Part shown: positions 1 to 64,000 of the stretch, one piece after another
Numbering within the stretch: position 1 is the first letter of the stretch
Layout: each line of letters begins with the position of its first letter
NCBI RefSeq assembly: GCF_006442545.2
Contig: NZ_CP083952.1
Location: 2,287,501 to 2,351,500, forward strand
Reading direction: 5' to 3'
Source of the DNA: Mesorhizobium sp. B2-1-8
Lineage (GTDB): Bacteria; Pseudomonadota; Alphaproteobacteria; Rhizobiales; Rhizobiaceae
Length of the DNA: 64,000 nucleotides
Translations under genes and position numbers: made by a program
Notes under the pieces: model-generated
Told to the model about the DNA's origin: nothing
What the model saw: only the letters and a program-made list of their open reading frames with translations
Database searches by the model: none

Positions 1-512
1 CCAACCCGTTGAAGACCCCGGCCCATATCGTTCCGGAATGGTACTTCCTGCCGTTCTACGCGATCCTGCGCGCCATCACCTTCAACATCGGGCCGATCAA
101 TTCCAAGCTCGGCGGCGTGCTGTGCATGTTCGGCGCCATCGTCATGCTGTTCCTGGTGCCGTGGCTCGATACCTCCAAGGTGCGCTCGGCGGTCTACCGG
201 CCCTGGTACAAGCTGTTCTTCTGGCTGTTCGTGGCCAATGCCATCCTGCTGGGCTGGCTGGGCTCGCAGCCGGCGGAAGGCGGCGGTCTGTTGAGCCTCC
301 TAACCGGTGAGGTCGTGGGCAACTACGTTGGCTACGCTCAAGCTGCGACGCTGTTCTACTTCGCCTTCTTCCTCGTCATCCTGCCGGTGCTCGGCCTGAT
401 CGAGACACCGCGCAGGCTGCCGAATTCGATCACCGAGGCGGTGCTGGAGAAGAACAAGGGCGGCAGCGGACATCCGGCGGGCGCCATGGCAGCACCTGAG
501 ACCAAGGGCTGA
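1..512 (+). CDS. petB: Cytochrome b of the bc1 complex, C-terminal part (5' end outside window)
   Basis: The reading frame is already open at base 3 and encodes the last ~170 residues of cytochrome b, the quinol-oxidising membrane subunit of complex III. It opens with the highly conserved segment [20 protein letters not shown], which contains the PEW(Y) motif of the Qo site. Three further hydrophobic helices follow (near 115-170, 205-265 and 335-400). The TTG at 9 is an internal Leu codon, not a start. The cytochrome c1 gene follows after 27 bp, so the two form the end of a pet (fbc) operon whose Rieske gene would lie upstream, outside the window. Confidence 0.95.
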
Positions 513-539
513 GCGGTAGAGAATCTAAGGGGATTTGGC

Positions 540-1412
540 ATGAAAAAGATTCTCACCTCGCTGGCGCTGGTCGGCCTTGTGGCCGCCGGCACTGGGGTAG
601 CAGGCACTTGGGCGTTCGCGGCCGAAGAGGCGCACAACGCGGCGGCTCCGACGCATTTCCCGATCAACGAGCCGAAGGAAATGAGCTGGAGCTTCACCGG
701 CCCGTTCGGCACCTATGACAAGGCGCAGCTGCAGCGCGGCCTGAAGGTCTACAAGGAAGTCTGCTCGGCCTGCCATTCGATGAACCTGGTGGCGTTCCGC
801 ACGCTTTCGGACCTCGGCTACAGCGACGCCCAGATCAAGACGCTGGCGGCCGAGTACACCATCCATGACGGCCCCAACGATGCCGGCGACATGTTCGACC
901 GTCCCGGCAAGCCGTCCGATCATTTCCCGGCGCCGTTCGCCAACGAGGAAGCCGCCGCTGCCTCCAATGGCGGCGCGGCGCCGCCTGACATGTCGCTGCT
1001 GGCCAAGGCGCGCGGCGTCGAGCGCGGCTTTCCGCAGTTCGTCTTCGACATCTTCACCCAGTATGACGCGGGCGGCCCCGACTATATCCATTCGCTGCTG
1101 ACCGGCTACGACCAGACGCCGCCGGCCGGAATGGTCATCCCGGAAGGCACGCACTACAATCCGTACTTCATGTCCAGCGTATCGTTGAAGATGCCCAAGC
1201 CGCTCTCGGACGGCCAGGTGACCTATGACGACGGTTCGCCGCAGACTATCGACCAGTATTCCCGCGACGTGGCTGCCTTCCTGACATGGGCGGCCGAGCC
1301 GCACATGGAAGACCGCAAGAAGATGGGCTTCCGCGTGCTGGTGTTCCTGCTCCTGTTCGGCGCCCTGGTCTACATGACCAAGCGCAAGGTGTGGGAAGCC
1401 GTCGCGCACTAA
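540..1412 (+). CDS. petC: Cytochrome c1 of the bc1 complex
   Basis: 290-residue haem subunit of complex III that passes electrons from the Rieske protein to soluble or membrane cytochrome c. It has an N-terminal signal sequence (about residues 1-28, cleavage near AFA), a haem-binding CSACH at residues 75-79, a candidate axial Met at about 218 in KMPKPL, and one C-terminal membrane helix at about 264-282 followed by the positive KRK anchor. Length and order of elements match alphaproteobacterial cytochrome c1. A purine-rich AAGGGG precedes the ATG. A hairpin 25 bp past the stop probably ends the operon. Confidence 0.96.
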
Positions 1413-1436
1413 GGCGGCCGTTCGGAGCACGACATG

Positions 1437-1464
1437 GGGCGCCGCGAGGCGCCCTTTCTGCTTT
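1437..1464 (+). terminator. Hairpin terminator after petC
   Basis: A 7-bp GC stem (GGGCGCC at 1437-1443, GGCGCCC at 1448-1454) closes on a GCGA loop and is followed by a broken T-run (TTTCTGCTTTT). It lies 25 bp after the petC stop and before apt, as expected for the end of the pet operon. Confidence 0.65.
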
Positions 1465-1488
1465 TGGGGTGGATTACACCGCCACACC

Positions 1489-1518
1489 TGTGCGGTGTCA
1501 CATGGCCGTCACCGCACA
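1489..1518. promoter_or_regulatory. Perfect 9-bp inverted repeat upstream of apt
   Basis: TGTGCGGTG (1489-1497) and CACCGCACA (1510-1518) are perfect inverted copies separated by 12 bp, about 115 bp before the apt start. It could be an operator or an mRNA hairpin. No T-run follows, so it is not a typical terminator. I do not recognise the binding protein. Confidence 0.35.
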
Positions 1519-1633
1519 TGCCGGATGTGCTTGTCTCGACCGTCACATCGCGCTAGCCGTTGTCGGTCGCGCCGGGTTACGATCGGCCCCGCGCCGTTTC
1601 GCTTCTGTCAGCTGGATCATCCGGAGCCGCTTC

Positions 1634-2179
1634 ATGAAATCCTCGCTCGAAGACACGCTGCTGGCGTCGATCCGCACCATTCCGGACTATCCCAGGCCTG
1701 GCATCCTGTTTCGCGACATCACCACGCTGCTCGGCAACGCGCGCGCTTTCCGCCGCGCCATCGACGAGCTGGTGCATCCCTATGCCGGGCAGAAGATCGA
1801 CAAGATCGCCGGCATCGAAGCGCGCGGCTTCATCCTTGGCGGCGCCGTCGCCCATCAGCTTTCGGCCGGCTTCGTGCCGATCCGCAAAAAGGGCAAGCTG
1901 CCTTATGAGACCGTGCGCGTCGCCTACAGCCTGGAATACGGGCTGGACGAGATGGAAATGCACAAGGACGGCGTCGCGCCCGGCGAGAAGGTGATCCTGG
2001 TCGACGATCTGATCGCCACCGGCGGCACGGCGGAAGCGGCGGTCAAGCTGCTGCGCCAGATCGGCGCCGACATCCTCGCCGCCTGCTTCGTCATTGACCT
2101 GCCGGATCTGGGCGGGCGCGCGAAGCTTGAAGCGCTCGGCGTGCCGGTGCGGACGCTGATCGGCTTCGAGGGCCATTGA
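1634..2179 (+). CDS. apt: Adenine phosphoribosyltransferase
   Basis: 181 residues. Converts adenine and PRPP to AMP and pyrophosphate in purine salvage. The PRPP-binding loop [13 protein letters not shown] is at residues 120-132, and the N-terminal [17 protein letters not shown] block is typical of bacterial Apt. The ATG at 1634 gives the normal family length; the frame is open upstream, but that part has no resemblance to Apt. It stands alone, 221 bp after petC, and ends at a short palindrome. prs, which makes the PRPP substrate, is about 11 kb away. Confidence 0.95.
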
Positions 2180-2191
2180 GGGTGCGGGTTT

Positions 2192-2216
2192 CCCTTCTCC
2201 CACAGGGGGAGAAGGG
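2192..2216. terminator. CCTTCTCCC palindrome between apt and the MaoC genes
   Basis: CCCTTCTCCC (2192-2201) and GGGAGAAGGG (2207-2216) form a 10-bp stem with a 5-nt loop between convergent genes, so it can act in both directions. The same core starts the longer interspersed repeat at 50324 and 50458, so this is probably a short copy of that family used as a terminator. Confidence 0.55.
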
Positions 2217-2229
2217 AGAAGCGCCTGTG

Positions 2230-2688
2230 CTACTCCACCTTCACTAGCACCGCACTTTCGAATTCCAGCACCTTGCCGCCGGTCGAATCGGTGGCCTCGC
2301 AGAGCAGCGCCAGCAAACGCCAGCCGGGGCGGGACGCGATGGGGCGGTGGGAAAGCGCCGTGCGGGTGAAGGTGATGGTTTGCCCGGCATAGACGGGCTT
2401 CAGCCATTTCAGGTTCTTGAAGCCGGGCGAGGGGCCGAATTCGGGCACCGGGCCGTCCCAGCCTTCGGCGTCCAGGCGGGTCTCCAGGTTCAGCTTCATC
2501 CAGGTGGCGGCGGTATGCCAGCCGGAGGCGCAGAGCCCGCCGAGCACGCTCTTCCTCGCGGCGTCCTCGTCGATATGGAAGATCTGCGGGTCGTATTTGC
2601 GGGCGAACGCCTTGATCGCCTCGGGCTCGAATGTGTGCGAGCCCAGCGTCACCGTGGTGCCGATGCGGAAGAATTCATCCAGTGTCAT
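2230..2688 (-). CDS. MaoC-like (R)-specific enoyl-CoA hydratase/dehydratase, downstream copy
   Basis: 152 residues with the hot-dog fold pattern of MaoC-type dehydratases: a segment DPQIFHIDEDAA, where the catalytic Asp/His lie in family members, then GGLCASGWHTAATWMK and a C-terminal strand region. The substrate is probably an acyl-CoA, but the sequence does not say which. The ATG at 2688 overlaps the stop of the upstream gene by 4 bp (ATGA). The two genes are paralogous (shared LGGLxASGWHT), so they may be two subunits of one hydratase. The frame is open further upstream, but that part lies inside the neighbour gene. Confidence 0.85.
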   Translation of the reverse strand: MTLDEFFRIGTTVTLGSHTFEPEAIKAFARKYDPQIFHIDEDAARKSVLGGLCASGWHTAATWMKLNLETRLDAEGWDGPVPEFGPSPGFKNLKWLKPVYAGQTITFTRTALSHRPIASRPGWRLLALLCEATDSTGGKVLEFESAVLVKVE

Positions 2689-3155
2689 GACAGGCTCCCG
2701 GCGGCATCGCGGGTCAGGAACATGACGGAATTCTCGAGCTCGAAGACGCTTTCGCCGCGCTGGTTGACCAGTTCGCTGCGCATGGTCACGAAGCCGAGTT
2801 GCGGCTTCGACTTCGACAGGCGCCTGGCCAGAACCACCAGGTTGCCCCGCAGCGTATCGCCGGCGAGCACCGGCTTCTTCCATTTGACCTGATCGACGCC
2901 AGGCGCACCCTGGCAGGTGGAGTCCAGCAAGAAGGCATCGCACAGCATGCGCATGAACATGGCGCAGGTGTGCCAACCCGAAGCCGACAGGCCACCGAGG
3001 ATGCTGGCCTTGCCAGCCTCCTCGTCGAGGTGCATCGGCTGCGCATCGAACTCGCTGGCGAACTCGATGATCTCGGCCGCGCTCACCTGCTTGGCGCCGA
3101 GGTCGAACGAGGTCCCCTCCACGAAGTCCTCATACGCCCATGTCTTTGCGGTCAT
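2685..3155 (-). CDS. MaoC-like (R)-specific enoyl-CoA hydratase/dehydratase, upstream copy
   Basis: 156 residues, first gene of the pair. It has the MaoC hydratase block DAQPMHLDEEAGKASILGG and the shared SASGWHTCAMFMR. The Asp/His pair of the hydratase motif is present as in the sister protein. I chose the ATG at 3155; a TTG at 3164 would add three residues and neither has a strong ribosome site. The two-gene arrangement with a 4-bp overlap suggests joint translation. Function is inferred from the fold family only; fatty acid or branched-chain acyl-CoA metabolism is possible. Confidence 0.85.
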   Translation of the reverse strand: MTAKTWAYEDFVEGTSFDLGAKQVSAAEIIEFASEFDAQPMHLDEEAGKASILGGLSASGWHTCAMFMRMLCDAFLLDSTCQGAPGVDQVKWKKPVLAGDTLRGNLVVLARRLSKSKPQLGFVTMRSELVNQRGESVFELENSVMFLTRDAAGSLS

Positions 3156-3309
3156 GGTCTGCAAATCCGGTTGTAGAATGCGCGATCCGCATGGATCGGC
3201 AAAACCCGGATGCAGGCCGCGGGCGGTTTGGTCAAGCCCTTTCTGGTGAGCCAGCCGGCGCGATCGGGCCCGCGGCAGCGGTCGGCGCCAGCCGCGCGCC
3301 TCCGATAGT

Positions 3310-4644
3310 CTAGCGGGCGTTCGGCAGGATCTGGTGCAGGACGATCGCCCAGACGGCGCCGAAGGCGATGGATGAGCCTAAAATATACTGAACGATGTCG
3401 GGCAACGTCTTGATGAAATCCGGCGGCGCCAGTGTGGCGAACAGCGCCATCAGGATCGGCAGGCCGATGACCAGCATGTTCCTTTCGGTCAGCGGCGTGG
3501 CGCGCACCACGCGAAAACCGTTCATGGCGATGACGACGCACAGCACGCCGAAGACGCCACCGATCACCGGTCCCGGGATCGAGGCGATGACCGCGGAGAG
3601 CTTGCCGATCAGCCCGAACAGCACCAGGAAGATGCCGGCCGCCGCGAAGGCGGCACGGCTGGCGATGCCGGTTATGGCGATGATGCCGGCATTGGACGAA
3701 TAGCCGGTGACCGGTGTGCTGCACAGCAGCGCGCTGATGAGGCAGCCGAGGCCTTCGCCGGTAGCGCCCCGGTCGAGCTGCTGGTCCGAGAGCGGCCTAT
3801 CGATGACGGCGCCGACCGCGAACCAGGTACCGGTGGTTTCGGCGAGGACGACGATATAGACGATCAGCATCGTCAGCGTCGCAGACCAGGAGAAGGTCAC
3901 GTCGAGATTGAGGAATGCAATGCGCGGCATGGAAAACCAGGTCGCGGCGGAAACGCCCGTCATGTCCAACTGACCCATGAAAGCGGCCGCCACGCTGCCT
4001 GCGACGAGCGCGATGATGACGGACAGCAGGCGCAGCCAAGCGCCTTTCGCGCCAAGCGCCATGCCGGTCAGCATGCAGCCGACAAGCACTGCCGCGGCGA
4101 TGAAGGCGAGGATGATGTTGCCGCCGACGGTGGCGGCGCCGTGGACAGCGAACACGCTCTCCTTCAGCGCCACCGGCATCAGCGCGACGCCGACGACGAT
4201 GATGATGGCGCCGCCAACGATGGGCGGCACGAAGCGGTTGACGAGACGGTGGAAGAGCTTTGTCGGCGAGCCAAGCAGCATGACCAGGATGGCGCCCGGA
4301 ATGAGCGCGCCGATCACGGCGGACAGTCCTGCCATGCCGCCGCCGGCGCCGAAGGCAATCGCCAGCACCGCGCCGATCGGGACGAAGGACGGTCCCTGGA
4401 CGACCGGCAGCCGCATCAGAAGCTGCGACTGGATCAGGGTTGCGACGCCGGCCGCCACGAAGGCCGACTGGATGAACGCGCCGGCGTCGCCGACGCTGAA
4501 GGCAAGCACCGAAGCGATGATGAACGGCACGATATAAACGTCCATCGCCAGCACGTGCTGGAGGCCGAGCAGGGCGGCCTTGCCCAGCGGCAACGGATCG
4601 TCCGGCTGAGCGATCAAAGTGATTTCTGGCGCAACGCGTTCCAT
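3310..4644 (-). CDS. NCS2-family xanthine/guanine/uracil permease
   Basis: 444 residues with about 12 to 14 hydrophobic segments, an NCS2 nucleobase:cation symporter of the inner membrane. The N-terminal GLQHVLAMDVYIVPFIIAS and the later VTGYSSNAGIIAITGIASR blocks are typical of the family. It is divergent from a guanine deaminase gene with 136 bp between the starts, so guanine or another oxopurine is the likely substrate rather than uracil; this is inferred from context. The starts of both genes share one intergenic control region. Confidence 0.9.
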   Translation of the reverse strand: MERVAPEITLIAQPDDPLPLGKAALLGLQHVLAMDVYIVPFIIASVLAFSVGDAGAFIQSAFVAAGVATLIQSQLLMRLPVVQGPSFVPIGAVLAIAFGAGGGMAGLSAVIGALIPGAILVMLLGSPTKLFHRLVNRFVPPIVGGAIIIVVGVALMPVALKESVFAVHGAATVGGNIILAFIAAAVLVGCMLTGMALGAKGAWLRLLSVIIALVAGSVAAAFMGQLDMTGVSAATWFSMPRIAFLNLDVTFSWSATLTMLIVYIVVLAETTGTWFAVGAVIDRPLSDQQLDRGATGEGLGCLISALLCSTPVTGYSSNAGIIAITGIASRAAFAAAGIFLVLFGLIGKLSAVIASIPGPVIGGVFGVLCVVIAMNGFRVVRATPLTERNMLVIGLPILMALFATLAPPDFIKTLPDIVQYILGSSIAFGAVWAIVLHQILPNAR

Positions 4645-4780
4645 GATGTCCCCTCTGGAAATCCCCGGCCGATCATGGGATCAGTCGGCGGCAAAGGACA
4701 GCGGTGGAAATGTTTGCCAACTGTTTTCTTCTAGGCCACGCGTCGGCAGTCCCGCGCGCCAGCAGAACCGGAGCGACAAT

Positions 4781-6148
4781 ATGACGGCAGAACCGTTCAC
4801 GCTGCTTGGCACTGCCTTCCACACGCCCGAGCGTGGCAGGCTGGAGGTGCTGGAGGAGCATCTGTTCTGCGTTGGTGCGCAAGGGCGCATAGCCGAGATC
4901 CTGGCGCCCGGCCACCCGGAATACGCGGTGACGATGAGCGATGCCCGTCAGGCTGGCAGGCTGATGGAACTCGGTGAGGGGCAGTTCCTGCTGCCCGGAC
5001 TCATCGACCTGCACATCCATGCGCCGCAATGGCCGCAGATGGGCAAGGCGCTGGATGTGCCGCTCGAAGTCTGGCTGCAGAAATACACCTTTCCGCTCGA
5101 GGCCCGCTATGCGGATTTGGACTATGCTCGCGAGGTCTATGCCGATCTGGTCGACAATCTTCTCGCCAACGGCACCACCACGGCGCTCTATTTCGCCACC
5201 GTCCACGTCGAGGCGAGCGTGGCGCTCGCCGAGACATGCCTCGAAAAGGGCCAGCGCGCCCTGGTCGGCAAGGTGGTGATGGACGATCCCGAACAGTGCC
5301 CACCCTTCTACCGCGATACCGATGCGGCAAGTGCCGTTTCGGATACCAGGCGCTTCATCGAAGCGGTCAGGTCATTGGGTCCGGGCGAAAGGCCGCTGGT
5401 CCAGCCGGTGATAACGCCACGCTTCATTCCAAGCTGCACGGATGCGGCTTTGCAGGGGCTGGGCGAGCTCGCCGAGGAGTTCGGCTGCCACGTGCAGACC
5501 CATTGCTCCGAAAGCGATTGGGCAAAACAGTTCGTGGAAGACCGCTTCGGCCGCACCGATGCGGCAAGCCTCGATGGTTTCGGCCTGCTCACCCGCCACA
5601 CGATCCTGGCGCATTCGAACTTCATAGACGGACAGGACATGGATCTGATCAAGGAGAAGGGCGCTGGCGTCGCTCATTGCCCGCTCTCCAATATCTACTT
5701 CGCCAATGCGGTGTTTCCGCTGCGCGCGGCACTCGACCGGCACATGCATGTCGGTCTCGGCACCGATATTTCAGGCGGCTACAGCCCATCGCTGTTCGAT
5801 GGCTGCCGGCATGCGCTGTCTGCCTCGAGGACGCTGCAGAGCGGCGTGCATGCCGGTCTGCCGGCAGAGGAGCGCGGCGCGCCCGGCGAGCCGATCACGC
5901 ATCAGGAAGCGTTCTGGCTGGCGACTGCCGGAGGTGCTGAAGCGCTCGACCTGCCGACGGGCAGTTTTCGCGTCGGACACGAATTCGACGCGCTGCTGAT
6001 CGACACGAAAGCGAGCGCCTCGAATATCCACCTCAACGCTGCCGACGATACGCTCGACGACATCTTCCAGAAGATTGTGCTCAATGCGGGGCGCGCCAAT
6101 ATTGCCGCTGTGTGGGTTGGAGGCCGCAGGGTGATCGGCGGTAGCTGA
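4781..6148 (+). CDS. guaD: Guanine deaminase
   Basis: 455 residues. Hydrolyses guanine to xanthine and ammonia. Amidohydrolase fold: PGLIDLHIHAPQ gives the first metal ligands H78 and H80, QTHCSE gives H241, LAHSNF gives H278, and LGTDISGG gives the Asp at 329. The HAPQWPQMG segment is specific to guanine deaminases within the amidohydrolases. The ATG at 4781 follows GGAGCGAC and gives the normal length; an open extension to 4619 overlaps the divergent permease and is unlikely. Together with the permease it makes a guanine uptake and breakdown pair. Confidence 0.95.
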   Translation: MTAEPFTLLGTAFHTPERGRLEVLEEHLFCVGAQGRIAEILAPGHPEYAVTMSDARQAGRLMELGEGQFLLPGLIDLHIHAPQWPQMGKALDVPLEVWLQKYTFPLEARYADLDYAREVYADLVDNLLANGTTTALYFATVHVEASVALAETCLEKGQRALVGKVVMDDPEQCPPFYRDTDAASAVSDTRRFIEAVRSLGPGERPLVQPVITPRFIPSCTDAALQGLGELAEEFGCHVQTHCSESDWAKQFVEDRFGRTDAASLDGFGLLTRHTILAHSNFIDGQDMDLIKEKGAGVAHCPLSNIYFANAVFPLRAALDRHMHVGLGTDISGGYSPSLFDGCRHALSASRTLQSGVHAGLPAEERGAPGEPITHQEAFWLATAGGAEALDLPTGSFRVGHEFDALLIDTKASASNIHLNAADDTLDDIFQKIVLNAGRANIAAVWVGGRRVIGGS

Positions 6149-6216
6149 GGCCGGCTTGTGGCCGCCCCGAGAGATTTGGACTTCACGGCGCCATGGGGGA
6201 CGTGATTTCCGTCACA

Positions 6217-7320
6217 TCACGTGTTGAACTTGAACAGCATGACGTCGCCGTCCTGGACGACGTATTCCTTGCCTTCATCGCGTGCCTTGCCGGCTTCCTT
6301 GGCCGCCACTTCGCCGCCCAGCGTGACGAAGTCGTTGTAGGCGATGGTTTGGGCGCGGATGAAGCCGCGTTCGAAGTCGGTGTGGATGACGCCGGCGGCC
6401 TGCGGGGCCTTGTCGCCCTTGTGGACGGTCCAGGCGCGCGTTTCCTTCGGACCGGCGGTGAAATAGGTGATCAGATGCAACAGATCGTAGCCGGCGCGGA
6501 TGACCTTGTTCAACCCCGGCTCGTCGAGCCCGAGCGAGGACAGGAACTCCATCTCCTCCTCGTCCGAGAGCTGGGCGACTTCGGCCTCGATCGCGGCCGA
6601 GATCACGACGGTGCCGGCGCCCTGCTCGGTGGCCATCTTTTCCACGGCCCTGGTGTGCTCGTTGCCGGTCGCGGCATCGGCCTCGGCGACGTTGCAGACA
6701 TAGAGCACCGGGTGCGAGGTCAGAAGGTTCAACCCCTGCAGGATGCGCAGGTCCTCCGCCGAAATCCCCTTGAGCAGGATGCGGGTCGGCTTGCCGGCCT
6801 GCAGCAGCTCGAGCGCTGCCTCCATCATCGGCAGCACCGTGGTCGCTTCCTTGTCCTTGCTGCCGGCGCGCTTGCGGATCTGGACGATGCGGCGCTCGAT
6901 GCTGTCGAGGTCGGCGAGCATCAGTTCGGTCTCGACCGTCTCGGCGTCGGCGACCGGGTCGATGCGGCCCTCGACATGGGTGATGTCGTCATCCTCGAAG
7001 CAGCGCAGCACATGCACGATGGCGTCGACCTCGCGGATGTTGGCGAGGAACTGGTTGCCCAATCCTTCGCCCTTCGAGGCGCCGCGCACCAGGCCGGCAA
7101 TGTCGACGAAGGAGATGCGCGTCGGGATGATCTCCTTCGACTTGGCGACCTCGGCGATCTTCTGCAGGCGCGGATCGGGCACCGCCACCTCGCCGGTGTT
7201 CGGTTCGATGGTGCAGAACGGATAGTTGGCCGCCTGCGCGGCGGCCGTCCTCGTCAGCGCGTTGAAAAGCGTCGACTTGCCGACGTTGGGCAAGCCAACG
7301 ATGCCGCATTTGAAACCCAT
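6217..7320 (-). CDS. ychF: Ribosome-binding ATPase YchF (Obg-related)
   Basis: 367 residues, normal for the universally conserved YchF/OLA1 family, which binds ribosomes and prefers ATP over GTP. P-loop GLPNVGKST at residues 9-17; switch/G3 region with DIAGLV; the G4 position reads NVAE instead of the GTPase NKxD, as expected for an ATP-preferring YchF; a C-terminal TGS domain carries DFERGFIRAQTIAYNDF. It lies 94 bp downstream of pth in the same orientation, the common proteobacterial order rplY-pth-ychF. Confidence 0.97.
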   Translation of the reverse strand: MGFKCGIVGLPNVGKSTLFNALTRTAAAQAANYPFCTIEPNTGEVAVPDPRLQKIAEVAKSKEIIPTRISFVDIAGLVRGASKGEGLGNQFLANIREVDAIVHVLRCFEDDDITHVEGRIDPVADAETVETELMLADLDSIERRIVQIRKRAGSKDKEATTVLPMMEAALELLQAGKPTRILLKGISAEDLRILQGLNLLTSHPVLYVCNVAEADAATGNEHTRAVEKMATEQGAGTVVISAAIEAEVAQLSDEEEMEFLSSLGLDEPGLNKVIRAGYDLLHLITYFTAGPKETRAWTVHKGDKAPQAAGVIHTDFERGFIRAQTIAYNDFVTLGGEVAAKEAGKARDEGKEYVVQDGDVMLFKFNT

Positions 7321-7414
7321 TTTGTCCGGTCCTATCGGGAAAGCGAATTTGATGAGGGCTATGGGCGATAGGGGTGATCAACGTCAAGCCCTGTAACGTC
7401 GATGGTCCTGCGCC

Positions 7415-8152
7415 TCAGTCCTTGTTGCCGAACAGCTTTTTCAGCATGGCGGCCATCGGGCCGGTCTCAGGCAGTTTGGCGGGTGTCTGCTGGGGGCGGG
7501 CCTGGCGGACATGGCTCTGCTGTTTCGGAGCCTGCTTCTGGGCCGGCTTTTCCGGTTCGGCGCCGGCCTTACCCTGGACGGCAAGGGCGGCCTTGTTCAT
7601 GAAGCCGGACTCGTCGCCCTTGACGATCATCGCTGCATTGTCGGCGATCGCGTCGAGCAGCGGATCGAGCCATTCGCGGTCGGCCTTGGCGAAATCGCCG
7701 AGCACATGATGCTGGACCATTTCCTTGACGCCGGGATGGCCGACGCCGATGCGCACGCGCCGATAAGCGTTGCCGACATGGCCGTCGATCGAGCGGATGC
7801 CGTTGTGGCCGCCGGCGCCGCCGCCGGTCTTGATGCGCAGCTTGCCTTCGGCAAGATCGATCTCGTCATAGAAGACGGTGAGGGCGGAAAGGTCGAGCTT
7901 GTAGAAGCGCAGCGCTTCGCCGACCGACTGGCCGGACAGGTTCATGAAGGTCTGCGGCTTGATCAGGATGATCTTTTCGCCGCCGAGCGTGCCTTCGGAA
8001 ATCAGGCCCTGGAACTTCTTCGACCAGGGCGAAAAGGAATGGCGGCGAGCGATAGCGTCCGCCGCCATGAAGCCGACATTGTGCCGGTTTTGAGCATATT
8101 TCGCGCCCGGATTGCCGAGGCCTGCAAAGACAAGCGCCGTCTTCCCTGGCAT
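7415..8152 (-). CDS. pth: Peptidyl-tRNA hydrolase with C-terminal extension
   Basis: 245 residues. Releases peptides from peptidyl-tRNA that has dropped off the ribosome. [18 protein letters not shown] carries the conserved Asn14 and the catalytic His24, and DEIDL supplies the conserved acidic residue. Bacterial Pth is usually about 185-200 residues; here about 50 extra residues follow, rich in Ala, Pro, Gln and Lys and probably disordered (AQKQAPKQQ near the end). Such tails are seen in rhizobial Pth proteins. rplY lies 23 bp upstream, so the two are probably cotranscribed. Confidence 0.97.
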
Positions 8153-8175
8153 CGTCCGCTCCGGGCGTGAAAGAG

Positions 8176-8817
8176 TTACTTCTCTTCGGCGGCCGGAGCC
8201 GCTTCGGGAGCCTCAGCCTCGACCGTCTCTTCCGTCTCCGGCTTCATCGCCGCCGAACCAGCAACGGTCGCGATGGTGAAGTCGCGATCGGAGATGACCG
8301 GCTTGACGCCGGCCGGCAGCTTGACCGCCGAGATGTGGATCGAATCGCCGATGTCGGCGCCGGTGAGATCGACGGTGATGAATTCCGGGATCGCATTGGC
8401 CGGGCAGTGGAACTCGACTTCGTGACGCACGATGTTGAGCACGCCGCCACGCTTGATGCCGGGCGACTTGTCTTCATTGATGAAGTGCACGGGAACATCG
8501 ACGTTGACTTCCGTGTCCTTGCCAATGCGCAGGAAATCCACGTGCATCGGGAAGTCCTTGACGGGGTCGAGCTGGAAGTCCTTCGGCAGGACCTGGATCT
8601 TCTTGCCGTCGACGTCGATCGTGGCGACCGTGGTCAGGAACCCGCCGCCATGGATCTTGTAGAAGATGTCCTTGTAGGTGAGAGCGATCGCCAGGGGAGG
8701 CTGCTTGTCACCGTAAATTACTGCAGGTACTTTACCATTGCGGCGAACTGCACGGGCGGACCCCTTACCGACCTGTTCGCGCGCTTCGGCCTTGAGCTCG
8801 TAAGTTTCGTGGCTCAT
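8176..8817 (-). CDS. rplY: 50S ribosomal protein L25/Ctc family
   Basis: 213 residues, the long Ctc-type L25 with an N-terminal 5S-rRNA-binding domain ([20 protein letters not shown]) and a C-terminal TL5-like domain ([22 protein letters not shown]). The last 25 residues are Glu/Ala-rich and acidic. Start at the ATG at 8817, preceded by AAAGGAAAAA. First gene of rplY-pth-ychF. About 235 bp upstream is free of genes and would hold the promoter. Confidence 0.96.
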
Positions 8818-9051
8818 GGTTTTTCCTTTCGCGTGTTATGGAGCGTTTGCGGAGAGCAGTGTGCCCAAGCCGTAAACGTCGAAAGCCGCCAGACCTCGAT
8901 GTCCGAATGCCGGAAACCGCAGCGAGCGGATCTTTGTTCGGATCACAAGGGGAAGGCAGCCTTCCGCCGCGTTGCCTCCAAGGGTGTCTACGCGGGTGGC
9001 GGCTCTATAGCGGAAGGTGGGCAGGCGTGCAAGCGGTGGGAAGGCCGTCGC

Positions 9052-9480
9052 TTACCGGTCGCCGCTCAAGGCATCGCGCAGTGCCTGGACCTGCCGGTTC
9101 AGGGCGTCGAGCTCGGCCAGCGTCATGCCCGAGCGCTTAACCAGGGTCTCGTTCAGGCAGTTGCACTGCACGAGCAGCTTGCGGCCGGCTGATGTCAGGT
9201 CGACCTGCACCTGGCGCTCGTCGGTCTGGCTGCGCTGGCGGGTCAACAGGCCGGCCTGTTCCATGCGCCTGACCAGCGGCGTGACCGTGCTCGATTCCAG
9301 AGCGAGCCTGTGCGCGATCGCGCCGACAGACATGCCGTCGGCCTCGCCCAGCGCGTTGAGCACGAGATATTGCGGATAGGTGATGCCCATCTCGTCCAGC
9401 ATCGGCTTGTAGGTGCGATTGATCGCCATGCTGGTGGCGTAGAGCGTGAAGCAGAGCTGATTGTCCAACGGGAGAGGCAC
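9052..9480 (-). CDS. MarR-family regulator, OhrR-like with N-terminal Cys
   Basis: 142 residues, a winged-helix dimeric repressor. The N-terminal [20 protein letters not shown] is close to OhrR, in which this Cys senses organic peroxides; here it is Cys10. The recognition region [20 protein letters not shown] and the wing [11 protein letters not shown] are typical. The GTG at 9480 is chosen because it keeps the Cys segment; no ATG is in frame there. It is divergent from a haloperoxidase-type hydrolase, not from ohr, and palindromes fill the space between. Control of the hydrolase by this protein is an inference from position. Confidence 0.88.
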
Positions 9481-9530
9481 GACGCATTCCTTTGCCGATT
9501 AAGCGCTCCAGATATGTACTACGAAAAATA

Positions 9531-9611
9531 ATATCGCGATACATATTTTTGTGGACACGGAGATCGAGCTGCGTTAGCGATATTGATATCGCGATATTGT
9601 TTATCGCGACA
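9531..9611. promoter_or_regulatory. Three TATCGCGATA-type palindromes, probable MarR operators
   Basis: Two perfect palindromes TATCGCGATA (9532-9541 and 9587-9596) and a near copy TATCGCGACA (9602-9611) sit in the AT-rich gap between the divergent MarR and hydrolase genes; a partial copy TAGCGATATT is at 9575-9584. Centres are 55 bp and 15 bp apart. The first is about 50 bp upstream of the MarR start, the last two 20-45 bp upstream of the hydrolase start, which fits repression of both promoters. Confidence 0.7.
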
Positions 9612-9632
9612 TTAAATCGAACGGAGATTGAG

Positions 9633-10490
9633 ATGACCTCGCAAACCAAATCAGGCTCAGGCAGCGGCACGATCACCACCAAGGACGGCACGCAAATCTA
9701 TTACAAGGACTGGGGAACCGGTCAGCCCATCGTCTTCCATCACGGTTGGCCGTTGAGCAGCGACGACTGGGACGCTCAGATGCTGTTCTTCCTCGCGCAG
9801 GGCTACCGTGTCATCGCCCATGACCGCCGCGGCCATGGCCGCTCGACCCAGACCGATATCGGCAACGAGATGGACACCTATGCCGCCGATGTGGCTGAAC
9901 TTGTCGCGCATCTCGACCTCAGGGATGCCATCCATGTCGGCCATTCGACCGGGGGCGGCGAGGTGGCGCGCTATGTTGCCCGGTATGGCTCGGGCGGCCG
10001 TGTCGCCAAGGCAGCGTTGCTCGGCGCGGTGCCGCCGATCATGCTCAAGACCCCAGCCAATCCCGGCGGCCTTCCCATCGAGGTGTTCGACGGCTTCCGT
10101 TCCGGCGTCGCCGCCAACCGTGCCCAGCTCTATGTGGATGTTCCCGCCGGCCCGTTCTACGGTTTCAACCGTCCGGGCGCCGAGGTTTCGCAGGGCGTTG
10201 TCGACAACTGGTACCGCCAGGGGATGATGGGCGGCACCAAGGCGCATTACGACTGCATCAAGGCCTTTTCGGAAACCGATTTCACCGAGGATTTGAAGGC
10301 GATCGACGTGCCGGTGCTGGTCATGCATGGCGACGACGACCAGATCGTCCCCCTCGCCGACTCGGCGCTGCTGAGCATCAAGCTGCTCAAGAAGGGCGAG
10401 CTCAAGGTCTACAAGGGTTTTCCGCACGGTATGGCCACGACCCACGCCGAAATCATCAACGCCGACCTGCTGGCTTTCTTCAAGGCTTAG
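9633..10490 (+). CDS. Alpha/beta hydrolase, cofactor-free haloperoxidase/arylesterase type
   Basis: 285 residues. Catalytic triad visible as Ser105 in GHSTGGGE, Asp near 236 in HGDDDQIVP and His265 in FPHGMA. The [14 protein letters not shown] oxyanion region and HDRRGHGRS are hallmarks of the non-haem chloroperoxidase (perhydrolase) group. These enzymes hydrolyse esters and make peracids in vitro; the natural substrate is unknown. The ATG at 9633 follows CGGAGATTGAG, a good ribosome site; the frame stays open to 9492 through the operator region, which I reject. A strong hairpin follows the stop. Probably controlled by the divergent MarR protein. Confidence 0.92.
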
Positions 10491-10510
10491 ATGCTTTCCA
10501 CCTGAACGGA

Positions 10511-10540
10511 AAAGGCACCCGCCGTGAGGCGGGTGCCTTT
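10511..10540. terminator. Bidirectional hairpin terminator
   Basis: AAAGGCACCCGCC (10511-10523) and GGCGGGTGCCTTT (10528-10540) form a perfect 13-bp stem with a GTGA loop, lying between the convergent hydrolase and MFS genes. The A and T ends make it usable in either direction. Confidence 0.85.
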
Positions 10541-10561
10541 GCCTGGATACGCTCGGATGAT

Positions 10562-11803
10562 TTAAGCGGTTGCTTGCGCCTTCCGGGCTTCCTTCATGTT
10601 GGGCAGGAACACCGTTAGCAGCCCCAGGAACGGCAGGTACGAGCAGATCTGGAAGACGAAGTCGATGCCCTTCATGTCGGCGACGAAGCCAAGCACGGCG
10701 GCCGCGATGCCGCCGACGCCGAAGGCGAAGCCGAAGAAGATGCCGGCGATCGTGCCGACGCGGCCCGGCACCAGTTCCTGCGCGAAGACGACGATGTTGG
10801 AGAAGGCCGACGACAGGATGAGGCCGATCAGCACCGTCAGCACCATCGTCCATTCCATGTTGGCGTAGGGGAGCGCCAGCGTGAAGGGCAGGACGCCGAC
10901 GATCGAGAACCAGATCATCGCCTTTTGTCCATAGCGGTCGCCGAACGGACCGCCGAGCAGGATGCCTAGCGCCGAAGAGCCGAGGAAGAGGAACAGCATG
11001 ACCTGCGACATCTGCACCGAAACGCCGAACTTATGGATGGAATAGAAGGTGTAGTAGCTGGCGAGGCTGGCGATGTAGGCGTTCTTGGTCAGCACCAGCA
11101 AGGTCAGCACCGCCAATGCCCACATCACCTTCCGGCGCGGGAAGGGCGAGACGAAGCTTGCCGTCTTGCGATTGCCTTGGGCGGCTCGCAGGCGGCTGTA
11201 CCAGCCGCCGACCTGCCACAGGATGACGATGCCGATCAGCGAGCCGACGGCGAACCAGGCGATGCTGGTCTGGCCGAAGGGCACGACGATGAAGGCGGCC
11301 AGCAAGGGACCCATGGACTGGCCGAAATTGCCGCCGACCTGGAACAGCGACTGCGCCAAGCCAAACCGGCCACCGGATGCGAAGCGGGCGATGCGCGAGG
11401 ATTCCGGATGGAAGATCGCCGAACCGATGCCGATCAGCGAGGCACCGATCAGGAGCAGATAGTAGTGCCCGGCATAGGCCAGCACGACCAGGCCGATCAG
11501 CGAGGACGCCATGCCCCAGGGCAGCGAATAAGGCATCGGCCGCTTGTCGGTAACCGCGCCGATGATCGGCTGCAGCAGGGATGCCGTCACCTGGAAGGTG
11601 AAGGTCAACAGGCCGATCTGCCAGAAGTCGAGGCCGTAATTGTCTTTCAGAAGCGGATAGATGGCCGATAGCAGCGACTGCATGATGTCGTTGATGGAGT
11701 GGCAGAGGCTCACCGCCAGGATGACGGTGAAGGCCGTCGCCTGGGCTGAAGCGTGACTGGCGGTCGCTTGTGTCGCGACGCTGCTGGCTGTCGTATCGGT
11801 CAA
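10562..11803 (-). CDS. MFS transporter, fosmidomycin-resistance (Fsr) type
   Basis: 413 residues, about 12 membrane segments, inner-membrane efflux protein. The helix-1 SLCHSINDIMQSLLSAIYPLL and FHPESSRIA blocks are characteristic of the Fsr group of the major facilitator superfamily. The start is TTG at 11803 (no ATG in place), with CGGAG 7 bp before it. The true substrate is unknown; the family name comes from E. coli fosmidomycin efflux. It is divergent from an AraC-type regulator 138 bp away, a common transporter/regulator pair. Confidence 0.9.
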   Translation of the reverse strand: MTDTTASSVATQATASHASAQATAFTVILAVSLCHSINDIMQSLLSAIYPLLKDNYGLDFWQIGLLTFTFQVTASLLQPIIGAVTDKRPMPYSLPWGMASSLIGLVVLAYAGHYYLLLIGASLIGIGSAIFHPESSRIARFASGGRFGLAQSLFQVGGNFGQSMGPLLAAFIVVPFGQTSIAWFAVGSLIGIVILWQVGGWYSRLRAAQGNRKTASFVSPFPRRKVMWALAVLTLLVLTKNAYIASLASYYTFYSIHKFGVSVQMSQVMLFLFLGSSALGILLGGPFGDRYGQKAMIWFSIVGVLPFTLALPYANMEWTMVLTVLIGLILSSAFSNIVVFAQELVPGRVGTIAGIFFGFAFGVGGIAAAVLGFVADMKGIDFVFQICSYLPFLGLLTVFLPNMKEARKAQATA

Positions 11804-11941
11804 GATAGGCTCCGTAGTCTTTTTGGCGGGTTGTCCCCGCAGGCGACGTGGCGGGGCTTCCCGCAGGCAGCCTTATAGTCCGGTTGCCAAGCGACTTCTT
11901 TCGTGGTTTGGTCCAATAGTTTCGCGAGTGGGCCATACCGA

Positions 11942-12838
11942 ATGCCAAAAACCAGGGAGATTTTCGGCGCCGGCCACACCGATCTCGAGCAATTGCACGG
12001 GTTGCGCTGGCAGTGGCTCGAGCAGGCGGTCGGGCCGGCAGTGGTGTTGCCGACCGAATATCCGGACGGCTACCACGTGCCGCACCACCACCACAGCCGC
12101 AGCCAGTTGCTGCACGCGCTGGTCGGCGTCGTGCTGGTGACGACGCGGCATGGGCGCTGGATGGTGCCGCCGGACCATGCGATGTGGATTCCGGCCGGCA
12201 TCGAACATTCCGTCGAGATGCTGGGCGATGTCTCGATGCGCTCCGTCTATGTCATGCCGCAGGCGATCCCGGGCCTGCCGGAGGGCATGCGCGTGGTCGG
12301 CATCACCGACCTGATGCACAGTCTGATCGTGGAATCCGAGAAGCTGCCGCAAGGCGGCGAATTGGAAGGACGCGGCGGCCTGATCATGAGCCTTCTCCTG
12401 CACGAAATCCCGCAATTGCCGGAGCGGCCGCTCGGCCTGCCGTTTCCGTCCGATCCCAGACTGGCGGCGCTCTGCCGGCGTTTCGTCGCCGCACCCTCGC
12501 CGCACGCAACGATCGACGAATGGGCCGATACCGTCGGCATGAGCAGGCGCTCCTTCACGCGCGCCTTCCAGCGTCAGACCGGCCTGTCGCTGTCGACATG
12601 GCGCCAGCAGGCCTGCCTGTTCGCGGCGCTGCCGAGGCTCGCCGATGGCGAGCCGATCACCCGGGTGGCGCTGGATCTCGGTTATGACAGCGTGCCGGCC
12701 TTCATCACCATGTTCAAGCGCATGCTGGGTTCCTCGCCGCGCGGCTATATGCGCGGCGCGCGTGATGCCGGCGAAGGCATGCGCCGAGCCCCGGCCCGGT
12801 TAGAAGCCCCGGCACCCTCGGCCTTGCCGCAGGGGTAA
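11942..12838 (+). CDS. AraC-family regulator with N-terminal cupin
   Basis: 298 residues. The N-terminal cupin domain includes HHHHSRSQLLHALVGV and PPDHAMWIPAGIEHSV; the C-terminal double helix-turn-helix runs from EWADTVGMSRRSFTRAF to PITRVALDLGYDSVPAFITM. This layout resembles the YeaM/NimR group, whose members control an adjacent MFS exporter, and here an MFS gene is divergent. The ATG at 11942 is preferred over a GTG at 11903. The effector is unknown. The C-terminal 30 residues are Ala/Pro/Arg-rich. Confidence 0.88.
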   Translation: MPKTREIFGAGHTDLEQLHGLRWQWLEQAVGPAVVLPTEYPDGYHVPHHHHSRSQLLHALVGVVLVTTRHGRWMVPPDHAMWIPAGIEHSVEMLGDVSMRSVYVMPQAIPGLPEGMRVVGITDLMHSLIVESEKLPQGGELEGRGGLIMSLLLHEIPQLPERPLGLPFPSDPRLAALCRRFVAAPSPHATIDEWADTVGMSRRSFTRAFQRQTGLSLSTWRQQACLFAALPRLADGEPITRVALDLGYDSVPAFITMFKRMLGSSPRGYMRGARDAGEGMRRAPARLEAPAPSALPQG

Positions 12839-12846
12839 CCGGCTTT

Positions 12847-13782
<936 letters not shown>

Positions 13783-13937
13783 GCACCGTTCCTGGTGGAG
13801 GACGGAGAGGTCCGGCGGACTCTCCTGCGCCTTTTAACCGGGCTTTTAGCGGCCCGCGCCGGTATTGCAAGCGCCGAGATCGTGAATCCGCCGGCTAAGC
13901 CCAGGAAAACTGTTCGGCATCACCGACTGGCAAGACC

Positions 13938-14573
13938 TCAACTCGCTTTGCCGCTAAGAAAGGCCGCGAACTGATCGATGGTCTGGTCGGCGATCGCCTG
14001 CATGGTGGCCGGCGAGACCGACTTCCAGCTGTCGGCGCCCGCGCTGCCGCCGGAATTGGTCGAAGGCGCCTTCATCTGGCCGTTGATGCGGTGCAGCCGG
14101 TTACCGGAGGGGTCGTAGACGTCCCAGACATAGATGACGGTGGTGTCCTTGCCCTCCGTCATCGCCGAGAAGTAGCCCTTGAGCACGTGGGTAGCGGTCT
14201 GGTCCTGGCTGCCGGCCAGCGTGATGCCGCGCTGCTTGGCGCGTGTCTGCAGTTCCGCCGTCAGCGGCGTGGCGGCTTCCACCGAAGCGCCGACGATCGG
14301 CGCGATCTGCAGCCGGGTCTTCGACAGGATGGCGGCGGCCTGGGCGGAGGTGACGGGCGCGGCGGCGGGTGCGCCCGCCGTCGTGGTGGCCGTCGCGGCC
14401 GGCGCCGGGGCTGGAACGGTGGCCGCAGCGCTGCCTTGCGTGGCGGGTGCGGGCTGTGCCGAAGCCGCCGGCGGGGTGATGGCGGAAGGTTCGAGGACGT
14501 CCTTTGCGTTGGTGCAGGCGGTCAAAGCCAATGCCACAAGCAATGACACGGTCGTCACATGCGATCGTCTCAT
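13938..14573 (-). CDS. Predicted lipoprotein of unknown function
   Basis: 211 residues. Signal sequence ends in a lipobox ALTAC, so the protein should be lipid-anchored. Residues about 30-85 are an Ala/Pro/Thr linker; the remaining ~130 residues are globular (LKGYFSAMTEGKDTTVIYVWDVYDPSGNRLHRINGQ). I do not recognise the fold. The ATG at 14573 gives a proper signal start (MRRSHVTTVSLLVALAL) and has AAGGAG 11 bp upstream; the longer frame to 14609 lacks a signal-like start. It follows the M24 gene by 43 bp and may share its transcript. Confidence 0.78.
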   Translation of the reverse strand: MRRSHVTTVSLLVALALTACTNAKDVLEPSAITPPAASAQPAPATQGSAAATVPAPAPAATATTTAGAPAAAPVTSAQAAAILSKTRLQIAPIVGASVEAATPLTAELQTRAKQRGITLAGSQDQTATHVLKGYFSAMTEGKDTTVIYVWDVYDPSGNRLHRINGQMKAPSTNSGGSAGADSWKSVSPATMQAIADQTIDQFAAFLSGKAS

Positions 14574-14616
14574 TTGCCTTCTAACTCCTTGGCGAAGAAC
14601 GTCTCCCATTGTGGAT

Positions 14617-15768
14617 TCACTGCACGATCAAGTCGAGATCATGGCGGGACAGCGGCTTCGGCTGGGATTCGGTGGTCAGGTAGGTGCGGCCAAGCGTCAT
14701 CGCCGTCTCGGTCTCGGAATCCATGATGATCATGTGGGCAAACAGCGTCATGTTCGGCGCGATCGGCTCGGGATTACCCTGGTAGAACATCGGCATGTCC
14801 ATCCAGGACGGCGTGAAGCGGGCGCCGACCGAATAGCCGCAGGCGTTCAGCCGGTGCTTGGTCAGGCCGTGCGCTTCCATTGTGCGGGCGTGGGCGTCGA
14901 ACACGTCGCCGAAGGTGTTTGCGGGCGTAATCGCCTTTTCGACGGCCAGAAGCGCTGCACGCGCCGCGTCGAACAGCTCCTGATGGCGCTTGGAGACCTT
15001 GCCGGTCAGCACCGTGCGCATCATCGGCGCATGGTAATGATGGAAGACGCCGGCCCATTCGAGCGTCAGCTGGTCGTTCTTGGTGAGCTTGCGGCGGCCG
15101 GCCTTGTAGCGGCACAGCAGCGCATCGACGCCGGAGCCGATGATGAACTCGTTGGCCGGGTAGTCGCCGCCACCGGCGAAGATCGCGCCCTGCATGGCGG
15201 CGAGGATCAGCGCCTCGTCGCCGCCCTGCTTGATCAGCGGCAGCGCCGCGTCCAGCGCGTCGTCGGAAAGATTGGCGGCCTTTTCCGCCTTGGCGACCTC
15301 GGCAGGGCTCTTGAACAGGCGCAGCCGGCCGACGATGCCGGAAGCATCGGCGATCTGGCCGAAGGTCTGCAACTGCTCGTCCAGGCGGCGGCCATTAAAG
15401 GCGGTCAGGCCGTGGGTGTCGTATTCGACGCCGATGCGGGCGCCGAGCAGGTCGAGTTCGTTGAGCAGGTTGCGCAGGTCGACCGCCGGATTGGCGCCGT
15501 CGCGGTCGGTCCACAGCACGATGTTGTCGATGATCGATGTGTGGCGCGCCTGGCGCAGATCGGCCGAGCGGGTCAGAAGCACCATGGAGCCGTCGGCCTT
15601 CACCACCAGGCACTGGAAGAAGCAGAAGCCGAACGTGTCGTAGCCGGTCAGCCAGTACATGCTTTCCTGCGCGAACAGCAGGATGGCGTCGAGCTTCTTC
15701 TCGGCCATCTCGATCATCAGCCGGTCGCGCCGCGCGTCGAATTCCGATCGTTCAAAATGCAGCACCAT
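14617..15768 (-). CDS. M24-family (creatinase/prolidase fold) hydrolase lacking metal ligands
   Basis: 383 residues with the two-domain creatinase/prolidase layout (N-terminal domain to ~160, pita-bread domain after). Metallo-members carry Asp-Asp-His-Glu-Glu; here the first positions fall in LTLEWAGVFHHYHAPMMRT (Glu and Ala instead of Asp and Asp), and the C-terminal Glu positions read AHMIIMDS and LGRTYLTTE. This looks like the metal-free branch, as in creatinase or ectoine-hydrolase-like proteins, so peptidase activity is doubtful. Its ATG overlaps the pgeF stop by one base (TAATG), so translation is probably coupled. Confidence 0.85.
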   Translation of the reverse strand: MVLHFERSEFDARRDRLMIEMAEKKLDAILLFAQESMYWLTGYDTFGFCFFQCLVVKADGSMVLLTRSADLRQARHTSIIDNIVLWTDRDGANPAVDLRNLLNELDLLGARIGVEYDTHGLTAFNGRRLDEQLQTFGQIADASGIVGRLRLFKSPAEVAKAEKAANLSDDALDAALPLIKQGGDEALILAAMQGAIFAGGGDYPANEFIIGSGVDALLCRYKAGRRKLTKNDQLTLEWAGVFHHYHAPMMRTVLTGKVSKRHQELFDAARAALLAVEKAITPANTFGDVFDAHARTMEAHGLTKHRLNACGYSVGARFTPSWMDMPMFYQGNPEPIAPNMTLFAHMIIMDSETETAMTLGRTYLTTESQPKPLSRHDLDLIVQ

Positions 15769-16562
15769 TATACCTCCTCCAAAACGATTGCCGAAACCTG
15801 CCGGCCATAATCGGGCTCCTTGCGGTGCGTGGTGCGCCGGTAGGAGAAAAACAGATCTTCCTCGGCATAGGTGCAGCGGCCAAGGCCATCGGCCCTCACT
15901 CCGGCCCTGGCCAGCCGGTCGATCGTATAGCGGTTGAGGTCGAACATCGAATGGCCGGCATGTGCCGAAGGCACGAAATACCGCGCATTCTCACTGTCGG
16001 CACCGACGAAGCGGGCGACGAATTCCGGCCCCACTTCGTAATTGTCGGGGCCGATCGAAGGCCCGAGCACAGCGACGATGTTTTCGCGACGGGCGCCGAG
16101 GCTTTCCATGGCGGCAATGGTGTTTTCGAGCACGCCCGTGAAAGCGCCTTTCCAGCCGGCATGCGCCGCGCCGATGATGCGCGCGCCGGTATCCGCGAAC
16201 AGAACCGGGCCGCAGTCGGCGGTCGAGGCGCCGATGGCGATGCCCGGCCTGTCGGTGACGATGGCATCGGCCTTGGGCCGCTCGCCCGCGAAGGGTTCCC
16301 TGGCGATGATGACGTCGGGCGAATGGATCTGCCAGGCGGTCAACAGATGGCTTGCGGGCACGCCCATCCAGGCGGCGACGCGAGCCCGGTTCTGCGCCAC
16401 CAGCGCCTGGTCGTCATCCGACCCGGTGCCGATGTTGAGGCCCTTGTAGATGCCCGTGGAGACGCCGCCGATGCGGGTGAAATAGCCGTGACGGATGCCT
16501 TGTGCCTGCGCCTGGTCCAGCAGCGGCGACCGAACGGGATCCGGTTTGGTCTGATTCAGCAT
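15768..16562 (-). CDS. pgeF: Purine nucleoside phosphorylase/laccase-like YfiH (LACC1, PgeF) family
   Basis: 264 residues. Family enzymes act on adenosine, inosine and other nucleosides, and PgeF edits misincorporated L-Ser in peptidoglycan precursors. Conserved His/Cys/His metal-site motifs: TAWQIHS, GASTADCGPVLF and AAHAGWKG. The ATG at 16562 gives the family length; the frame remains open to 17012 inside midA, which is not coding. A hairpin lies between midA and this gene. The stop overlaps the next start by one base. Confidence 0.92.
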   Translation of the reverse strand: MLNQTKPDPVRSPLLDQAQAQGIRHGYFTRIGGVSTGIYKGLNIGTGSDDDQALVAQNRARVAAWMGVPASHLLTAWQIHSPDVIIAREPFAGERPKADAIVTDRPGIAIGASTADCGPVLFADTGARIIGAAHAGWKGAFTGVLENTIAAMESLGARRENIVAVLGPSIGPDNYEVGPEFVARFVGADSENARYFVPSAHAGHSMFDLNRYTIDRLARAGVRADGLGRCTYAEEDLFFSYRRTTHRKEPDYGRQVSAIVLEEV

Positions 16563-16600
16563 GCGGGCGTTGTTGTCCGTGTGGGCGGTTTCGTCAAGGA

Positions 16601-16630
16601 AAAGCGGCCGGCGGTCCGGCCGCTCTTTTA
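16601..16630 (-). terminator. Hairpin between midA and pgeF
   Basis: AGCGGCCGG (16603-16611) and CCGGCCGCT (16616-16624) form a 9-bp stem with a 4-nt loop, flanked by short A and T runs. Read on the minus strand it follows midA by about 40 bp and ends in CTTTTCC, a weak T-run. It may end or attenuate the lgt-midA transcript before pgeF. Confidence 0.5.
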
Positions 16631-16665
16631 CCGGACGGGAGATTGGGAGGGGTAGCGATGAAAAG

Positions 16666-17754
16666 TCAATCCGCCGTGGCGAAGGGCCTGACGGAGATGC
16701 CGCGCGGAACGATGGCGAGGACCTTGAAGAGTTCACCCATGGCTTGCGGGCCGGCGAGGCGCTCGACGGCATCCGATATCTCGTCGCGTGCCGGCTGGCC
16801 GGCATCCGCGCCCAACTGGCCGGCGCGCTCCAGAATGCCCATGCCGAGCAGGAAATTGCCCTGTGTCGACAGATAGGTGTCGAGACCGTGCGCGCGCACG
16901 ATCGCTGCAAGGGCGGCGAAATCGACATGGGAGGTAAGGTCCGCTTCGCCGGGACTGGCCAGCACATCTTCGTGATTGTGCCGGCGCAGGGCCTGCAGCG
17001 TGTCGCCGACACCGGGCTGCAGATGCCCGTAGTCGAGGAACAGTCCGGCGCCGCCGTCGCCGGCTATGCGCTCGGCGATCGCCGCCATCAGGGCCGTGCG
17101 GGCCGGCGCGATTTCGACGATCGCGCCTTGCGGCGCGTCGACTGCATCCCTGGGCAGCAGCGTCGGGTCGACGGAGCCGACGCCGGCGAAGAAGCAAAGA
17201 TTGTCCGCGTCGTCCAGGCCGACCATGCGCTCGCGCCACTCGGCGCCGGCGCGGACGAACTGGCGGATGGGCACGGCATCGAACAGTTCGTTGCCGACGA
17301 TCAGCAGCGGCTGCCGCGGCAGCGTGCCGACGACCTCGTGCCAGGAAACAGCAAATGGTGTCGCGCCGAGCGTCTGTTTCTGGATTTCCGTCAGGCGCGG
17401 GCTGGTCTCGATCATGGCGATGGCGGCGCCATTGGCCAAGGCCGGATCGAGCCGCGACAAGGTGCGCAGCATGTCCTTCATCAGCGTGCCGCGGCCGGGG
17501 CCGATCTCGGCGATGGTGACCGGCATCGGCCGGCCGATCGCTGCCCAGGCCTGGTAAAACCAGACGGCGACGAGTTCGCCGAACATCTGGCTGATCTCCG
17601 GCGCGGTGATGAAGTCGCCGGCCGCGCCGAACGGTTCGCGTGTCGTGTAGTAGCCGTCGCGCGGATCGAACAGGCACAGCGCCATGTATTCGTTGACGGG
17701 CATCGGGCCAACCGCCTCGATCAGGTCGACGATGCGGGATTTCAGTCGCGTCAT
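16666..17754 (-). CDS. SAM-dependent methyltransferase, MidA/NDUFAF7 family
   Basis: 362 residues. Bacterial relative of mitochondrial NDUFAF7/MidA, which methylates an Arg of a complex I subunit. Visible: [19 protein letters not shown], the SAM loop [33 protein letters not shown], and [19 protein letters not shown]. Its ATG overlaps the lgt stop by 4 bp (ATGA). The in vivo target in this organism is inferred only from the family. Confidence 0.92.
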
Positions 17755-18611
17755 GTCGCTTGCTGTTGCGTTTGGATCACTGGCTTGGCTGTCGCCATCG
17801 CCCAGATTCCGGCCAGCACCATCGGCGTCGACAGGATCATGCCCATGGTCAGCCAGTTGGTGCCTAGGAGATAGCCGAGCTGCTGGTCGGGTTCGCGGAA
17901 GAACTCGACAAAGATGCGTGACAGGCCGTAGCCGCAGATGAAAGCGCCGCCGACGAAGCGCGGCGTCTTCAGCTTGAGGTGCGAGTGGGTGAGGATGCGC
18001 AGCACGAGAAACAGCACCAGCCCTTCGAGCAAGGCTTCGTAGAGCTGGCTTGGATGGCGGGTGAACGGACCGCCATTGGGGAATTCGATCGCCCAGGGCA
18101 CATCGGTAGGCCGTCCCCAGAGCTCGGAGTTGATGAAGTTGGCGACGCGCACGAGGCCAAGGCCGACCGGCACGCCGGCTGCCACGACATCGAACAGAGA
18201 CCAGGTGCGGATGCCGCGCTTAAAGGAAAACAGCGTCATGGCCAGGATGACGCCGAGCAGGCCGCCATGGAAGGACATGCCGCCTTGCCAGACGGCGAAG
18301 ATATCGAGCGGATGGGCGATATAGCGCGCCAGGTCGTAGAACAGCACATAGCCGGTGCGGCCGCCCAGAACCACGCCGATGGCCGCCCAGACGATGAAAT
18401 CGTCGAGATCCTCCGGCTTCATCGGCAGGACGCCGTCGGGCCACAGTTTCGGATTGGCGGCGAGCCGCTTGGCATACCACCAGGCAAACAGGATGCCGAC
18501 GATGTAACCGATGCCGTACCAGTGCACCGCCAGCGGCCCGATCTGGATGAGGATCGGGTTGATGTTCGGGAAAGGCAGCGAAGCCAACGGCAGCAGGAAA
18601 TACTCGTTCAA
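17751..18611 (-). CDS. lgt: Prolipoprotein diacylglyceryl transferase
   Basis: 286 residues, about 7 membrane helices. Transfers diacylglycerol from phosphatidylglycerol to the lipobox Cys of prolipoproteins, the first step of lipoprotein maturation. The signature [14 protein letters not shown] and the essential-His region MSFHGGLLG are present. The start is TTG at 18611; no ATG or GTG is in frame before the conserved [20 protein letters not shown]. First gene of lgt-midA-(pgeF-M24). Clients in this window include the lipoproteins at 13938 and 29452. Confidence 0.94.
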
Positions 18612-18738
18612 CGGAAAGCTCTCGGTTGCGATCGGCGCGGACCATGCGGCAGGGTTTTGGCAGGGTCAAGGCAAGGTCACGGCCGTCCATGGTCCGTAAA
18701 CAGGATCGCTTCAAGGTCCATCGCGCGGACGGACGTCC

Positions 18739-18981
18739 TCAACCCCTGGGCTTGCCGGCCACCACTTCACGCAAGGCGTCGTTGATCCTGTCCTGCCAGC
18801 CGGGACCATCTTCCTGGAAATGATCGAGCACGGCCCGGTCGATCCTGATCGAGACAAGCTCGCGGACATTCGGAGCGGTGGAGGGTTCGCGTGGCGGGGC
18901 CGCGGCCGGCTTCTTGACTGGCTTGAAGACAGCTTCGGCAGCTTCCATCGGATTTGTCGGTCTGCGGGGGGGCGTTGCCAT
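18739..18981 (-). CDS. BrnA-like antitoxin-family protein without a BrnT partner
   Basis: 80 residues. The C-terminal half, LVSIRIDRAVLDHFQEDGPG plus WQDRINDALREVV, matches the ribbon-helix-helix BrnA antitoxin family. The N-terminal half is Pro/Ala/Lys-rich. No BrnT-like toxin frame lies on either side (neighbours are lgt and ubiK), so it is either an orphan antitoxin or a DNA-binding protein with another job. ATG at 18981. Confidence 0.75.
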   Translation of the reverse strand: MATPPRRPTNPMEAAEAVFKPVKKPAAAPPREPSTAPNVRELVSIRIDRAVLDHFQEDGPGWQDRINDALREVVAGKPRG

Positions 18982-19193
18982 CGGTTATCCTGATTGAACG
19001 TGCCTGAAGCGGAGAGAGGGGGTCATAATAGGCGACTTGCCACCACGAAGTACAGCTTCGGAGCCGTTCGGAAGGGCGTGGCGCTCACCATGCGGCTGTG
19101 CGCCATAGCAACGCAGCAGCCGCAGCTAGCTTCAACGTTCTTGCATTCCTCGCGCCACGTCACTAATTCCAATCAAGCAAGCGAGGAATTGCC

Positions 19194-19496
19194 ATGTCGA
19201 CCGGACCGAACCGCATTCTCGATGAATTCGCCAAGCTGATGACCGACGCCGCCGGTGCCGCTCAGGGTGTGCGGCGCGAGGTGGAGACGGCCTTCAAGGG
19301 CCAGGCGGAACGCATCCTCAACTCCATGGATGTCGTGCAGCGCGAGGAGTTCGAGGCCGCGCGCGAGATGGCGGCCAAGGCGCGGGAAGAGAACGGCAGG
19401 CTCGCCGAGCGCATCGAGACGCTCGAGGCCAGGATCGCCGAACTGACCGGCCAGGCCACACCTGCGGCTCCGGCGAAGCCCAAGCCGAAAAAATAA
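19194..19496 (+). CDS. ubiK: Ubiquinone biosynthesis accessory factor UbiK (BMFP family)
   Basis: 100 residues. Small coiled-coil protein that helps UbiJ and the Ubi complex in aerobic ubiquinone synthesis. Amphipathic N-terminal part (NRILDEFAKLMTDAAGAAQG), the VQREEFEAAREMAAKAREE helix and an ELTGQ segment are typical; an Ala/Pro/Lys tail ends the protein. CGAGGAA lies 7 bp before the ATG. Confidence 0.88.
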   Translation: MSTGPNRILDEFAKLMTDAAGAAQGVRREVETAFKGQAERILNSMDVVQREEFEAAREMAAKAREENGRLAERIETLEARIAELTGQATPAAPAKPKPKK

Positions 19497-19544
19497 TTCG
19501 TTAAACTTTTCCACAAAGCACCAGCCTGAAAATCGCTTTGCCGT

Positions 19545-19669
19545 GAATCGCTTACCGGCATTGCGTGACTCTTTGTGACAGGCACCTTTCCACATGCGAA
19601 TGACGCAGTGCGAAAAATTGGGCTGTTCACGCGACTCCCGATCAATAGACTGAATTTGTTGCATGATTC
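19545..19669. promoter_or_regulatory. Cluster of four GANTC sites before the YbjN gene
   Basis: GAATC at 19545, GACTC at 19567, GACTC at 19633 and GATTC at 19665 lie within 125 bp of the 319-bp gap upstream of the YbjN gene. GANTC is the CcrM methylation site of alphaproteobacteria, and clusters occur at some cell-cycle promoters. No clear -35/-10 pair was recognised. Confidence 0.45.
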
Positions 19670-19815
19670 GGAGCAGGGGTCATGCGCCGGGCGGTGGGGT
19701 CCGGTCTGGGGTCTTTGCGTTGAGAAGTCCTGGCCGTCCGAGTTCTAGACAAGATTGTTCGTCGTGTGTGCCCCGCGGAGCGTGTGGCGCTCCCCCTGAA
19801 CACAGGAAGCATTCC

Positions 19816-20316
19816 ATGGAACTTCTCGAACTCGAATTTTCCCGCGAAATCCATCCGGTGGATGTGATCGAGCAGGTGGCCCACAACAATGACTGGTCCT
19901 TCGAACGGGCCGGCGACGACGAAATCTCGATCTCGGTCGCCGGCAGCTGGACCGACTATCACGTGTCCTTCTCGTGGATGGAGGATTTCGAGGCGCTGCA
20001 TCTCGCCTGCGCCTTCGACATCAAGGTGCCGGAAACCCGCACGCTGGAAGTGATGCGGCTGTTGTCGCTGATCAACGAACAGATGCTGTTCGGCCATTTC
20101 GACCTCTGGGAGCAGGAAGGCGCGATCATGTTCCGCCAGTCGCTGCTCCTGGCCGGCGGGGTCGAACCGTCGAGCCAGCAAGTCGAGGTGCTCTTGTCCT
20201 CGGCGCTGGAGGCCTGCGAGTGCTATTTCCAGGCTTTCCAGTTCGTCGTCTGGTCGGGAACCTCGGCCAAGGACGCGCTGGCCGGCGTGCTGTTCGAGAC
20301 CTTCGGCAACGCCTGA
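19816..20316 (+). CDS. YbjN-domain protein (type III secretion chaperone-like fold)
   Basis: 166 residues. Contains the YbjN/SycE-like region ([20 protein letters not shown] ... [17 protein letters not shown]), a fold found in secretion chaperones but here in a widespread bacterial family of uncertain role. The ATG at 19816 is preceded by AGGAAG, a good ribosome site; the frame is open back to 19663, but that part does not resemble the family. csaA follows after 16 bp, so the two are probably cotranscribed. Confidence 0.85.
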
Positions 20317-20332
20317 GCAAGAAGCGTTCGAC

Positions 20333-20692
20333 ATGAGTTCAAGCAAGGAGCGCAAGCCCGAGATCAGCTTCGCCGATTTCGATCGTGTCGACATCCGCGC
20401 CGGCACGATCGTCGAGGCCGAGCCGTTTCCGGAGGCGCGCAAGCCGGCCTTCAAGCTGAAGATCGATTTCGGAGCCGAGATCGGCATCAAGAAGTCGTCG
20501 GCGCAGATCACCAAATACTATACGCCCGAGACCTTGATCGGCCGGCAGGTGTTCGCGGTGGTCAATTTCCCGCCGCGCCAGATCGGCCCGTTCATGTCGG
20601 AAGTGCTGACGCTCGGTTTTCCCGATGAGGAGGGCGCCGTCGTGTTGGGCGCCATCGAGCGCAAGGTGCCGGACGGCGGACGACTGTTTTAG
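20333..20692 (+). CDS. csaA: tRNA-binding domain protein CsaA
   Basis: 119 residues, a stand-alone OB-fold tRNA-binding domain (related to the EMAPII/Trbp111 fold) described as a secretion-related chaperone. Typical segments: [40 protein letters not shown] and [20 protein letters not shown]. Length is normal. Second gene after the YbjN gene. Confidence 0.94.
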
Positions 20693-20699
20693 CCTTCGT

Positions 20700-20905
20700 C
20701 ATCACGGGCGTAGCGGACGCGCAGACCCGAGGATCCATGCCGCGACAGTGGCCGAAGAATGGAGCGGTTCAGGGGTTTCTTGCTCGTAATTGAGCCATCG
20801 GGCCGTCTTCAAGCTAAGTTCTAATTCGCCAACCCAGGCACCCTTCGCAGGTCACGGAATGGATCCTCGGGTCTACGCGGCGGCTTCGCCGTCGCTTCGC
20901 CCGTG
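20700..20905. repeat. Palindromic interspersed repeat, copy 1 (RIME-like)
   Basis: Left arm ACCCGAGGATCCATGCCGCG (from 20726) and right arm CACGGAATGGATCCTCGGGT (from 20853) are inverted relatives. A second copy with the same two arms lies at about 58960-59106. The element fills the gap between csaA and the convergent glycosyltransferase gene, and also holds the smaller dyad GGCGGCTTCGCCGTC. It resembles rhizobial intergenic mosaic elements; the family assignment is by appearance only. Confidence 0.6.
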
Positions 20906-20923
20906 GAGGACGAAAGGTTGGTT

Positions 20924-21946
20924 TCAGGCCGCCAGCTTGCGCGTCGTTCCCAGCGCTTCCTCGACCGCGTCGAGGAACATTTCCGCGCAGGCCTTCCAGC
21001 TGTAGCGCATGGCGCGTTCGCGGGCCTGGGCGCGGTCGACGTTGAGTGCGGCGAGCGACGCCTGGCGCAAATCGTTCGACACCGCGCCGCCAAAGCCGTC
21101 GCCGACGATGTCTATAGGCCCGGTCACCGGATAGGCGGCGACTGGCGTGCCGCTGGCCAGTGCCTCGATGATGACATTGCCGAAAGTGTCGGTGCGGCTG
21201 GGGAAGACGAAGACATGGGCCGAGGCGTAGATTTCGGCCAGTTCGTCATTGGGACGATGGCCGAGAAAATGCGCCTGGGGGTATTTTGTCTTGAGCTTGG
21301 CAAGCTCCGGACCCTCGCCGACGATCACCTTGCTGCCTGGAAGGTCGAGATCGAGGAAGGCGGAGAGGTTCTTTTCGATGGCGACACGGCCGACGCAAAG
21401 GAAGACCGGGCCGGGGAAGCCGAGGTCCTTGCGCTTGTCCGGGTGGAAATGCTCAGTGTCGACGCCGCGCGTCCACGGCCTGAGCTTGTTGAAGCCGCGC
21501 GCCGTGAGATCGTCGGCGAGCGACTGCGTGGCGACCAGCGTGCCTTGGCCTGAATTGTGGAAATCACGCAGCCAGCGATAGGCCCAGCTCTCCGGCACCG
21601 GCAGGCGGGCGCTGAGATATTCGGGAAAGCGGGTGTGGTAGCTGGTGGTGAACGGCCGGCCGGCATTGCGGCAATAGCGCCGCGCCATGATGCCCAGCGG
21701 TCCCTCGGTGACAATGTGGACGTGGTCGGCCTTGTAGCCGTCGATCAGGCGCGCGACATGGCCGGGGGTGGTCAGCGCCAGGCGGATGTCGGGGTAGGTC
21801 GGCAAGGGCAGGGTGCGAAAGATGTTCGGGGTCAGGAACTCGACCGCGACGTCGAAGGACTTCAAGGTCTCGGTGAGCCGCTCCAGCGTGTGGACGACGC
21901 CGTTGACTTGTGGGCGCCAGGCGTCGGTGACCATCAATATGCGCAT
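20924..21946 (-). CDS. Glycosyltransferase, family 4 (mannosyltransferase-like)
   Basis: 340 residues, GT-B fold. N-terminal MRILMVTDAWRPQVNGVVHT with the donor/acceptor loop after it, TEGPLGIMARRYCRNAG, acceptor-side SYHTRFPEYL, and the C-terminal nucleotide-sugar motif FPSRTDTFGNVIIEALASG, which has the EX7E-like pattern of family 4. Close relatives are annotated as alpha-mannosyltransferases or sulfoquinovosyl/glycolipid transferases, so a role in envelope glycolipid synthesis is plausible but not shown. It stands alone between two repeats. Confidence 0.9.
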   Translation of the reverse strand: MRILMVTDAWRPQVNGVVHTLERLTETLKSFDVAVEFLTPNIFRTLPLPTYPDIRLALTTPGHVARLIDGYKADHVHIVTEGPLGIMARRYCRNAGRPFTTSYHTRFPEYLSARLPVPESWAYRWLRDFHNSGQGTLVATQSLADDLTARGFNKLRPWTRGVDTEHFHPDKRKDLGFPGPVFLCVGRVAIEKNLSAFLDLDLPGSKVIVGEGPELAKLKTKYPQAHFLGHRPNDELAEIYASAHVFVFPSRTDTFGNVIIEALASGTPVAAYPVTGPIDIVGDGFGGAVSNDLRQASLAALNVDRAQARERAMRYSWKACAEMFLDAVEEALGTTRKLAA

Positions 21947-22148
21947 GGCGGCCCTTTGCTCCGGATGTCAGCGGTTGCCTTGAAACGATGCCGGAACGGC
22001 GACCAGGCGGCCGCCCTCGCTTCGCTCCAGCGCACCTTGGCGGGCACGGGGTCAAAGTGAGGCGGCAAGGACGAATCAAGTGCGATCGCGCGCTTCATGC
22101 GCGCTCTTGACCATGGTTTCATGACGGGCGGATGAAGCAGACCGTAGT

Positions 22149-22187
22149 CCCGAAAAGTCGAAACCGGTTTTTAGCCAAGATCATGCT
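22149..22187. repeat. 45-bp interspersed repeat (CCCGAAAAGT...ACCGGTTTT), degenerate copy
   Basis: CCCGAAAAGTCGAAACCGGT followed by TTTTAGCCAAGATCATGCT matches, in the opposite orientation, the better copy at 23701-23746. It sits in the 259-bp gap between the glycosyltransferase and the histidine kinase. Repeats of this form are common between rhizobial genes. Confidence 0.6.
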
Positions 22188-22205
22188 GGGCTAGTCAAAT
22201 AGAAA

Positions 22206-23621
22206 TCAGGCCGGAACCTTGATCACGACGCGCAGGCCGCCCATCGGACTGTCGTCGAGCGTGATGTCGCCGCCATGGCTGCGGGCGATGTCACGGGCGA
22301 TCGACAGGCCGAGCCCGGTGCCGCTGGCGTCGAGGTTACGGGCTTCATCGAGGCGCACGAAGGGTTTGAACACGTCTTCGCGTCTGTCGGCCGGAATGCC
22401 TGGCCCATCGTCGTCGATGGTGACCAGAAGCGAGCCACGGCCATGGTTGGCGGTGACCCCGACGGTGCGGGCATAGCGGAAGGCATTGCCGATGATGTTG
22501 GACAGCAGCCGCGCGAAGGCGTTCGGCCGCACATGCACGGTCGGATCGCCGGAAAGCGTTGTCGACAGCTTGCATTTGCGCAAGCCCGCTTCCTCGCCGA
22601 GCTTCTGGAAATAGGCTTCGAGATCGAAACGTCCCGGATCCTCCGAGGCCTCGCCCCTGGCAAAGGAGAGATAGCCTTCCAGCATCGACTGCATGTCTTC
22701 GATGTCCTGGTCCAGCGCCGCCTTGGTCTCGGCCTTGCCGCCGGCCAGCGCCAGCTGCAGCTTGAAGCGGGTGAGGATGGTCCTGAGATCATGGCTGACA
22801 CCGGTCAGCATGGCCGTGCGCTGCTCGATCTGGCGCTCGATGCGCTCGCGCATCTGGATGAAGGCAAAGCCGGCGCGGCGCACCTCTTCGGCCCCGCGCG
22901 GGCGGAAATCGCGCGGCATCGGCCGGCCCTTGCCGAAGCTTTCGGCTGCCTCGGCAAGCGCCAGGATCGGCCGGATCTGGTTGCGCAGGAAGGGGATGGC
23001 GATCATCAGGAGCACCAGCGAGGTGCCGACCATCCAGATCAGGAAGATATGGGTGTTGGAGGCATAGGCCTGGCTACGGCGCACGAAGACGCGCAGCACC
23101 TTGTTCTCGAGCTGGACGCGGACCTCGACGATGTTGGAATTGCCGACCGTGTCGATCCAGAATGGGCGGTTGATCTGGCGGGTAATCTCGGCGGAGAGAA
23201 CATCGTCGAGGATCGAGAAGAACGGTTTTGGACCGGGCGGCGGCAGCGGATCGGGCGGCAGGAGATCGACCTTCAGCTGCATGCGGTCCTGCGCGATGCG
23301 GATGATGCTGGCGTAGTCGGCGTCGTGCGGGTAGGTCTCGATCAGGTCGATGATGGCGGCGATGTCGCGCACGGTGGCCTGCGACAGGCGCTGCGTCACG
23401 GTTGCCCAGTGACGCTCCATGAAATCGAAGGCGACGACCGACTGCAAAAGGATCATCGGCGCGATGACGATGATCAATGAGCGCGCATAGAGGCGCTTGG
23501 GCATGTAGAGCGAAACGAGGCGCCAGAACCGGTTCCAGATGCGCGGCACCGCCTTGAGCGTCCGCGTGGCGCGTGCGCTCAAGCCGTCATTGTTCGGCTC
23601 TTCCAGTTCCGTGGTCGCCAT
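22206..23621 (-). CDS. Sensor histidine kinase, EnvZ-like
   Basis: 471 residues, inner membrane. Two membrane helices (about 48-66 and 190-210) flank a ~125-residue periplasmic sensor domain with a Pro-rich stretch (LPPDPLPPPGPKP); then a HAMP region, the phospho-acceptor H277 in VSHDLRTILTRFK, and an ATPase domain with NIIGNAFRYA, DDDGPGIP and GTGLGLSIARDI. Partner is the OmpR-type regulator encoded just upstream, 146 bp away with a repeat in between. The signal is unknown; CenK/EnvZ-type envelope sensing is plausible. Confidence 0.92.
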   Translation of the reverse strand: MATTELEEPNNDGLSARATRTLKAVPRIWNRFWRLVSLYMPKRLYARSLIIVIAPMILLQSVVAFDFMERHWATVTQRLSQATVRDIAAIIDLIETYPHDADYASIIRIAQDRMQLKVDLLPPDPLPPPGPKPFFSILDDVLSAEITRQINRPFWIDTVGNSNIVEVRVQLENKVLRVFVRRSQAYASNTHIFLIWMVGTSLVLLMIAIPFLRNQIRPILALAEAAESFGKGRPMPRDFRPRGAEEVRRAGFAFIQMRERIERQIEQRTAMLTGVSHDLRTILTRFKLQLALAGGKAETKAALDQDIEDMQSMLEGYLSFARGEASEDPGRFDLEAYFQKLGEEAGLRKCKLSTTLSGDPTVHVRPNAFARLLSNIIGNAFRYARTVGVTANHGRGSLLVTIDDDGPGIPADRREDVFKPFVRLDEARNLDASGTGLGLSIARDIARSHGGDITLDDSPMGGLRVVIKVPA

Positions 23622-23700
23622 TGGCTCTTTTCATCCGTCGGCGGTATGAGACCCGGATGACGTTTGGCTGAATCGTCATCCTGATCTAACTCTCTGTTGG

Positions 23701-23746
23701 AGCACAATCTTTTCCGAAAACCGGTTCCCACTTTTCGGGATCATGC
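23701..23746. repeat. 45-bp interspersed repeat between response regulator and kinase genes
   Basis: AGCACAATCTTTTCCGAAAA then CCGGTTCCCACTTTTCGGGA and TCATGCC. It contains the dyad CCGAAAA...TTTTCGG around ACCGGT and so can fold as a hairpin in RNA. It is the fuller copy of the element at 22149. Its place between two genes of one operon means it would be transcribed and could lower kinase expression relative to the regulator. Confidence 0.7.
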
Positions 23747-23767
23747 CCTTGGGCCGCCGCCGGCATT

Positions 23768-24487
23768 CTATTCCACGCTGAGCCGATACCCAATACCGCG
23801 CACGGTCTGCAACCAGACCGGATTGGACGGATCGCGCTCGATCTTGCGGCGCAGCCGGTTGATCTGGACGTCGATGGTGCGCTCGCCGACTTCCGAATCG
23901 TCGCCGACCAGCTCGTGGCGGGGGATGGTTTCGCCGGCGCGCGCGGCGAAGATCGCCAGGATCTCCTGTTCGCGGTCGGTCAGCTTCAGCGCTTCGCCGC
24001 CGCGCTTCAATTCGCGCCTGGCGATCTGGAAGGTGTAGGGACCGAACACCAGCTGTTCGACCTTGGGCGTCGCCGCCGGGCCGCCGCGGCGCAGGATGTT
24101 GTTGATGCGCAGGATCAACTCGCGCGGGTCGAAGGGCTTGGGCAGGTAGTCGTCGGCGCCGGCTTCGAGTCCCGAGATACGGTTGTCGGTCTCCGACAGG
24201 GCCGTCAGCATGAGGATCGGCACGTTCTTCTCGGCGCGTAGCGCCTTGGTGAGATCGACGCCGCTTTCTCCCGGCATCATGACATCGAGCACAAGCAGGT
24301 CGAAGTCGAGGCCGGCGAGCTTGCGGCGGGCCTCGCCGGCATTGCCGGCGACGGTGACGCGAAAGCCGTTTTCGGTCAGATACTGCTTAAGAAGATTGCG
24401 GATACGGGTGTCGTCGTCGACCACGAGCAGATGCGGCGCGTCGTCGTCCGGTGCGGCCGCCTGGTCGATCCTCTCAGTGCTCTCCAT
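23768..24487 (-). CDS. OmpR-family response regulator
   Basis: 239 residues. Receiver domain with acidic pocket D24/D25, phospho-acceptor D68 in LLVLDVMMPGES, conserved Thr in MLTALSE and Lys in DDYLPKPFDP; C-terminal winged helix from VFGPYTFQIARRELK to RTIDVQINRLRRKIERDP. The ATG at 24487 lies inside the end of the MarR gene (14-bp overlap); an upstream in-frame start at 24517 is less likely. Paired with the downstream EnvZ-like kinase. Similar to CenR/OmpR regulators of other alphaproteobacteria; which ortholog it is cannot be settled here. Confidence 0.92.
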   Translation of the reverse strand: MESTERIDQAAAPDDDAPHLLVVDDDTRIRNLLKQYLTENGFRVTVAGNAGEARRKLAGLDFDLLVLDVMMPGESGVDLTKALRAEKNVPILMLTALSETDNRISGLEAGADDYLPKPFDPRELILRINNILRRGGPAATPKVEQLVFGPYTFQIARRELKRGGEALKLTDREQEILAIFAARAGETIPRHELVGDDSEVGERTIDVQINRLRRKIERDPSNPVWLQTVRGIGYRLSVE

Positions 24488-25007
24488 GGCTTTTCCCTGA
24501 CATTTTTGCGGACCCAACGTCGATCTGAGCTCTCAGTTCCGGATTGACCATCGCTTCGAGGAAGCGTTCCACCAAGGTCCGTTCGGCGGCACCGCAATCT
24601 TCCAATGCAGCACGGATGCGGCGCGACTGTGGCCGCGCCAGCGCCAGCGCCAGCGCACGGCCCTTGGCCGTCGGATAGAGTTCGCGCTGGCGGCGGTCGC
24701 GCGGACCCTGCAGCTGCACGACGTGATCGGTGTCGATCAATTGCTTGAGCACGCGCGCCAGGCTCTGCTTGGTTATCTTCAGCACGTCGAGCAGTTCGGC
24801 GACGGTCAGGCCCGGCCGGCGGTTGACGAAATGCAGCACGCGGTGGTGGGCGCGGCCGAAACCGTAATCGGCCAGGATCTGATCGGGATCGGAGGTGAAG
24901 TCGCGATAGGCGAAGAAGAAGAGTTCGATGATGGCGAAATCGATGCCGTCCTCGCTGGTGATCGCGGTCCTGATCGGTTCTCCGGCGGCTGGGTTTTTAT
25001 CCGTCAT
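24474..25007 (-). CDS. MarR-family regulator leading a two-component operon
   Basis: 177 residues. Winged-helix core: FGRAHHRVLHFVNRRPGLTV, then AELLDVLKITKQSLARVLKQ (recognition region) and the wing GPRDRRQRELYPT. The double ATG at 25010/25007 follows GGAGAA; spacing favours 25007. The long upstream extension to 25196 crosses the operator and promoter and is rejected. Its 3' end overlaps the response regulator by 14 bp. A near-perfect palindrome 28 bp upstream of the start is a likely autoregulatory site. It resembles the LdtR-type MarR proteins of Rhizobiales (from memory, not searched). Confidence 0.88.
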   Translation of the reverse strand: MTDKNPAAGEPIRTAITSEDGIDFAIIELFFFAYRDFTSDPDQILADYGFGRAHHRVLHFVNRRPGLTVAELLDVLKITKQSLARVLKQLIDTDHVVQLQGPRDRRQRELYPTAKGRALALALARPQSRRIRAALEDCGAAERTLVERFLEAMVNPELRAQIDVGSAKMSGKSHGEH

Positions 25008-25034
25008 CATTTCTCCATGGGAACGGGAGATTAT

Positions 25035-25049
25035 GTCAGTACTATTGAC
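25035..25049. promoter_or_regulatory. 15-bp palindrome, probable MarR operator
   Basis: GTCAGTACTATTGAC is a palindrome around a central C with one mismatch (left GTCAGTA, right complement GTCAATA). It lies in the divergent gap between the MarR gene and ilvE, 28 bp before the MarR start. The surrounding 60 bp are AT-rich, as for a promoter. Binding by the adjacent MarR protein is inferred. Confidence 0.6.
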
Positions 25050-25267
25050 GTAATTTCCCTGCAATGGTAATTTTTGACAAGCTTTTGGGCGGATTGCGAA
25101 CGAAAAGGCAAGGCAGGCCGGTTTTTCCGGAACTTCCTGAGTTTGCCAGGGCGCGATTATCCGCTTACGCTTCGAGACACCGGCCGGCGTCTCCAATCAC
25201 ATGGCGCGGCCAAAAAGAACATGCAACGACACTGAGATATGCGGGCCGAGGTCCGCGGGAGGTTACC

Positions 25268-26161
25268 ATGGCATCCGTTCCTTTCGATCAACTGGACGGC
25301 TTCATCTGGATGAATGGCGAGTTCGTCCCGTGGGGAGACGCCAAGATTCACGTGCTGACCCATGGCCTGCACTACGCCAGCGCGGTCTTCGAGGGCGAGC
25401 GCGCCTATGGCGGCGAGATCTTCAAGCTCAACGAGCATACCGAGCGGCTGCATGAATCGGCGCGCCTGCTCGGCTTCAAGATTCCCTATTCGGTGGCCGA
25501 GCTCAACGACGCCTCGACCACGCTTCTGAAGAAGCAGGGCTTCCAGGACGCCTATGTCAGGCCTATCGCCTGGCGGGGCAGCGAGCAGATGGGCGTTTCG
25601 GCGCAAAACAACCGCATCAATGTCGCCATCGCCATCTGGCAATGGCCAAGCTATTTCGACCCGGCGCAGAAGCTGAAGGGCATCCGCCTCGATGTGGCGG
25701 AATGGCGCCGGCCCGACCCGCGCACGGCGCCGTCGAAGTCGAAAGCGGCGGGCCTCTACATGATCTGCACCATGTCCAAGCATGCCGCCGAGGCCAAGGG
25801 CTATGCCGACGCGATGATGCTCGACTGGCGGGGCCAGGTCGCGGAAGCGACCGGCGCCAACATCTTCTTCGTCAAGGACGGCAAGATCCACACGCCCAAG
25901 CCCGACTGCTTCCTCGACGGCATCACCCGCCGCACGGTCATCGGTCTCGCCAGGGATCGCGGCCTGGAGATCATAGAACGCGCCATCATGCCGGAAGAAC
26001 TCGAAGGGTTCGAGCAGTGCTTCCTGACAGGAACCGCAGCGGAAGTAACCCCGGTTTCGGAGATCGGCCCTTACCGATTCGAAGTTGGCGAGATCGCCAA
26101 GAATCTCATGAACGACTATTCTATCGCCGTTCAACCCAAGCATGCTATCGCCGCAGAATAA
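25268..26161 (+). CDS. ilvE: Branched-chain amino acid aminotransferase
   Basis: 297 residues, PLP fold type IV. Last step of Leu, Ile and Val synthesis, with glutamate as amino donor. Visible: HGLHYASAVFEGERAYGG near the N-terminus, PLP Lys in PSKSKAAGLYM, VAEATGANIFFVKDG and the phosphate-binding LTGTAAEVTPV. The ATG at 25268 follows GGGAGGTTACC; the open frame upstream to 25064 covers the divergent promoter. A strong terminator follows. Alternative: a D-amino acid or ADC-lyase-type relative, but motifs fit IlvE best. Confidence 0.93.
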   Translation: MASVPFDQLDGFIWMNGEFVPWGDAKIHVLTHGLHYASAVFEGERAYGGEIFKLNEHTERLHESARLLGFKIPYSVAELNDASTTLLKKQGFQDAYVRPIAWRGSEQMGVSAQNNRINVAIAIWQWPSYFDPAQKLKGIRLDVAEWRRPDPRTAPSKSKAAGLYMICTMSKHAAEAKGYADAMMLDWRGQVAEATGANIFFVKDGKIHTPKPDCFLDGITRRTVIGLARDRGLEIIERAIMPEELEGFEQCFLTGTAAEVTPVSEIGPYRFEVGEIAKNLMNDYSIAVQPKHAIAAE

Positions 26162-26188
26162 CGATAGTCACAGCTTTTCGGGCAAGCA

Positions 26189-26214
26189 GGGGCGGTTTTC
26201 GGGCCGCCCCTTTT
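26189..26214 (+). terminator. Rho-independent terminator after ilvE
   Basis: GGGGCGG (26189-26195), loop TTTTCGGG, CCGCCCC (26204-26210) and then TTTTATTT. It lies 28 bp past the ilvE stop. Confidence 0.9.
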
Positions 26215-26308
26215 ATTTCAGCGTTTGTGCATTTGACTTTCATCAAATTCGGCGTCTCTCATGATGGTGTCGGCCCGGGAGGCTGGCAGCTATGGAGGGA
26301 CTAATCAT

Positions 26309-26626
26309 ATGGACATGAACACGCTTCTTCCGATCATCATTCAGATCATTACGGGCATCATCGGTGGTCAGGCGGTAGGCGCGGCTATCAAGACGGCGGC
26401 GATGGGGCAGCTTCCCAAAATCCTGGGCGGTGCCATTGGCGGTGTCGGCGGCGCGGCGATCCTCGGCAGCCTGCTCGGCCACGGCGCGATCAGTCCTGAT
26501 GCAGCCGCGGCGGCGACGAGCGGTCTCGGCAGCGCGCTCAACCTGCAGAACATCGTCGGTGGCGCCGGCGGCGGCGCGATCCTGACCGGCATTCTCGGCG
26601 CGGTCATGGGCGCCATGAAGAAATGA
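26309..26626 (+). CDS. Small glycine-rich membrane protein, unknown
   Basis: 105 residues, mostly Gly/Ala/Ile/Leu: LPIIIQIITGIIGGQAVGAA, GGAIGGVGGAAILGSLLG and GGAGGGAILTGILGAVMGAM. It is probably inserted in or attached to a membrane through glycine-zipper-like helices; no enzyme motif is seen. The ATG at 26309 follows GGAGGGA by 8 bp, a strong site. Its own terminator follows, so it is a single-gene unit. Similar small proteins occur in Rhizobiales as uncharacterised. Confidence 0.78.
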   Translation: MDMNTLLPIIIQIITGIIGGQAVGAAIKTAAMGQLPKILGGAIGGVGGAAILGSLLGHGAISPDAAAAATSGLGSALNLQNIVGGAGGGAILTGILGAVMGAMKK

Positions 26627-26647
26627 GCCTGAAATCTCGGGCTGGCA

Positions 26648-26677
26648 AAATGGGCGGCTTCGGCCGCCCATTTCTTT
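26648..26677 (+). terminator. Rho-independent terminator after the glycine-rich protein
   Basis: AAATGGGCGGC (26648-26658), loop TTCG, GCCGCCCATTT (26663-26673), then CTTTTG. An 11-bp stem with a stable UUCG-type loop. Confidence 0.9.
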
Positions 26678-26763
26678 TGCGGCGACCGGCCGTTCGCCTT
26701 TGCGGGGCTGGACGCTCCAGGCCCACGCCTCTACATCACCGCTGACACAGCGAAAGGACGATC

Positions 26764-27402
26764 ATGGGTCAGCTCAATGCCGGCATCGTGCCGGTCACAC
26801 CGTTCCAGCAGAACTGCACCATCCTGTTCGACATGGACGACAAGCACGGCGTGGTGGTCGATCCCGGCGGCGACATCGATACGGTGCTGGCGTTGTTGAA
26901 GGACAATGCGATCACGGCCGAAGCGATCTGGATCACGCATGGCCATATCGACCATGCCGGCGGCGCGATGGAGCTGAAGGAAGCACTCGGCATCGAGATC
27001 ATCGGCCCGCATGACGCCGACAAGGTGCTGCTCGACAATCTGGAAAACCAGGGCAGGCGCTACGGCATCGAGGGCGTGCGCAATTGCGTGCCCGACCGGT
27101 TTCTCACCGAAGGCGAGACGGTGTCGTTTGGCGGCCATGTGTTCGAGGTGCTGCATTGCCCCGGCCACGCGCCCGGCCATGTCGTCTATTACAATCGGGC
27201 CGCCAAATTCGCCCATGTCGGCGACGTCCTGTTTCGCGGTTCGGTTGGCCGCACCGACCTGCCGGGCGGCGACCATGCGGCACTCATCGCCTCGATCAAG
27301 GACAAGCTGTTGCCGCTTGGCGACGACATCGGCTTCATTTGCGGTCACGGTCCGGGCGGGCGCTTCGGCGAGGAACGGCGGACCAATCCGTTTTTGACCT
27401 GA
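26764..27402 (+). CDS. Metallo-beta-lactamase-fold hydrolase, glyoxalase II/YcbL-like
   Basis: 212 residues. Metal motif THGHIDHAGG (HxHxDH), a later His in HCPGHAPGH, the bridging Asp in AHVGDVLFRGSVGRTDLPGG and a final His in GHGPGG. This set and the length fit the YcbL/GloB-like type II glyoxalases, hydrolysing S-lactoylglutathione or a related thioester; the substrate here is not proven. The ATG at 26764 has AAAGGA 5 bp before it. A bidirectional terminator follows. Confidence 0.92.
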   Translation: MGQLNAGIVPVTPFQQNCTILFDMDDKHGVVVDPGGDIDTVLALLKDNAITAEAIWITHGHIDHAGGAMELKEALGIEIIGPHDADKVLLDNLENQGRRYGIEGVRNCVPDRFLTEGETVSFGGHVFEVLHCPGHAPGHVVYYNRAAKFAHVGDVLFRGSVGRTDLPGGDHAALIASIKDKLLPLGDDIGFICGHGPGGRFGEERRTNPFLT

Positions 27403-27443
27403 GGCAGATCTGGACCATTCGGGGGAAAGCTCAACAAGCTAAC

Positions 27444-27485
27444 AACAAAAAAGCGCTGGCCTTGCGGTCAGCGCTTTTTTGTTGG
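27444..27485. terminator. Bidirectional terminator between MBL-fold and BA14K genes
   Basis: CAACAAAAAAGCGCTG (27443-27458) pairs with CAGCGCTTTTTTGTTG (27469-27484), a 16-bp perfect stem with A and T runs at both ends. It serves both convergent genes. Confidence 0.95.
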
Positions 27486-27497
27486 GGCAGGGAAGCC

Positions 27498-27932
27498 TCA
27501 GTTGGCGGTGCAGAAATGCTGTTCGCCGTCACTGCCGGTGAAGGTGCCGGTGCGGGAATTGAAGGAGCGGTATCGGTCCGAGCAGTACTCGTACCAGCCG
27601 CGCGTCCACGGTTCGGCATAGCGGTCGGCATAGACGACCTGCGGTTCCACGTAGTAGCGGCGGACCGGGGCCGGGCGTATCCGCACGTCACGATCGTAAT
27701 AGCCGTCATTGTAATAACGGTCGGACTCGGGCGGCGGCCGGTCATTGGCCAACGCGCCACCGATCAGCGCGCCGGCGGCAAGGCCGAGAACGCCGGCTGC
27801 CACAGCGTCGCCATTGCCATGGCCGTGATGGTGCCAGCGGCGCCAGTCATCGGCATTGGCCGCCGAAAAGGTCCCCAGCGTCGTGGCGACCACGGCGGCG
27901 GACAGCACGGCTGTCTTGAAAATACGGTTCAT
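27498..27932 (-). CDS. BA14K-family exported protein
   Basis: 144 residues. Signal peptide (residues ~1-27, cleavage after NA), a Gly/Ala hydrophobic segment GVLGLAAGALIGGAL, a Tyr/Arg-rich middle (RYYNDGYYDRDV) and the C-terminal motif YCSDRYRSFNSRTGTFTG with a final HFC. This is the BA14K pattern, first described for an immunoreactive Brucella protein with lectin-like properties. Localisation is likely periplasm or cell surface. ATG at 27932 after AAGGAGACCAAG. Confidence 0.88.
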   Translation of the reverse strand: MNRIFKTAVLSAAVVATTLGTFSAANADDWRRWHHHGHGNGDAVAAGVLGLAAGALIGGALANDRPPPESDRYYNDGYYDRDVRIRPAPVRRYYVEPQVVYADRYAEPWTRGWYEYCSDRYRSFNSRTGTFTGSDGEQHFCTAN

Positions 27933-28124
27933 CTTGGTCTCCTTCGTACCGGACCGTGCAGTTCTGCAGGGGATGCGGTCCGGCTTTACAAACGACTAAT
28001 ATGGGACCGTGGCTGAACGGGGGCTGAACGAAAATTTAACCGCACGCGTTCTTCACGGCGTCAAAAGCCGCAACCTCGGAGCGTGGGCCCGACCTGCGGG
28101 CGCCGGCGCCGGTTTGAAGCCGGC

Positions 28125-28337
28125 TCAGCCGACCGACAGGTTGACGGCCTTCGGTCCCTTGCCGCGCTTGTCCGGCTCGGTGTCGAATGTCACTTTCTGC
28201 CCATCTTCGAGACCGGGAAGACCCGACGCCTGCACGGCCGAAATATGCACGAAGACATCCTTCGCGCCATCATCGGGTGTGATGAAGCCGAAGCCCTTGG
28301 CATGGTTGAAGAATTTGACGGTGCCGGTCTGCGGCAT
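28125..28337 (-). CDS. Cold-shock protein CspA family, copy A
   Basis: 70 residues, a single OB-fold nucleic-acid-binding domain. RNP1 reads KGFGFIT and RNP2 reads DVFVHIS. The ATG at 28337 has AAAGGAGCTTCCC upstream; a longer frame to 28358 runs over the ribosome site. Product acts as RNA chaperone or antiterminator. The paralog at 28656 shares about 75 percent of residues and lies 318 bp upstream in the same direction, so they are a tandem duplication. Confidence 0.95.
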
Positions 28338-28440
28338 GGGAAGCTCCTTTGATCCCATAAACTCCAGTCTCGGGCCGGCAAATGCCCGAGTGGAAATTTG
28401 TCCTTTATTTTAGCGCTATCGGCAAGTGAAAGTTTTGCGG

Positions 28441-28469
28441 GCACTTAAAGCACGTCGCGCTTTAAGTGC
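28441..28469. repeat. Perfect 11-bp inverted repeat between the two csp genes
   Basis: GCACTTAAAGC (28441-28451) and GCTTTAAGTGC (28459-28469) with a 7-nt loop CGTCGCG-like spacer. No T-run follows on either strand. It lies about 100 bp upstream of copy A, so it could be an operator, a folded 5' leader or a dispersed repeat. Confidence 0.5.
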
Positions 28470-28546
28470 TTGTTATGACGCGTGTCATTGGCCCGGACCG
28501 GATGAACTTCCCGATGACATGCGTTTATGCTGCACCGCGTCATGAA

Positions 28547-28575
28547 AAAGGCGCGACGAAAACCGCCGCGCCTTT
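28547..28575 (-). terminator. Hairpin terminator after cold-shock copy B
   Basis: AAAGGCGCG (28547-28555) and CGCGCCTTT (28567-28575) form a 9-bp stem. On the minus strand it lies ~80 bp past the copy B stop and ends in CTTTTTCATG, a short T-run. Confidence 0.7.
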
Positions 28576-28655
28576 CAAAATCTGTCTGCCTGCCCAAGCT
28601 GCTGGTCAAGCTCCTCGTTCGCCCATCCGCCTGGGATGTGCGGCGCGCCGATCGC

Positions 28656-28868
28656 TCAGGCTGCGCGCAGGTTGACCGCCTTCGGGCCCTTGCCCATGCG
28701 GTCCGGCTCGACATCGAAGGTGACCTTCTGGCCGTCGACGAGCGTGCGCAGGCCCGAGGCCTCGATCGCCGAAATATGGACGAACACGTCCTTGGCGCCG
28801 CCGTCGGGCGTGATGAAACCGAAGCCTTTGGTCGCATTGAAGAATTTAACGGTGCCGGTCTGGGCCAT
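28656..28868 (-). CDS. Cold-shock protein CspA family, copy B
   Basis: 70 residues with RNP1 KGFGFIT and RNP2 [10 protein letters not shown] at 28868 with GAAGGAGTTTCCCC upstream, almost the same ribosome site as in copy A, so the duplication included the leader. The C-termini differ slightly (VNLRAA against VNLSVG). It has its own downstream hairpin, so the two genes can be expressed separately. Confidence 0.95.
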
Positions 28869-29451
28869 TGGGGAAACTCCTTCACCCGTTCAGTCTTGGT
28901 GGTCCTGCCCGCCACCTGGCGTCGAGGGCAGTTCCTGGTGGTTGCTTTCGGCAGTCATGCATTGGCGCATGGTCAAACCCCCCGCCGAAAAACGGGGCCG
29001 TCAGAGATTCACAGTATCGGGGAAAGGTCGTCCAAAACGTTCCGCTCTCCGGGTCGCAAATGCCCGAACACAGAATTTATCGCACGGAAACGTGAAGGTT
29101 GCAAGATAGCGCCGCGGGCCGCCGCCATGAGCGCATCCCGACGCAAAAATCGACCGATCAGAGCGTCGACCGGCCGCAGATAGGCCTCGTTGCCCGAGGG
29201 GTCATCGGCCCACAGCCCCGGTCGTGCATGGGCCAGAAGCGATGATTGCCGGCGACGCGGCGGGGTCGTGGCTGATCCCGCCGTCATTTCCCGATAGAGG
29301 CCGCGAACGGGGTTGCAATTGGCAGTGGAATGGCGAGGATCATGCCATAGGCGACTGATTTAAATCCTGTTTTGATCGATATCATTATCAGCGAACCGCC
29401 AGGCAGTCTTGGGCGGTATGCACCGGGACGGGGATCGAGGGAGAGACGATC
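28869..29451. other. Gene-poor stretch upstream of cold-shock copy B and the Kazal lipoprotein
   Basis: No frame here looks coding: a 92-codon minus frame at 29009-29287 lacks a ribosome site and has rhizobial-unlike composition. The left part would hold the promoter and long leader expected for a cold-shock gene. The right part (29350-29400) is AT-rich (GATTTAAATC, GATCGATATCATTATC) and is the likely promoter of the Kazal-domain gene. Confidence 0.5.
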
Positions 29452-29856
29452 ATGAGGTTTCTTGCGGCCATCTTTTCACGGCAGGGTTTTACCATCCTGT
29501 TCCTGTCGGCAATTCTTGCCGCCTGTACGGTCGTCGTCGATGACGGACCGGGACCGCGGCCGCGTCCACCGCGCCCCGAGCCGCAATTCTGCACCAAGCA
29601 GTACGAGCCGGTCTGCGCCCGGCGCGGCGGAGATCGCCTGACCTTCGCCAATGCCTGCCTTGCCGACCGGGCGGGTTACCGCATCGTGCGCGACGGTCGC
29701 TGCCGCGACGGCGGTGGCGGCGGCGGCGAGCAGACCTTCTGCACCCGCGAATACGCGCCGGTATGCGGCCGTAGCCATGGCGAAATGCGCACGTTCCCCA
29801 ATGCCTGCGAGGCCCGTGCCTCGGACTACCGCATCGTCGGCGACGGGCCGTGCTGA
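29452..29856 (+). CDS. Lipoprotein with two Kazal-type protease-inhibitor domains
   Basis: 134 residues. Signal sequence ends in the lipobox ILAAC at about residue 25; a Pro/Arg linker follows (GPGPRPRPPRPEP). Then two Kazal-like repeats, residues ~46-84 and ~94-134: CTKQYEPVCARRGGDRLTFA ending DGRC, and CTREYAPVCGRSHGEMRTFP ending GDGPC, each with the Kazal Cys spacing (PVC, Asn-x-Cys, final Cys), separated by a Gly6 linker. Expected outer-membrane-anchored serine protease inhibitor; the target is unknown. Start at ATG after GGGAGAGACGATC. Confidence 0.9.
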   Translation: MRFLAAIFSRQGFTILFLSAILAACTVVVDDGPGPRPRPPRPEPQFCTKQYEPVCARRGGDRLTFANACLADRAGYRIVRDGRCRDGGGGGGEQTFCTREYAPVCGRSHGEMRTFPNACEARASDYRIVGDGPC

Positions 29857-29872
29857 GAAGGGAAGGAACGCC

Positions 29873-30225
29873 TCACCCATCCACGCCGACATAGGCCTTG
29901 CTCTTCAGCAGGGCTGCCAGGTGAGCCGCATTCGACGCCGACATCTCGACCATGCCGGCGACCGCCTTTGGGGTTTTCGGCAGGTCGACATAGTTGACGT
30001 CGCCCATGGCTTCGCCGACCCAATAGGCGCCGCCATTGGCGGGGATGGTGAAGCCAACGTCGTTCAGCGCCTGGAAGCATTCCGCGTGGCAATGATGCGC
30101 GCCATCCTCGTTGCCGACGATCGCCACCAGCGCCACCTTGCCGGCATGCGGTCCTTGTCGTCGGTTTCGTCCAGAAAGGCGTCCATGCGTTCCATGCCGC
30201 GGGCAGTCCTGACCGTTCGCGCGAC
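29873..30225 (-). pseudogene. Broken remnant of a flavodoxin-like NAD(P)H oxidoreductase
   Basis: The minus strand encodes GKVALVAIVGNEDGAHHCHA, then FQALNDVGFTIPANGGAYWV and GEAMGDVNYVDLPKTP, up to a stop at 29873. This is the C-terminal half of an NADPH-dependent FMN reductase/flavodoxin-family protein. Just upstream the homology (GMERMDAFLDETDDKDRMP) continues in another frame, with the shift at about 30142-30150. The N-terminal FMN domain is missing, because the TPR gene begins there. So it carries at least one frameshift and a 5' truncation. Confidence 0.7.
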
Positions 30226-30394
30226 GGGCCACACTCTTGAATCTCTCCCCGGCATGGCTTAGGTCCCGCAGGCGTATAAACACGGCAGGTGTCCCATCAA
30301 CAGAGATCAGAGAAGAGCGGCGGGTGCGGGAGCCAAGTCTGGCGCGGCCAAGTCTGGCGCGGGAGGCCAGCCGCCGCTGGGCCTCGACCAGTAT

Positions 30395-32029
30395 GTGCAG
30401 CAGGCTCTGCAACTGCATCAGGCCGGGCGTCGGCAAGAGGCCGAGGCGATCTACCGGCAGGTGCTGGCGCGTCAGCCCAAACACGCGGCCGCGGCGCATT
30501 TCCTGGGGTTGCTGCTGCACCAGACCGGGCGCAGCGAAGAAGGCATGGATTTCCTGGAACAGTCGGTTCAGCTGCAGCCGACGAACCCCGACTTCCTCAA
30601 CAATCTCGGCACGGTGATGCGGGATCTCGGCCGTGTCACGGCGGCGATCGATTTCTTCCGCGGCGCGGTTGATCTGCGGCCGGAGCAGCTCGCGGCGCGC
30701 GACAATCTCGGCTCGTCGCTGAAGCAGATCGGCCGGTTCGATGAGGCCGAGGATATCTATCGCGGCACGGTGCAGCGCAATCCATTCCACGTGCGCGCGC
30801 GTATCGGGCTTGCCGAAACCCTGCAGGAGGCCGGACGCCTCGACGAGGCGCTGGCTGTCTTCCAGGAGGCACTGGCCATCCGGCCCAAGGATGCGGTCCT
30901 GCTGCACGGACTGGGCGTCGGGCTGATGGAGAAGGGCAAGCTCGACGAGGCGGCCGACCTGTTCCGGCAGGCGGTGGCGATCCAGCCCGCCATGGCCCGC
31001 GCGTGGCTGATGCTGTCTCAGGTCAAGCGACAGAAGGAGCGCGATGCCGAATTGGCCGGCATGGAGGCGCAGCACGCCAAGGCGCCTCAGGACAGCCTGG
31101 CACGCATGCAGCTGTCGTTTGGCCTCGGCAAGGCCAATGACGATCTCAAGGATTATGGCAAGGCTTTCGACTACTTCGCCGAGGGCAATGCCATCCGCCG
31201 CAAGGGCATCGACTATGATCCGGTGAAGACGCGCGCCGAATTCGAGGCGATGAAGACGGTGTTCGATGCCGGCTTCTTCGAAAAGCACAGGCCGAGCCCG
31301 ATCACCGACGATGCGCCGATCTTCGTCGTCGGCATGCCGCGTTCGGGTACGACGCTGGTCGAACAGATCATCGCGAGCCACGCCCAAGTCTATGGCGCGG
31401 GCGAGCTCGGTATCTTGAAGACGGCGGTCGGCAGGCAGTTCCCGTCGAACATGCCGGGCGGCTTTCCCTGGGGCGTGGCCGATACGGACGATACGGATTT
31501 CACCGAGGCGGGGCAGGCCTATCTCGACATGCTCCATGCCCGCTATCCGCATATGCGCCACGTCACCGACAAGATGCCGGGCAACTTCCTGCTCGTCGGC
31601 TTCATCCACATGATGCTGCCGAAGGCAAAAATCATCCATTGCGCCCGCGATGCGGCGGCGACATGCCTGTCGATCTACAAAGTGCATTTCCGCGGCGACA
31701 GCCACCGCTATGGCTATGACCTCGGCGAGCTCGCCGATTTCCACAATCTCTATACCGACATCATGGCGCATTGGCACAAGGTGCTGCCCGGCGTCGTGCA
31801 CGATGTGCGCTACGAGGATTTCGTCGCCGACCAGGACAAGCAGAGCCGGGCGCTGATCGACTATCTCGGCCTGCCATGGGACGATGCCGTGCTGTCGTTC
31901 CACCAGACCGACCGGCCGGTGCGCACGGCGTCGGCCGCGCAGGTGCGCCAGCCGATGTACCAGGGCTCGGTCGATCTGTGGAAGCGTTATGGCGACCGGC
32001 TGAAGCCGCTGCTCGACAAGCTGGATTAG
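30395..32029 (+). CDS. TPR-repeat sulfotransferase-family protein
   Basis: About 544 residues. The N-terminal half has six or so tetratricopeptide repeats (first AEAIYRQVLARQPKHAAAAH); the C-terminal half is a sulfotransferase with the PAPS 5'-phosphosulfate loop FVVGMPRSGTTLVEQ at ~310-324 and KMPGNFLLVGFIHMMLPKAK further on. Expected to sulfate a saccharide, lipid or peptide; substrate unknown. The start is uncertain: GTG at 30395 is the first normal start, but the frame is open and protein-like back to 30296, where ATC-AAC-AGA would read as the common N-terminus MNRDQRRAA if the codon were ATG. A 15-bp tandem repeat (30332-30361) lies in that extension. Confidence 0.88.
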   Translation: MQQALQLHQAGRRQEAEAIYRQVLARQPKHAAAAHFLGLLLHQTGRSEEGMDFLEQSVQLQPTNPDFLNNLGTVMRDLGRVTAAIDFFRGAVDLRPEQLAARDNLGSSLKQIGRFDEAEDIYRGTVQRNPFHVRARIGLAETLQEAGRLDEALAVFQEALAIRPKDAVLLHGLGVGLMEKGKLDEAADLFRQAVAIQPAMARAWLMLSQVKRQKERDAELAGMEAQHAKAPQDSLARMQLSFGLGKANDDLKDYGKAFDYFAEGNAIRRKGIDYDPVKTRAEFEAMKTVFDAGFFEKHRPSPITDDAPIFVVGMPRSGTTLVEQIIASHAQVYGAGELGILKTAVGRQFPSNMPGGFPWGVADTDDTDFTEAGQAYLDMLHARYPHMRHVTDKMPGNFLLVGFIHMMLPKAKIIHCARDAAATCLSIYKVHFRGDSHRYGYDLGELADFHNLYTDIMAHWHKVLPGVVHDVRYEDFVADQDKQSRALIDYLGLPWDDAVLSFHQTDRPVRTASAAQVRQPMYQGSVDLWKRYGDRLKPLLDKLD

Positions 32030-32131
32030 CGCGCGGGTAGCGGATTGGGGGAAGCTCTTCAGCTTCGCCATAGGATGACGAAGCGATGGGTGCCTACGAG
32101 CAGCCAGTCAGACAAGCGTTGCGCCAGTTCC

Positions 32132-32485
32132 TCAAAGCTCTATGAACGGCTGGAAGCCGCCGAAGATCATGCGCTTGCCGTCGAACGGCATGGCGGACCA
32201 GTCCATCTTGAGACGCTCGTCGGCCATCACCTTGGCCATGACCGCGTCGCGGCTCTGTCTGGACTCGTAGACGACCCAGGCGAAGATGACGACCTCGTCG
32301 TCCTTGGCCTGCACCGCGCGCGGGAACGAGGTCAGCTCGCCGTAAGGCACGTCGTCGCCGACGCATTCGACATAGGCGAGCGCGCCATGCTCCATCCAGA
32401 CGGCACCGCCGTTCTCAGCCATTTTCTTGTACGCATCAAGATTTGCCTTCGGCACGGCAAGCACGAAGCCATCGACATAGGACAT
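32132..32485 (-). CDS. DUF1428 (YbaA-like) protein
   Basis: 117 residues, a small dimeric alpha+beta barrel-type protein of unknown function. Typical blocks are MSYVDGFVLAVPKANLDAYK, MEHGALAYVECVGDDVPYG and MPFDGKRMIFGGFQPF at the end. The ATG at 32485 follows GAGGAGACCGCC. The VOC-family gene lies about 100 bp upstream in the same direction; DUF1428 and such VOC proteins are often neighbours. Confidence 0.9.
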   Translation of the reverse strand: MSYVDGFVLAVPKANLDAYKKMAENGGAVWMEHGALAYVECVGDDVPYGELTSFPRAVQAKDDEVVIFAWVVYESRQSRDAVMAKVMADERLKMDWSAMPFDGKRMIFGGFQPFIEL

Positions 32486-32584
32486 GGCGGTCTCCTCATT
32501 GCTGGAAACGGGCGCCGGGTCGGCGGGGATACGACCCGGCGCGGTTGGGCGCATCCCCCTCGGCGAGGGCGCGCGCGCTAAAAC

Positions 32585-33001
32585 TTATTCCACCGGTGCG
32601 TTCATTGCCCAGGCGACACCGAAGGGGTCCTTCACCTGGCCCCAGCGGTCGCCCCAGAACATCACCTGCAGCGGCGTGACGATCTCGCAGCCGGCGTCGA
32701 TGGCGCGCTTCCACCAGGTGTCGATGTCATCCTTGCCGAGATGGAGCTGCAGCGTATAGCCCTGCGCGGCCTGGTGCGGATGGCCGTGTTCCGGATAGGC
32801 GTCGCCGAGCATCAGCGTCGAGCCGTTGATGTAGAGATGGATATGCATGGTGCGGCCTTTCTCATCCGCCGGATAGGCAAAGACTTCCTCGGCCCCGAAA
32901 GCCTTCTTGTAGAACTCGGCGGCCTTGATGGCGCCGTCGACCTGCAGATAGGGGGTCAATCCGCCAAGAACTTTGGCGCGGGGCGGGGTCTGGTCGGTCA
33001 T
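32585..33001 (-). CDS. VOC-family protein (glyoxalase/bleomycin resistance fold, PhnB-like)
   Basis: 138 residues. Pattern LTPYLQVDGAIKAAEFYKKA, MHIHLYINGSTLMLGDAYPE and MFWGDRWGQVKDPFGVAWAM is that of the PhnB/3-demethylubiquinone-like VOC group. Function of this group is unclear; the DPFG end motif is conserved. The ATG at 33001 has GAGGAACACGAG before it; a longer frame to 33043 is Lys/Arg-rich and unlikely. Confidence 0.88.
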   Translation of the reverse strand: MTDQTPPRAKVLGGLTPYLQVDGAIKAAEFYKKAFGAEEVFAYPADEKGRTMHIHLYINGSTLMLGDAYPEHGHPHQAAQGYTLQLHLGKDDIDTWWKRAIDAGCEIVTPLQVMFWGDRWGQVKDPFGVAWAMNAPVE

Positions 33002-33144
33002 TCTCGTGTTCCTCTTCACGTTTGGTTTGGCCTTGCGGACCATAGGACGGACGAGGTGACGCCAATCCTACAGGGTCGCGAAAATTTTTCGCCTGATATC
33101 ATCGGGCAACCGGCCGCCTCTGGAGGCCGGCGCACAGGCCGTGG

Positions 33145-33327
33145 TCATATGACCTTGGCCGACGACGTGGCCGCGCGACGGCTGTCGCGGGCATCGAAGA
33201 TTTCCGGAAAGCCGATATCCTTGCGCAGTTCGGCCGGCAGCGACAGGAGAATTCGTTCGCTGCGGTGACGGGCGCGCGCCGCGGCATACCGGGTTGCGAT
33301 GCGGCCGATGGATGACAGGACGGACAT
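33145..33327 (-). CDS. Small DUF1127 protein
   Basis: 60 residues. Arg-rich helix (IATRYAAARARHRSERIL) followed by LSLPAELRKDIGFPEIFDAR, the DUF1127 signature ending in a short LxDIG motif. In alphaproteobacteria such proteins act in RNA turnover, phosphate or carbon metabolism; the one here is unassigned. The ATG at 33327 is preceded by CAGGGAGAGTTCGTC, a strong site, and is chosen over an open extension to 33390. Confidence 0.85.
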   Translation of the reverse strand: MSVLSSIGRIATRYAAARARHRSERILLSLPAELRKDIGFPEIFDARDSRRAATSSAKVI

Positions 33328-33457
33328 GACGAACTCTCCCTGGGTTGGCGCCGGCATCATCGTGTCGGCATCCCAAGGACGGGGCAGCAACGGGCGATCC
33401 GACAGATCGCCCGGAGAATTTTTCAGCGGCCTCTGTTACCGGCGCGGCGCGCTTACG

Positions 33458-33757
33458 TCAGGCGGCAGTCTCCAATCGTTCGATCGTTTCAAGGTCGGCT
33501 CTCTTGGCCTTTCCCTCGACGGCGAGGTCATAGCTTGCCTGCATGTTCATCCAGAACTGCGGCGTGGTCCCAAAAAACTTCGCAAGGCGCAACGCGGTAT
33601 CAGGGGTTACCGGGGTCGTCTCGCTGGCCAGGCGCTCGATGCGCGTGCGCGGCACATGCAGCTTTTTGGCCAGCGTGTAAGGCTTCAGACCAAGCGGTAT
33701 GAGATACTCTTCGCGGAGAATTTCTCCGGGATGGATAGGCGGGTTGATATCAAGCAT
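33458..33757 (-). CDS. higA: HigA-type antitoxin (XRE helix-turn-helix)
   Basis: 99 residues. The start PPIHPGEILREEYLIPLGLK is the classic HigA/VapI opening, followed by an XRE helix-turn-helix (YTLAKKLHVPRTRIERLASE) and TALRLAKFFGTTPQFWMNMQ. It neutralises the toxin encoded just upstream and, with it, represses the operon. It follows higB after a 14-bp gap, the usual toxin-first order of higBA. Confidence 0.93.
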   Translation of the reverse strand: MLDINPPIHPGEILREEYLIPLGLKPYTLAKKLHVPRTRIERLASETTPVTPDTALRLAKFFGTTPQFWMNMQASYDLAVEGKAKRADLETIERLETAA

Positions 33758-33771
33758 TTAGGATCTGCCTT

Positions 33772-34053
33772 TCAATGGTAGTCGGTTATTTCAACATCTT
33801 CTGCTTGCCCATCCACCCAGCGAAAGCAGATGCGAAACTGATCGTTGATGCGGATCGAATGCTGACCGGCACGGTTGCCTTTCAACGGCTCAAGCCTGTT
33901 GCCGGGAGGCGTCTTGAGATCTGACAGTTCGGCGGCGTTGTCGATCATGTACAGCTTCCATTGGGCCGGTCGGACAAGATCCGAAGGGAAGCCCTTTGGA
34001 GCCTTGCCGTTCGAAACGGCTTCGCTGGTCTTGTCCTTGAATGAACGTATCAT
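33772..34053 (-). CDS. higB: HigB-type toxin (RelE/ParE fold)
   Basis: 93 residues. MIRSFKDKTSEAVSNGKAPK at the start, RLEPLKGNRAGQHSIRINDQ and YRICF-like RICFRWVDGQAEDVEITDYH at the end match HigB, a ribosome-dependent mRNA endonuclease. The ATG at 34053 is chosen; an open extension to 34083 runs into the operator. First gene of higBA. It looks intact, with the C-terminal His retained. Confidence 0.92.
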   Translation of the reverse strand: MIRSFKDKTSEAVSNGKAPKGFPSDLVRPAQWKLYMIDNAAELSDLKTPPGNRLEPLKGNRAGQHSIRINDQFRICFRWVDGQAEDVEITDYH

Positions 34054-34069
34054 CCGTGGAGCCCGACAG

Positions 34070-34125
34070 ACGTACCATGACATGATACGTTCCAGGAATC
34101 AAGAGTACGTCTCATGAAATGATAC
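34070..34125. promoter_or_regulatory. Paired palindromic operators upstream of higBA
   Basis: ACGTACCATGACATGATAC (34070-34088) and ACGTCTCATGAAATGATAC (34107-34125) are direct repeats 37 bp apart. The first contains a nearly perfect 17-bp palindrome (GTACCATG-A-CATGATAC, 34072-34088). They lie 17-72 bp before the higB start, where HigA dimers would bind to autoregulate. Confidence 0.75.
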
Positions 34126-34187
34126 CAAAGGTCCGGCGTGTCAATGACAGGCAGGAACTTCATTGGCAATGCATCTGTCCTCGCCGC

Positions 34188-35714
<1,527 letters not shown>

Positions 35715-35828
35715 TTTCGATTTCTCTGGTCTGTCCGGAAAATCCGGCTCGATGCACTTTGTCGGTGCGCGTGCCGGCGATCAGGCCAGGCGTTGCACAC
35801 CACGAAGGGCAGACCAAAAAATCGAAGC

Positions 35829-35880
35829 GGGAAAAAACCCGGACCGTCCCTGGTCAGCCCTGCAAGCTAGCTCGCAGGGC
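35829..35880 (-). promoter_or_regulatory. Probable transcription attenuator before the ABC-F gene
   Basis: On the minus strand a 7-bp hairpin (GCCCTGC/GCAGGGC, 35880-35874 with 35863-35857; loop contains AGCTAGCT) covers codons 16-23 of the leader ORF, ending just before its stop. Then come GACC/GGTC and CCGGG followed by TTTTTT (35837-35832). Alternating hairpins plus a T-run placed after a short ORF and 115 bp before the gene fit translation-coupled attenuation. The exact alternative folds were not computed. Confidence 0.55.
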
Positions 35881-35925
35881 AGAAATCGGGCCACGCTGAC
35901 GATGGTGACGAAAAAACGTAAACAC
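35854..35925 (-). CDS. Putative 23-residue leader peptide of the ABC-F gene
   Basis: A GTG at 35925 has a perfect ribosome site, GAAAGGAGGG, ending 6 bp upstream (35940-35931). The ORF starts MFTFFRHHRQRGPIS and ends LQG-stop at 35854. Aromatic and basic residues dominate the first half. A hairpin overlaps its last eight codons. The strength of the ribosome site is out of proportion for a random short frame. Role inferred: ribosome stalling or slow translation here would alter folding of the downstream attenuator and switch on the ABC-F gene. Confidence 0.55.
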   Translation of the reverse strand: MFTFFRHHRQRGPISALRASLQG

Positions 35926-35964
35926 GTGAGCCCTCCTTTCGAGACGTTCGAGTGTGACGACTGG

Positions 35965-36870
35965 CTACACCAAAGGCGGGGCGGATGGCAAGGGCGCCGC
36001 TTTCAAGCGGCGCGGGAAGGGATCCAGCACCAGTATGCAGCCGCCGATGATCGCCGCCGCGCCGAAGCCCTGGATCATGGTCAGAGACCCGCCGAGCACA
36101 ATCGTTCCGGCCAGCACCGCGATCGTGGTCACGGCGAATTCGACGCTGATCGTCCTGGTCGCGCCGATGCTGGCCACCAGTCGGAAATACACGACATAGG
36201 TCAATGCGCTCATCACGCAGGCCAGTATCGCCAAATAGAGGAAGTCGACAAAGCGCGGCATGGCCGGCACCGGCACAGCGAGCAGCAGCGGCAGCGTCAT
36301 CACGCCGCCAAACAGGAAGGCGGCGCTGGTGAGTTCCAGCGAGCCGGCCGACCGCAAATGGCGATTGGCGTAGTTGCTGCCGAACGCCGCCGAGAAGGAA
36401 CTGAACAGCGAGGCGGCACAGCCGATCGCAAAGGAAGCAGTGACCGGAACCGCGGGGAAACCGACCAGGACGATGATGCCGGCAGCGCCGAGCAGCAGCC
36501 CGACAAGGCCGCGAACAGTGATGCGTTCAAGCCCCCAGAGCTGGCCGATGATCATCGAGAACAGCGGGATCGCGGCAACCAGGATGGCCGCCATCGCCGT
36601 GCCGATGCGCGGCGTGGCGTAGGACAGGCCGATCAGCTGCGCCGCGACCGTGGTTGCGCCGACCATGGCGAAGTGCCGCCAGCCAGCGCTGAAATCCAGC
36701 CGTCGCCTCGTCGCGGCTGCAAGCAGAAAGAGCGTGATGCCGGCGATCAGCGAGCGCAAGGTGACCGCGCCGACCCAGCCAAAGGCATGCACCACCTTGA
36801 GCAGCACCAAGAACGACAGTCCCCAGGTGACGGCCAGGAAGACGTAGGCGGCGATGTCCTTGCGGGTCAT
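35965..36870 (-). CDS. EamA/DMT-family transporter
   Basis: 301 residues, ten membrane helices arranged as two EamA repeats (MTRKDIAAYVFLAVTWGLSF opens the first; FSSFSAAFGSNYANRHLRSA begins the second). Likely an inner-membrane metabolite exporter; substrate not predictable. The ATG at 36870 begins the first helix; the frame is open to 37287 but that part is not membrane-like and is rejected. It ends about 40 bp before the ABC-F leader, so it could contribute readthrough to it. Confidence 0.88.
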   Translation of the reverse strand: MTRKDIAAYVFLAVTWGLSFLVLLKVVHAFGWVGAVTLRSLIAGITLFLLAAATRRRLDFSAGWRHFAMVGATTVAAQLIGLSYATPRIGTAMAAILVAAIPLFSMIIGQLWGLERITVRGLVGLLLGAAGIIVLVGFPAVPVTASFAIGCAASLFSSFSAAFGSNYANRHLRSAGSLELTSAAFLFGGVMTLPLLLAVPVPAMPRFVDFLYLAILACVMSALTYVVYFRLVASIGATRTISVEFAVTTIAVLAGTIVLGGSLTMIQGFGAAAIIGGCILVLDPFPRRLKAAPLPSAPPLV

Positions 36871-37074
36871 TTTCGTCGGCCGTTGGGAGGTACTTGGGGG
36901 TGGGCAGTCGCCATTGGCCCGTATCGTTTCGATCAGCGCATGGCAAGCGCCGGCGCATGGTCCAGGCCGGCCGAAAGTCGAGGCATCTTGAAGCGGCCGA
37001 CGCGGTCTGCCATCAGTCGCTGTTGAAATCGAGGCCATGCTATATATGGTCCTGCGACTGGCAAGGCAGCTAAG

Positions 37075-37536
37075 ATGCAAGACAAAGAGCCTCTCTACAG
37101 GCGTATAAACTCCCGAACCCGTGGAGTCAGACACGGGGGCGGTGAATACAAGTTTTCTCGGAATGCCAAAAGAGAAGACCCGACGACCCGCGGCTCGATG
37201 CATGGCAAAAAGCACCAGGGCCTCGATTACACTCCGCTGTTCAGATTTCTGCTTTCCAAGGTTGGAAAGGATTGGACCGACATCCATAGTCAGGCAGTGG
37301 CACGGCTCGATCGACCAGATCCTATTTTCTGGATCGTCGCATTGAACGATGCGGACAAGAAGTCCTTCGTTCGGGTAGGCGAGAACTCATACTACAGCGG
37401 CTTGCATGTAGATCAGAACAATTGCTTGGCGCGTGTCGACCCGGATCTCAAGGTGGAAGACATGAAGCCAAACTGTTCCTGCTGCACCCACACATTCAAC
37501 GGGCAAGCATTCACCAAAAAATTTGAAGCGACCTAG
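37075..37536 (+). CDS. Conserved hypothetical protein with CxCC cluster, atypical composition
   Basis: 153 residues, no signal or membrane segment. N-terminal basic part (YRRINSRTRGVRHGGGEYKF), a middle block HGLD-like KHQGLDYTPLFRFLLSKVGK, DPIFWIVALNDADKKSFVRV, and a C-terminal CSCCTHTFNG that could bind a metal. I recall similar uncharacterised proteins scattered in bacteria, but cannot assign a function. GC and codon use are lower than in the neighbours (many AAA, ACA, TTC/TTT mixes), suggesting transfer. Upstream is an AT-rich TTGAAA and CTATATATG stretch, a possible promoter. Confidence 0.75.
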   Translation: MQDKEPLYRRINSRTRGVRHGGGEYKFSRNAKREDPTTRGSMHGKKHQGLDYTPLFRFLLSKVGKDWTDIHSQAVARLDRPDPIFWIVALNDADKKSFVRVGENSYYSGLHVDQNNCLARVDPDLKVEDMKPNCSCCTHTFNGQAFTKKFEAT

Positions 37537-37573
37537 ACGAAACACATCCCCGCCCCAAGGAGGAAGGGAAAGC

Positions 37574-40651
<3,078 letters not shown>

Positions 40652-40774
40652 GTCCCGAATATGGGAGGTCTTGGCGAAAATGGAAAGAGCGGGATGAAGA
40701 CAGGCGCATTGCCAACTGCGGCTGCTGACAGCAGGCTGTCAGGAGTTGGTAGGTATCGCACTTGCTCGCAGGGC

Positions 40775-42373
40775 TCAGGCGCCGCGCGCGTTGTCCGCCA
40801 CGCGGGTCGGCGATCCGTTCAGGCGCGGCACCACGACGAGGCGAGTGACCTTGCCCTTCTTGAAGGCGGCGAGGAAGCGGGCATAGTCCCTGAAGACGAC
40901 ACAGCCATTGGATTCGGCGCGGCCGCCGCGCAGCATATAGGTGTGCGCGAGCAGGCCGGTGCGGTTGTATTTGTTGCCGCCGCTCGTCGGTGTCAGGCGG
41001 ATGGCCTCGACGCCGTGGAAGCGCGATTCACGTAGCGACAGATTGTAGGTGTTGGGTGGTGTCGGGCCGCGATCCTTCACGTCGACGTAGCGCGGCTGGT
41101 CGACCATGGCGCCAAGGCCGGAATGCGCCTCGAGCCGCTGGCCGTCGGGCATGTAGACGGTCTTGGCGCTGATGTCGTAGACGGCGACGCCATGGCCGGC
41201 GCCGCTTCCGGCGGTCGGCCCGTTGAACAGATTCCTGAACGCCTGGCCGAGGCCGCCCGAGGGCGTGTCCGGCTTGGCATAGGCCAGCACGTCGCCACCA
41301 TCGCGGGTCCGGCCTTGCCGGGCCGGCTGCCTGGCTTGCTGGACGGGCTTCGGCTGAGGCGCCGGCTTCTCCTGCAAAGTCTTGGGCTGTGCGACCGGCT
41401 TGTCCTCTTCCACGACGCTGCGCTGCTGCGGCGCGTCATATTGCGGGCGGCGGGTCGGCAGCGGCACATCGTCGGTGAGCGCATCCGGCAGCGAGGCGGC
41501 GTCGCCGGGCTTTTCCTGCTGGGTCTCGACCGGCGCAACCGCGACATCGGGCGAGGATTCGGTCATCGGCAGCGGCGAGGCGAAGGCTTCGTCCTCGATA
41601 GGCATCGACTCGACCAGGGCAAGCGCCAGCTGCGCGTTATCGGGCGTTTCCGGCTGGGCAAAGCCCATCGGCGCCGGTGCGGTCTGCACGACCGAACCCA
41701 TATCGCCGCGGGCGAAGCGTTCCGCCGCCGGAGCCGGCATGTCCTTGGACAGGCTGGCCATGACCTGGACGGACGGCACGAGAGACGCCTCGGTGACCTG
41801 GGGCGCGGCGCTGGAAATCACGGGACGGGTGCTGGCGGCGGTCGCCGGCTTTCCCGCGCCGGCAAAGGCAGCGGCGAGCTTTGTCGGCGACAGCGACGCT
41901 TCCATCAGTTCGAAGCGCTGCTGCGATTTCGACTTCGCCGGCGTTGGCTTGGCCTGTGCCACCAGGCGCCCGGATTTCTCCGCCTTGGAGGTTACCGCCG
42001 CCAGCCTGAAGCAACTGGCGCCGCACTGTACGGCATGGTCGTGCAGCGCTTGCGCGCCGCCATGGGCATTGGCCATGACGAAGGGCGCGGAAGAGCTGAG
42101 GAAATGCTGTTTCAGCGGATCGGCGAGAGCGAGCGTGCCCGGCATCGACAGCGTCTGCGGCAGGCCGATCGACGTCGCCGAGAGCGAGGCGCCGACGGAA
42201 CTGAGGCCGGCCATGGTGCCGATCAGCCATAGGCCGACGGCAGCGCTGACGCCCGGCACCGCGATCCAGCGGACAACCCGTTCAGGGGTGAAGGATGAGG
42301 CGCGTGGCGCTTCGACAGCGGTCTCGCCGCTCCAACGCCTGTCCCCGACAATTTTACGACTCAAAAACGCCAT
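40775..42373 (-). CDS. DUF2778 (L,D-transpeptidase-like) membrane-anchored protein
   Basis: 532 residues. N-terminal membrane helix at ~33-57 (VVRWIAVPGVSAAVGLWLIG), a ~330-residue Pro/Ala-rich periplasmic spacer, then a ~150-residue C-terminal DUF2778 domain with the Cys-containing motif GGRAESNGCVVFRDYARFL and HTYMLRGG. The Ser-x-Gly-Cys and upstream His match L,D-transpeptidase/carboxypeptidase-type folds acting on peptidoglycan (Tlde1 effectors belong here). No secretion system is nearby, so a housekeeping cell-wall role is more likely. The ATG at 42373 is preferred over an upstream one at 42433. Confidence 0.85.
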   Translation of the reverse strand: MAFLSRKIVGDRRWSGETAVEAPRASSFTPERVVRWIAVPGVSAAVGLWLIGTMAGLSSVGASLSATSIGLPQTLSMPGTLALADPLKQHFLSSSAPFVMANAHGGAQALHDHAVQCGASCFRLAAVTSKAEKSGRLVAQAKPTPAKSKSQQRFELMEASLSPTKLAAAFAGAGKPATAASTRPVISSAAPQVTEASLVPSVQVMASLSKDMPAPAAERFARGDMGSVVQTAPAPMGFAQPETPDNAQLALALVESMPIEDEAFASPLPMTESSPDVAVAPVETQQEKPGDAASLPDALTDDVPLPTRRPQYDAPQQRSVVEEDKPVAQPKTLQEKPAPQPKPVQQARQPARQGRTRDGGDVLAYAKPDTPSGGLGQAFRNLFNGPTAGSGAGHGVAVYDISAKTVYMPDGQRLEAHSGLGAMVDQPRYVDVKDRGPTPPNTYNLSLRESRFHGVEAIRLTPTSGGNKYNRTGLLAHTYMLRGGRAESNGCVVFRDYARFLAAFKKGKVTRLVVVPRLNGSPTRVADNARGA

Positions 42374-42900
42374 GCAACCAATCTTGCTCCAATCGGCTCC
42401 CACGTCCGCGGCTGTGATAGCCGCGACGACCATTCTGTGAGTGATCCCAGGTGGTCCCCGACGCGTTTGCCGCGCCTGTCGTTAGTTGCCGATTGCTTCA
42501 AAATATGGACAAAGTTGGTTAACCAATCCCTCTCAAAACCAATGGAGAGACGTGGACTTTGTGCCGAAAAAGGCTCGTCCACGACCATGCACGCGGTATT
42601 GCAGCCCTTCCAAGGCTGTTTTGCTGCCTGTTTTTGCCTGCCGAGTCAAGCAAAACAGCCTTTGCTAATCTTCGCAAAAAGACGCCTAAGCGCTTCCCGC
42701 GGCAATGAGGCACGCCAATGCGCGTCGGCCGCGCCGCTGCGAACGCCACCGGGTGCCTGCAAATACTGTTGCCGTCCTGCCACAATTCTTCGGCCTGAAG
42801 GATCGCCTCCCGGCGGCCGGTTGACTCGTTTTGGGAGGCGGTGCACTCCGGTCAAGTGCTTGGTTTTAAGGTGGCAAAAGCCACTTTTGGAGGCTTTTCC
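42374..42900. other. 527-bp gene-free stretch with a large inverted repeat
   Basis: Promoters of the divergent DUF2778 and exported methyltransferase-like genes should lie here. The open frames present have no ribosome site and unusual composition (Cys and Arg rich). The region around 42440-42560 is relatively AT-rich. The most obvious structure is the 14-bp inverted repeat listed separately. Confidence 0.5.
42612..42662. repeat. Perfect 14-bp inverted repeat (possible RNA hairpin)
   Basis: AAGGCTGTTTTGCT (42612-42625) and AGCAAAACAGCCTT (42649-42662) are exact inverted copies with a 23-nt spacer. On the plus strand it is followed by TGCTAATC, without a clear T-run. It lies about 240 bp before the exported methyltransferase-like gene. 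It may be part of a small RNA, a leader or an operator. Confidence 0.6.
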
Positions 42901-43770
42901 ATGAAGCGTCGGGACTTCTTGGCGCTGTCGGCGGGAGCTGCGGCGTTTTCCATTCTCCCGGCCGCCGTCAAGGCCGCCGTGCCGGTTCCCTATGACCGCA
43001 ATGCAGAGGTGCCGTTCAAGGACAAGAAATCGTTCATCGACTGGATGGTGGCCAATCGCGGCGAGGATCCGAAGTTGCTGGCGGAACGGTTCGACCGCTT
43101 CCAGATCATGGTCTACAACAAGGATGTGCTGGACGACCGCAACAAGCGCGCCTTCCTACTGACGCCGCGCGAGGAGTTCGTGCTGCCGCAGAATCTGGGC
43201 CGCGCCTATGATCATGCCTTCCTCGACATCGGTTATGGCGTGACGATTTCAGGCCCGCATCTGGTTGGGCGCATGACGACCTCCATCGACGTGCAGTTCG
43301 GCGAAACCGTGCTCGAGATCGGCACCGGATCGGGCTACCAGTCGGCCTACCTCGCCAACCTCACCGACAAGGTGCACACGATCGAGATCATCAATCCTCT
43401 GGCGCAGCGCACCCGCGGCACCTATGACGGGCTGATCGATCGCGGCTACAGCGAATTCGGCTCGGTCACCAGCCGCAATGCCGATGGCTATTATGGCTGG
43501 GAGAGCGTCGGCCCGTTCGACAAGATCATCGTCACCTGCGGCATCGACCATATTCCGCCATCGCTGCTGCAGCAGCTCAAGCCCAATGGCGTGATGGTCA
43601 TTCCGGTCGGTCCGCCGGGGGCTCAGCATGTGCTCAAGGTGATCAAGCAGCAGCTTGCGGATGGCACGTTCAACATCGTCCGCTCCGACATCTATAACGG
43701 CAAGGTGGTGCCTTTCGTGCCCTTCACCAAGCTGGAAGGCGACCAGATCGTCGGTACGCATAACGGCTGA
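42901..43770 (+). CDS. Exported PIMT-like (protein-L-isoaspartate O-methyltransferase family) protein
   Basis: 289 residues. Starts MKRRDFLALSAGAAAFSILP, a twin-arginine (RRDFL) signal with cleavage near AVKA. The rest has the PIMT order: VTISGPHLVGRMTT (substrate Ser region), SAM motif I ETVLEIGTGSGYQSAYLANL, then DKIIVTCGIDHIPPSLLQQL and LKPNGVMVIPVG. ATG at 42901 after TTGGAGGCTTTTCC. A SAM enzyme with an export signal is odd, since SAM is cytoplasmic. It is followed after 51 bp by the membrane spermidine-synthase-like gene. Confidence 0.85.
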   Translation: MKRRDFLALSAGAAAFSILPAAVKAAVPVPYDRNAEVPFKDKKSFIDWMVANRGEDPKLLAERFDRFQIMVYNKDVLDDRNKRAFLLTPREEFVLPQNLGRAYDHAFLDIGYGVTISGPHLVGRMTTSIDVQFGETVLEIGTGSGYQSAYLANLTDKVHTIEIINPLAQRTRGTYDGLIDRGYSEFGSVTSRNADGYYGWESVGPFDKIIVTCGIDHIPPSLLQQLKPNGVMVIPVGPPGAQHVLKVIKQQLADGTFNIVRSDIYNGKVVPFVPFTKLEGDQIVGTHNG

Positions 43771-43821
43771 GTTGCCGCGCGGCGGCACCGGCCTTGCTGA
43801 ATTTCGCATCAAGGGGCCTGA

Positions 43822-46524
43822 ATGGCAGCCGTCGCATCGATCTCTCGACCAGGCATCGCGCCGCTGGAGGCGCCACGGCTTGCGCACTATCTCGCGGTCG
43901 GGCTGATCGCCGGCGCCATCATCGCCCTGCAGATCGCCGTCATGCGCGTGTTCGCCGTGGGCAGCTGGTCGCATTTCGGCTCGCTGGTGGTGAGCCTCGC
44001 CATGCTTGGTTTCTCCTTGTCCAGCGTCGTGATCTTCGCCGGCAAGGATTGGTTCGACCGCCACTGGCAAGGCGCGGCAACGGTGGCCCTGCTGCTGATC
44101 GGCCCGCTCGCCGTCGGCGCCAACCTCGCCGCCCAGACGGTGCCGTTCAATGCCATCTTCCTGGTCTCCGACCCCCAGCAGAAGTGGCGGCTGCTCGCCA
44201 ATTTCCTGCTCTATCTCCTGCCGTTCCTGGCCGGCGCCTTCTTCCTCGGCATCGTCTTCCTGAAGAGCCGCACCGCCTTCGGCCGCGTCTATTTCGCCGA
44301 CCTGACCGGCTCGGGACTTGCCGGCCTCGTCGTGCTGGTGTCGCTGTATCTGTTCGCGCCTGAAACCATCATCGTCGTGCCGCTGCTTTTGTGGGCCGCC
44401 GGCTCGCTCTTGTGGTTCGCCGCGTTCGGCGCCTGGAAGAGTTTTGTCGCGGGCGTGGCCGTCGCGGCGCTGTCGATATCAGGCTACCTCATGCTGCCCG
44501 AGCTCACGGGCATACCCGACATCGCCGTCTCGCAATACAAGGGCGTCGCCTATGCCCGCAACTTCCCGGACGGCAAGCGCATCTACCGCAGCGTCTCGCC
44601 GTTCGGCGACCTGCAGGTCTATGCCAGCTCCTACATGCACTTCGCGCCGGGCCTGAGTGACAACGCCGCCTTCGGCATGCCCGAGGTTCCGGCCAATACC
44701 TATGTCGGCATGTATCGCGACGGCGACGGGCCGGAAGGCATCATGCGCAACCTGGCGCCGGCCGAGCAGGTCTATTTCCGCTATCTGCCGATGCACTACC
44801 CCTATGTCATCAAGGAGAAGCCCAAGACATTCGTCGTGCAGTTCGGCGGCGGCATCTCCACGCAGGCCGCGCTCAACGCCGGTTCGATATCGGTGACCGT
44901 CGCCGAAAGCAACCCGGCGACGTTGCGGGCCTTCCGCGATCCGACCCTCAGGGATGTGACCGGCAACATACTGGCCGAGCCGCGGCTCAAGGTGATCGAT
45001 TATGACGGGCGCCTGTTCCTCGCCAACACGGCCGAGCGCTACGACGTCATCGATCTCAGCCTCGCCGACAGCGTCGGCCTGTCCAATCCCGGCGGCTTCG
45101 CCATTTCGGAGAAATACGCCTACACGCGCGAGGCAATGCTGAGCTATATGCGCGCGCTTGCCGATGGCGGCGTGCTGTCGATCACCTTGTGGAACAAGGA
45201 AGAGCCGCCGAAATCGGTGCTCAAGCTTTATTCGACCGTCGCCGAAGCGGCGAAAACATTCGACCGCGAAGGTGCGGCCAACGACATCTTCGCGGTGTCG
45301 AGCTATCTCTCCACCACGACCGTGCTGTTCAAGCGCGGCGGCTTCACCGAGGCCGAAATCAAGACGCTGCGCGGCTACACCAAATCGATGTCCTGGGAGG
45401 AGGTCTATTATCCAGGAATAATTTATGACGGCTCGGGGACGCAAAAAGTACTCGATGATTACCGCGCCTCGATCTTCGGCAGCGGACAGGACGCGACGCT
45501 GACGCAGCCCGCCGATGCGTCGACACCCGCCGACCCCACCGCGCCTGCAAATCCTGACTGCGACCCGACGGCGCCGGCCGATCCGACGCTCGATGCCTGC
45601 GCCGGTGTTGGCGGCGATGCCGGCCCGCAGGTGTTGCCGGCGACGGAACTGCAGCGCATGACCTGGCACGCGCTTCTGACCGGCGGCTGGGAAAAGCTCG
45701 CCAGCGATTATGTCTTCGACGCGCGTGCGCTGAGCAACGATCAACCCTATTTCGCGGCCTATGTGAAGATCGCCGACCTGCCGCGCACGCTCGACCGGCT
45801 CGACCTGTTCCAGGACGACTGGGGCTATCTCCTGATCTGGGCGACGCTCGGCATCGCCTGCATCACTGCGGCGTCGCTGGTGCTGCTGCCGGTGATCTTC
45901 GGCTGGCGCATCGTGTTCTCGCGCTCGCGCGGCAAGCTTGGCACCATCCTCTATTTCGCCTGCCTCGGCCTCGGCTACATCATGGTCGAGGTCGGGCTGA
46001 TCAGCCGCTTTACCGTGGCGCTGGCCAATCCGACCGTTTCGGCCTCGGTGCTGATCTCCTCGATGCTGGTGTTCTCGGGTCTCGGCAGCCTGTTCGCCGA
46101 GCGCATCTTCGACCGCGCCAGGACACTGCTGCCGGCGGTGCTGCTGGCGGTCTGCGCGCTGCTGCTGGTCTACGGGTTCTATCTGTCGCCGGTGCTCGAC
46201 CAGATCGGCGCCTATCCCTATGCCGTGCGGCTGCTACTGTGCTTCCTGCTGGTGTCGCCGCCGGCCTTCCTGATGGGCATGCCGATGGCCACCGCCATGA
46301 CCTGGCTGGCGCGGCTCGGCAAGGAGCATCTGTTCGTCTGGGCCTGGGGCATCAATGGCTGTTTCTCGGTGATCGGCTCCGCCGCCGTGCCGATCGTCGC
46401 CACCAGCTTCGGGCTCAGCGCCGTGCTGCAATGGTCGGCAATCGCCTATCTCATCGCCATTCCGGCGTTCTTTGCCGTGCTCCTGCCATCGAAGGCGCCG
46501 GCTCTCCGGGTGGTGGCCGCCTGA
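43822..46524 (+). CDS. Multi-pass membrane protein with spermidine-synthase-like domain
   Basis: 900 residues. About six to seven N-terminal helices (residues ~22-225), a soluble domain ~230-640 with the SAM/spermidine-synthase-like Rossmann segment FVVQFGGGISTQAALNAGSI, VIDYDGRLFLA and YDVIDLSLADSV, then about seven more helices (~665-890). A Pro/Asp/Ala-rich loop with PADPTAPANPDCDPTAPADP interrupts the soluble domain near 560-600. Such fused membrane aminopropyltransferase-like proteins are known as a group, without clear function. Its stop and the next start overlap (TGATG). Confidence 0.82.
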   Translation: MAAVASISRPGIAPLEAPRLAHYLAVGLIAGAIIALQIAVMRVFAVGSWSHFGSLVVSLAMLGFSLSSVVIFAGKDWFDRHWQGAATVALLLIGPLAVGANLAAQTVPFNAIFLVSDPQQKWRLLANFLLYLLPFLAGAFFLGIVFLKSRTAFGRVYFADLTGSGLAGLVVLVSLYLFAPETIIVVPLLLWAAGSLLWFAAFGAWKSFVAGVAVAALSISGYLMLPELTGIPDIAVSQYKGVAYARNFPDGKRIYRSVSPFGDLQVYASSYMHFAPGLSDNAAFGMPEVPANTYVGMYRDGDGPEGIMRNLAPAEQVYFRYLPMHYPYVIKEKPKTFVVQFGGGISTQAALNAGSISVTVAESNPATLRAFRDPTLRDVTGNILAEPRLKVIDYDGRLFLANTAERYDVIDLSLADSVGLSNPGGFAISEKYAYTREAMLSYMRALADGGVLSITLWNKEEPPKSVLKLYSTVAEAAKTFDREGAANDIFAVSSYLSTTTVLFKRGGFTEAEIKTLRGYTKSMSWEEVYYPGIIYDGSGTQKVLDDYRASIFGSGQDATLTQPADASTPADPTAPANPDCDPTAPADPTLDACAGVGGDAGPQVLPATELQRMTWHALLTGGWEKLASDYVFDARALSNDQPYFAAYVKIADLPRTLDRLDLFQDDWGYLLIWATLGIACITAASLVLLPVIFGWRIVFSRSRGKLGTILYFACLGLGYIMVEVGLISRFTVALANPTVSASVLISSMLVFSGLGSLFAERIFDRARTLLPAVLLAVCALLLVYGFYLSPVLDQIGAYPYAVRLLLCFLLVSPPAFLMGMPMATAMTWLARLGKEHLFVWAWGINGCFSVIGSAAVPIVATSFGLSAVLQWSAIAYLIAIPAFFAVLLPSKAPALRVVAA

Positions 46525-47456
46525 TGCCGGACCGGCGCGCCATCGTCGCCGGACTGCTGGCCACGGCGGCGTTTCCGGTGGCAAGTCAGGGCGCGCGCTT
46601 GCACAAGGCCATCTCGACCATCGTGCCGTTCAAGGCGTCGCCCTTTCCGTACCGGGGCAAGCTGCCCGACGGTTCCGCGGCGTTTCTCGACGTCGAAGCG
46701 AATGGCCGCCACGGCCACACGTCGGCGCGCGGGGGAATTTATTGGGAAGACGAGACCTATTGTGACCGCTCTACGCTGCTCGCGATTCCCAAGGGGTTCG
46801 ATGCCGCCAAGCCCGCTGTCATCGTGGTGTTCTTCCACGGCAATGGCGCGACCTTGCAGCGCGACGTGGTCGGGCGCCAGCGGGTCGTCGCGCAGGTCGA
46901 GGCTTCAGGCCTCAACGCCGTGCTGATGGCGCCGCAATTTGCCCGCGACGCGCAGGATTCCAGCGCCGGCAATTTCTGGACGCCGGGCTATTTTGCCAAG
47001 TTCATGGCCGAGGCGGCGCAAGGCCTGGCCAGGCTGACCGGCGCAAAGGCGGCAAAATTCGAGGCCATGCCGGTGGTGCTGGTCGCCTACAGCGGCGGCT
47101 ATAATCCGGCTGCTTCCGTACTTGGGAACGGCGACATTGGCGGCCGCCTGCTCGGCGTCGTCCTGCTCGACGCCGTCTTCGACGAAGCCGACATCTTCGC
47201 CGACTGGATCGCGCATCACAGCAAGAGTTTCTTCGTCAGCGCCTATGGCAAATCGTCGGCCTCCGGCAATGCCGAGATAAGGCAGGCGCTGGCAGACAAG
47301 GGCATCAACGCCAGCGCCGACCCGCCGCGGCGTCTGGAAGCCGGCACTGTTGCCCTGCTCGCCTCGGACGCCGCCCACGACAGCTTCGTCACCAAGGCAT
47401 TCGTGAACAATCCGCTGCAATGGCTGCTGGCCCGGCTGCACGGGTTCGCGCGTTAG
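46524..47456 (+). CDS. Exported alpha/beta-hydrolase-like protein
   Basis: 310 residues. Signal-like start MPDRRAIVAGLLATAAFPVA with a twin-arginine. Hydrolase features: VIVVFFHGNGATLQRD (oxyanion loop), VLVAYSGGYNPAASVL with a candidate nucleophile Ser in YSGGY, and a candidate His in SDAAHDSF. The family is not certain. The ATG overlaps the stop of the membrane gene (TGATG), so translation is coupled and this is the third gene of the unit that starts with the exported PIMT-like protein. Confidence 0.78.
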   Translation: MPDRRAIVAGLLATAAFPVASQGARLHKAISTIVPFKASPFPYRGKLPDGSAAFLDVEANGRHGHTSARGGIYWEDETYCDRSTLLAIPKGFDAAKPAVIVVFFHGNGATLQRDVVGRQRVVAQVEASGLNAVLMAPQFARDAQDSSAGNFWTPGYFAKFMAEAAQGLARLTGAKAAKFEAMPVVLVAYSGGYNPAASVLGNGDIGGRLLGVVLLDAVFDEADIFADWIAHHSKSFFVSAYGKSSASGNAEIRQALADKGINASADPPRRLEAGTVALLASDAAHDSFVTKAFVNNPLQWLLARLHGFAR

Positions 47457-47540
47457 GACCTGTCGATGTCAGGCCCGCCCCGCGCTGATTCCGTGAGCTT
47501 GGCCCTTGAAAGGTCTGGTTTTGAAGCTTAGTGCCCGGCC

Positions 47541-47819
47541 ATGCTTCTGACTGTTATCGTCATTGCCCAGATACTGGACCCGCTCAGGATCGTGCTGGTC
47601 GCGATCGCCTACTTCCTCAGCCGGTTGGCCGGTCGGCCGGGGGCGGGTTGGCTTGGATTGGTGGCGGCGATTGTCGTGATCGCTATCGGCTATCCCTCGG
47701 CGATCCTTGGCCAGTCCGGCGATATCGCCTGGATGAGTGGTGCGGTCGGCGTGATATCGAACGCGCTCATAGCAGCAGTCATGGCCGGGCTCCTGCGGCT
47801 CCAACGCCGGTTCTTCTGA
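47541..47819 (+). CDS. Small membrane protein, unknown
   Basis: 92 residues, three hydrophobic segments (LLTVIVIAQILDPLRIVLVA, WLGLVAAIVVIAIGYPSAIL, GVISNALIAAVMAGLLRL). No family recognised. Start ATG at 47541; the ribosome site is weak. It lies 84 bp after the hydrolase in the same direction and may be a fourth member of that unit. Confidence 0.65.
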   Translation: MLLTVIVIAQILDPLRIVLVAIAYFLSRLAGRPGAGWLGLVAAIVVIAIGYPSAILGQSGDIAWMSGAVGVISNALIAAVMAGLLRLQRRFF

Positions 47820-47889
47820 TCGTCGGCGCTAGGATCTGCGCCTCGTCGCTTCGCTCCTTGCTACGCCCTGGGATGGCGACGGCGCGGTC

Positions 47890-49146
47890 TCAGTTGAACC
47901 ACAGCGCGAACGTCAAAAACCCGCCGCCGCCGAACTCGCGCTGGATCTGATCGAAATCCTCGCTGGTCAGGATCTTGCCGGTTTCGAGGTAAGGCGCGAT
48001 GCCGGGGCCGGTGATCGACAGCACGAGGTCGAAGGGCTTCGGCTCGTCGAAGAAGCGCTTCATGTTGATGCCCTTGCCGGTGATGCGGAAGTGCGGCAGC
48101 AGCGCCCGGCCTTCCAGGAGGTCCTCGGCCATGGTCAGGGTGGCGAGCCATGCCTGGACCTGCTCCTCGCCGACTTCGAGGCCGGTGAGCGGGTTTTCGC
48201 CCTTCTGCTGCGGACCGGGCAGCCATTCGCGGTCATTGTCGGTCTCGGCGCGGATCGCCTTCCAGTCCTCGCGCGACAGCCGGATCATTTCGAGCAGCTC
48301 CTGGCGCGCCGCCTTGCGGCGCTCCGGCTCGACCACCGGCCAGTTGATGAGGTGCACCATCGAGATGAAATCGGCGATGCGCCATTCCGAGGAGAAGATG
48401 CTCGAGCCCATCTCGCTTGGCGGCGGCACGAGGATGTCCTGCAATGGCAGCTTGGCGCGCGGAAAAAGCATGTGGAACGAGCCGTCGAACGTGCCTTTGA
48501 AATCATGCGCAAGCCAGAAATCGGCCTGCGCCATCAGGAAGTCGGCATAGCCCTGCAGCCAATAGCCGTCGGCGCGGTCGAAGCGGAAGGTGAGCGCGGG
48601 CGCGGTGCCGTCCGGCGCCATGCCGCCGCGCGACAGCGCGGCCATGATCGCCGCCATGCTTTCATCCGGCGCGATCGTGCCGTCCTCGTTGAGGTCGATG
48701 CCAACATGGGTGAGGTCGATGACCATGCCGATATCGGCATCGGCAGGCACCGAACCCAGTGTCGCGGCGGATTTTCCCAGCCGGTCGCGGAAGGCGACCA
48801 GTATGGCGCGGAACTCTTCGTAGGTCAGCGGCTCGGGTTTGGGATTGGGCGGCACCGGCAGCTGCATCAGCGGCAGCATGAAGGATTGCGGGCTCTCGAA
48901 ACCATGGCGGTGCAGGCCGCTGGCCAGCAATTCCAGCGCGGTGAAGAATTCGCCGGCGCCGGCGGCATAGGCGGACGCCGGATCCTTCGGCGCGGCCGCT
49001 TCCAGGGTAGACAGGGCGCTGTCGCGCGCGGCCACGGTCCTTGCTTCGAACAGAGCGGTTGCCGCTTCCGGCATGGCGGCCGATGCGGACGACAGTGGCA
49101 CGAGCAGAATGAAAGCCGATGCCAGCAGGCTTGCCATTCGTGTCAT
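47890..49146 (-). CDS. Exported protein of unknown function with EF-hand-like loop
   Basis: 418 residues. Signal peptide at ~1-23 (LLASAFILLVPLSSASA). A central loop, GIDLNEDGTIAPDESM, fits an EF-hand-like calcium loop (DxNxDGxIxxDE). Other notable segments are DYWLQGYADFL-type (ADGYWLQGYADFLMAQADFW) and HFRITGKGINMKRFFDEPKP at the C-terminus. I do not recognise the family. ATG at 49146 follows GGGAGGCAAAAG. Divergent from the CapA-like gene. Confidence 0.78.
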   Translation of the reverse strand: MTRMASLLASAFILLVPLSSASAAMPEAATALFEARTVAARDSALSTLEAAAPKDPASAYAAGAGEFFTALELLASGLHRHGFESPQSFMLPLMQLPVPPNPKPEPLTYEEFRAILVAFRDRLGKSAATLGSVPADADIGMVIDLTHVGIDLNEDGTIAPDESMAAIMAALSRGGMAPDGTAPALTFRFDRADGYWLQGYADFLMAQADFWLAHDFKGTFDGSFHMLFPRAKLPLQDILVPPPSEMGSSIFSSEWRIADFISMVHLINWPVVEPERRKAARQELLEMIRLSREDWKAIRAETDNDREWLPGPQQKGENPLTGLEVGEEQVQAWLATLTMAEDLLEGRALLPHFRITGKGINMKRFFDEPKPFDLVLSITGPGIAPYLETGKILTSEDFDQIQREFGGGGFLTFALWFN

Positions 49147-49292
49147 CTTTTGCCTCCCATTTGTCGGCAGCGACCATACACGGATTTACGACGTCGCGCC
49201 TGCCAGCGCCGAAGCGCTGTCCACATCGCGATTGCCGACGGCTTCAACCTGCCCGCTGGACAGTCTAAACAAGGCAAACGATTGGGCGTGCC

Positions 49293-50396
49293 GTGTCGAA
49301 CTATCCGCTCTCCTACAAACTGTCCTGGCTGCCGCGCTTCCTCAAACCGTCGCTCGCCGGTGATGCCACAGGGTTTGCGCCGGCATCGGGGACGCTGATG
49401 GATACGCCACCAGGACAGACGGTGCGGCTGGCCTTCATCGGCGACATCTCGGCGGTGGCCAACCGGAGCGCGCCCGACTGCGATCCGGCGATCAAGGCGC
49501 TGCTGGGCACGGCCGATCTGGTGATCGGCAATTGTGAAAGCCCTGTTGTCGGCAGGCCGAGCGCCGTCCTGGGAACCAAGCTCGGCACGCATCATGCGAT
49601 GAGCGAACGCTTTCTGGCGGAGACGCTGGCGGCGGTCGGGATACGGCGCGAAGAACTGGTGCTGTCGCTGGCCAACAATCATGTGCTCGACCAGGGCGTC
49701 GCCGGTTTCGACGCGACGGTGGCGGCGCTGAAGCGGCTCGATATCGGCGTGATCGGCCTGGCCGCCAATGGTCCGGTCGAACGCTTCGCGGCCGGGCCGC
49801 TCGCCATCGGCTTCGCCGCTTTCACGCTCTGGCGCAACGCCGACGAAAGCCTGTTTGCCGGGCGCGTCGCGATGGACAGCGATCCGACGGACTGGCCGCG
49901 CGAGGCGAGTGCTGGGGTAGACCTGCTTTGTGCCGTGCCGCATTGGGATTGGGAATTCCGCCATTTTCCGCGCGCCGGAACACGGGCGCTGGCTCAGCGG
50001 CTGGCCGGCCAGGGCGTTGGGCTGATCGCCGGCCATCACGCGCATGTCGTGCAGCCGGTAGAGCGGATTGGGGAGACAGTCGTCGCCTATGGGCTCGGCG
50101 ATTTCCTCGGCACCGCTTTCGCCCGCCAGCCATGGCCGGGGCGGATCGGCGGGATCTTCGTGGTCGATGTGAGTGCAGATGCCGATACGCGCGGCAGGGT
50201 CGCCGCCTATCGGCTGCATCCATTCATGCGGCTACGCGTGGGCGACCATGAGCGGCTGGTGTCGGTGGAGGAATTGGACGTGTCGATGCGGCAAAAAATC
50301 GAGGGCCGGCTGGGAGCGGTTTTCCCTTCTCCCCTTGTGGGAGAAGGTGGATCGGCGCGCAGCGCCGAGACGGATGAGGGGTGCGTGACGGAATGA
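49293..50396 (+). CDS. CapA-family metallophosphatase-like protein, C-terminus formed by a repeat
   Basis: 367 residues. Metallophosphoesterase fold of CapA (poly-gamma-glutamate synthesis protein): AFIGDISAVANR, LVIGNCESPVVG, LSLANNHVLDQG, CAVPHWDWEF and LIAGHHAHVVQPVE supply the metal ligands. There is no signal peptide; a cytoplasmic phosphatase acting on a cell-surface precursor is possible. Start GTG at 49293. The last 24 residues (FPSPLVGEGGSARSAETDEG...) are encoded by an interspersed palindromic repeat, so the original C-terminus was replaced or extended. Confidence 0.86.
   Translation: MSNYPLSYKLSWLPRFLKPSLAGDATGFAPASGTLMDTPPGQTVRLAFIGDISAVANRSAPDCDPAIKALLGTADLVIGNCESPVVGRPSAVLGTKLGTHHAMSERFLAETLAAVGIRREELVLSLANNHVLDQGVAGFDATVAALKRLDIGVIGLAANGPVERFAAGPLAIGFAAFTLWRNADESLFAGRVAMDSDPTDWPREASAGVDLLCAVPHWDWEFRHFPRAGTRALAQRLAGQGVGLIAGHHAHVVQPVERIGETVVAYGLGDFLGTAFARQPWPGRIGGIFVVDVSADADTRGRVAAYRLHPFMRLRVGDHERLVSVEELDVSMRQKIEGRLGAVFPSPLVGEGGSARSAETDEGCVTE
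50324..50383. repeat. Interspersed repeat (CCTTCTCCCC...GAGACGGATGAGGGGTG), copy 1, coding
   Basis: About 60 bp with the hairpin CCTTCTCCCCTTGTGGGAGA followed by a GGCGCGCAGCGCC dyad and ending in GGGGTG. It is translated as the end of the CapA-like protein. An inverted copy lies 74 bp further on, and a short copy of its core at 2192. Confidence 0.85.
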
Positions 50397-50457
50397 GACG
50401 TTGGCGATCTTTCCACTAGGCAGGCAAAATCGGAAATCGGGCGTTGCCAAGCTGGAA

Positions 50458-50517
50458 CACCCCTCAACCGTCTCGGCGCTATCGCGCCGATCCACCTTCT
50501 CCCACAAGGGGAGAAGG
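50458..50517. repeat. Interspersed repeat, copy 2, inverted relative to copy 1
   Basis: CACCCCTCAACCGTCTCGGC ... GATCCACCTTCTCCCACAAG GGGAGAAGG. It matches copy 1 on the other strand over ~60 bp with few changes, so the pair (50324-50517) can form a very large hairpin. It lies between the CapA-like and DUF3137 genes. Confidence 0.85.
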
Positions 50518-50598
50518 AGGTCGCGCTTGCTGTCTCCGGCTAGCGTCATTCCGACAAAACTGGCTATCATGCGGCAACACTGGCGGCGGGGGATGGCG

Positions 50599-51564
50599 AT
50601 GGAAAATTTCATGCCGGGCGCGGATGCCGTCGCAGCCATCAAGAAGGACATCGAGACCTACGAAGCGACAAGGGCCTCGGTGGCGCGCGGGGTCAAGTGG
50701 CGCGTGCCGTTGTTCATTGGCCTGGTGGTCGTGTTCGTCGCTCTCATTGCCTGGCTGTTCAACAAGGTCGCCGATCCCAACGAGCAATGGTTCTCGACGC
50801 CGCACGTATTTCTCTATGTCATCGGCTTCGTGGTGGCGATCATGCTCTATTTCAGGGCAGTCAGGCCGGCGGCGAGGCTGCGGCAATCGTTTCGCCAGAC
50901 GCTGATGCCGATCATCTTCGGCTTCATTGGAGATATGCGCTACCAACAAGGCGTGACGCCGCATTCCTTCGACCGATTGCCGCGTGAGACGGTCGGCGGT
51001 TTCACCATGAGCCGCTTCGACGACATCATCTCCGGACGCTATGACGGATTTGCCTTCGAACTGTACGAAGCCGATCTTTGGGACGGAGGCGCCACCAAGA
51101 ACAAGGCCACCACGTTCAAGGGTGTCGTCGTCGCTTTCGAGGCCATCGAGCCGTTTCCTGGAATATTGGTGGCGGCGCGACGTGCCAGTGGCGTCATCGG
51201 CTTTTTCCGCGGCATGTTCGCGACCAGGATGCAGGAACTGCCGTCCGGCGTGCCTGAGCTTGACGCCGCCTACGAGTTCCGCACCGACAATGTCGAGGCG
51301 GCACGGCCGCTGGTGACCGGCCGGCTGGCGCAGGCGCTGAAATGGCTCGGCGAAACCTGGCCGGACGAGCCGGCGCGTGTCGCGCTCAACGGCGGCGACG
51401 GTTTTCTGCTCCTGCCGCAACCGAAGAACTTCTTCGAACTGCCTGATATTTCGGTGCCGCTGGACTACCAGACCCATGTCGCGCCGATGATCTCGGACAT
51501 GGGCGCCATGCTGGCGACGGCGGCCTTGGTGAGGAAGATCGGCGCGAGGGATGGGGCGATTTGA
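50599..51564 (+). CDS. DUF3137 membrane protein
   Basis: 321 residues. Two membrane helices near ~32-50 (VPLFIGLVVVFVALIAWLF) and ~68-86 (VFLYVIGFVVAIMLYF), then a ~220-residue cytoplasmic domain with RYDGFAFELYEADLWD and TTFKGVVVAFEAIEPFPG, matching DUF3137. Function unknown; some relatives resemble Galanin-type or Vps-like beta domains in annotation only. ATG at 50599 has GGCGGGGGATG before it; another ATG lies 6 bp upstream. The frame is open back to 50401 through the repeats. Confidence 0.85.
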   Translation: MENFMPGADAVAAIKKDIETYEATRASVARGVKWRVPLFIGLVVVFVALIAWLFNKVADPNEQWFSTPHVFLYVIGFVVAIMLYFRAVRPAARLRQSFRQTLMPIIFGFIGDMRYQQGVTPHSFDRLPRETVGGFTMSRFDDIISGRYDGFAFELYEADLWDGGATKNKATTFKGVVVAFEAIEPFPGILVAARRASGVIGFFRGMFATRMQELPSGVPELDAAYEFRTDNVEAARPLVTGRLAQALKWLGETWPDEPARVALNGGDGFLLLPQPKNFFELPDISVPLDYQTHVAPMISDMGAMLATAALVRKIGARDGAI

Positions 51565-51579
51565 CAGGCCGAAGCAGGC

Positions 51580-52074
51580 TCAGCAGTCGAAGCCGTATTT
51601 GCCACGCATATAGTCCGCCTCTTCCTTGGACGTTCTCTTGAACATCACACAGACGGTGAAGCTGCCGACCTGGTGGCCGTCCCTGGTGTACCCCCAGTCA
51701 GAAATATCGTCGCGCGTGAATTCGATATTCTGGCCGAGCACGACGTTGTGCACTTCCTCCGGTTCGTTCGCCAATATGCCGACAAATCCTGTCTCCGTGC
51801 GACGGAAGGGAATGACCCAGAAGTGTTCGGTGACGTTGCCGTCCCGCACCTTGACCTTCAGCTTGAACCTGTCCGTGCCGGACGGAGGTGTTTCGGACAA
51901 GGCCAGGAATTCATCCAGGCTGGCGAGCGCCCGCGCGGTCGCCGCCGCCATGTCGGGATCATCAGGAGCAAAGATCATCGTCTTGTCGTCACCCGGATCG
52001 GCGCCTTGCGCGCCAGCCAGGCCGGGCAAAAACGCCAGCATCAGGGATAGTGTGGTCCGGACGGCGATTCTCAT
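51580..52074 (-). CDS. Exported DUF2314 protein
   Basis: 164 residues. Signal peptide ~1-22 (SLMLAFLPGLAGAQ). The mature part has KLKVKVRDGNVTEHFWVIPF and DISDWGYTRDGHQVGSFTVC, the DUF2314/YegJ pattern. Final Cys is the last residue. Function unknown. ATG at 52074. It is convergent with the DUF3137 gene (15 bp between stops). Confidence 0.82.
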   Translation of the reverse strand: MRIAVRTTLSLMLAFLPGLAGAQGADPGDDKTMIFAPDDPDMAAATARALASLDEFLALSETPPSGTDRFKLKVKVRDGNVTEHFWVIPFRRTETGFVGILANEPEEVHNVVLGQNIEFTRDDISDWGYTRDGHQVGSFTVCVMFKRTSKEEADYMRGKYGFDC

Positions 52075-52746
52075 GAAGTCCCCCCTTACTACAAGGCGAC
52101 ACCATCCGGCATTCGCTTCGATTTTGCAACCTGAGCGCGAAATTCATCTCTGCGGCTGGCAGGCTAGAGCCGGCGCACGACATAAAACGTGTATCGATGA
52201 AAAAATCGAAGTCCTGTTTCGTGATACGGCCGGGAAGGGATTGCGGCGGCCGCGTGATCGCCGACGGCGCGAGCCGCAATCCGTCAAACGACTCATTTCG
52301 CGCGCAGAAAGCCTTACATGAGGGTAGGGCAAGCGGTCGCTATCGGGGGCTTAGAGGCTATTATGTCGGAATTAAGCCGATGATTTCCTTTGCGAAAATA
52401 CACCCAACGTGATTTGCGGCCAGTGCGCTTTCCGCCCCAGTCTCGGGCCGTTCGGTGCTGCTCTCTCCCAAGCGGTACCGGAAAACCGAAACAGCACGGA
52501 GTGCTATGGCGGTGATGGTCGACGACAAGACCGGCATGGTGACGTCGATCAAGAAGGCCTCGTAGAGACCGCCGACCGGACTTTTGAGACCCTGCTCCAA
52601 TCTGGCCGGTTCCTTCGGGGATCGGCCATTTTCATTAGCTTGGACACTCCCCGTCAGGCGACGACGGTGGCGAAACGCCGTTCCGGCAGCGTCGCCATGG
52701 TTTTTGCCAAAAGGCCGCGCTATTCCTTGGCTGACCGGGGATCCGC
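52075..52746. other. 672-bp stretch without a supportable gene
   Basis: I see no frame with a convincing start, ribosome site and protein-like composition. A 10-bp inverted repeat GGATTGCGGC (52238-52247)/GCCGCAATCC (52273-52282) could fold. A 19-codon frame starts at ATG 52505 behind CGGAG, without further support. The last part should hold the promoter of the FAD oxidoreductase. Confidence 0.45.
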
Positions 52747-54369
52747 ATGGCCGAGGAACAAAAGGGGTTTCGCCTGTCGCGGCGGCTGCTGCTGGGCGCG
52801 GCTGCCTTCGGCGGAGCCGTGCTCTGGGGCGGCACCACCGTGGCGCGGCTGGCGCGAGGCCCGTCAGGGCCGAAGAACACCGGGCGCATCGCCGATATAG
52901 ACGGCATCGCACTGCCGATGAAGCCGATCGCCAGCCCGCCGGCCTTCGATCCGTCGCTGCCCTGGCTGGCAAAAGGCGGCGACATCAACGATGCCAGCGG
53001 CCTGTCGAGGACGCCGGTCTATGGCGTGGTCGAGGTCAATGAGGAAGAGCACATCGCCAGGGCGCTGGCTTTCGCGCGCGCCACCGGGCTGAAAGTGTCG
53101 CTGGCGGCGATCCGCCATTCGATGGGCGGGCATGCCTTCGACGACAATGCGCTGGTTCTCGACCTCAGAAAGTTCAACAAGATCACGGTCGACGCCGCGG
53201 CCAAGACAATGACCTTGCAGCCGGGCGCGTGCTGGCACGACATCCAGAACATGCTGCACCCGCGTTTCGCGGTGAAGGCGATGCAATCAACCGACATTTT
53301 TTCGGTCGGCGGTTCGCTGTCGGTGAACGCGCATGGCATGGACCACCGGGCGGGTTCGGTGGCAGGCTCGATCCGCTCCATGCGCGTGATGCTGGCCGAC
53401 GGGTCGGTGACCACCTGCTCGCCAGCCGACAACGGCGAGCTGTTCCGCCATGTCGTCGGCGGCTACGGCCTGTTCGGCGTGGTGCTGGAGGCGACGCTCG
53501 ATATCGTCGACAATGCCGTCTACCGCACCTCGCGCGAGATCATCAAATCCGACGATTTCCCGGAATTCTTTGCCGAGGTGCTGGACCCGAACAAGGACAT
53601 CGGCCTGTTCTACGGCCATCTGTCGACGGCGCCGGGCAATTTCCTCGAGGACATGATCGTCTACCGCTACGACAAGGTCGCCGAGCAGCCGCCGGCCGAC
53701 CAGCTGGCGCTCGGTGAACCCGATGGCGTCGGCCTGAAGCGGGTGATCATGAACATGGCCAAATGGGGCAGCGCGTTCCAGGAACTGAAGTGGTTCACTG
53801 AAAAGACGCTGGAGCCGAAATTCGAGAGCTGTACGGTGCCGCGTACCTCCGCGCTTGCCGAGGGCGAGGCCTGTCTCGTCACCCGCAACAACCCGATGCA
53901 CGATTCGGTGCCGTATCTGTTCAACGACCTCATGAACGAGACCGACATACTGCACGAATATTTTATTCCTCGCGCCGCCTATGTCGAGTTCATCGCCGAA
54001 GCGCGCGAGATCCTGCGCAACCAGGATCTGCCGGTGCTCAACGCTTCGGTGCGCATCGTCCACAAGGAGGACGTGGCGCTGACCTATGCGCCGGAGCCGG
54101 CCTATTCGCTGGTGCTGTATATCAATCAGCCGGCCGATGCCGATGGCAATGCCAGGATGCGGGCGCTGACGCGGGCGCTGATCGACGCGACGATCAAGCA
54201 TGGCGGCCGCTTCTTCCTGCCCTACCAGCTGCACTACACGGCCAAGGAGCTGCTGGCGTCCTATCCCGAGCTGCCCGCCTTCCTGGCGGCAAAGCGGCGC
54301 TATGACCCGACGGAACTGTTTTCCTCGACCTTCTACCGTGCCATCAAGGCGCTGAGCGGGACGGCTTAG
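52747..54369 (+). CDS. FAD-linked oxidoreductase, VAO/PCMH type
   Basis: 540 residues. N-terminal basic stretch and hydrophobic segment (RLSRRLLLGAAAFGGAVLWG) may be a Tat signal or anchor. The PCMH-type FAD domain carries PVYGVVEVNEEEHIARALAF, IRHSMGGHAFDD, LQPGACWHDIQN, and SVNAHGMDHRAGSVAGSIRS. The C-terminal YDPTELFSSTFYRAI is typical of berberine-bridge/alditol-oxidase-like members. Substrate unknown. The next gene starts 18 bp later in the same direction. Confidence 0.88.
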   Translation: MAEEQKGFRLSRRLLLGAAAFGGAVLWGGTTVARLARGPSGPKNTGRIADIDGIALPMKPIASPPAFDPSLPWLAKGGDINDASGLSRTPVYGVVEVNEEEHIARALAFARATGLKVSLAAIRHSMGGHAFDDNALVLDLRKFNKITVDAAAKTMTLQPGACWHDIQNMLHPRFAVKAMQSTDIFSVGGSLSVNAHGMDHRAGSVAGSIRSMRVMLADGSVTTCSPADNGELFRHVVGGYGLFGVVLEATLDIVDNAVYRTSREIIKSDDFPEFFAEVLDPNKDIGLFYGHLSTAPGNFLEDMIVYRYDKVAEQPPADQLALGEPDGVGLKRVIMNMAKWGSAFQELKWFTEKTLEPKFESCTVPRTSALAEGEACLVTRNNPMHDSVPYLFNDLMNETDILHEYFIPRAAYVEFIAEAREILRNQDLPVLNASVRIVHKEDVALTYAPEPAYSLVLYINQPADADGNARMRALTRALIDATIKHGGRFFLPYQLHYTAKELLASYPELPAFLAAKRRYDPTELFSSTFYRAIKALSGTA

Positions 54370-54387
54370 CAGTTGGAGGAGAATTCC

Positions 54388-55014
54388 ATGCGGATGGGAT
54401 CAGCGGCGGCGGTGCTCGCCTTCGTCGCACTTTGCCCCGGACCGGCCGGCGCCGAAGACCTGAAAGCCTTCAGGCTGACGATCGACGGCAAGGCGGTCGA
54501 CATCGACGCCGGCGAGAGCGTCCATGTGACGTTGCCGGACGGCAAACAGGTCGACGTGAAGCTCGACAAGAACGATTTCGCGACCTTTTCCGGCGATAGT
54601 TTCTCCTTCGTCCATCCGAGCGGCATTTCGGTGACCAAGACCGATCTCGGCGAGAACATCACGCAATATCTGATGGCCTCGGCGCTGGGCACGATCGTCG
54701 TGGTGCAGGAATACGGCAAGATGAACCCGGTGTCGCTGAACCAGCTGATGCTGCAGGAGATGACCAAGGAATCGGTCAAGGCCGGTGCCGAGCTGACGCA
54801 GCAGCCGACAACGCGCAAGCTCGCGGACGGCAAGGCGTTGACCGGCATCACCGCCGAGGTGAAGACCCGCACCGACACTGCTTATTTCGAGATCGTCGGC
54901 TACGGTCGCGCCGACCAGGGGCTGCTGTTCATCACGCGCGTCGCGGGCGAGGACGCGGCGACCGAGAAGCCGCTGATCGACAAGTTCTGGCAGAGCCTGA
55001 AGCTGAAGATGTAG
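54388..55014 (+). CDS. Exported protein of unknown function
   Basis: 208 residues. Signal peptide ~1-22 (SAAAVLAFVALCPGPAGAED). Mature part is beta-rich (LKAFRLTIDGKAVDIDAGES, DVKLDKNDFATFSGDSFSFV). No family recognised. The ATG at 54388 has GGAGGA with 7-bp spacing, better than the TTG at 54373. Probably cotranscribed with the FAD oxidoreductase. Confidence 0.75.
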   Translation: MRMGSAAAVLAFVALCPGPAGAEDLKAFRLTIDGKAVDIDAGESVHVTLPDGKQVDVKLDKNDFATFSGDSFSFVHPSGISVTKTDLGENITQYLMASALGTIVVVQEYGKMNPVSLNQLMLQEMTKESVKAGAELTQQPTTRKLADGKALTGITAEVKTRTDTAYFEIVGYGRADQGLLFITRVAGEDAATEKPLIDKFWQSLKLKM

Positions 55015-55021
55015 ACGAGGC

Positions 55022-55543
55022 CTACAGCTTGCCCGGCACCAGGCCGGCCAGCCAGTTCACCGAGCGCTTTGCCGCGTCGGCGGTTGCCGAGACGGCGCGG
55101 CCGAGATCGGTCTTGACCACCGCGTAGCCGTTCTTCGTGCGATAGAGCACGCCGGTGCCGCCATCGACCACCTGTTCATAGGCGACGGGGCGGGCAGCGG
55201 CCGCGTCCAGGGCCGTCGTGGGCGATCCGACGGGCACGCTCGGCCGATGGCTGAGCTCGGGCGGCAGCGGGCTTTCCGTTCTGACGGTTCGGCTGGCGGG
55301 CTTCAGTTCCGGGCCCGACGCGATCGCGGCCAGGTGCGAGGAGGACGCCGAGCCCTTCGCGCGGCAGATGCCGGACACGAGCGGATAATTGAAATTGCGC
55401 TCGTGCAGGATCTGGCTTTTCATCGCCGCTTCGCAATCGGCGATGGTCGACCACTTGGCCGGTGTCTCGCCGATATATTCGCAGAGCTTGGCGTCGCAGT
55501 CGCAGCCGACGATGGTCATGGCGACAAGGGCGGTCTTGATCAC
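55022..55543 (-). CDS. Small exported protein, unknown, Cys-rich start
   Basis: 173 residues starting at GTG 55543 (MIKTALVAMTIVGCDCDAKL). The first ~20 residues are a short hydrophobic leader followed by CDCDAKLCEYI, so it could be a lipoprotein or an exported Cys-containing protein. The segment STIADCEAAMKSQILHERNF with several Cys (four before residue 70) looks folded; the middle is Pro/Ala-rich, and the C-terminus is basic. No family recognised. Confidence 0.65.
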   Translation of the reverse strand: MIKTALVAMTIVGCDCDAKLCEYIGETPAKWSTIADCEAAMKSQILHERNFNYPLVSGICRAKGSASSSHLAAIASGPELKPASRTVRTESPLPPELSHRPSVPVGSPTTALDAAAARPVAYEQVVDGGTGVLYRTKNGYAVVKTDLGRAVSATADAAKRSVNWLAGLVPGKL

Positions 55544-55703
55544 GGTCTCGTCCCTTCGAGATGCCCCCCGGCAGCCCAGTCAGGCGCATGTCGCGCCTGG
55601 GCAACACGCAATTCTCCATTGCGTGTGATCAAGGCGGGAATTTGGCTTCGACCATGGAATGTGCGTGGCGGCGCGTGTTTCCTCCGGGCGTGAGCGAAAT
55701 GCC

Positions 55704-56834
55704 TCAATAGTCGTAGACGTGTTCGAGCCTGGCGCCGGCCTTCATCAGCGACGGCAGCACCAGATGCAGCTTGCGCACGGCCACGACCATTCCGGTGCGG
55801 CGCGTCGAGGGTTCCGCGGGGAGCGGATAGCTGAACAGGATGCGCATGCCCTCGGGGACGGCGATTGAATCGGTCGACAGCACCGTGACCATGATCTCGT
55901 CATTGCCGCCGATCTCGACAAAGGAGACACCCTTGTCGATCAGCCGCGGGATCATGTCGGTGAAGACCTGATAGCGCTTGGTGACGAAAACGGTGCCGTC
56001 AGTGCCGTAGTCGCGTTCCAGCAAGGTGTCGGGCTCGTTGCGGGTGGCCTCGCCGACCGGCCCCTTGGCCCAGACATGGACATCGAGGAAGGCGGGGTCG
56101 GAGGTCGCGGCAAGCGCCTGCTTGATCAGGTCCGCATAGCCTTGCTTGATGGTGTCGGCGAGGCCGAAGGCGAGCTTGCGTTCGCTGGTGCGGACGGAGC
56201 TGTCACCAGGCGCCGGCTGCACGGCAAACAGCCCGGCGCGCTTTTGCGCATAGGGGAACTGATACCACGGCACCTGGTCGAGGAAGGCGGCATAATCCGC
56301 CGCCACCTTGGCCTGGTAGATATCGGCGGCGGTGCGCTTGCCCGATGCCGCCTCGGTGATGCGGCCGACCGTGTTTTCATAGGCCCATTGCAATATATGC
56401 TCGATCGAATGGCTGGTGCCGATGATGACCAGCATCTGGTGGTTGGCATAGTTGAACTTGTAGGCGGAACTGGCGCGGATCACCGTGGCGTAATCCTGCC
56501 AGAAGCAGCCGACATAGGACCAATAGGGGAAGCCGCTCGGCTGGTCCTTGGCGACGAAACCGGCATATTCGCGCGCGGCGTAGACGATCGCCCATTCCGG
56601 ATAGGTGAGGAAGGTCGATTCCTCCGGCCGCTGGTAGCCGGGGATCTCGGCGCGCACCTTGTCGGCCAGCGCCTTGGGCGGCGCGCCGTCGGCAATGCCG
56701 GGCAAAGGCGACTTGTCGAGCGACGGCGTGGTCAGGAAGCCATAGGCGAGCCCGGCGATCGGGATCAGGATGACGATGACGATCAGCCAGAGGATCGCCT
56801 TGATGATGCGCTTTATCAAGCGGAACAGGAACAT
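55704..56834 (-). CDS. Membrane-anchored protein of unknown function
   Basis: 376 residues. One N-terminal helix (AILWLIVIVILIPIAGLAYG, ~13-33) then a large periplasmic domain with PEESTFLTYPEWAIVYAARE, FPYWSYVGCFWQDY, NHQMLVIIGTSHSIEHILQW and LERDYGTDGTVFVTKRYQ. I do not recognise the family, but it is well conserved in appearance (many aromatic residues). Two Cys-poor. It lies 6 bp downstream of the DUF4383 gene in the same direction, so they form a small operon. Confidence 0.78.
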   Translation of the reverse strand: MFLFRLIKRIIKAILWLIVIVILIPIAGLAYGFLTTPSLDKSPLPGIADGAPPKALADKVRAEIPGYQRPEESTFLTYPEWAIVYAAREYAGFVAKDQPSGFPYWSYVGCFWQDYATVIRASSAYKFNYANHQMLVIIGTSHSIEHILQWAYENTVGRITEAASGKRTAADIYQAKVAADYAAFLDQVPWYQFPYAQKRAGLFAVQPAPGDSSVRTSERKLAFGLADTIKQGYADLIKQALAATSDPAFLDVHVWAKGPVGEATRNEPDTLLERDYGTDGTVFVTKRYQVFTDMIPRLIDKGVSFVEIGGNDEIMVTVLSTDSIAVPEGMRILFSYPLPAEPSTRRTGMVVAVRKLHLVLPSLMKAGARLEHVYDY

Positions 56835-56840
56835 CGCCGG

Positions 56841-57275
56841 TCAGGCCGTGGCGAAGTGGTCGTAGATGCGCTTCGACAGCCAGAAGCCGATATAGACGGC
56901 GATGCCGCCGATGACGATGTGCGGCAGGTTGGCGAAGAAGCGGGTGGGGAATTCGATGTCGTTGAGGGAGCGGAAGCCGTTGATGAAGATGCCGGCATCG
57001 AGACAGCCGGAGCCGGTGATCAGCCCGAGCACGCCGTCGAACAGATAGACCGAGCCGAACAGCTTGAAATAGAACACCGCCTGGCGATGCGAGATGAAGG
57101 CTGCGGCCAGCGCCCAGACGCCGGAAAAGGCATGCAGCAGGTCGTCATACCATTGCAGCGAGAACAGGCCGAACAGATTGCCGTCGGCATCGTTGAAGGC
57201 CGGAATGTAGCCGATGGCGACGACCGCGAAGAACAGGAACGCATAAGCGACGGCAAGCTTCTGGATCAGCGTCAT
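56841..57275 (-). CDS. DUF4383-like four-helix membrane protein
   Basis: 144 residues, four membrane segments: QKLAVAYAFLFFAVVAIGYI, DLLHAFSGVWALAAAFISHR, FKLFGSVYLFDGVLGLITGS and LPHIVIGGIAVYIGFWLS. The NxFGLF/FSLQWYDDLLHAFSG region resembles DUF4383. Function unknown. ATG at 57275 with GGGGGATACTTC. First gene of the pair with the downstream membrane-anchored protein. Confidence 0.78.
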   Translation of the reverse strand: MTLIQKLAVAYAFLFFAVVAIGYIPAFNDADGNLFGLFSLQWYDDLLHAFSGVWALAAAFISHRQAVFYFKLFGSVYLFDGVLGLITGSGCLDAGIFINGFRSLNDIEFPTRFFANLPHIVIGGIAVYIGFWLSKRIYDHFATA

Positions 57276-57993
57276 GAAGTATCCCCCTTCAATTGACGTC
57301 GAACGTTAGCTGATTTTGCCGCCGGTTGCAGCCCTGACCAGAAACACCGTAACAATTGTGTTGGAGAGCCCAAAGACAGTCGGCGCCGGGATTTCTCCCA
57401 GCGCCTCCCTGTCAGATCAGGACACGGTCGCGGCAGCAACTTCCGTAAAGTCGTCGCGCCATGCCGGCCTTGATTTTGACGGTCCTGCCAGAGGCCGCCC
57501 GAAGGCAGCATCCGTTCCAGACCACGCCGGTCTTGGCCCTTGCGGGCTTTGCCCTGCGCGCCATCGAAGGTTTTTGCCGTCCTTCATGGCAGCATCGGTC
57601 CGCCGTCGGCGTTGGCACGCTTTCCGCGGCCCCGTAGGTCTCGGCTTCCGTCCCTCGAACAGGCAAGCCTGCTTTCGCTCCGGGCCGTACGGGCCTCAGG
57701 AAATCCGCCTTTCACTTCGCCTTTCGGCTTGATGATCGGTAGCCGCCTGAGATGGGTTGAACTTACGCCGGGTAAGGGGTTTGGGGAATGGCCGCGCCCC
57801 TGTGGATAGCGGGGTTATCGGGGACCGATGCCAGAAGCCAAGGAAATTCAGGCGCGAACGCCTTAGACAGCCTGCCCCGCTTTTTCGGCGACCGAACCGA
57901 CGGTGCCCCTTGCCCTGCCGACAGGCGCGGGTTTCAATACCGGCAAAAGATTTGGGCGCGGCATGTCCGGCGCCTTCCGGGGGAGGATGCATA
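57276..57993. other. 718-bp stretch with no assigned gene
   Basis: Several open frames exist on both strands, but none has a ribosome site, a recognisable motif and normal composition. A minus-strand frame 57412-57666 ends in a Cys/Arg-rich stretch (WNGCC, GSCCRDRV) and could be a small protein. No tmRNA, RNase P or SRP hallmark was found. The last 60 bp hold the ribosome site of the lipid kinase gene. Confidence 0.4.
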
Positions 57994-58932
57994 GTGAAGG
58001 TCGGGGTGGTGCTCAATCCGATTGCCGGTGGCGGCCGGCTGAAACGGCATTGGCCCGATGTCGCCGCAGCGCTGAAAAAGCACTTCGGCGATTTCGAACT
58101 GCGCGAAACACAGGCCGAGGGCGACGCCGAGCGGCTGGCGCTCGATCTCGCGGCAAACGGTTTCGACCTGGTGATCGCGGCCGGCGGCGACGGCACGGCG
58201 AGCGAAGTGGCCGACGGCTTGCTGCAGGCCCGCGAGGAGGGCGGCAGGACAACCGAACTCGGCCTGCTGCCTTGCGGCGCCGGCATCGATTTCGCGCGCG
58301 GCCTCGGCCTGCCGACGGCGATCGACGCGACGCTGAAGCGGATGGCCGAGGCCAAGGCAAGGGCGGTCGATGCCGGCCGCATCTGCTATGTCGACGAGCA
58401 TGGCGCGCTGGCCAGCCGCCACTTCATCAATATCGCCAGCCTTGGCCTGTCGGGCGCCACCGACCGCGCCGTCAATGCCGACAAGCGCAAGGGCAGGATG
58501 TCGGCCAAGGCGCTGTTCCTGTGGCGCACCGTGGTCGAGTTCATCCGCTACCGCTTCCAGGACGTACGGATCACCGTCGACGACGGCGACCCGGTCGAGG
58601 CGCGCATGGCGCTGGTGGCGGTGGCCAACGGCAAATTCTTCGGCGGCGGCATGATGATCGCGCCCGATGCGGAACTGACCGACGGACAGTTTGACATCGT
58701 CATCCTGCGCGCGGCCGGCAAGCTGAAGCTGATCTGGGATATCAGGCTGCTCTATGGCGGCAGGCACCGCGACCATCCCGCCATCACCATTTTGCGCGGC
58801 AGGAAAGTGGTGGTCGAACCGCTCGGCGATGTGGAAAAGAACGGCGCGCTGGTCGACATAGACGGCGAGTCGCCCGGGCGCATACCGGCGACCTTCGAGA
58901 TCCTGCCTGGGGCGTTGACGCTGAGGTATTGA
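57994..58932 (+). CDS. Diacylglycerol/lipid kinase family protein (YegS/DagK type)
   Basis: 312 residues. Lipid kinase catalytic domain with LNPIAGGGRLKRHWPDVAAA, the nucleotide loop VIAAGGDGTASEVADGL and LPCGAGIDFARGLGLP; later the metal-site region GRKVVVEPLGDVEKNGALVD and IDGESPG. It phosphorylates diacylglycerol or a similar lipid in the cytoplasm. GTG start at 57994 with GGGAGG at 7-bp spacing; an open frame upstream to 57757 lacks homology. Confidence 0.9.
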   Translation: MKVGVVLNPIAGGGRLKRHWPDVAAALKKHFGDFELRETQAEGDAERLALDLAANGFDLVIAAGGDGTASEVADGLLQAREEGGRTTELGLLPCGAGIDFARGLGLPTAIDATLKRMAEAKARAVDAGRICYVDEHGALASRHFINIASLGLSGATDRAVNADKRKGRMSAKALFLWRTVVEFIRYRFQDVRITVDDGDPVEARMALVAVANGKFFGGGMMIAPDAELTDGQFDIVILRAAGKLKLIWDIRLLYGGRHRDHPAITILRGRKVVVEPLGDVEKNGALVDIDGESPGRIPATFEILPGALTLRY

Positions 58933-58959
58933 AACGAGATGTTGCCGGGGACAGCGTCC

Positions 58960-59106
58960 CACAACGTCGTCATCCCTGGGCGAAGCAGGAGCGAAGCTCC
59001 GTCGCGGAGACCCTGGGATCCATGCCGCGACCTTGGCCGGAACAGCACCGTTGCAACGCCTTGATGTTACGGCATGGATCCTCGGGTCAAGCCCGAGGAT
59101 GACGAA
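58960..59106. repeat. Palindromic interspersed repeat, copy 2 (RIME-like)
   Basis: Holds GGGATCCATGCCGCGACCTT (from 59015) and, ~55 bp on, GGCATGGATCCTCGGGTCAA with CCCGAGGATGACGAAGG. These are the same inverted arms as in the copy at 20700-20905. An inner dyad GAAGCAGGAGCGAAGCTCC (59 kb side) is different. It fills the gap between the convergent lipid kinase and dehydrogenase genes. Confidence 0.65.
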
Positions 59107-59262
59107 GGGAAGGGTGTTTCCGTCAATCGCCGAGGTATGCGATCCGATCGAAACTCTCGTTCAGGAAACCAGTCGTGATGTTGCAGCTCTGATTCAAGTT
59201 GTTGCGGCTCTGAGTCTAGATTCTTGCCCAACGCGTTGATTTCATTTGCTGGCTCATGTTGC

Positions 59263-60180
59263 TCAGATTTCCAACTTGGCCGGAAAGCCCGGCGCGCGCA
59301 GATCGGTGCCGACTGTATCCTCCAGCAGTTTGACGATCTGGGTCGACCAGGCGCCGCCGCCATACGCGGCCTTGCCTTGCTGAAAAATCGCGTTGACGCG
59401 CGATGCCAGATCGAGCGGGACGCCGGATTGTTCGGCCATGGCGAGCGCGAAGCCGAGGTCCTTCAGTGCCAGGTCCATGGTGAAGCCGATGTCGTAGGAG
59501 CCGTTCAGCACCAACTGGCTTTCGGTCTCGTGGACGAAGCTGTTGCCGGAGGAGGCCACGATGGCGTGGTAGGACTGGGCGAGGTCGAGCCCGCCTTGCT
59601 TGGCCAGCATCAGCGCCTCGCCGGCGGCGACGAGATGGATGAAGGCCAGCATGTTGGTGATGACCTTGATCACCGCCGCCGAGCCGATCGGACCCATCAG
59701 GAACGACTTCGCGCACATCGCTTCGATGGCCGGGCGGTGGCGCTCGTAGAGGGTGGCATCGCCGCCGACCAACGCGGTGATTTTGCCGACCGCCGCCAGA
59801 TGCACGCCACCGGTGACCGGGCATTCCAACGTCTCGACGCCTCGGGCCGAGGCGAGGGCGGCGAGCCGCAAAATCTCGTCGCGGCCGTTGGTCGACATCT
59901 CGATCCAGGTGCCGCCCTTGGGCAGACCTTCCAGCAATCCGCCCGGGCCGGCCAGCACGGCTTCGCTGACTTTTGGGGAGGGCAGGCAGCTTATGGCATT
60001 GCCGGCGCGGGCGGCTGCCTCGGCCGGGCTGTTGGCGGCCGTGGCGCCGAGCGCGACGAGGCGCTCGACGGCGGCGGGGTCGCGGTCGACAACGGTGACG
60101 GCAAAGCCGTTGCGGATCAGGCTGGCGGCAAGGTTGCCGCCGAGATGGCCAAGGCCGATGAAGGCGTAGCTTTCGTTCAC
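59263..60180 (-). CDS. 3-hydroxyisobutyrate-dehydrogenase-family NAD(P)-dependent oxidoreductase
   Basis: 305 residues. Rossmann start YAFIGLGHLGGNLAASLIRN (GxGxxG), LECPVTGGVHLAAVGKITAL as substrate loop, and catalytic Lys in AAVIKVITNMLAFIHLV. Beta-hydroxyacid dehydrogenases of this kind act on hydroxyisobutyrate, tartronate semialdehyde or sugar-acid-derived hydroxy acids. Start GTG at 60180 overlaps the stop of the enolase-superfamily gene by 4 bp (GTGA). Third gene of the catabolic operon GMC-enolase-HIBADH. Confidence 0.9.
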   Translation of the reverse strand: MNESYAFIGLGHLGGNLAASLIRNGFAVTVVDRDPAAVERLVALGATAANSPAEAAARAGNAISCLPSPKVSEAVLAGPGGLLEGLPKGGTWIEMSTNGRDEILRLAALASARGVETLECPVTGGVHLAAVGKITALVGGDATLYERHRPAIEAMCAKSFLMGPIGSAAVIKVITNMLAFIHLVAAGEALMLAKQGGLDLAQSYHAIVASSGNSFVHETESQLVLNGSYDIGFTMDLALKDLGFALAMAEQSGVPLDLASRVNAIFQQGKAAYGGGAWSTQIVKLLEDTVGTDLRAPGFPAKLEI

Positions 60181-61391
60181 GGCATCAGCGGCGTCTGCAT
60201 CATCTGCAGATGCAGGTCCTTGCCGGTGTAGGGATGCGCGTCGCAGACAGCCTCGTCGAGCTCGACGCCGAGACCCGGCTCCTTCGACGGGATGACATTG
60301 CCGTCCTGCCATTCGATCTTCTTCTTCAGGAGCGTGGCGTGGAAACCGTCCCACTGCTTCAGCGATTCCAGGATGAGGAAGTTCGGCAGCGTCACCGCGA
60401 GCTGGATGTTGGCGGCACCGACGATCGGCCCGCAATAGCAATGCGGCGCGACCTGGATGTGATAGGCCTCGGCCATGGCGGCGATCTTCTTGGTCTCCAG
60501 AATGCCGCCGGAGCGGCCGAGGTCCGGCTGCAGGATGGTCGCGGCGCGGTTCTCGATGACGCGGGCGAATTCGGATTTCGTCGTCAGCCGCTCACCGGTG
60601 GCGATCGGGATCGAAGTCGCACGCGCCACCTGCGCCATCACTTCGGGCATGTCAGGCGGCACCGGCTCCTCGAACCACAAGGGATCATAGGGTTCGATGG
60701 CGCGCGCCAGGCGCAGCGCGCCCGATGCGGTGAACTGGCCGTGCGTGCCGAAGAGGATGTCGGCGCGGGTGCCGACCGCCTCGCGGATCGCCTTGATCAT
60801 GCGGGTCGAGACATCGATGTCGACGAGGCGGGGCTGGTGGCCGTCAAAGGCGGTGTAGGGGCCGGCCGGGTCGAGCTTGACGGCGTTGAACCCCTGCTTG
60901 ACATATTCGAGCGCGCAGGCCGCGGCCATTTCAGGGTCGTTGTAGACGTTCCTTCCGTCCGGCGCGTCCTCCGAATGGACACTGCCGGTGTGCGGATAAA
61001 GATAGGTGTAGGAGCGCAGCGTCTCGTGCACCTGGCCGCCGAGCAGTTTGTAGACCGGCTTGTTGGCCTCCTTGCCGACGATGTCCCAGCAGGCCATTTC
61101 GAGTGCGGAAAAACAACCCATGCCGGAAACGTCGGGGCGCTGGGTGAAGCCGGAAGAATAGGCGCGGCGGAAGAAATTCTCGATGTCGTGCGGATCGCGG
61201 CCGACGAGGTATCGCTCGGCCATGTCCTCGATCATCTTCGCCGTGATGTGGGCGGAGAAGGTAGCGTTGTAGGCCTCGCCATAACCGACCACACCGCCAT
61301 CGGTGGTGAGTTTGACGAAGATGAAATACTTGCCGCCGATGCCGGGCGGCGGATTGCCGACAACCCAGGTCTTGACGTCGGTGATCTTCAT
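60177..61391 (-). CDS. Enolase-superfamily (mandelate racemase/muconate lactonizing type) dehydratase or cycloisomerase
   Basis: 404 residues. The lid MKITDVKTWVVGNPPPGIGG, the KLDPAGPYTAF catalytic strand with Lys, RADILFGTHGQFTASGALRL, WFEEPVPPDMPE and GERLTTKSEF (metal-binding acids) and PHCYCGPIV match the superfamily. Context points to a sugar acid or lactone; D-galactonate-, galactaro-lactone- and anhydro-galactonate-type members look alike and cannot be separated here. Overlaps by 4 bp at both ends with its neighbours. Confidence 0.88.
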   Translation of the reverse strand: MKITDVKTWVVGNPPPGIGGKYFIFVKLTTDGGVVGYGEAYNATFSAHITAKMIEDMAERYLVGRDPHDIENFFRRAYSSGFTQRPDVSGMGCFSALEMACWDIVGKEANKPVYKLLGGQVHETLRSYTYLYPHTGSVHSEDAPDGRNVYNDPEMAAACALEYVKQGFNAVKLDPAGPYTAFDGHQPRLVDIDVSTRMIKAIREAVGTRADILFGTHGQFTASGALRLARAIEPYDPLWFEEPVPPDMPEVMAQVARATSIPIATGERLTTKSEFARVIENRAATILQPDLGRSGGILETKKIAAMAEAYHIQVAPHCYCGPIVGAANIQLAVTLPNFLILESLKQWDGFHATLLKKKIEWQDGNVIPSKEPGLGVELDEAVCDAHPYTGKDLHLQMMQTPLMP

Positions 61392-63004
61392 TTATGGTCC
61401 TCCAGAACCAGTTCGGCGCCCTTCCACCCGGTCATGACCGAGGCGGCGTTGGTGTTGCCGGTGATGTTGTCGGGAAAGATCGAGGCGTCGATGACGCGCA
61501 AGCCTTCGAGCCCGTGCACCTTGAGGCGCGGATCGACGACGGAACGCGAGGGGTCGGGGCCCATGCGGCAGGTCGAAACCGGGTGATAGACGGTACCGGA
61601 GCGCTTCCTGAAATCGGTGATCAGGTCGGCGTCGGACTGGATCGACGGTCCGGGCAACACCTCTTCGGCGATGATCTCGGCCATGGCCGGCATCGAGGCG
61701 ATCTGGCGCACGAATTTCACCGCCGCCAGCATCTCGTCGACATCGGCGTTGGTCGAGTAGGCGTTGGCGACGATCTTGGGATAATCCAGCGGATTGCTGG
61801 AGCGGATCATGATCTCGCCGCGGCTCGACGGACGGCAGTTGGACAGGCCGATGGAGAAACCTGGCCAAGGATCCGGCGTCAGGATCGGACGCTCGCCGTT
61901 CTTCGGGATGAGGGTCGAGAAGGCCTGGAAGTAGAGCTGCATGTTGGGCCGCGAGAAGGCCGGGTCGGTGCGGAAGAAGCCGCCGCCATGGTTCATCGAC
62001 AGCGACAGCGGGCCGGAGCGGGTCAGGATATACTGCATGCCGACCAAAAGCTTGCCCCACCACGGGCGAAGGATCTGGTTGAGCGTCGGCAGCTTGCCCT
62101 TGAAGGTGTAGTTGATGCCGACATGGTCCTGCAGATTGGCGCCGACATTCTCGTTGGCATGAGCCACCGGGATGCCCAATCCTTTGAGCAATGCAGCAGG
62201 GCCGACGCCGGAGAGCTGCATGAGCTGCGGCGAGTTGATCGAGCCCGAGGACAGGATCACCTCGCGGCCGGCGCGGGCCGTTTTCGTCTGACCGTTCTGG
62301 AGATACTCGACGCCGACCGCGCGCTTGCCTTCGAACAGGATGCGGCTGGCCAGCGCGTTGGTCTCGACGCGGACATTGGCGCGCTTCATCGCCGGGCGCA
62401 GGAAGGCGCGTGCCGTCGACATGCGACGTCCGTTTCTGGTCGAGATCTGGTAGATGCCGACGCCTTCCTGGGCAGCGCCGTTGAAATCGGGATTGAGCGG
62501 CAGCCCGGCCTGCTGGCCGGCGGCGAGATAGCGCTTCGTCAGCGGGTGGACGGCATCAGTCGTATCGCTGATGTGCAGCGGGCCGCCGCTGCCGCGCCAT
62601 GCGTCGGCGCCGGCCTCATTGTCCTCGAGCGCCTTGAAGGCCGGCAGCAGATCGTCATAGCCCCAGCCGGGATTGCCGGCGGCACGCCAGTCGTCGAAAT
62701 CCTCGCGAGCGCCGCGGATCCAGACCATGGCGTTGATCGAACTCGACCCGCCGAGCAGCTTGCCGCGCGGCCAGTGGTCGACATTGCCGCCGAGACCGGG
62801 GTCCGGCTCGGTCTTGTAGTTCCAATTGACGGTGGGATCGAAGAAGGTCTTGCCGTAGCCGAGCGGCATCTGCACGTAAAAGCGGCGGTCGCTGCCCCCT
62901 GCCTCCAGCACCAGGACCGAGAAGCGGCCCGAGGCCGACAATTTGTCGGCCAGAACCGAGCCGGCCGAGCCGGAGCCGACAATGATGAAATCGTAGGTCT
63001 GCAT
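61388..63004 (-). CDS. GMC-family FAD oxidoreductase (choline/alcohol dehydrogenase type)
   Basis: 538 residues. N-terminal FAD motif YDFIIVGSGSAGSVLADKLS, then PRGKLLGGSSSINAMVWIRG, SSGSINSPQLMQLSGVGP (GMC signature 2), and catalytic His in VYHPVSTCRMG with NTNAASVMTG near the C-terminus. Oxidises an alcohol or polyol to an aldehyde or ketone, the first step of this catabolic operon. Its stop overlaps the start of the enolase-type gene by 4 bp (ATGA). ATG at 63004. Confidence 0.92.
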   Translation of the reverse strand: MQTYDFIIVGSGSAGSVLADKLSASGRFSVLVLEAGGSDRRFYVQMPLGYGKTFFDPTVNWNYKTEPDPGLGGNVDHWPRGKLLGGSSSINAMVWIRGAREDFDDWRAAGNPGWGYDDLLPAFKALEDNEAGADAWRGSGGPLHISDTTDAVHPLTKRYLAAGQQAGLPLNPDFNGAAQEGVGIYQISTRNGRRMSTARAFLRPAMKRANVRVETNALASRILFEGKRAVGVEYLQNGQTKTARAGREVILSSGSINSPQLMQLSGVGPAALLKGLGIPVAHANENVGANLQDHVGINYTFKGKLPTLNQILRPWWGKLLVGMQYILTRSGPLSLSMNHGGGFFRTDPAFSRPNMQLYFQAFSTLIPKNGERPILTPDPWPGFSIGLSNCRPSSRGEIMIRSSNPLDYPKIVANAYSTNADVDEMLAAVKFVRQIASMPAMAEIIAEEVLPGPSIQSDADLITDFRKRSGTVYHPVSTCRMGPDPSRSVVDPRLKVHGLEGLRVIDASIFPDNITGNTNAASVMTGWKGAELVLEDHK

Positions 63005-63208
63005 GGTGGACGTCGGTGGCTCCTGAATGTGGCACCAACCTAGGCGCGGCGGGCCCGCCGCGTCGCCGCGCCTTCCGGCATCGGTTGTGAAAAAAGCGAC
63101 TGGTATATCCAGCTACGTCGCGGGGAATACCGACAATCGCGCTTGATATGCATGGGGTCGACGGACTATGCGAGGGCATCGCCACTCTGCGCAAAGGCAG
63201 GAGAGCCC

Positions 63209-64000
63209 ATGCGTGTCCTGTCGGATGCTTTCATTCCCGAACTGCCGGGCTATTACAAAGGCAAGGTCCGCGAGAATTACGACCTGGCCGACGGCAGGCG
63301 CATCATCATCGCGACCGACCGTCTCAGCGCCTTCGACATCATCTTGACCTCGATCCCGTTCAAGGGAGAGATACTGACGCAGACGGCGCGGTACTGGTTC
63401 GAGGAAACGGCCGATATCTGTCCGAACCATGTGCTGGAATATCCCGACCCCAACGTCGTCGTCGGCACTAGGCTCGACATCCTGCCGGTCGAGATCGTCG
63501 TGCGCGGCTATCTGGCGGGGACCACCAGCACCTCGATCCTGACCCGCTACCGGCGCGGCGAACGGGAGATGTATGGAATGCGCCTGCCGGACGGCCTGCG
63601 CGACAATGAGAAGCTGGCCGAACCGGTCATCACGCCGACCAGCAAGGCGGCCGATGGCGGCCATGACGAACCGCTGTCCAGGGCGGAGATTCTGGAGCAG
63701 GGCCTGCTTACGCCGGCGCAATGGGAGACCGTCTCGGACTACGCCTTGCGGCTGTTCGCCCGCGGCCAGGCGCGCGCCGCCGAGCGCGGCCTGATCCTCG
63801 CCGACACCAAATACGAATTCGGCGCCGACAAGGACGGGACGATCATCCTCGCCGACGAAATCCACACGCCCGACAGCAGCCGCTACTGGATCGCGGCGAG
63901 CTACGAACAGGCGCTGGCTGATGGTACGCGGCCGGAGAGCTTCGACAAGGATTTCATCCGCTCATGGGTGACCGCGCGCTGCGATCCCTACAAGGACCCG
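63209..64000 (+). CDS. purC: SAICAR synthetase, 3' end outside window
   Basis: 264 residues visible. Condenses CAIR with aspartate in purine synthesis. Motifs: [20 protein letters not shown] (ATP-binding start), [55 protein letters not shown] and [12 protein letters not shown]. This is the long (~310-residue) alphaproteobacterial form, so about 50 residues are missing. ATG at 63209 with GCAGGAGAGCCC before it. Confidence 0.95.

Follow-up and report, generated by a model that had tools for sequence, protein, structure and literature searches.

A conserved Gly-Pro leader ORF, probably a translational attenuator, upstream of an ABC-F gene in Mesorhizobium and other Alphaproteobacteria

An ABC-F gene on the minus strand of a 64,000 nt stretch of the Mesorhizobium sp. 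B2-1-8 genome (here called the window) is preceded by a short leader ORF that, judged by comparison with related loci, is real and conserved well beyond the genus. The leader probably serves as an ermC-type translational attenuator operated by the ribosome. The initial annotation had proposed a leader peptide and attenuator upstream of the ABC-F gene, and this is borne out by codon-level selection, covariation within the leader hairpin and a close link to the ABC-F family. As a general mechanism, attenuation of transcription is unsupported, since the T-run of the candidate terminator is rare in distant relatives and its stem is weak; a better account is pairing that conceals the ribosome-binding region of the ABC-F gene.

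The leader ORF (35854..35925, minus strand, as are all features described here) begins with GTG and has 23 codons and a TGA stop at 35854, giving the peptide MFTFFRHHRQRGPISALRASLQG; its pN/pS is described below. The Shine-Dalgarno sequence, AAAGGAGGG, lies at 35931..35939, with 6 nt between AAGGAGG and the GTG, and both elements are just as initially annotated. Among 228 unique leaders, 215 match GGAGGG at 5 or 6 of the 6 bases. The Gly-Pro codons, at 35887..35892, are the proposed stall site from their spacing to the stem. The leader hairpin (35880-35857, -19.1 kcal/mol) covers exactly the last eight codons, as had been reported, but it has 10 bp and a CTAG loop, not 7 bp. Beyond the stop lies CGGG-TTTTTT-CCCG (35828..35841), a candidate terminator; the T-run occupies 35837-35832 as annotated, but the GGG is at 35840-35838, one base from the position given, and the T-run is about 117 nt, not 115, from the ABC-F start codon (ATG at 35714). 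A scan of 2.03 Mb, made up of the window and 120 loci fetched by the leader pattern and read on both strands, gave 116 instances of the complete layout of a Shine-Dalgarno sequence, a short ORF with GPxxA[LP] and a stem of at least 8 bp; all of these lie at this leader or no more than 300 nt from an edge of the locus, and none elsewhere. No match was found among 4227 Rfam families (whole window at the gathering score, and 35600-36000 at E up to 1), and PADLOC holds no family for the leader peptide. A search for sigma-70-like promoters in 35500-36200 found none. The leader start is preceded, at a distance of about 40 nt, by the end of a gene for an EamA-like transporter (PF00892, 37287-35965), and because of this proximity the leader may be read from the transporter transcript.

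The distribution of the leader was surveyed at 305 loci with an ABC-F match. The leader itself was used to fetch 204 of these, 88 found in the genus through their leader DNA and 116, out of 120, found in named genomes through a leader pattern; since they were chosen by leader, they show how the leader varies and which gene follows, not how frequent it is. The argument for a link between leader and gene is carried by the remaining 101, which were fetched by the ABC-F protein: 39 from the family, 54 more from the order and a further 8 from the class. ABC-F protein matches were detected in 39/199 genomes of the family, 63/397 of the order and 9/289 of the class, with one genome (G210), in which the match begins at a contig end, left out of the order set. 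A sample of the phylum gave matches in 17/299 genomes, all 17 of the same class and mostly already sampled. When the leader was defined as an ORF of at most 40 codons with GPxxA, 296/305 loci carried one, including a hit at L326 that is due to chance by eye; a stricter earlier rule gave 225/305. Among loci fetched by ABC-F, the window included, 95/101 have the leader (38/39 in the family, 51/54 in the order, where 52 were flagged and L326 removed, and 6/8 in the class).

The leader is absent at L336 and L326, but is visible at L171 and L276, which are cut by the locus edge, and at L193, which was missed by the rule. At L341 and L152 the hairpin is kept and Gly-Pro is absent, its core being replaced by RQPVRAP or RHLSAL (translated by eye). 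The ABC-F protein of L334, a locus without a leader by the rule, is 38% identical to the query. Loci L016 and L331 come from one genome (G021), where the leader is intact and the ABC-F match spans residues 236-506 only. Leader DNA was matched in 89/99 genomes of the genus; eight of the ten others have no ABC-F gene at E 1e-100, two of these being incomplete assemblies (G024 at 90% and G067 at 79%), and the last two (G041 and G054) have the gene along with a diverged leader. In G004 (L085), a damaged leader is fused to a remnant of the ABC-F C-terminus, and leader and gene are decaying together. The pattern search of named genomes returned at least 120 matches, and the taxa named among those listed are Rhizobium, Ensifer, Bradyrhizobium, Roseomonas, records titled Rhodobacteraceae, Acidisoma (Acetobacterales) and Nisaea (Rhodospirillales). 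The Rhizobiales, in which the leader had been placed, do carry it, but in view of the last four of these taxa that setting is too narrow.

The 228 unique leader ORFs (L326 and L085 excluded) encode 193 peptides. In 94 representatives, pN/pS over codons -6 to +3 is 0.50 for the reading frame of the leader and 1.46 and 1.35 for the two frames shifted from it, and by this measure selection acts on the peptide encoded ahead of the hairpin. Sequence comparison thus places a short ORF under coding selection upstream of the ABC-F gene, and codon-level conservation in relatives, which the initial annotation had named as a check on the leader together with hairpin covariation, is present. The invariance of Gly, Pro and Ala as residues is by construction, because the rule requires all three, but the choice of codons is not: Gly is encoded by GGC (170), GGT (47), GGA (9) or GGG (2), and Pro by CCC (94), CCT (61), CCG (59) or CCA (14), while the first codon of the stem, Ala, is GCC in 228/228 and the next is CTG in 220/228. 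The residue preceding Gly is R in 177, H in 18, F in 17 and Y in 8; the one following Pro is V in 145 and I in 44, and is usually not P. The peptides are mostly of 21-24 residues with 5 to 22 (mostly 9-12) before Gly, and irrespective of peptide length the distance from the Gly codon to the start of the hairpin is in most cases 12 nt. The spacing was also seen from an anchor independent of Gly-Pro, the strongest upstream hairpin, which has GGNCCN 9-16 nt before it in 158/181 distinct loci and exactly 12 nt before it in 129/181 (background per position, 0.6%); in the 23 loci lacking GGNCCN at that spacing, another hairpin is mostly the strongest. The extreme of five residues before Gly comes from L262, by its start call, and that leader has a weak Shine-Dalgarno sequence. 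In L354 and L159, leaders of the RxLQHGP type, the ATG lies far from the Shine-Dalgarno sequence, and in L354 translation might begin at a CTG two codons further upstream.

The RNA can be divided into four segments. Segment 1 (35871..35880), defined by folding and covariation, is the 5' arm of the leader hairpin and lies within the ORF, while segment 2 (35849..35866) consists of the 3' arm (35866-35857) and the bases after it, and has two possible partners, segments 1 and 3. The region 35945-35715 folds below its shuffles (z = -3.8, 0/200 as low). Among 95 representatives that are at most 80% alike, 75 could be used for helix 1:2, in which 98.0% of cells are paired and 35 two-sided changes occur, compared to 8.6 in shuffles; 0/500 shuffles did as well, and this permutation test, like those given below, is inflated because related sequences share history. 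Helix 1:2 is the sole helix recovered by RNAalifold, and so the hairpin overlapping the leader ORF, as in attenuators of the ermC type, shows the covariation proposed as a check.

Segment 3 (CGATTTTTTGGTCTGCCCTT, 35805..35824) was identified by complementarity and likewise has two possible partners, segment 2 and segment 4, the latter (35712..35736) being the ABC-F ribosome-binding region with its ATG; in the fold of minimum energy, segments 3 and 4 are paired. In the window, helix 2:3 is calculated at -20.5 and helix 3:4 at -24.7. Helix 2:3 has 89.6% of cells paired versus 88.1% in shuffles and 30-57% in slid controls, values to be read in the light of segment 3 having been chosen by its pairing to segment 2; there are 3 two-sided pairs versus 3.2 in shuffles (covariation 14/500), and RNAalifold did not recover the helix. 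Complementarity of 2 to 3 reaches 5/100 or better in 73/95 representatives, and when cognate segments were compared with swaps, 70/2000 swaps were as good over all loci, 0/2000 for the 46 loci below 66% ABC-F identity and 98/2000 for the 36 loci below 60%. Helix 2:3 is, from these comparisons, conserved but barely covarying. For helix 3:4, which is hard to align, the cognate pairing is at -17.67 kcal/mol versus -15.16 kcal/mol for swapped partners (94 loci; 0/2000 permutations as good), so that the main-gene ribosome site is paired as in ermC-type systems; the 9-nt core alone reaches 5/100 in 29/95. The joint score of 2:3 and 3:4 exceeds all 40 shuffles in 35/95 representatives, where about 2 are expected. 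The modelled accessibility of the ribosome site across 94 loci is 0.363 natively versus 0.445 with a shuffled spacer (p 7e-9), and with segment 1 masked it becomes 0.414, an increase exceeding that seen in shuffles (p 1.6e-6). With masking, accessibility rises by at least 0.1 in 24 of the 94 loci and falls as much in 5, with a median gain of 0.026, and in the window it goes from 0.19 to 0.22. The modelled opening is small, and a switch would therefore need kinetic, co-transcriptional trapping.

The ermC attenuator works by a four-segment scheme, and the leader described here would operate in a similar way. By default it would be translated through, helices 1:2 and 3:4 would form and the ABC-F start would be hidden. 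A ribosome that halts when the Gly codon is in the P site and the Pro codon in the A site would cover the first bases of segment 1, leaving segment 2 to pair with segment 3 as the RNA emerges; by the ermC scheme, segment 4 would then be freed and ABC-F made, and the product would clear the stalled ribosomes. In a study of vmlR, a 30S subunit with a start codon in its P site gives a toeprint 16 nt beyond the first base of that codon (PMC9226507). The predicted ribosome edge is at about 35876 with the Gly codon in the P site and about 35873 with the Pro codon, and it is because this edge falls inside segment 1 that the halt is placed at Gly-Pro. The trigger would most likely be a ribosome-targeting compound met in soil. 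A more specific version, which we put forward tentatively, is that a disturbed peptidyl-transferase reaction, whether due to a natural inhibitor or to lack of the ABC-F protein, is the sole condition under which ribosomes halt on the Gly-Pro leader, that the halt, through attenuation at the level of translation, opens the ABC-F gene, and that it does so across several alphaproteobacterial orders. If true, the leader would be a new type of arrest peptide and a bait for finding the natural compound.

If, as first envisaged, transcription were attenuated by an intrinsic terminator that includes the GGG-TTTTTT run, this would be in keeping with the ABC-F leaders listed in PMC12421871, which in the accessible part of that paper act on transcription, and the T-run does follow the leader hairpin in 9/10 close representatives (ABC-F identity of at least 80%). 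It is found in just 5/85 of the more distant ones, however, and the candidate stem has little stability (-8.1 kcal/mol), with GGG standing between it and the Ts. A single terminator-like site was found versus 0.6 expected in shuffles, which is not above chance, and the combination of intrinsic terminator and anti-terminator seen in transcriptional ABC-F attenuators is not a conserved feature of these leaders. The terminator was rejected as a general mechanism and is improbable as the explanation of the leader; given the contrast between close and distant relatives, it may at most be an added layer in the close relatives of the window. Transcription could also be affected through Rho, with a translating ribosome covering the leader. 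Such a uORF-dependent system, with Rho proposed, has been reported for a DUF1127 gene in a related bacterium, Sinorhizobium meliloti (according to the accessible text of PMC12218461), but it would leave unexplained both the complementarity to the ABC-F ribosome-binding region and the spacing from Gly-Pro to the stem, and appears unlikely here.

Translational attenuation might instead operate without any drug, as a homeostatic loop in which the Gly-Pro leader pauses the ribosome by itself and the ABC-F protein relieves the pause; the gene would therefore sense its own activity or that of EF-P-like helpers. The RNA evidence fits such a loop equally well, and MsrD is described, in the accessible part of PMC10314930, as suppressing its own induction. 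Gly-Pro before the stem also resembles the ends of arrest peptides of the RAPP type, in which a Pro-containing core is present at the halt (RAPP, RGPP, RAPG and RAGP in ApdA, ApdP, ApcA and SecM, with RAGP that of SecM; accessible text of PMC12992588), and RGPP is close to the RGPV that is common in the present leaders. These differ from the RAPP-like peptides in that the residue before Gly varies, V or I and not P usually follows Pro, and the target gene is another one, and the five residues before Gly in L262 are short for an arrest sensed in the tunnel. On balance the drug-free loop is rather unlikely. An amino-acid attenuator sensing a shortage of arginine or histidine is suggested by the many Arg and His codons of the leader, but these form no long run and are sparse in several families (MTLFFYNRSTSFGP, MRFDFLPNLSHGP) in which Gly-Pro stays, and the target is not a biosynthesis gene; we regard it as highly improbable. 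Selection on the part of the peptide before the hairpin would equally be expected of a free small peptide acting in trans. The leaders of L159 and L302, however, stop directly after Ala-Leu and those of L153-L155 two residues later, all with the hairpin retained, and the leader accompanies one gene, making this very doubtful.

The preferred reading, a translational attenuator operated by a halted ribosome, has its nearest parallel in ermC/ermCL, where a ribosome halted on a short leader ORF refolds the mRNA so that the ribosome site of the main gene, otherwise hidden, becomes accessible (accessible text of PMC10219788). It differs in the peptide, in having an ABC-F target and in being alphaproteobacterial, and stalling would be a predicted property. 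In vmlR of Bacillus subtilis, a leader ORF likewise controls an ABC-F gene, whose Shine-Dalgarno sequence is hidden by a hairpin, but the leader is the tripeptide MIN, inducers stall initiating ribosomes and there is an intrinsic terminator (as far as described in PMC9226507), whereas the present leader, mostly 21-24 residues long, has an internal Gly-Pro and no conserved terminator. The leader peptide MsrDL stalls ribosomes and so induces the ABC-F gene msrD, by transcription attenuation at a Rho-independent terminator (accessible part of PMC10314930), and a likeness in stalling is proposed. Inducible ABC-F leaders, such as those of vmlR, msrD and the ARE5 genes, are Gram-positive and mostly transcriptional in the available portions of PMC10314930, PMC12421871 and PMC9226507. 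No description of a leader of an alphaproteobacterial ABC-F gene was present among the literature matches listed, with most subscription papers outside the scope of the search, nor in the accessible text of PMC13410324, PMC10117765, PMC8632094, PMC2965389 and PMC13159725. A Gly-Pro leader acting on translation across alphaproteobacterial orders would, if true, extend the logic of ABC-F leaders to a class many of whose members live in soil or with plants, provide a ready reporter for compounds that stall alphaproteobacterial ribosomes, and make directly testable what environmental ABC-F proteins protect against.

The ABC-F gene itself (34188..35714) has 508 codons plus a stop and encodes two ABC domains with Walker B catalytic glutamates (E149 and E441). 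Its top NCBIfam model is the ribosomal protection-like ABC-F (NF000355), with 295.9 bits, which is below the curated cut-off of 380; Sal (214.9), PRK15064 (203.9), PRK10636 (197.6), Uup (191.2) and EttA (181.7) score lower. Four more open frames in the same genome each have two matches to the ribosomal protection-like model, and protein matches place relatives of the ABC-F gene on twelve plasmid records, including those of Sinorhizobium meliloti and Ketogulonicigenium. Downstream of the gene (34083-33458), a HigB-like toxin (PF05015, 4.5e-17) comes first and a helix-turn-helix protein (PF01381) next; from their sequences, the two are likely to be a toxin-antitoxin pair.
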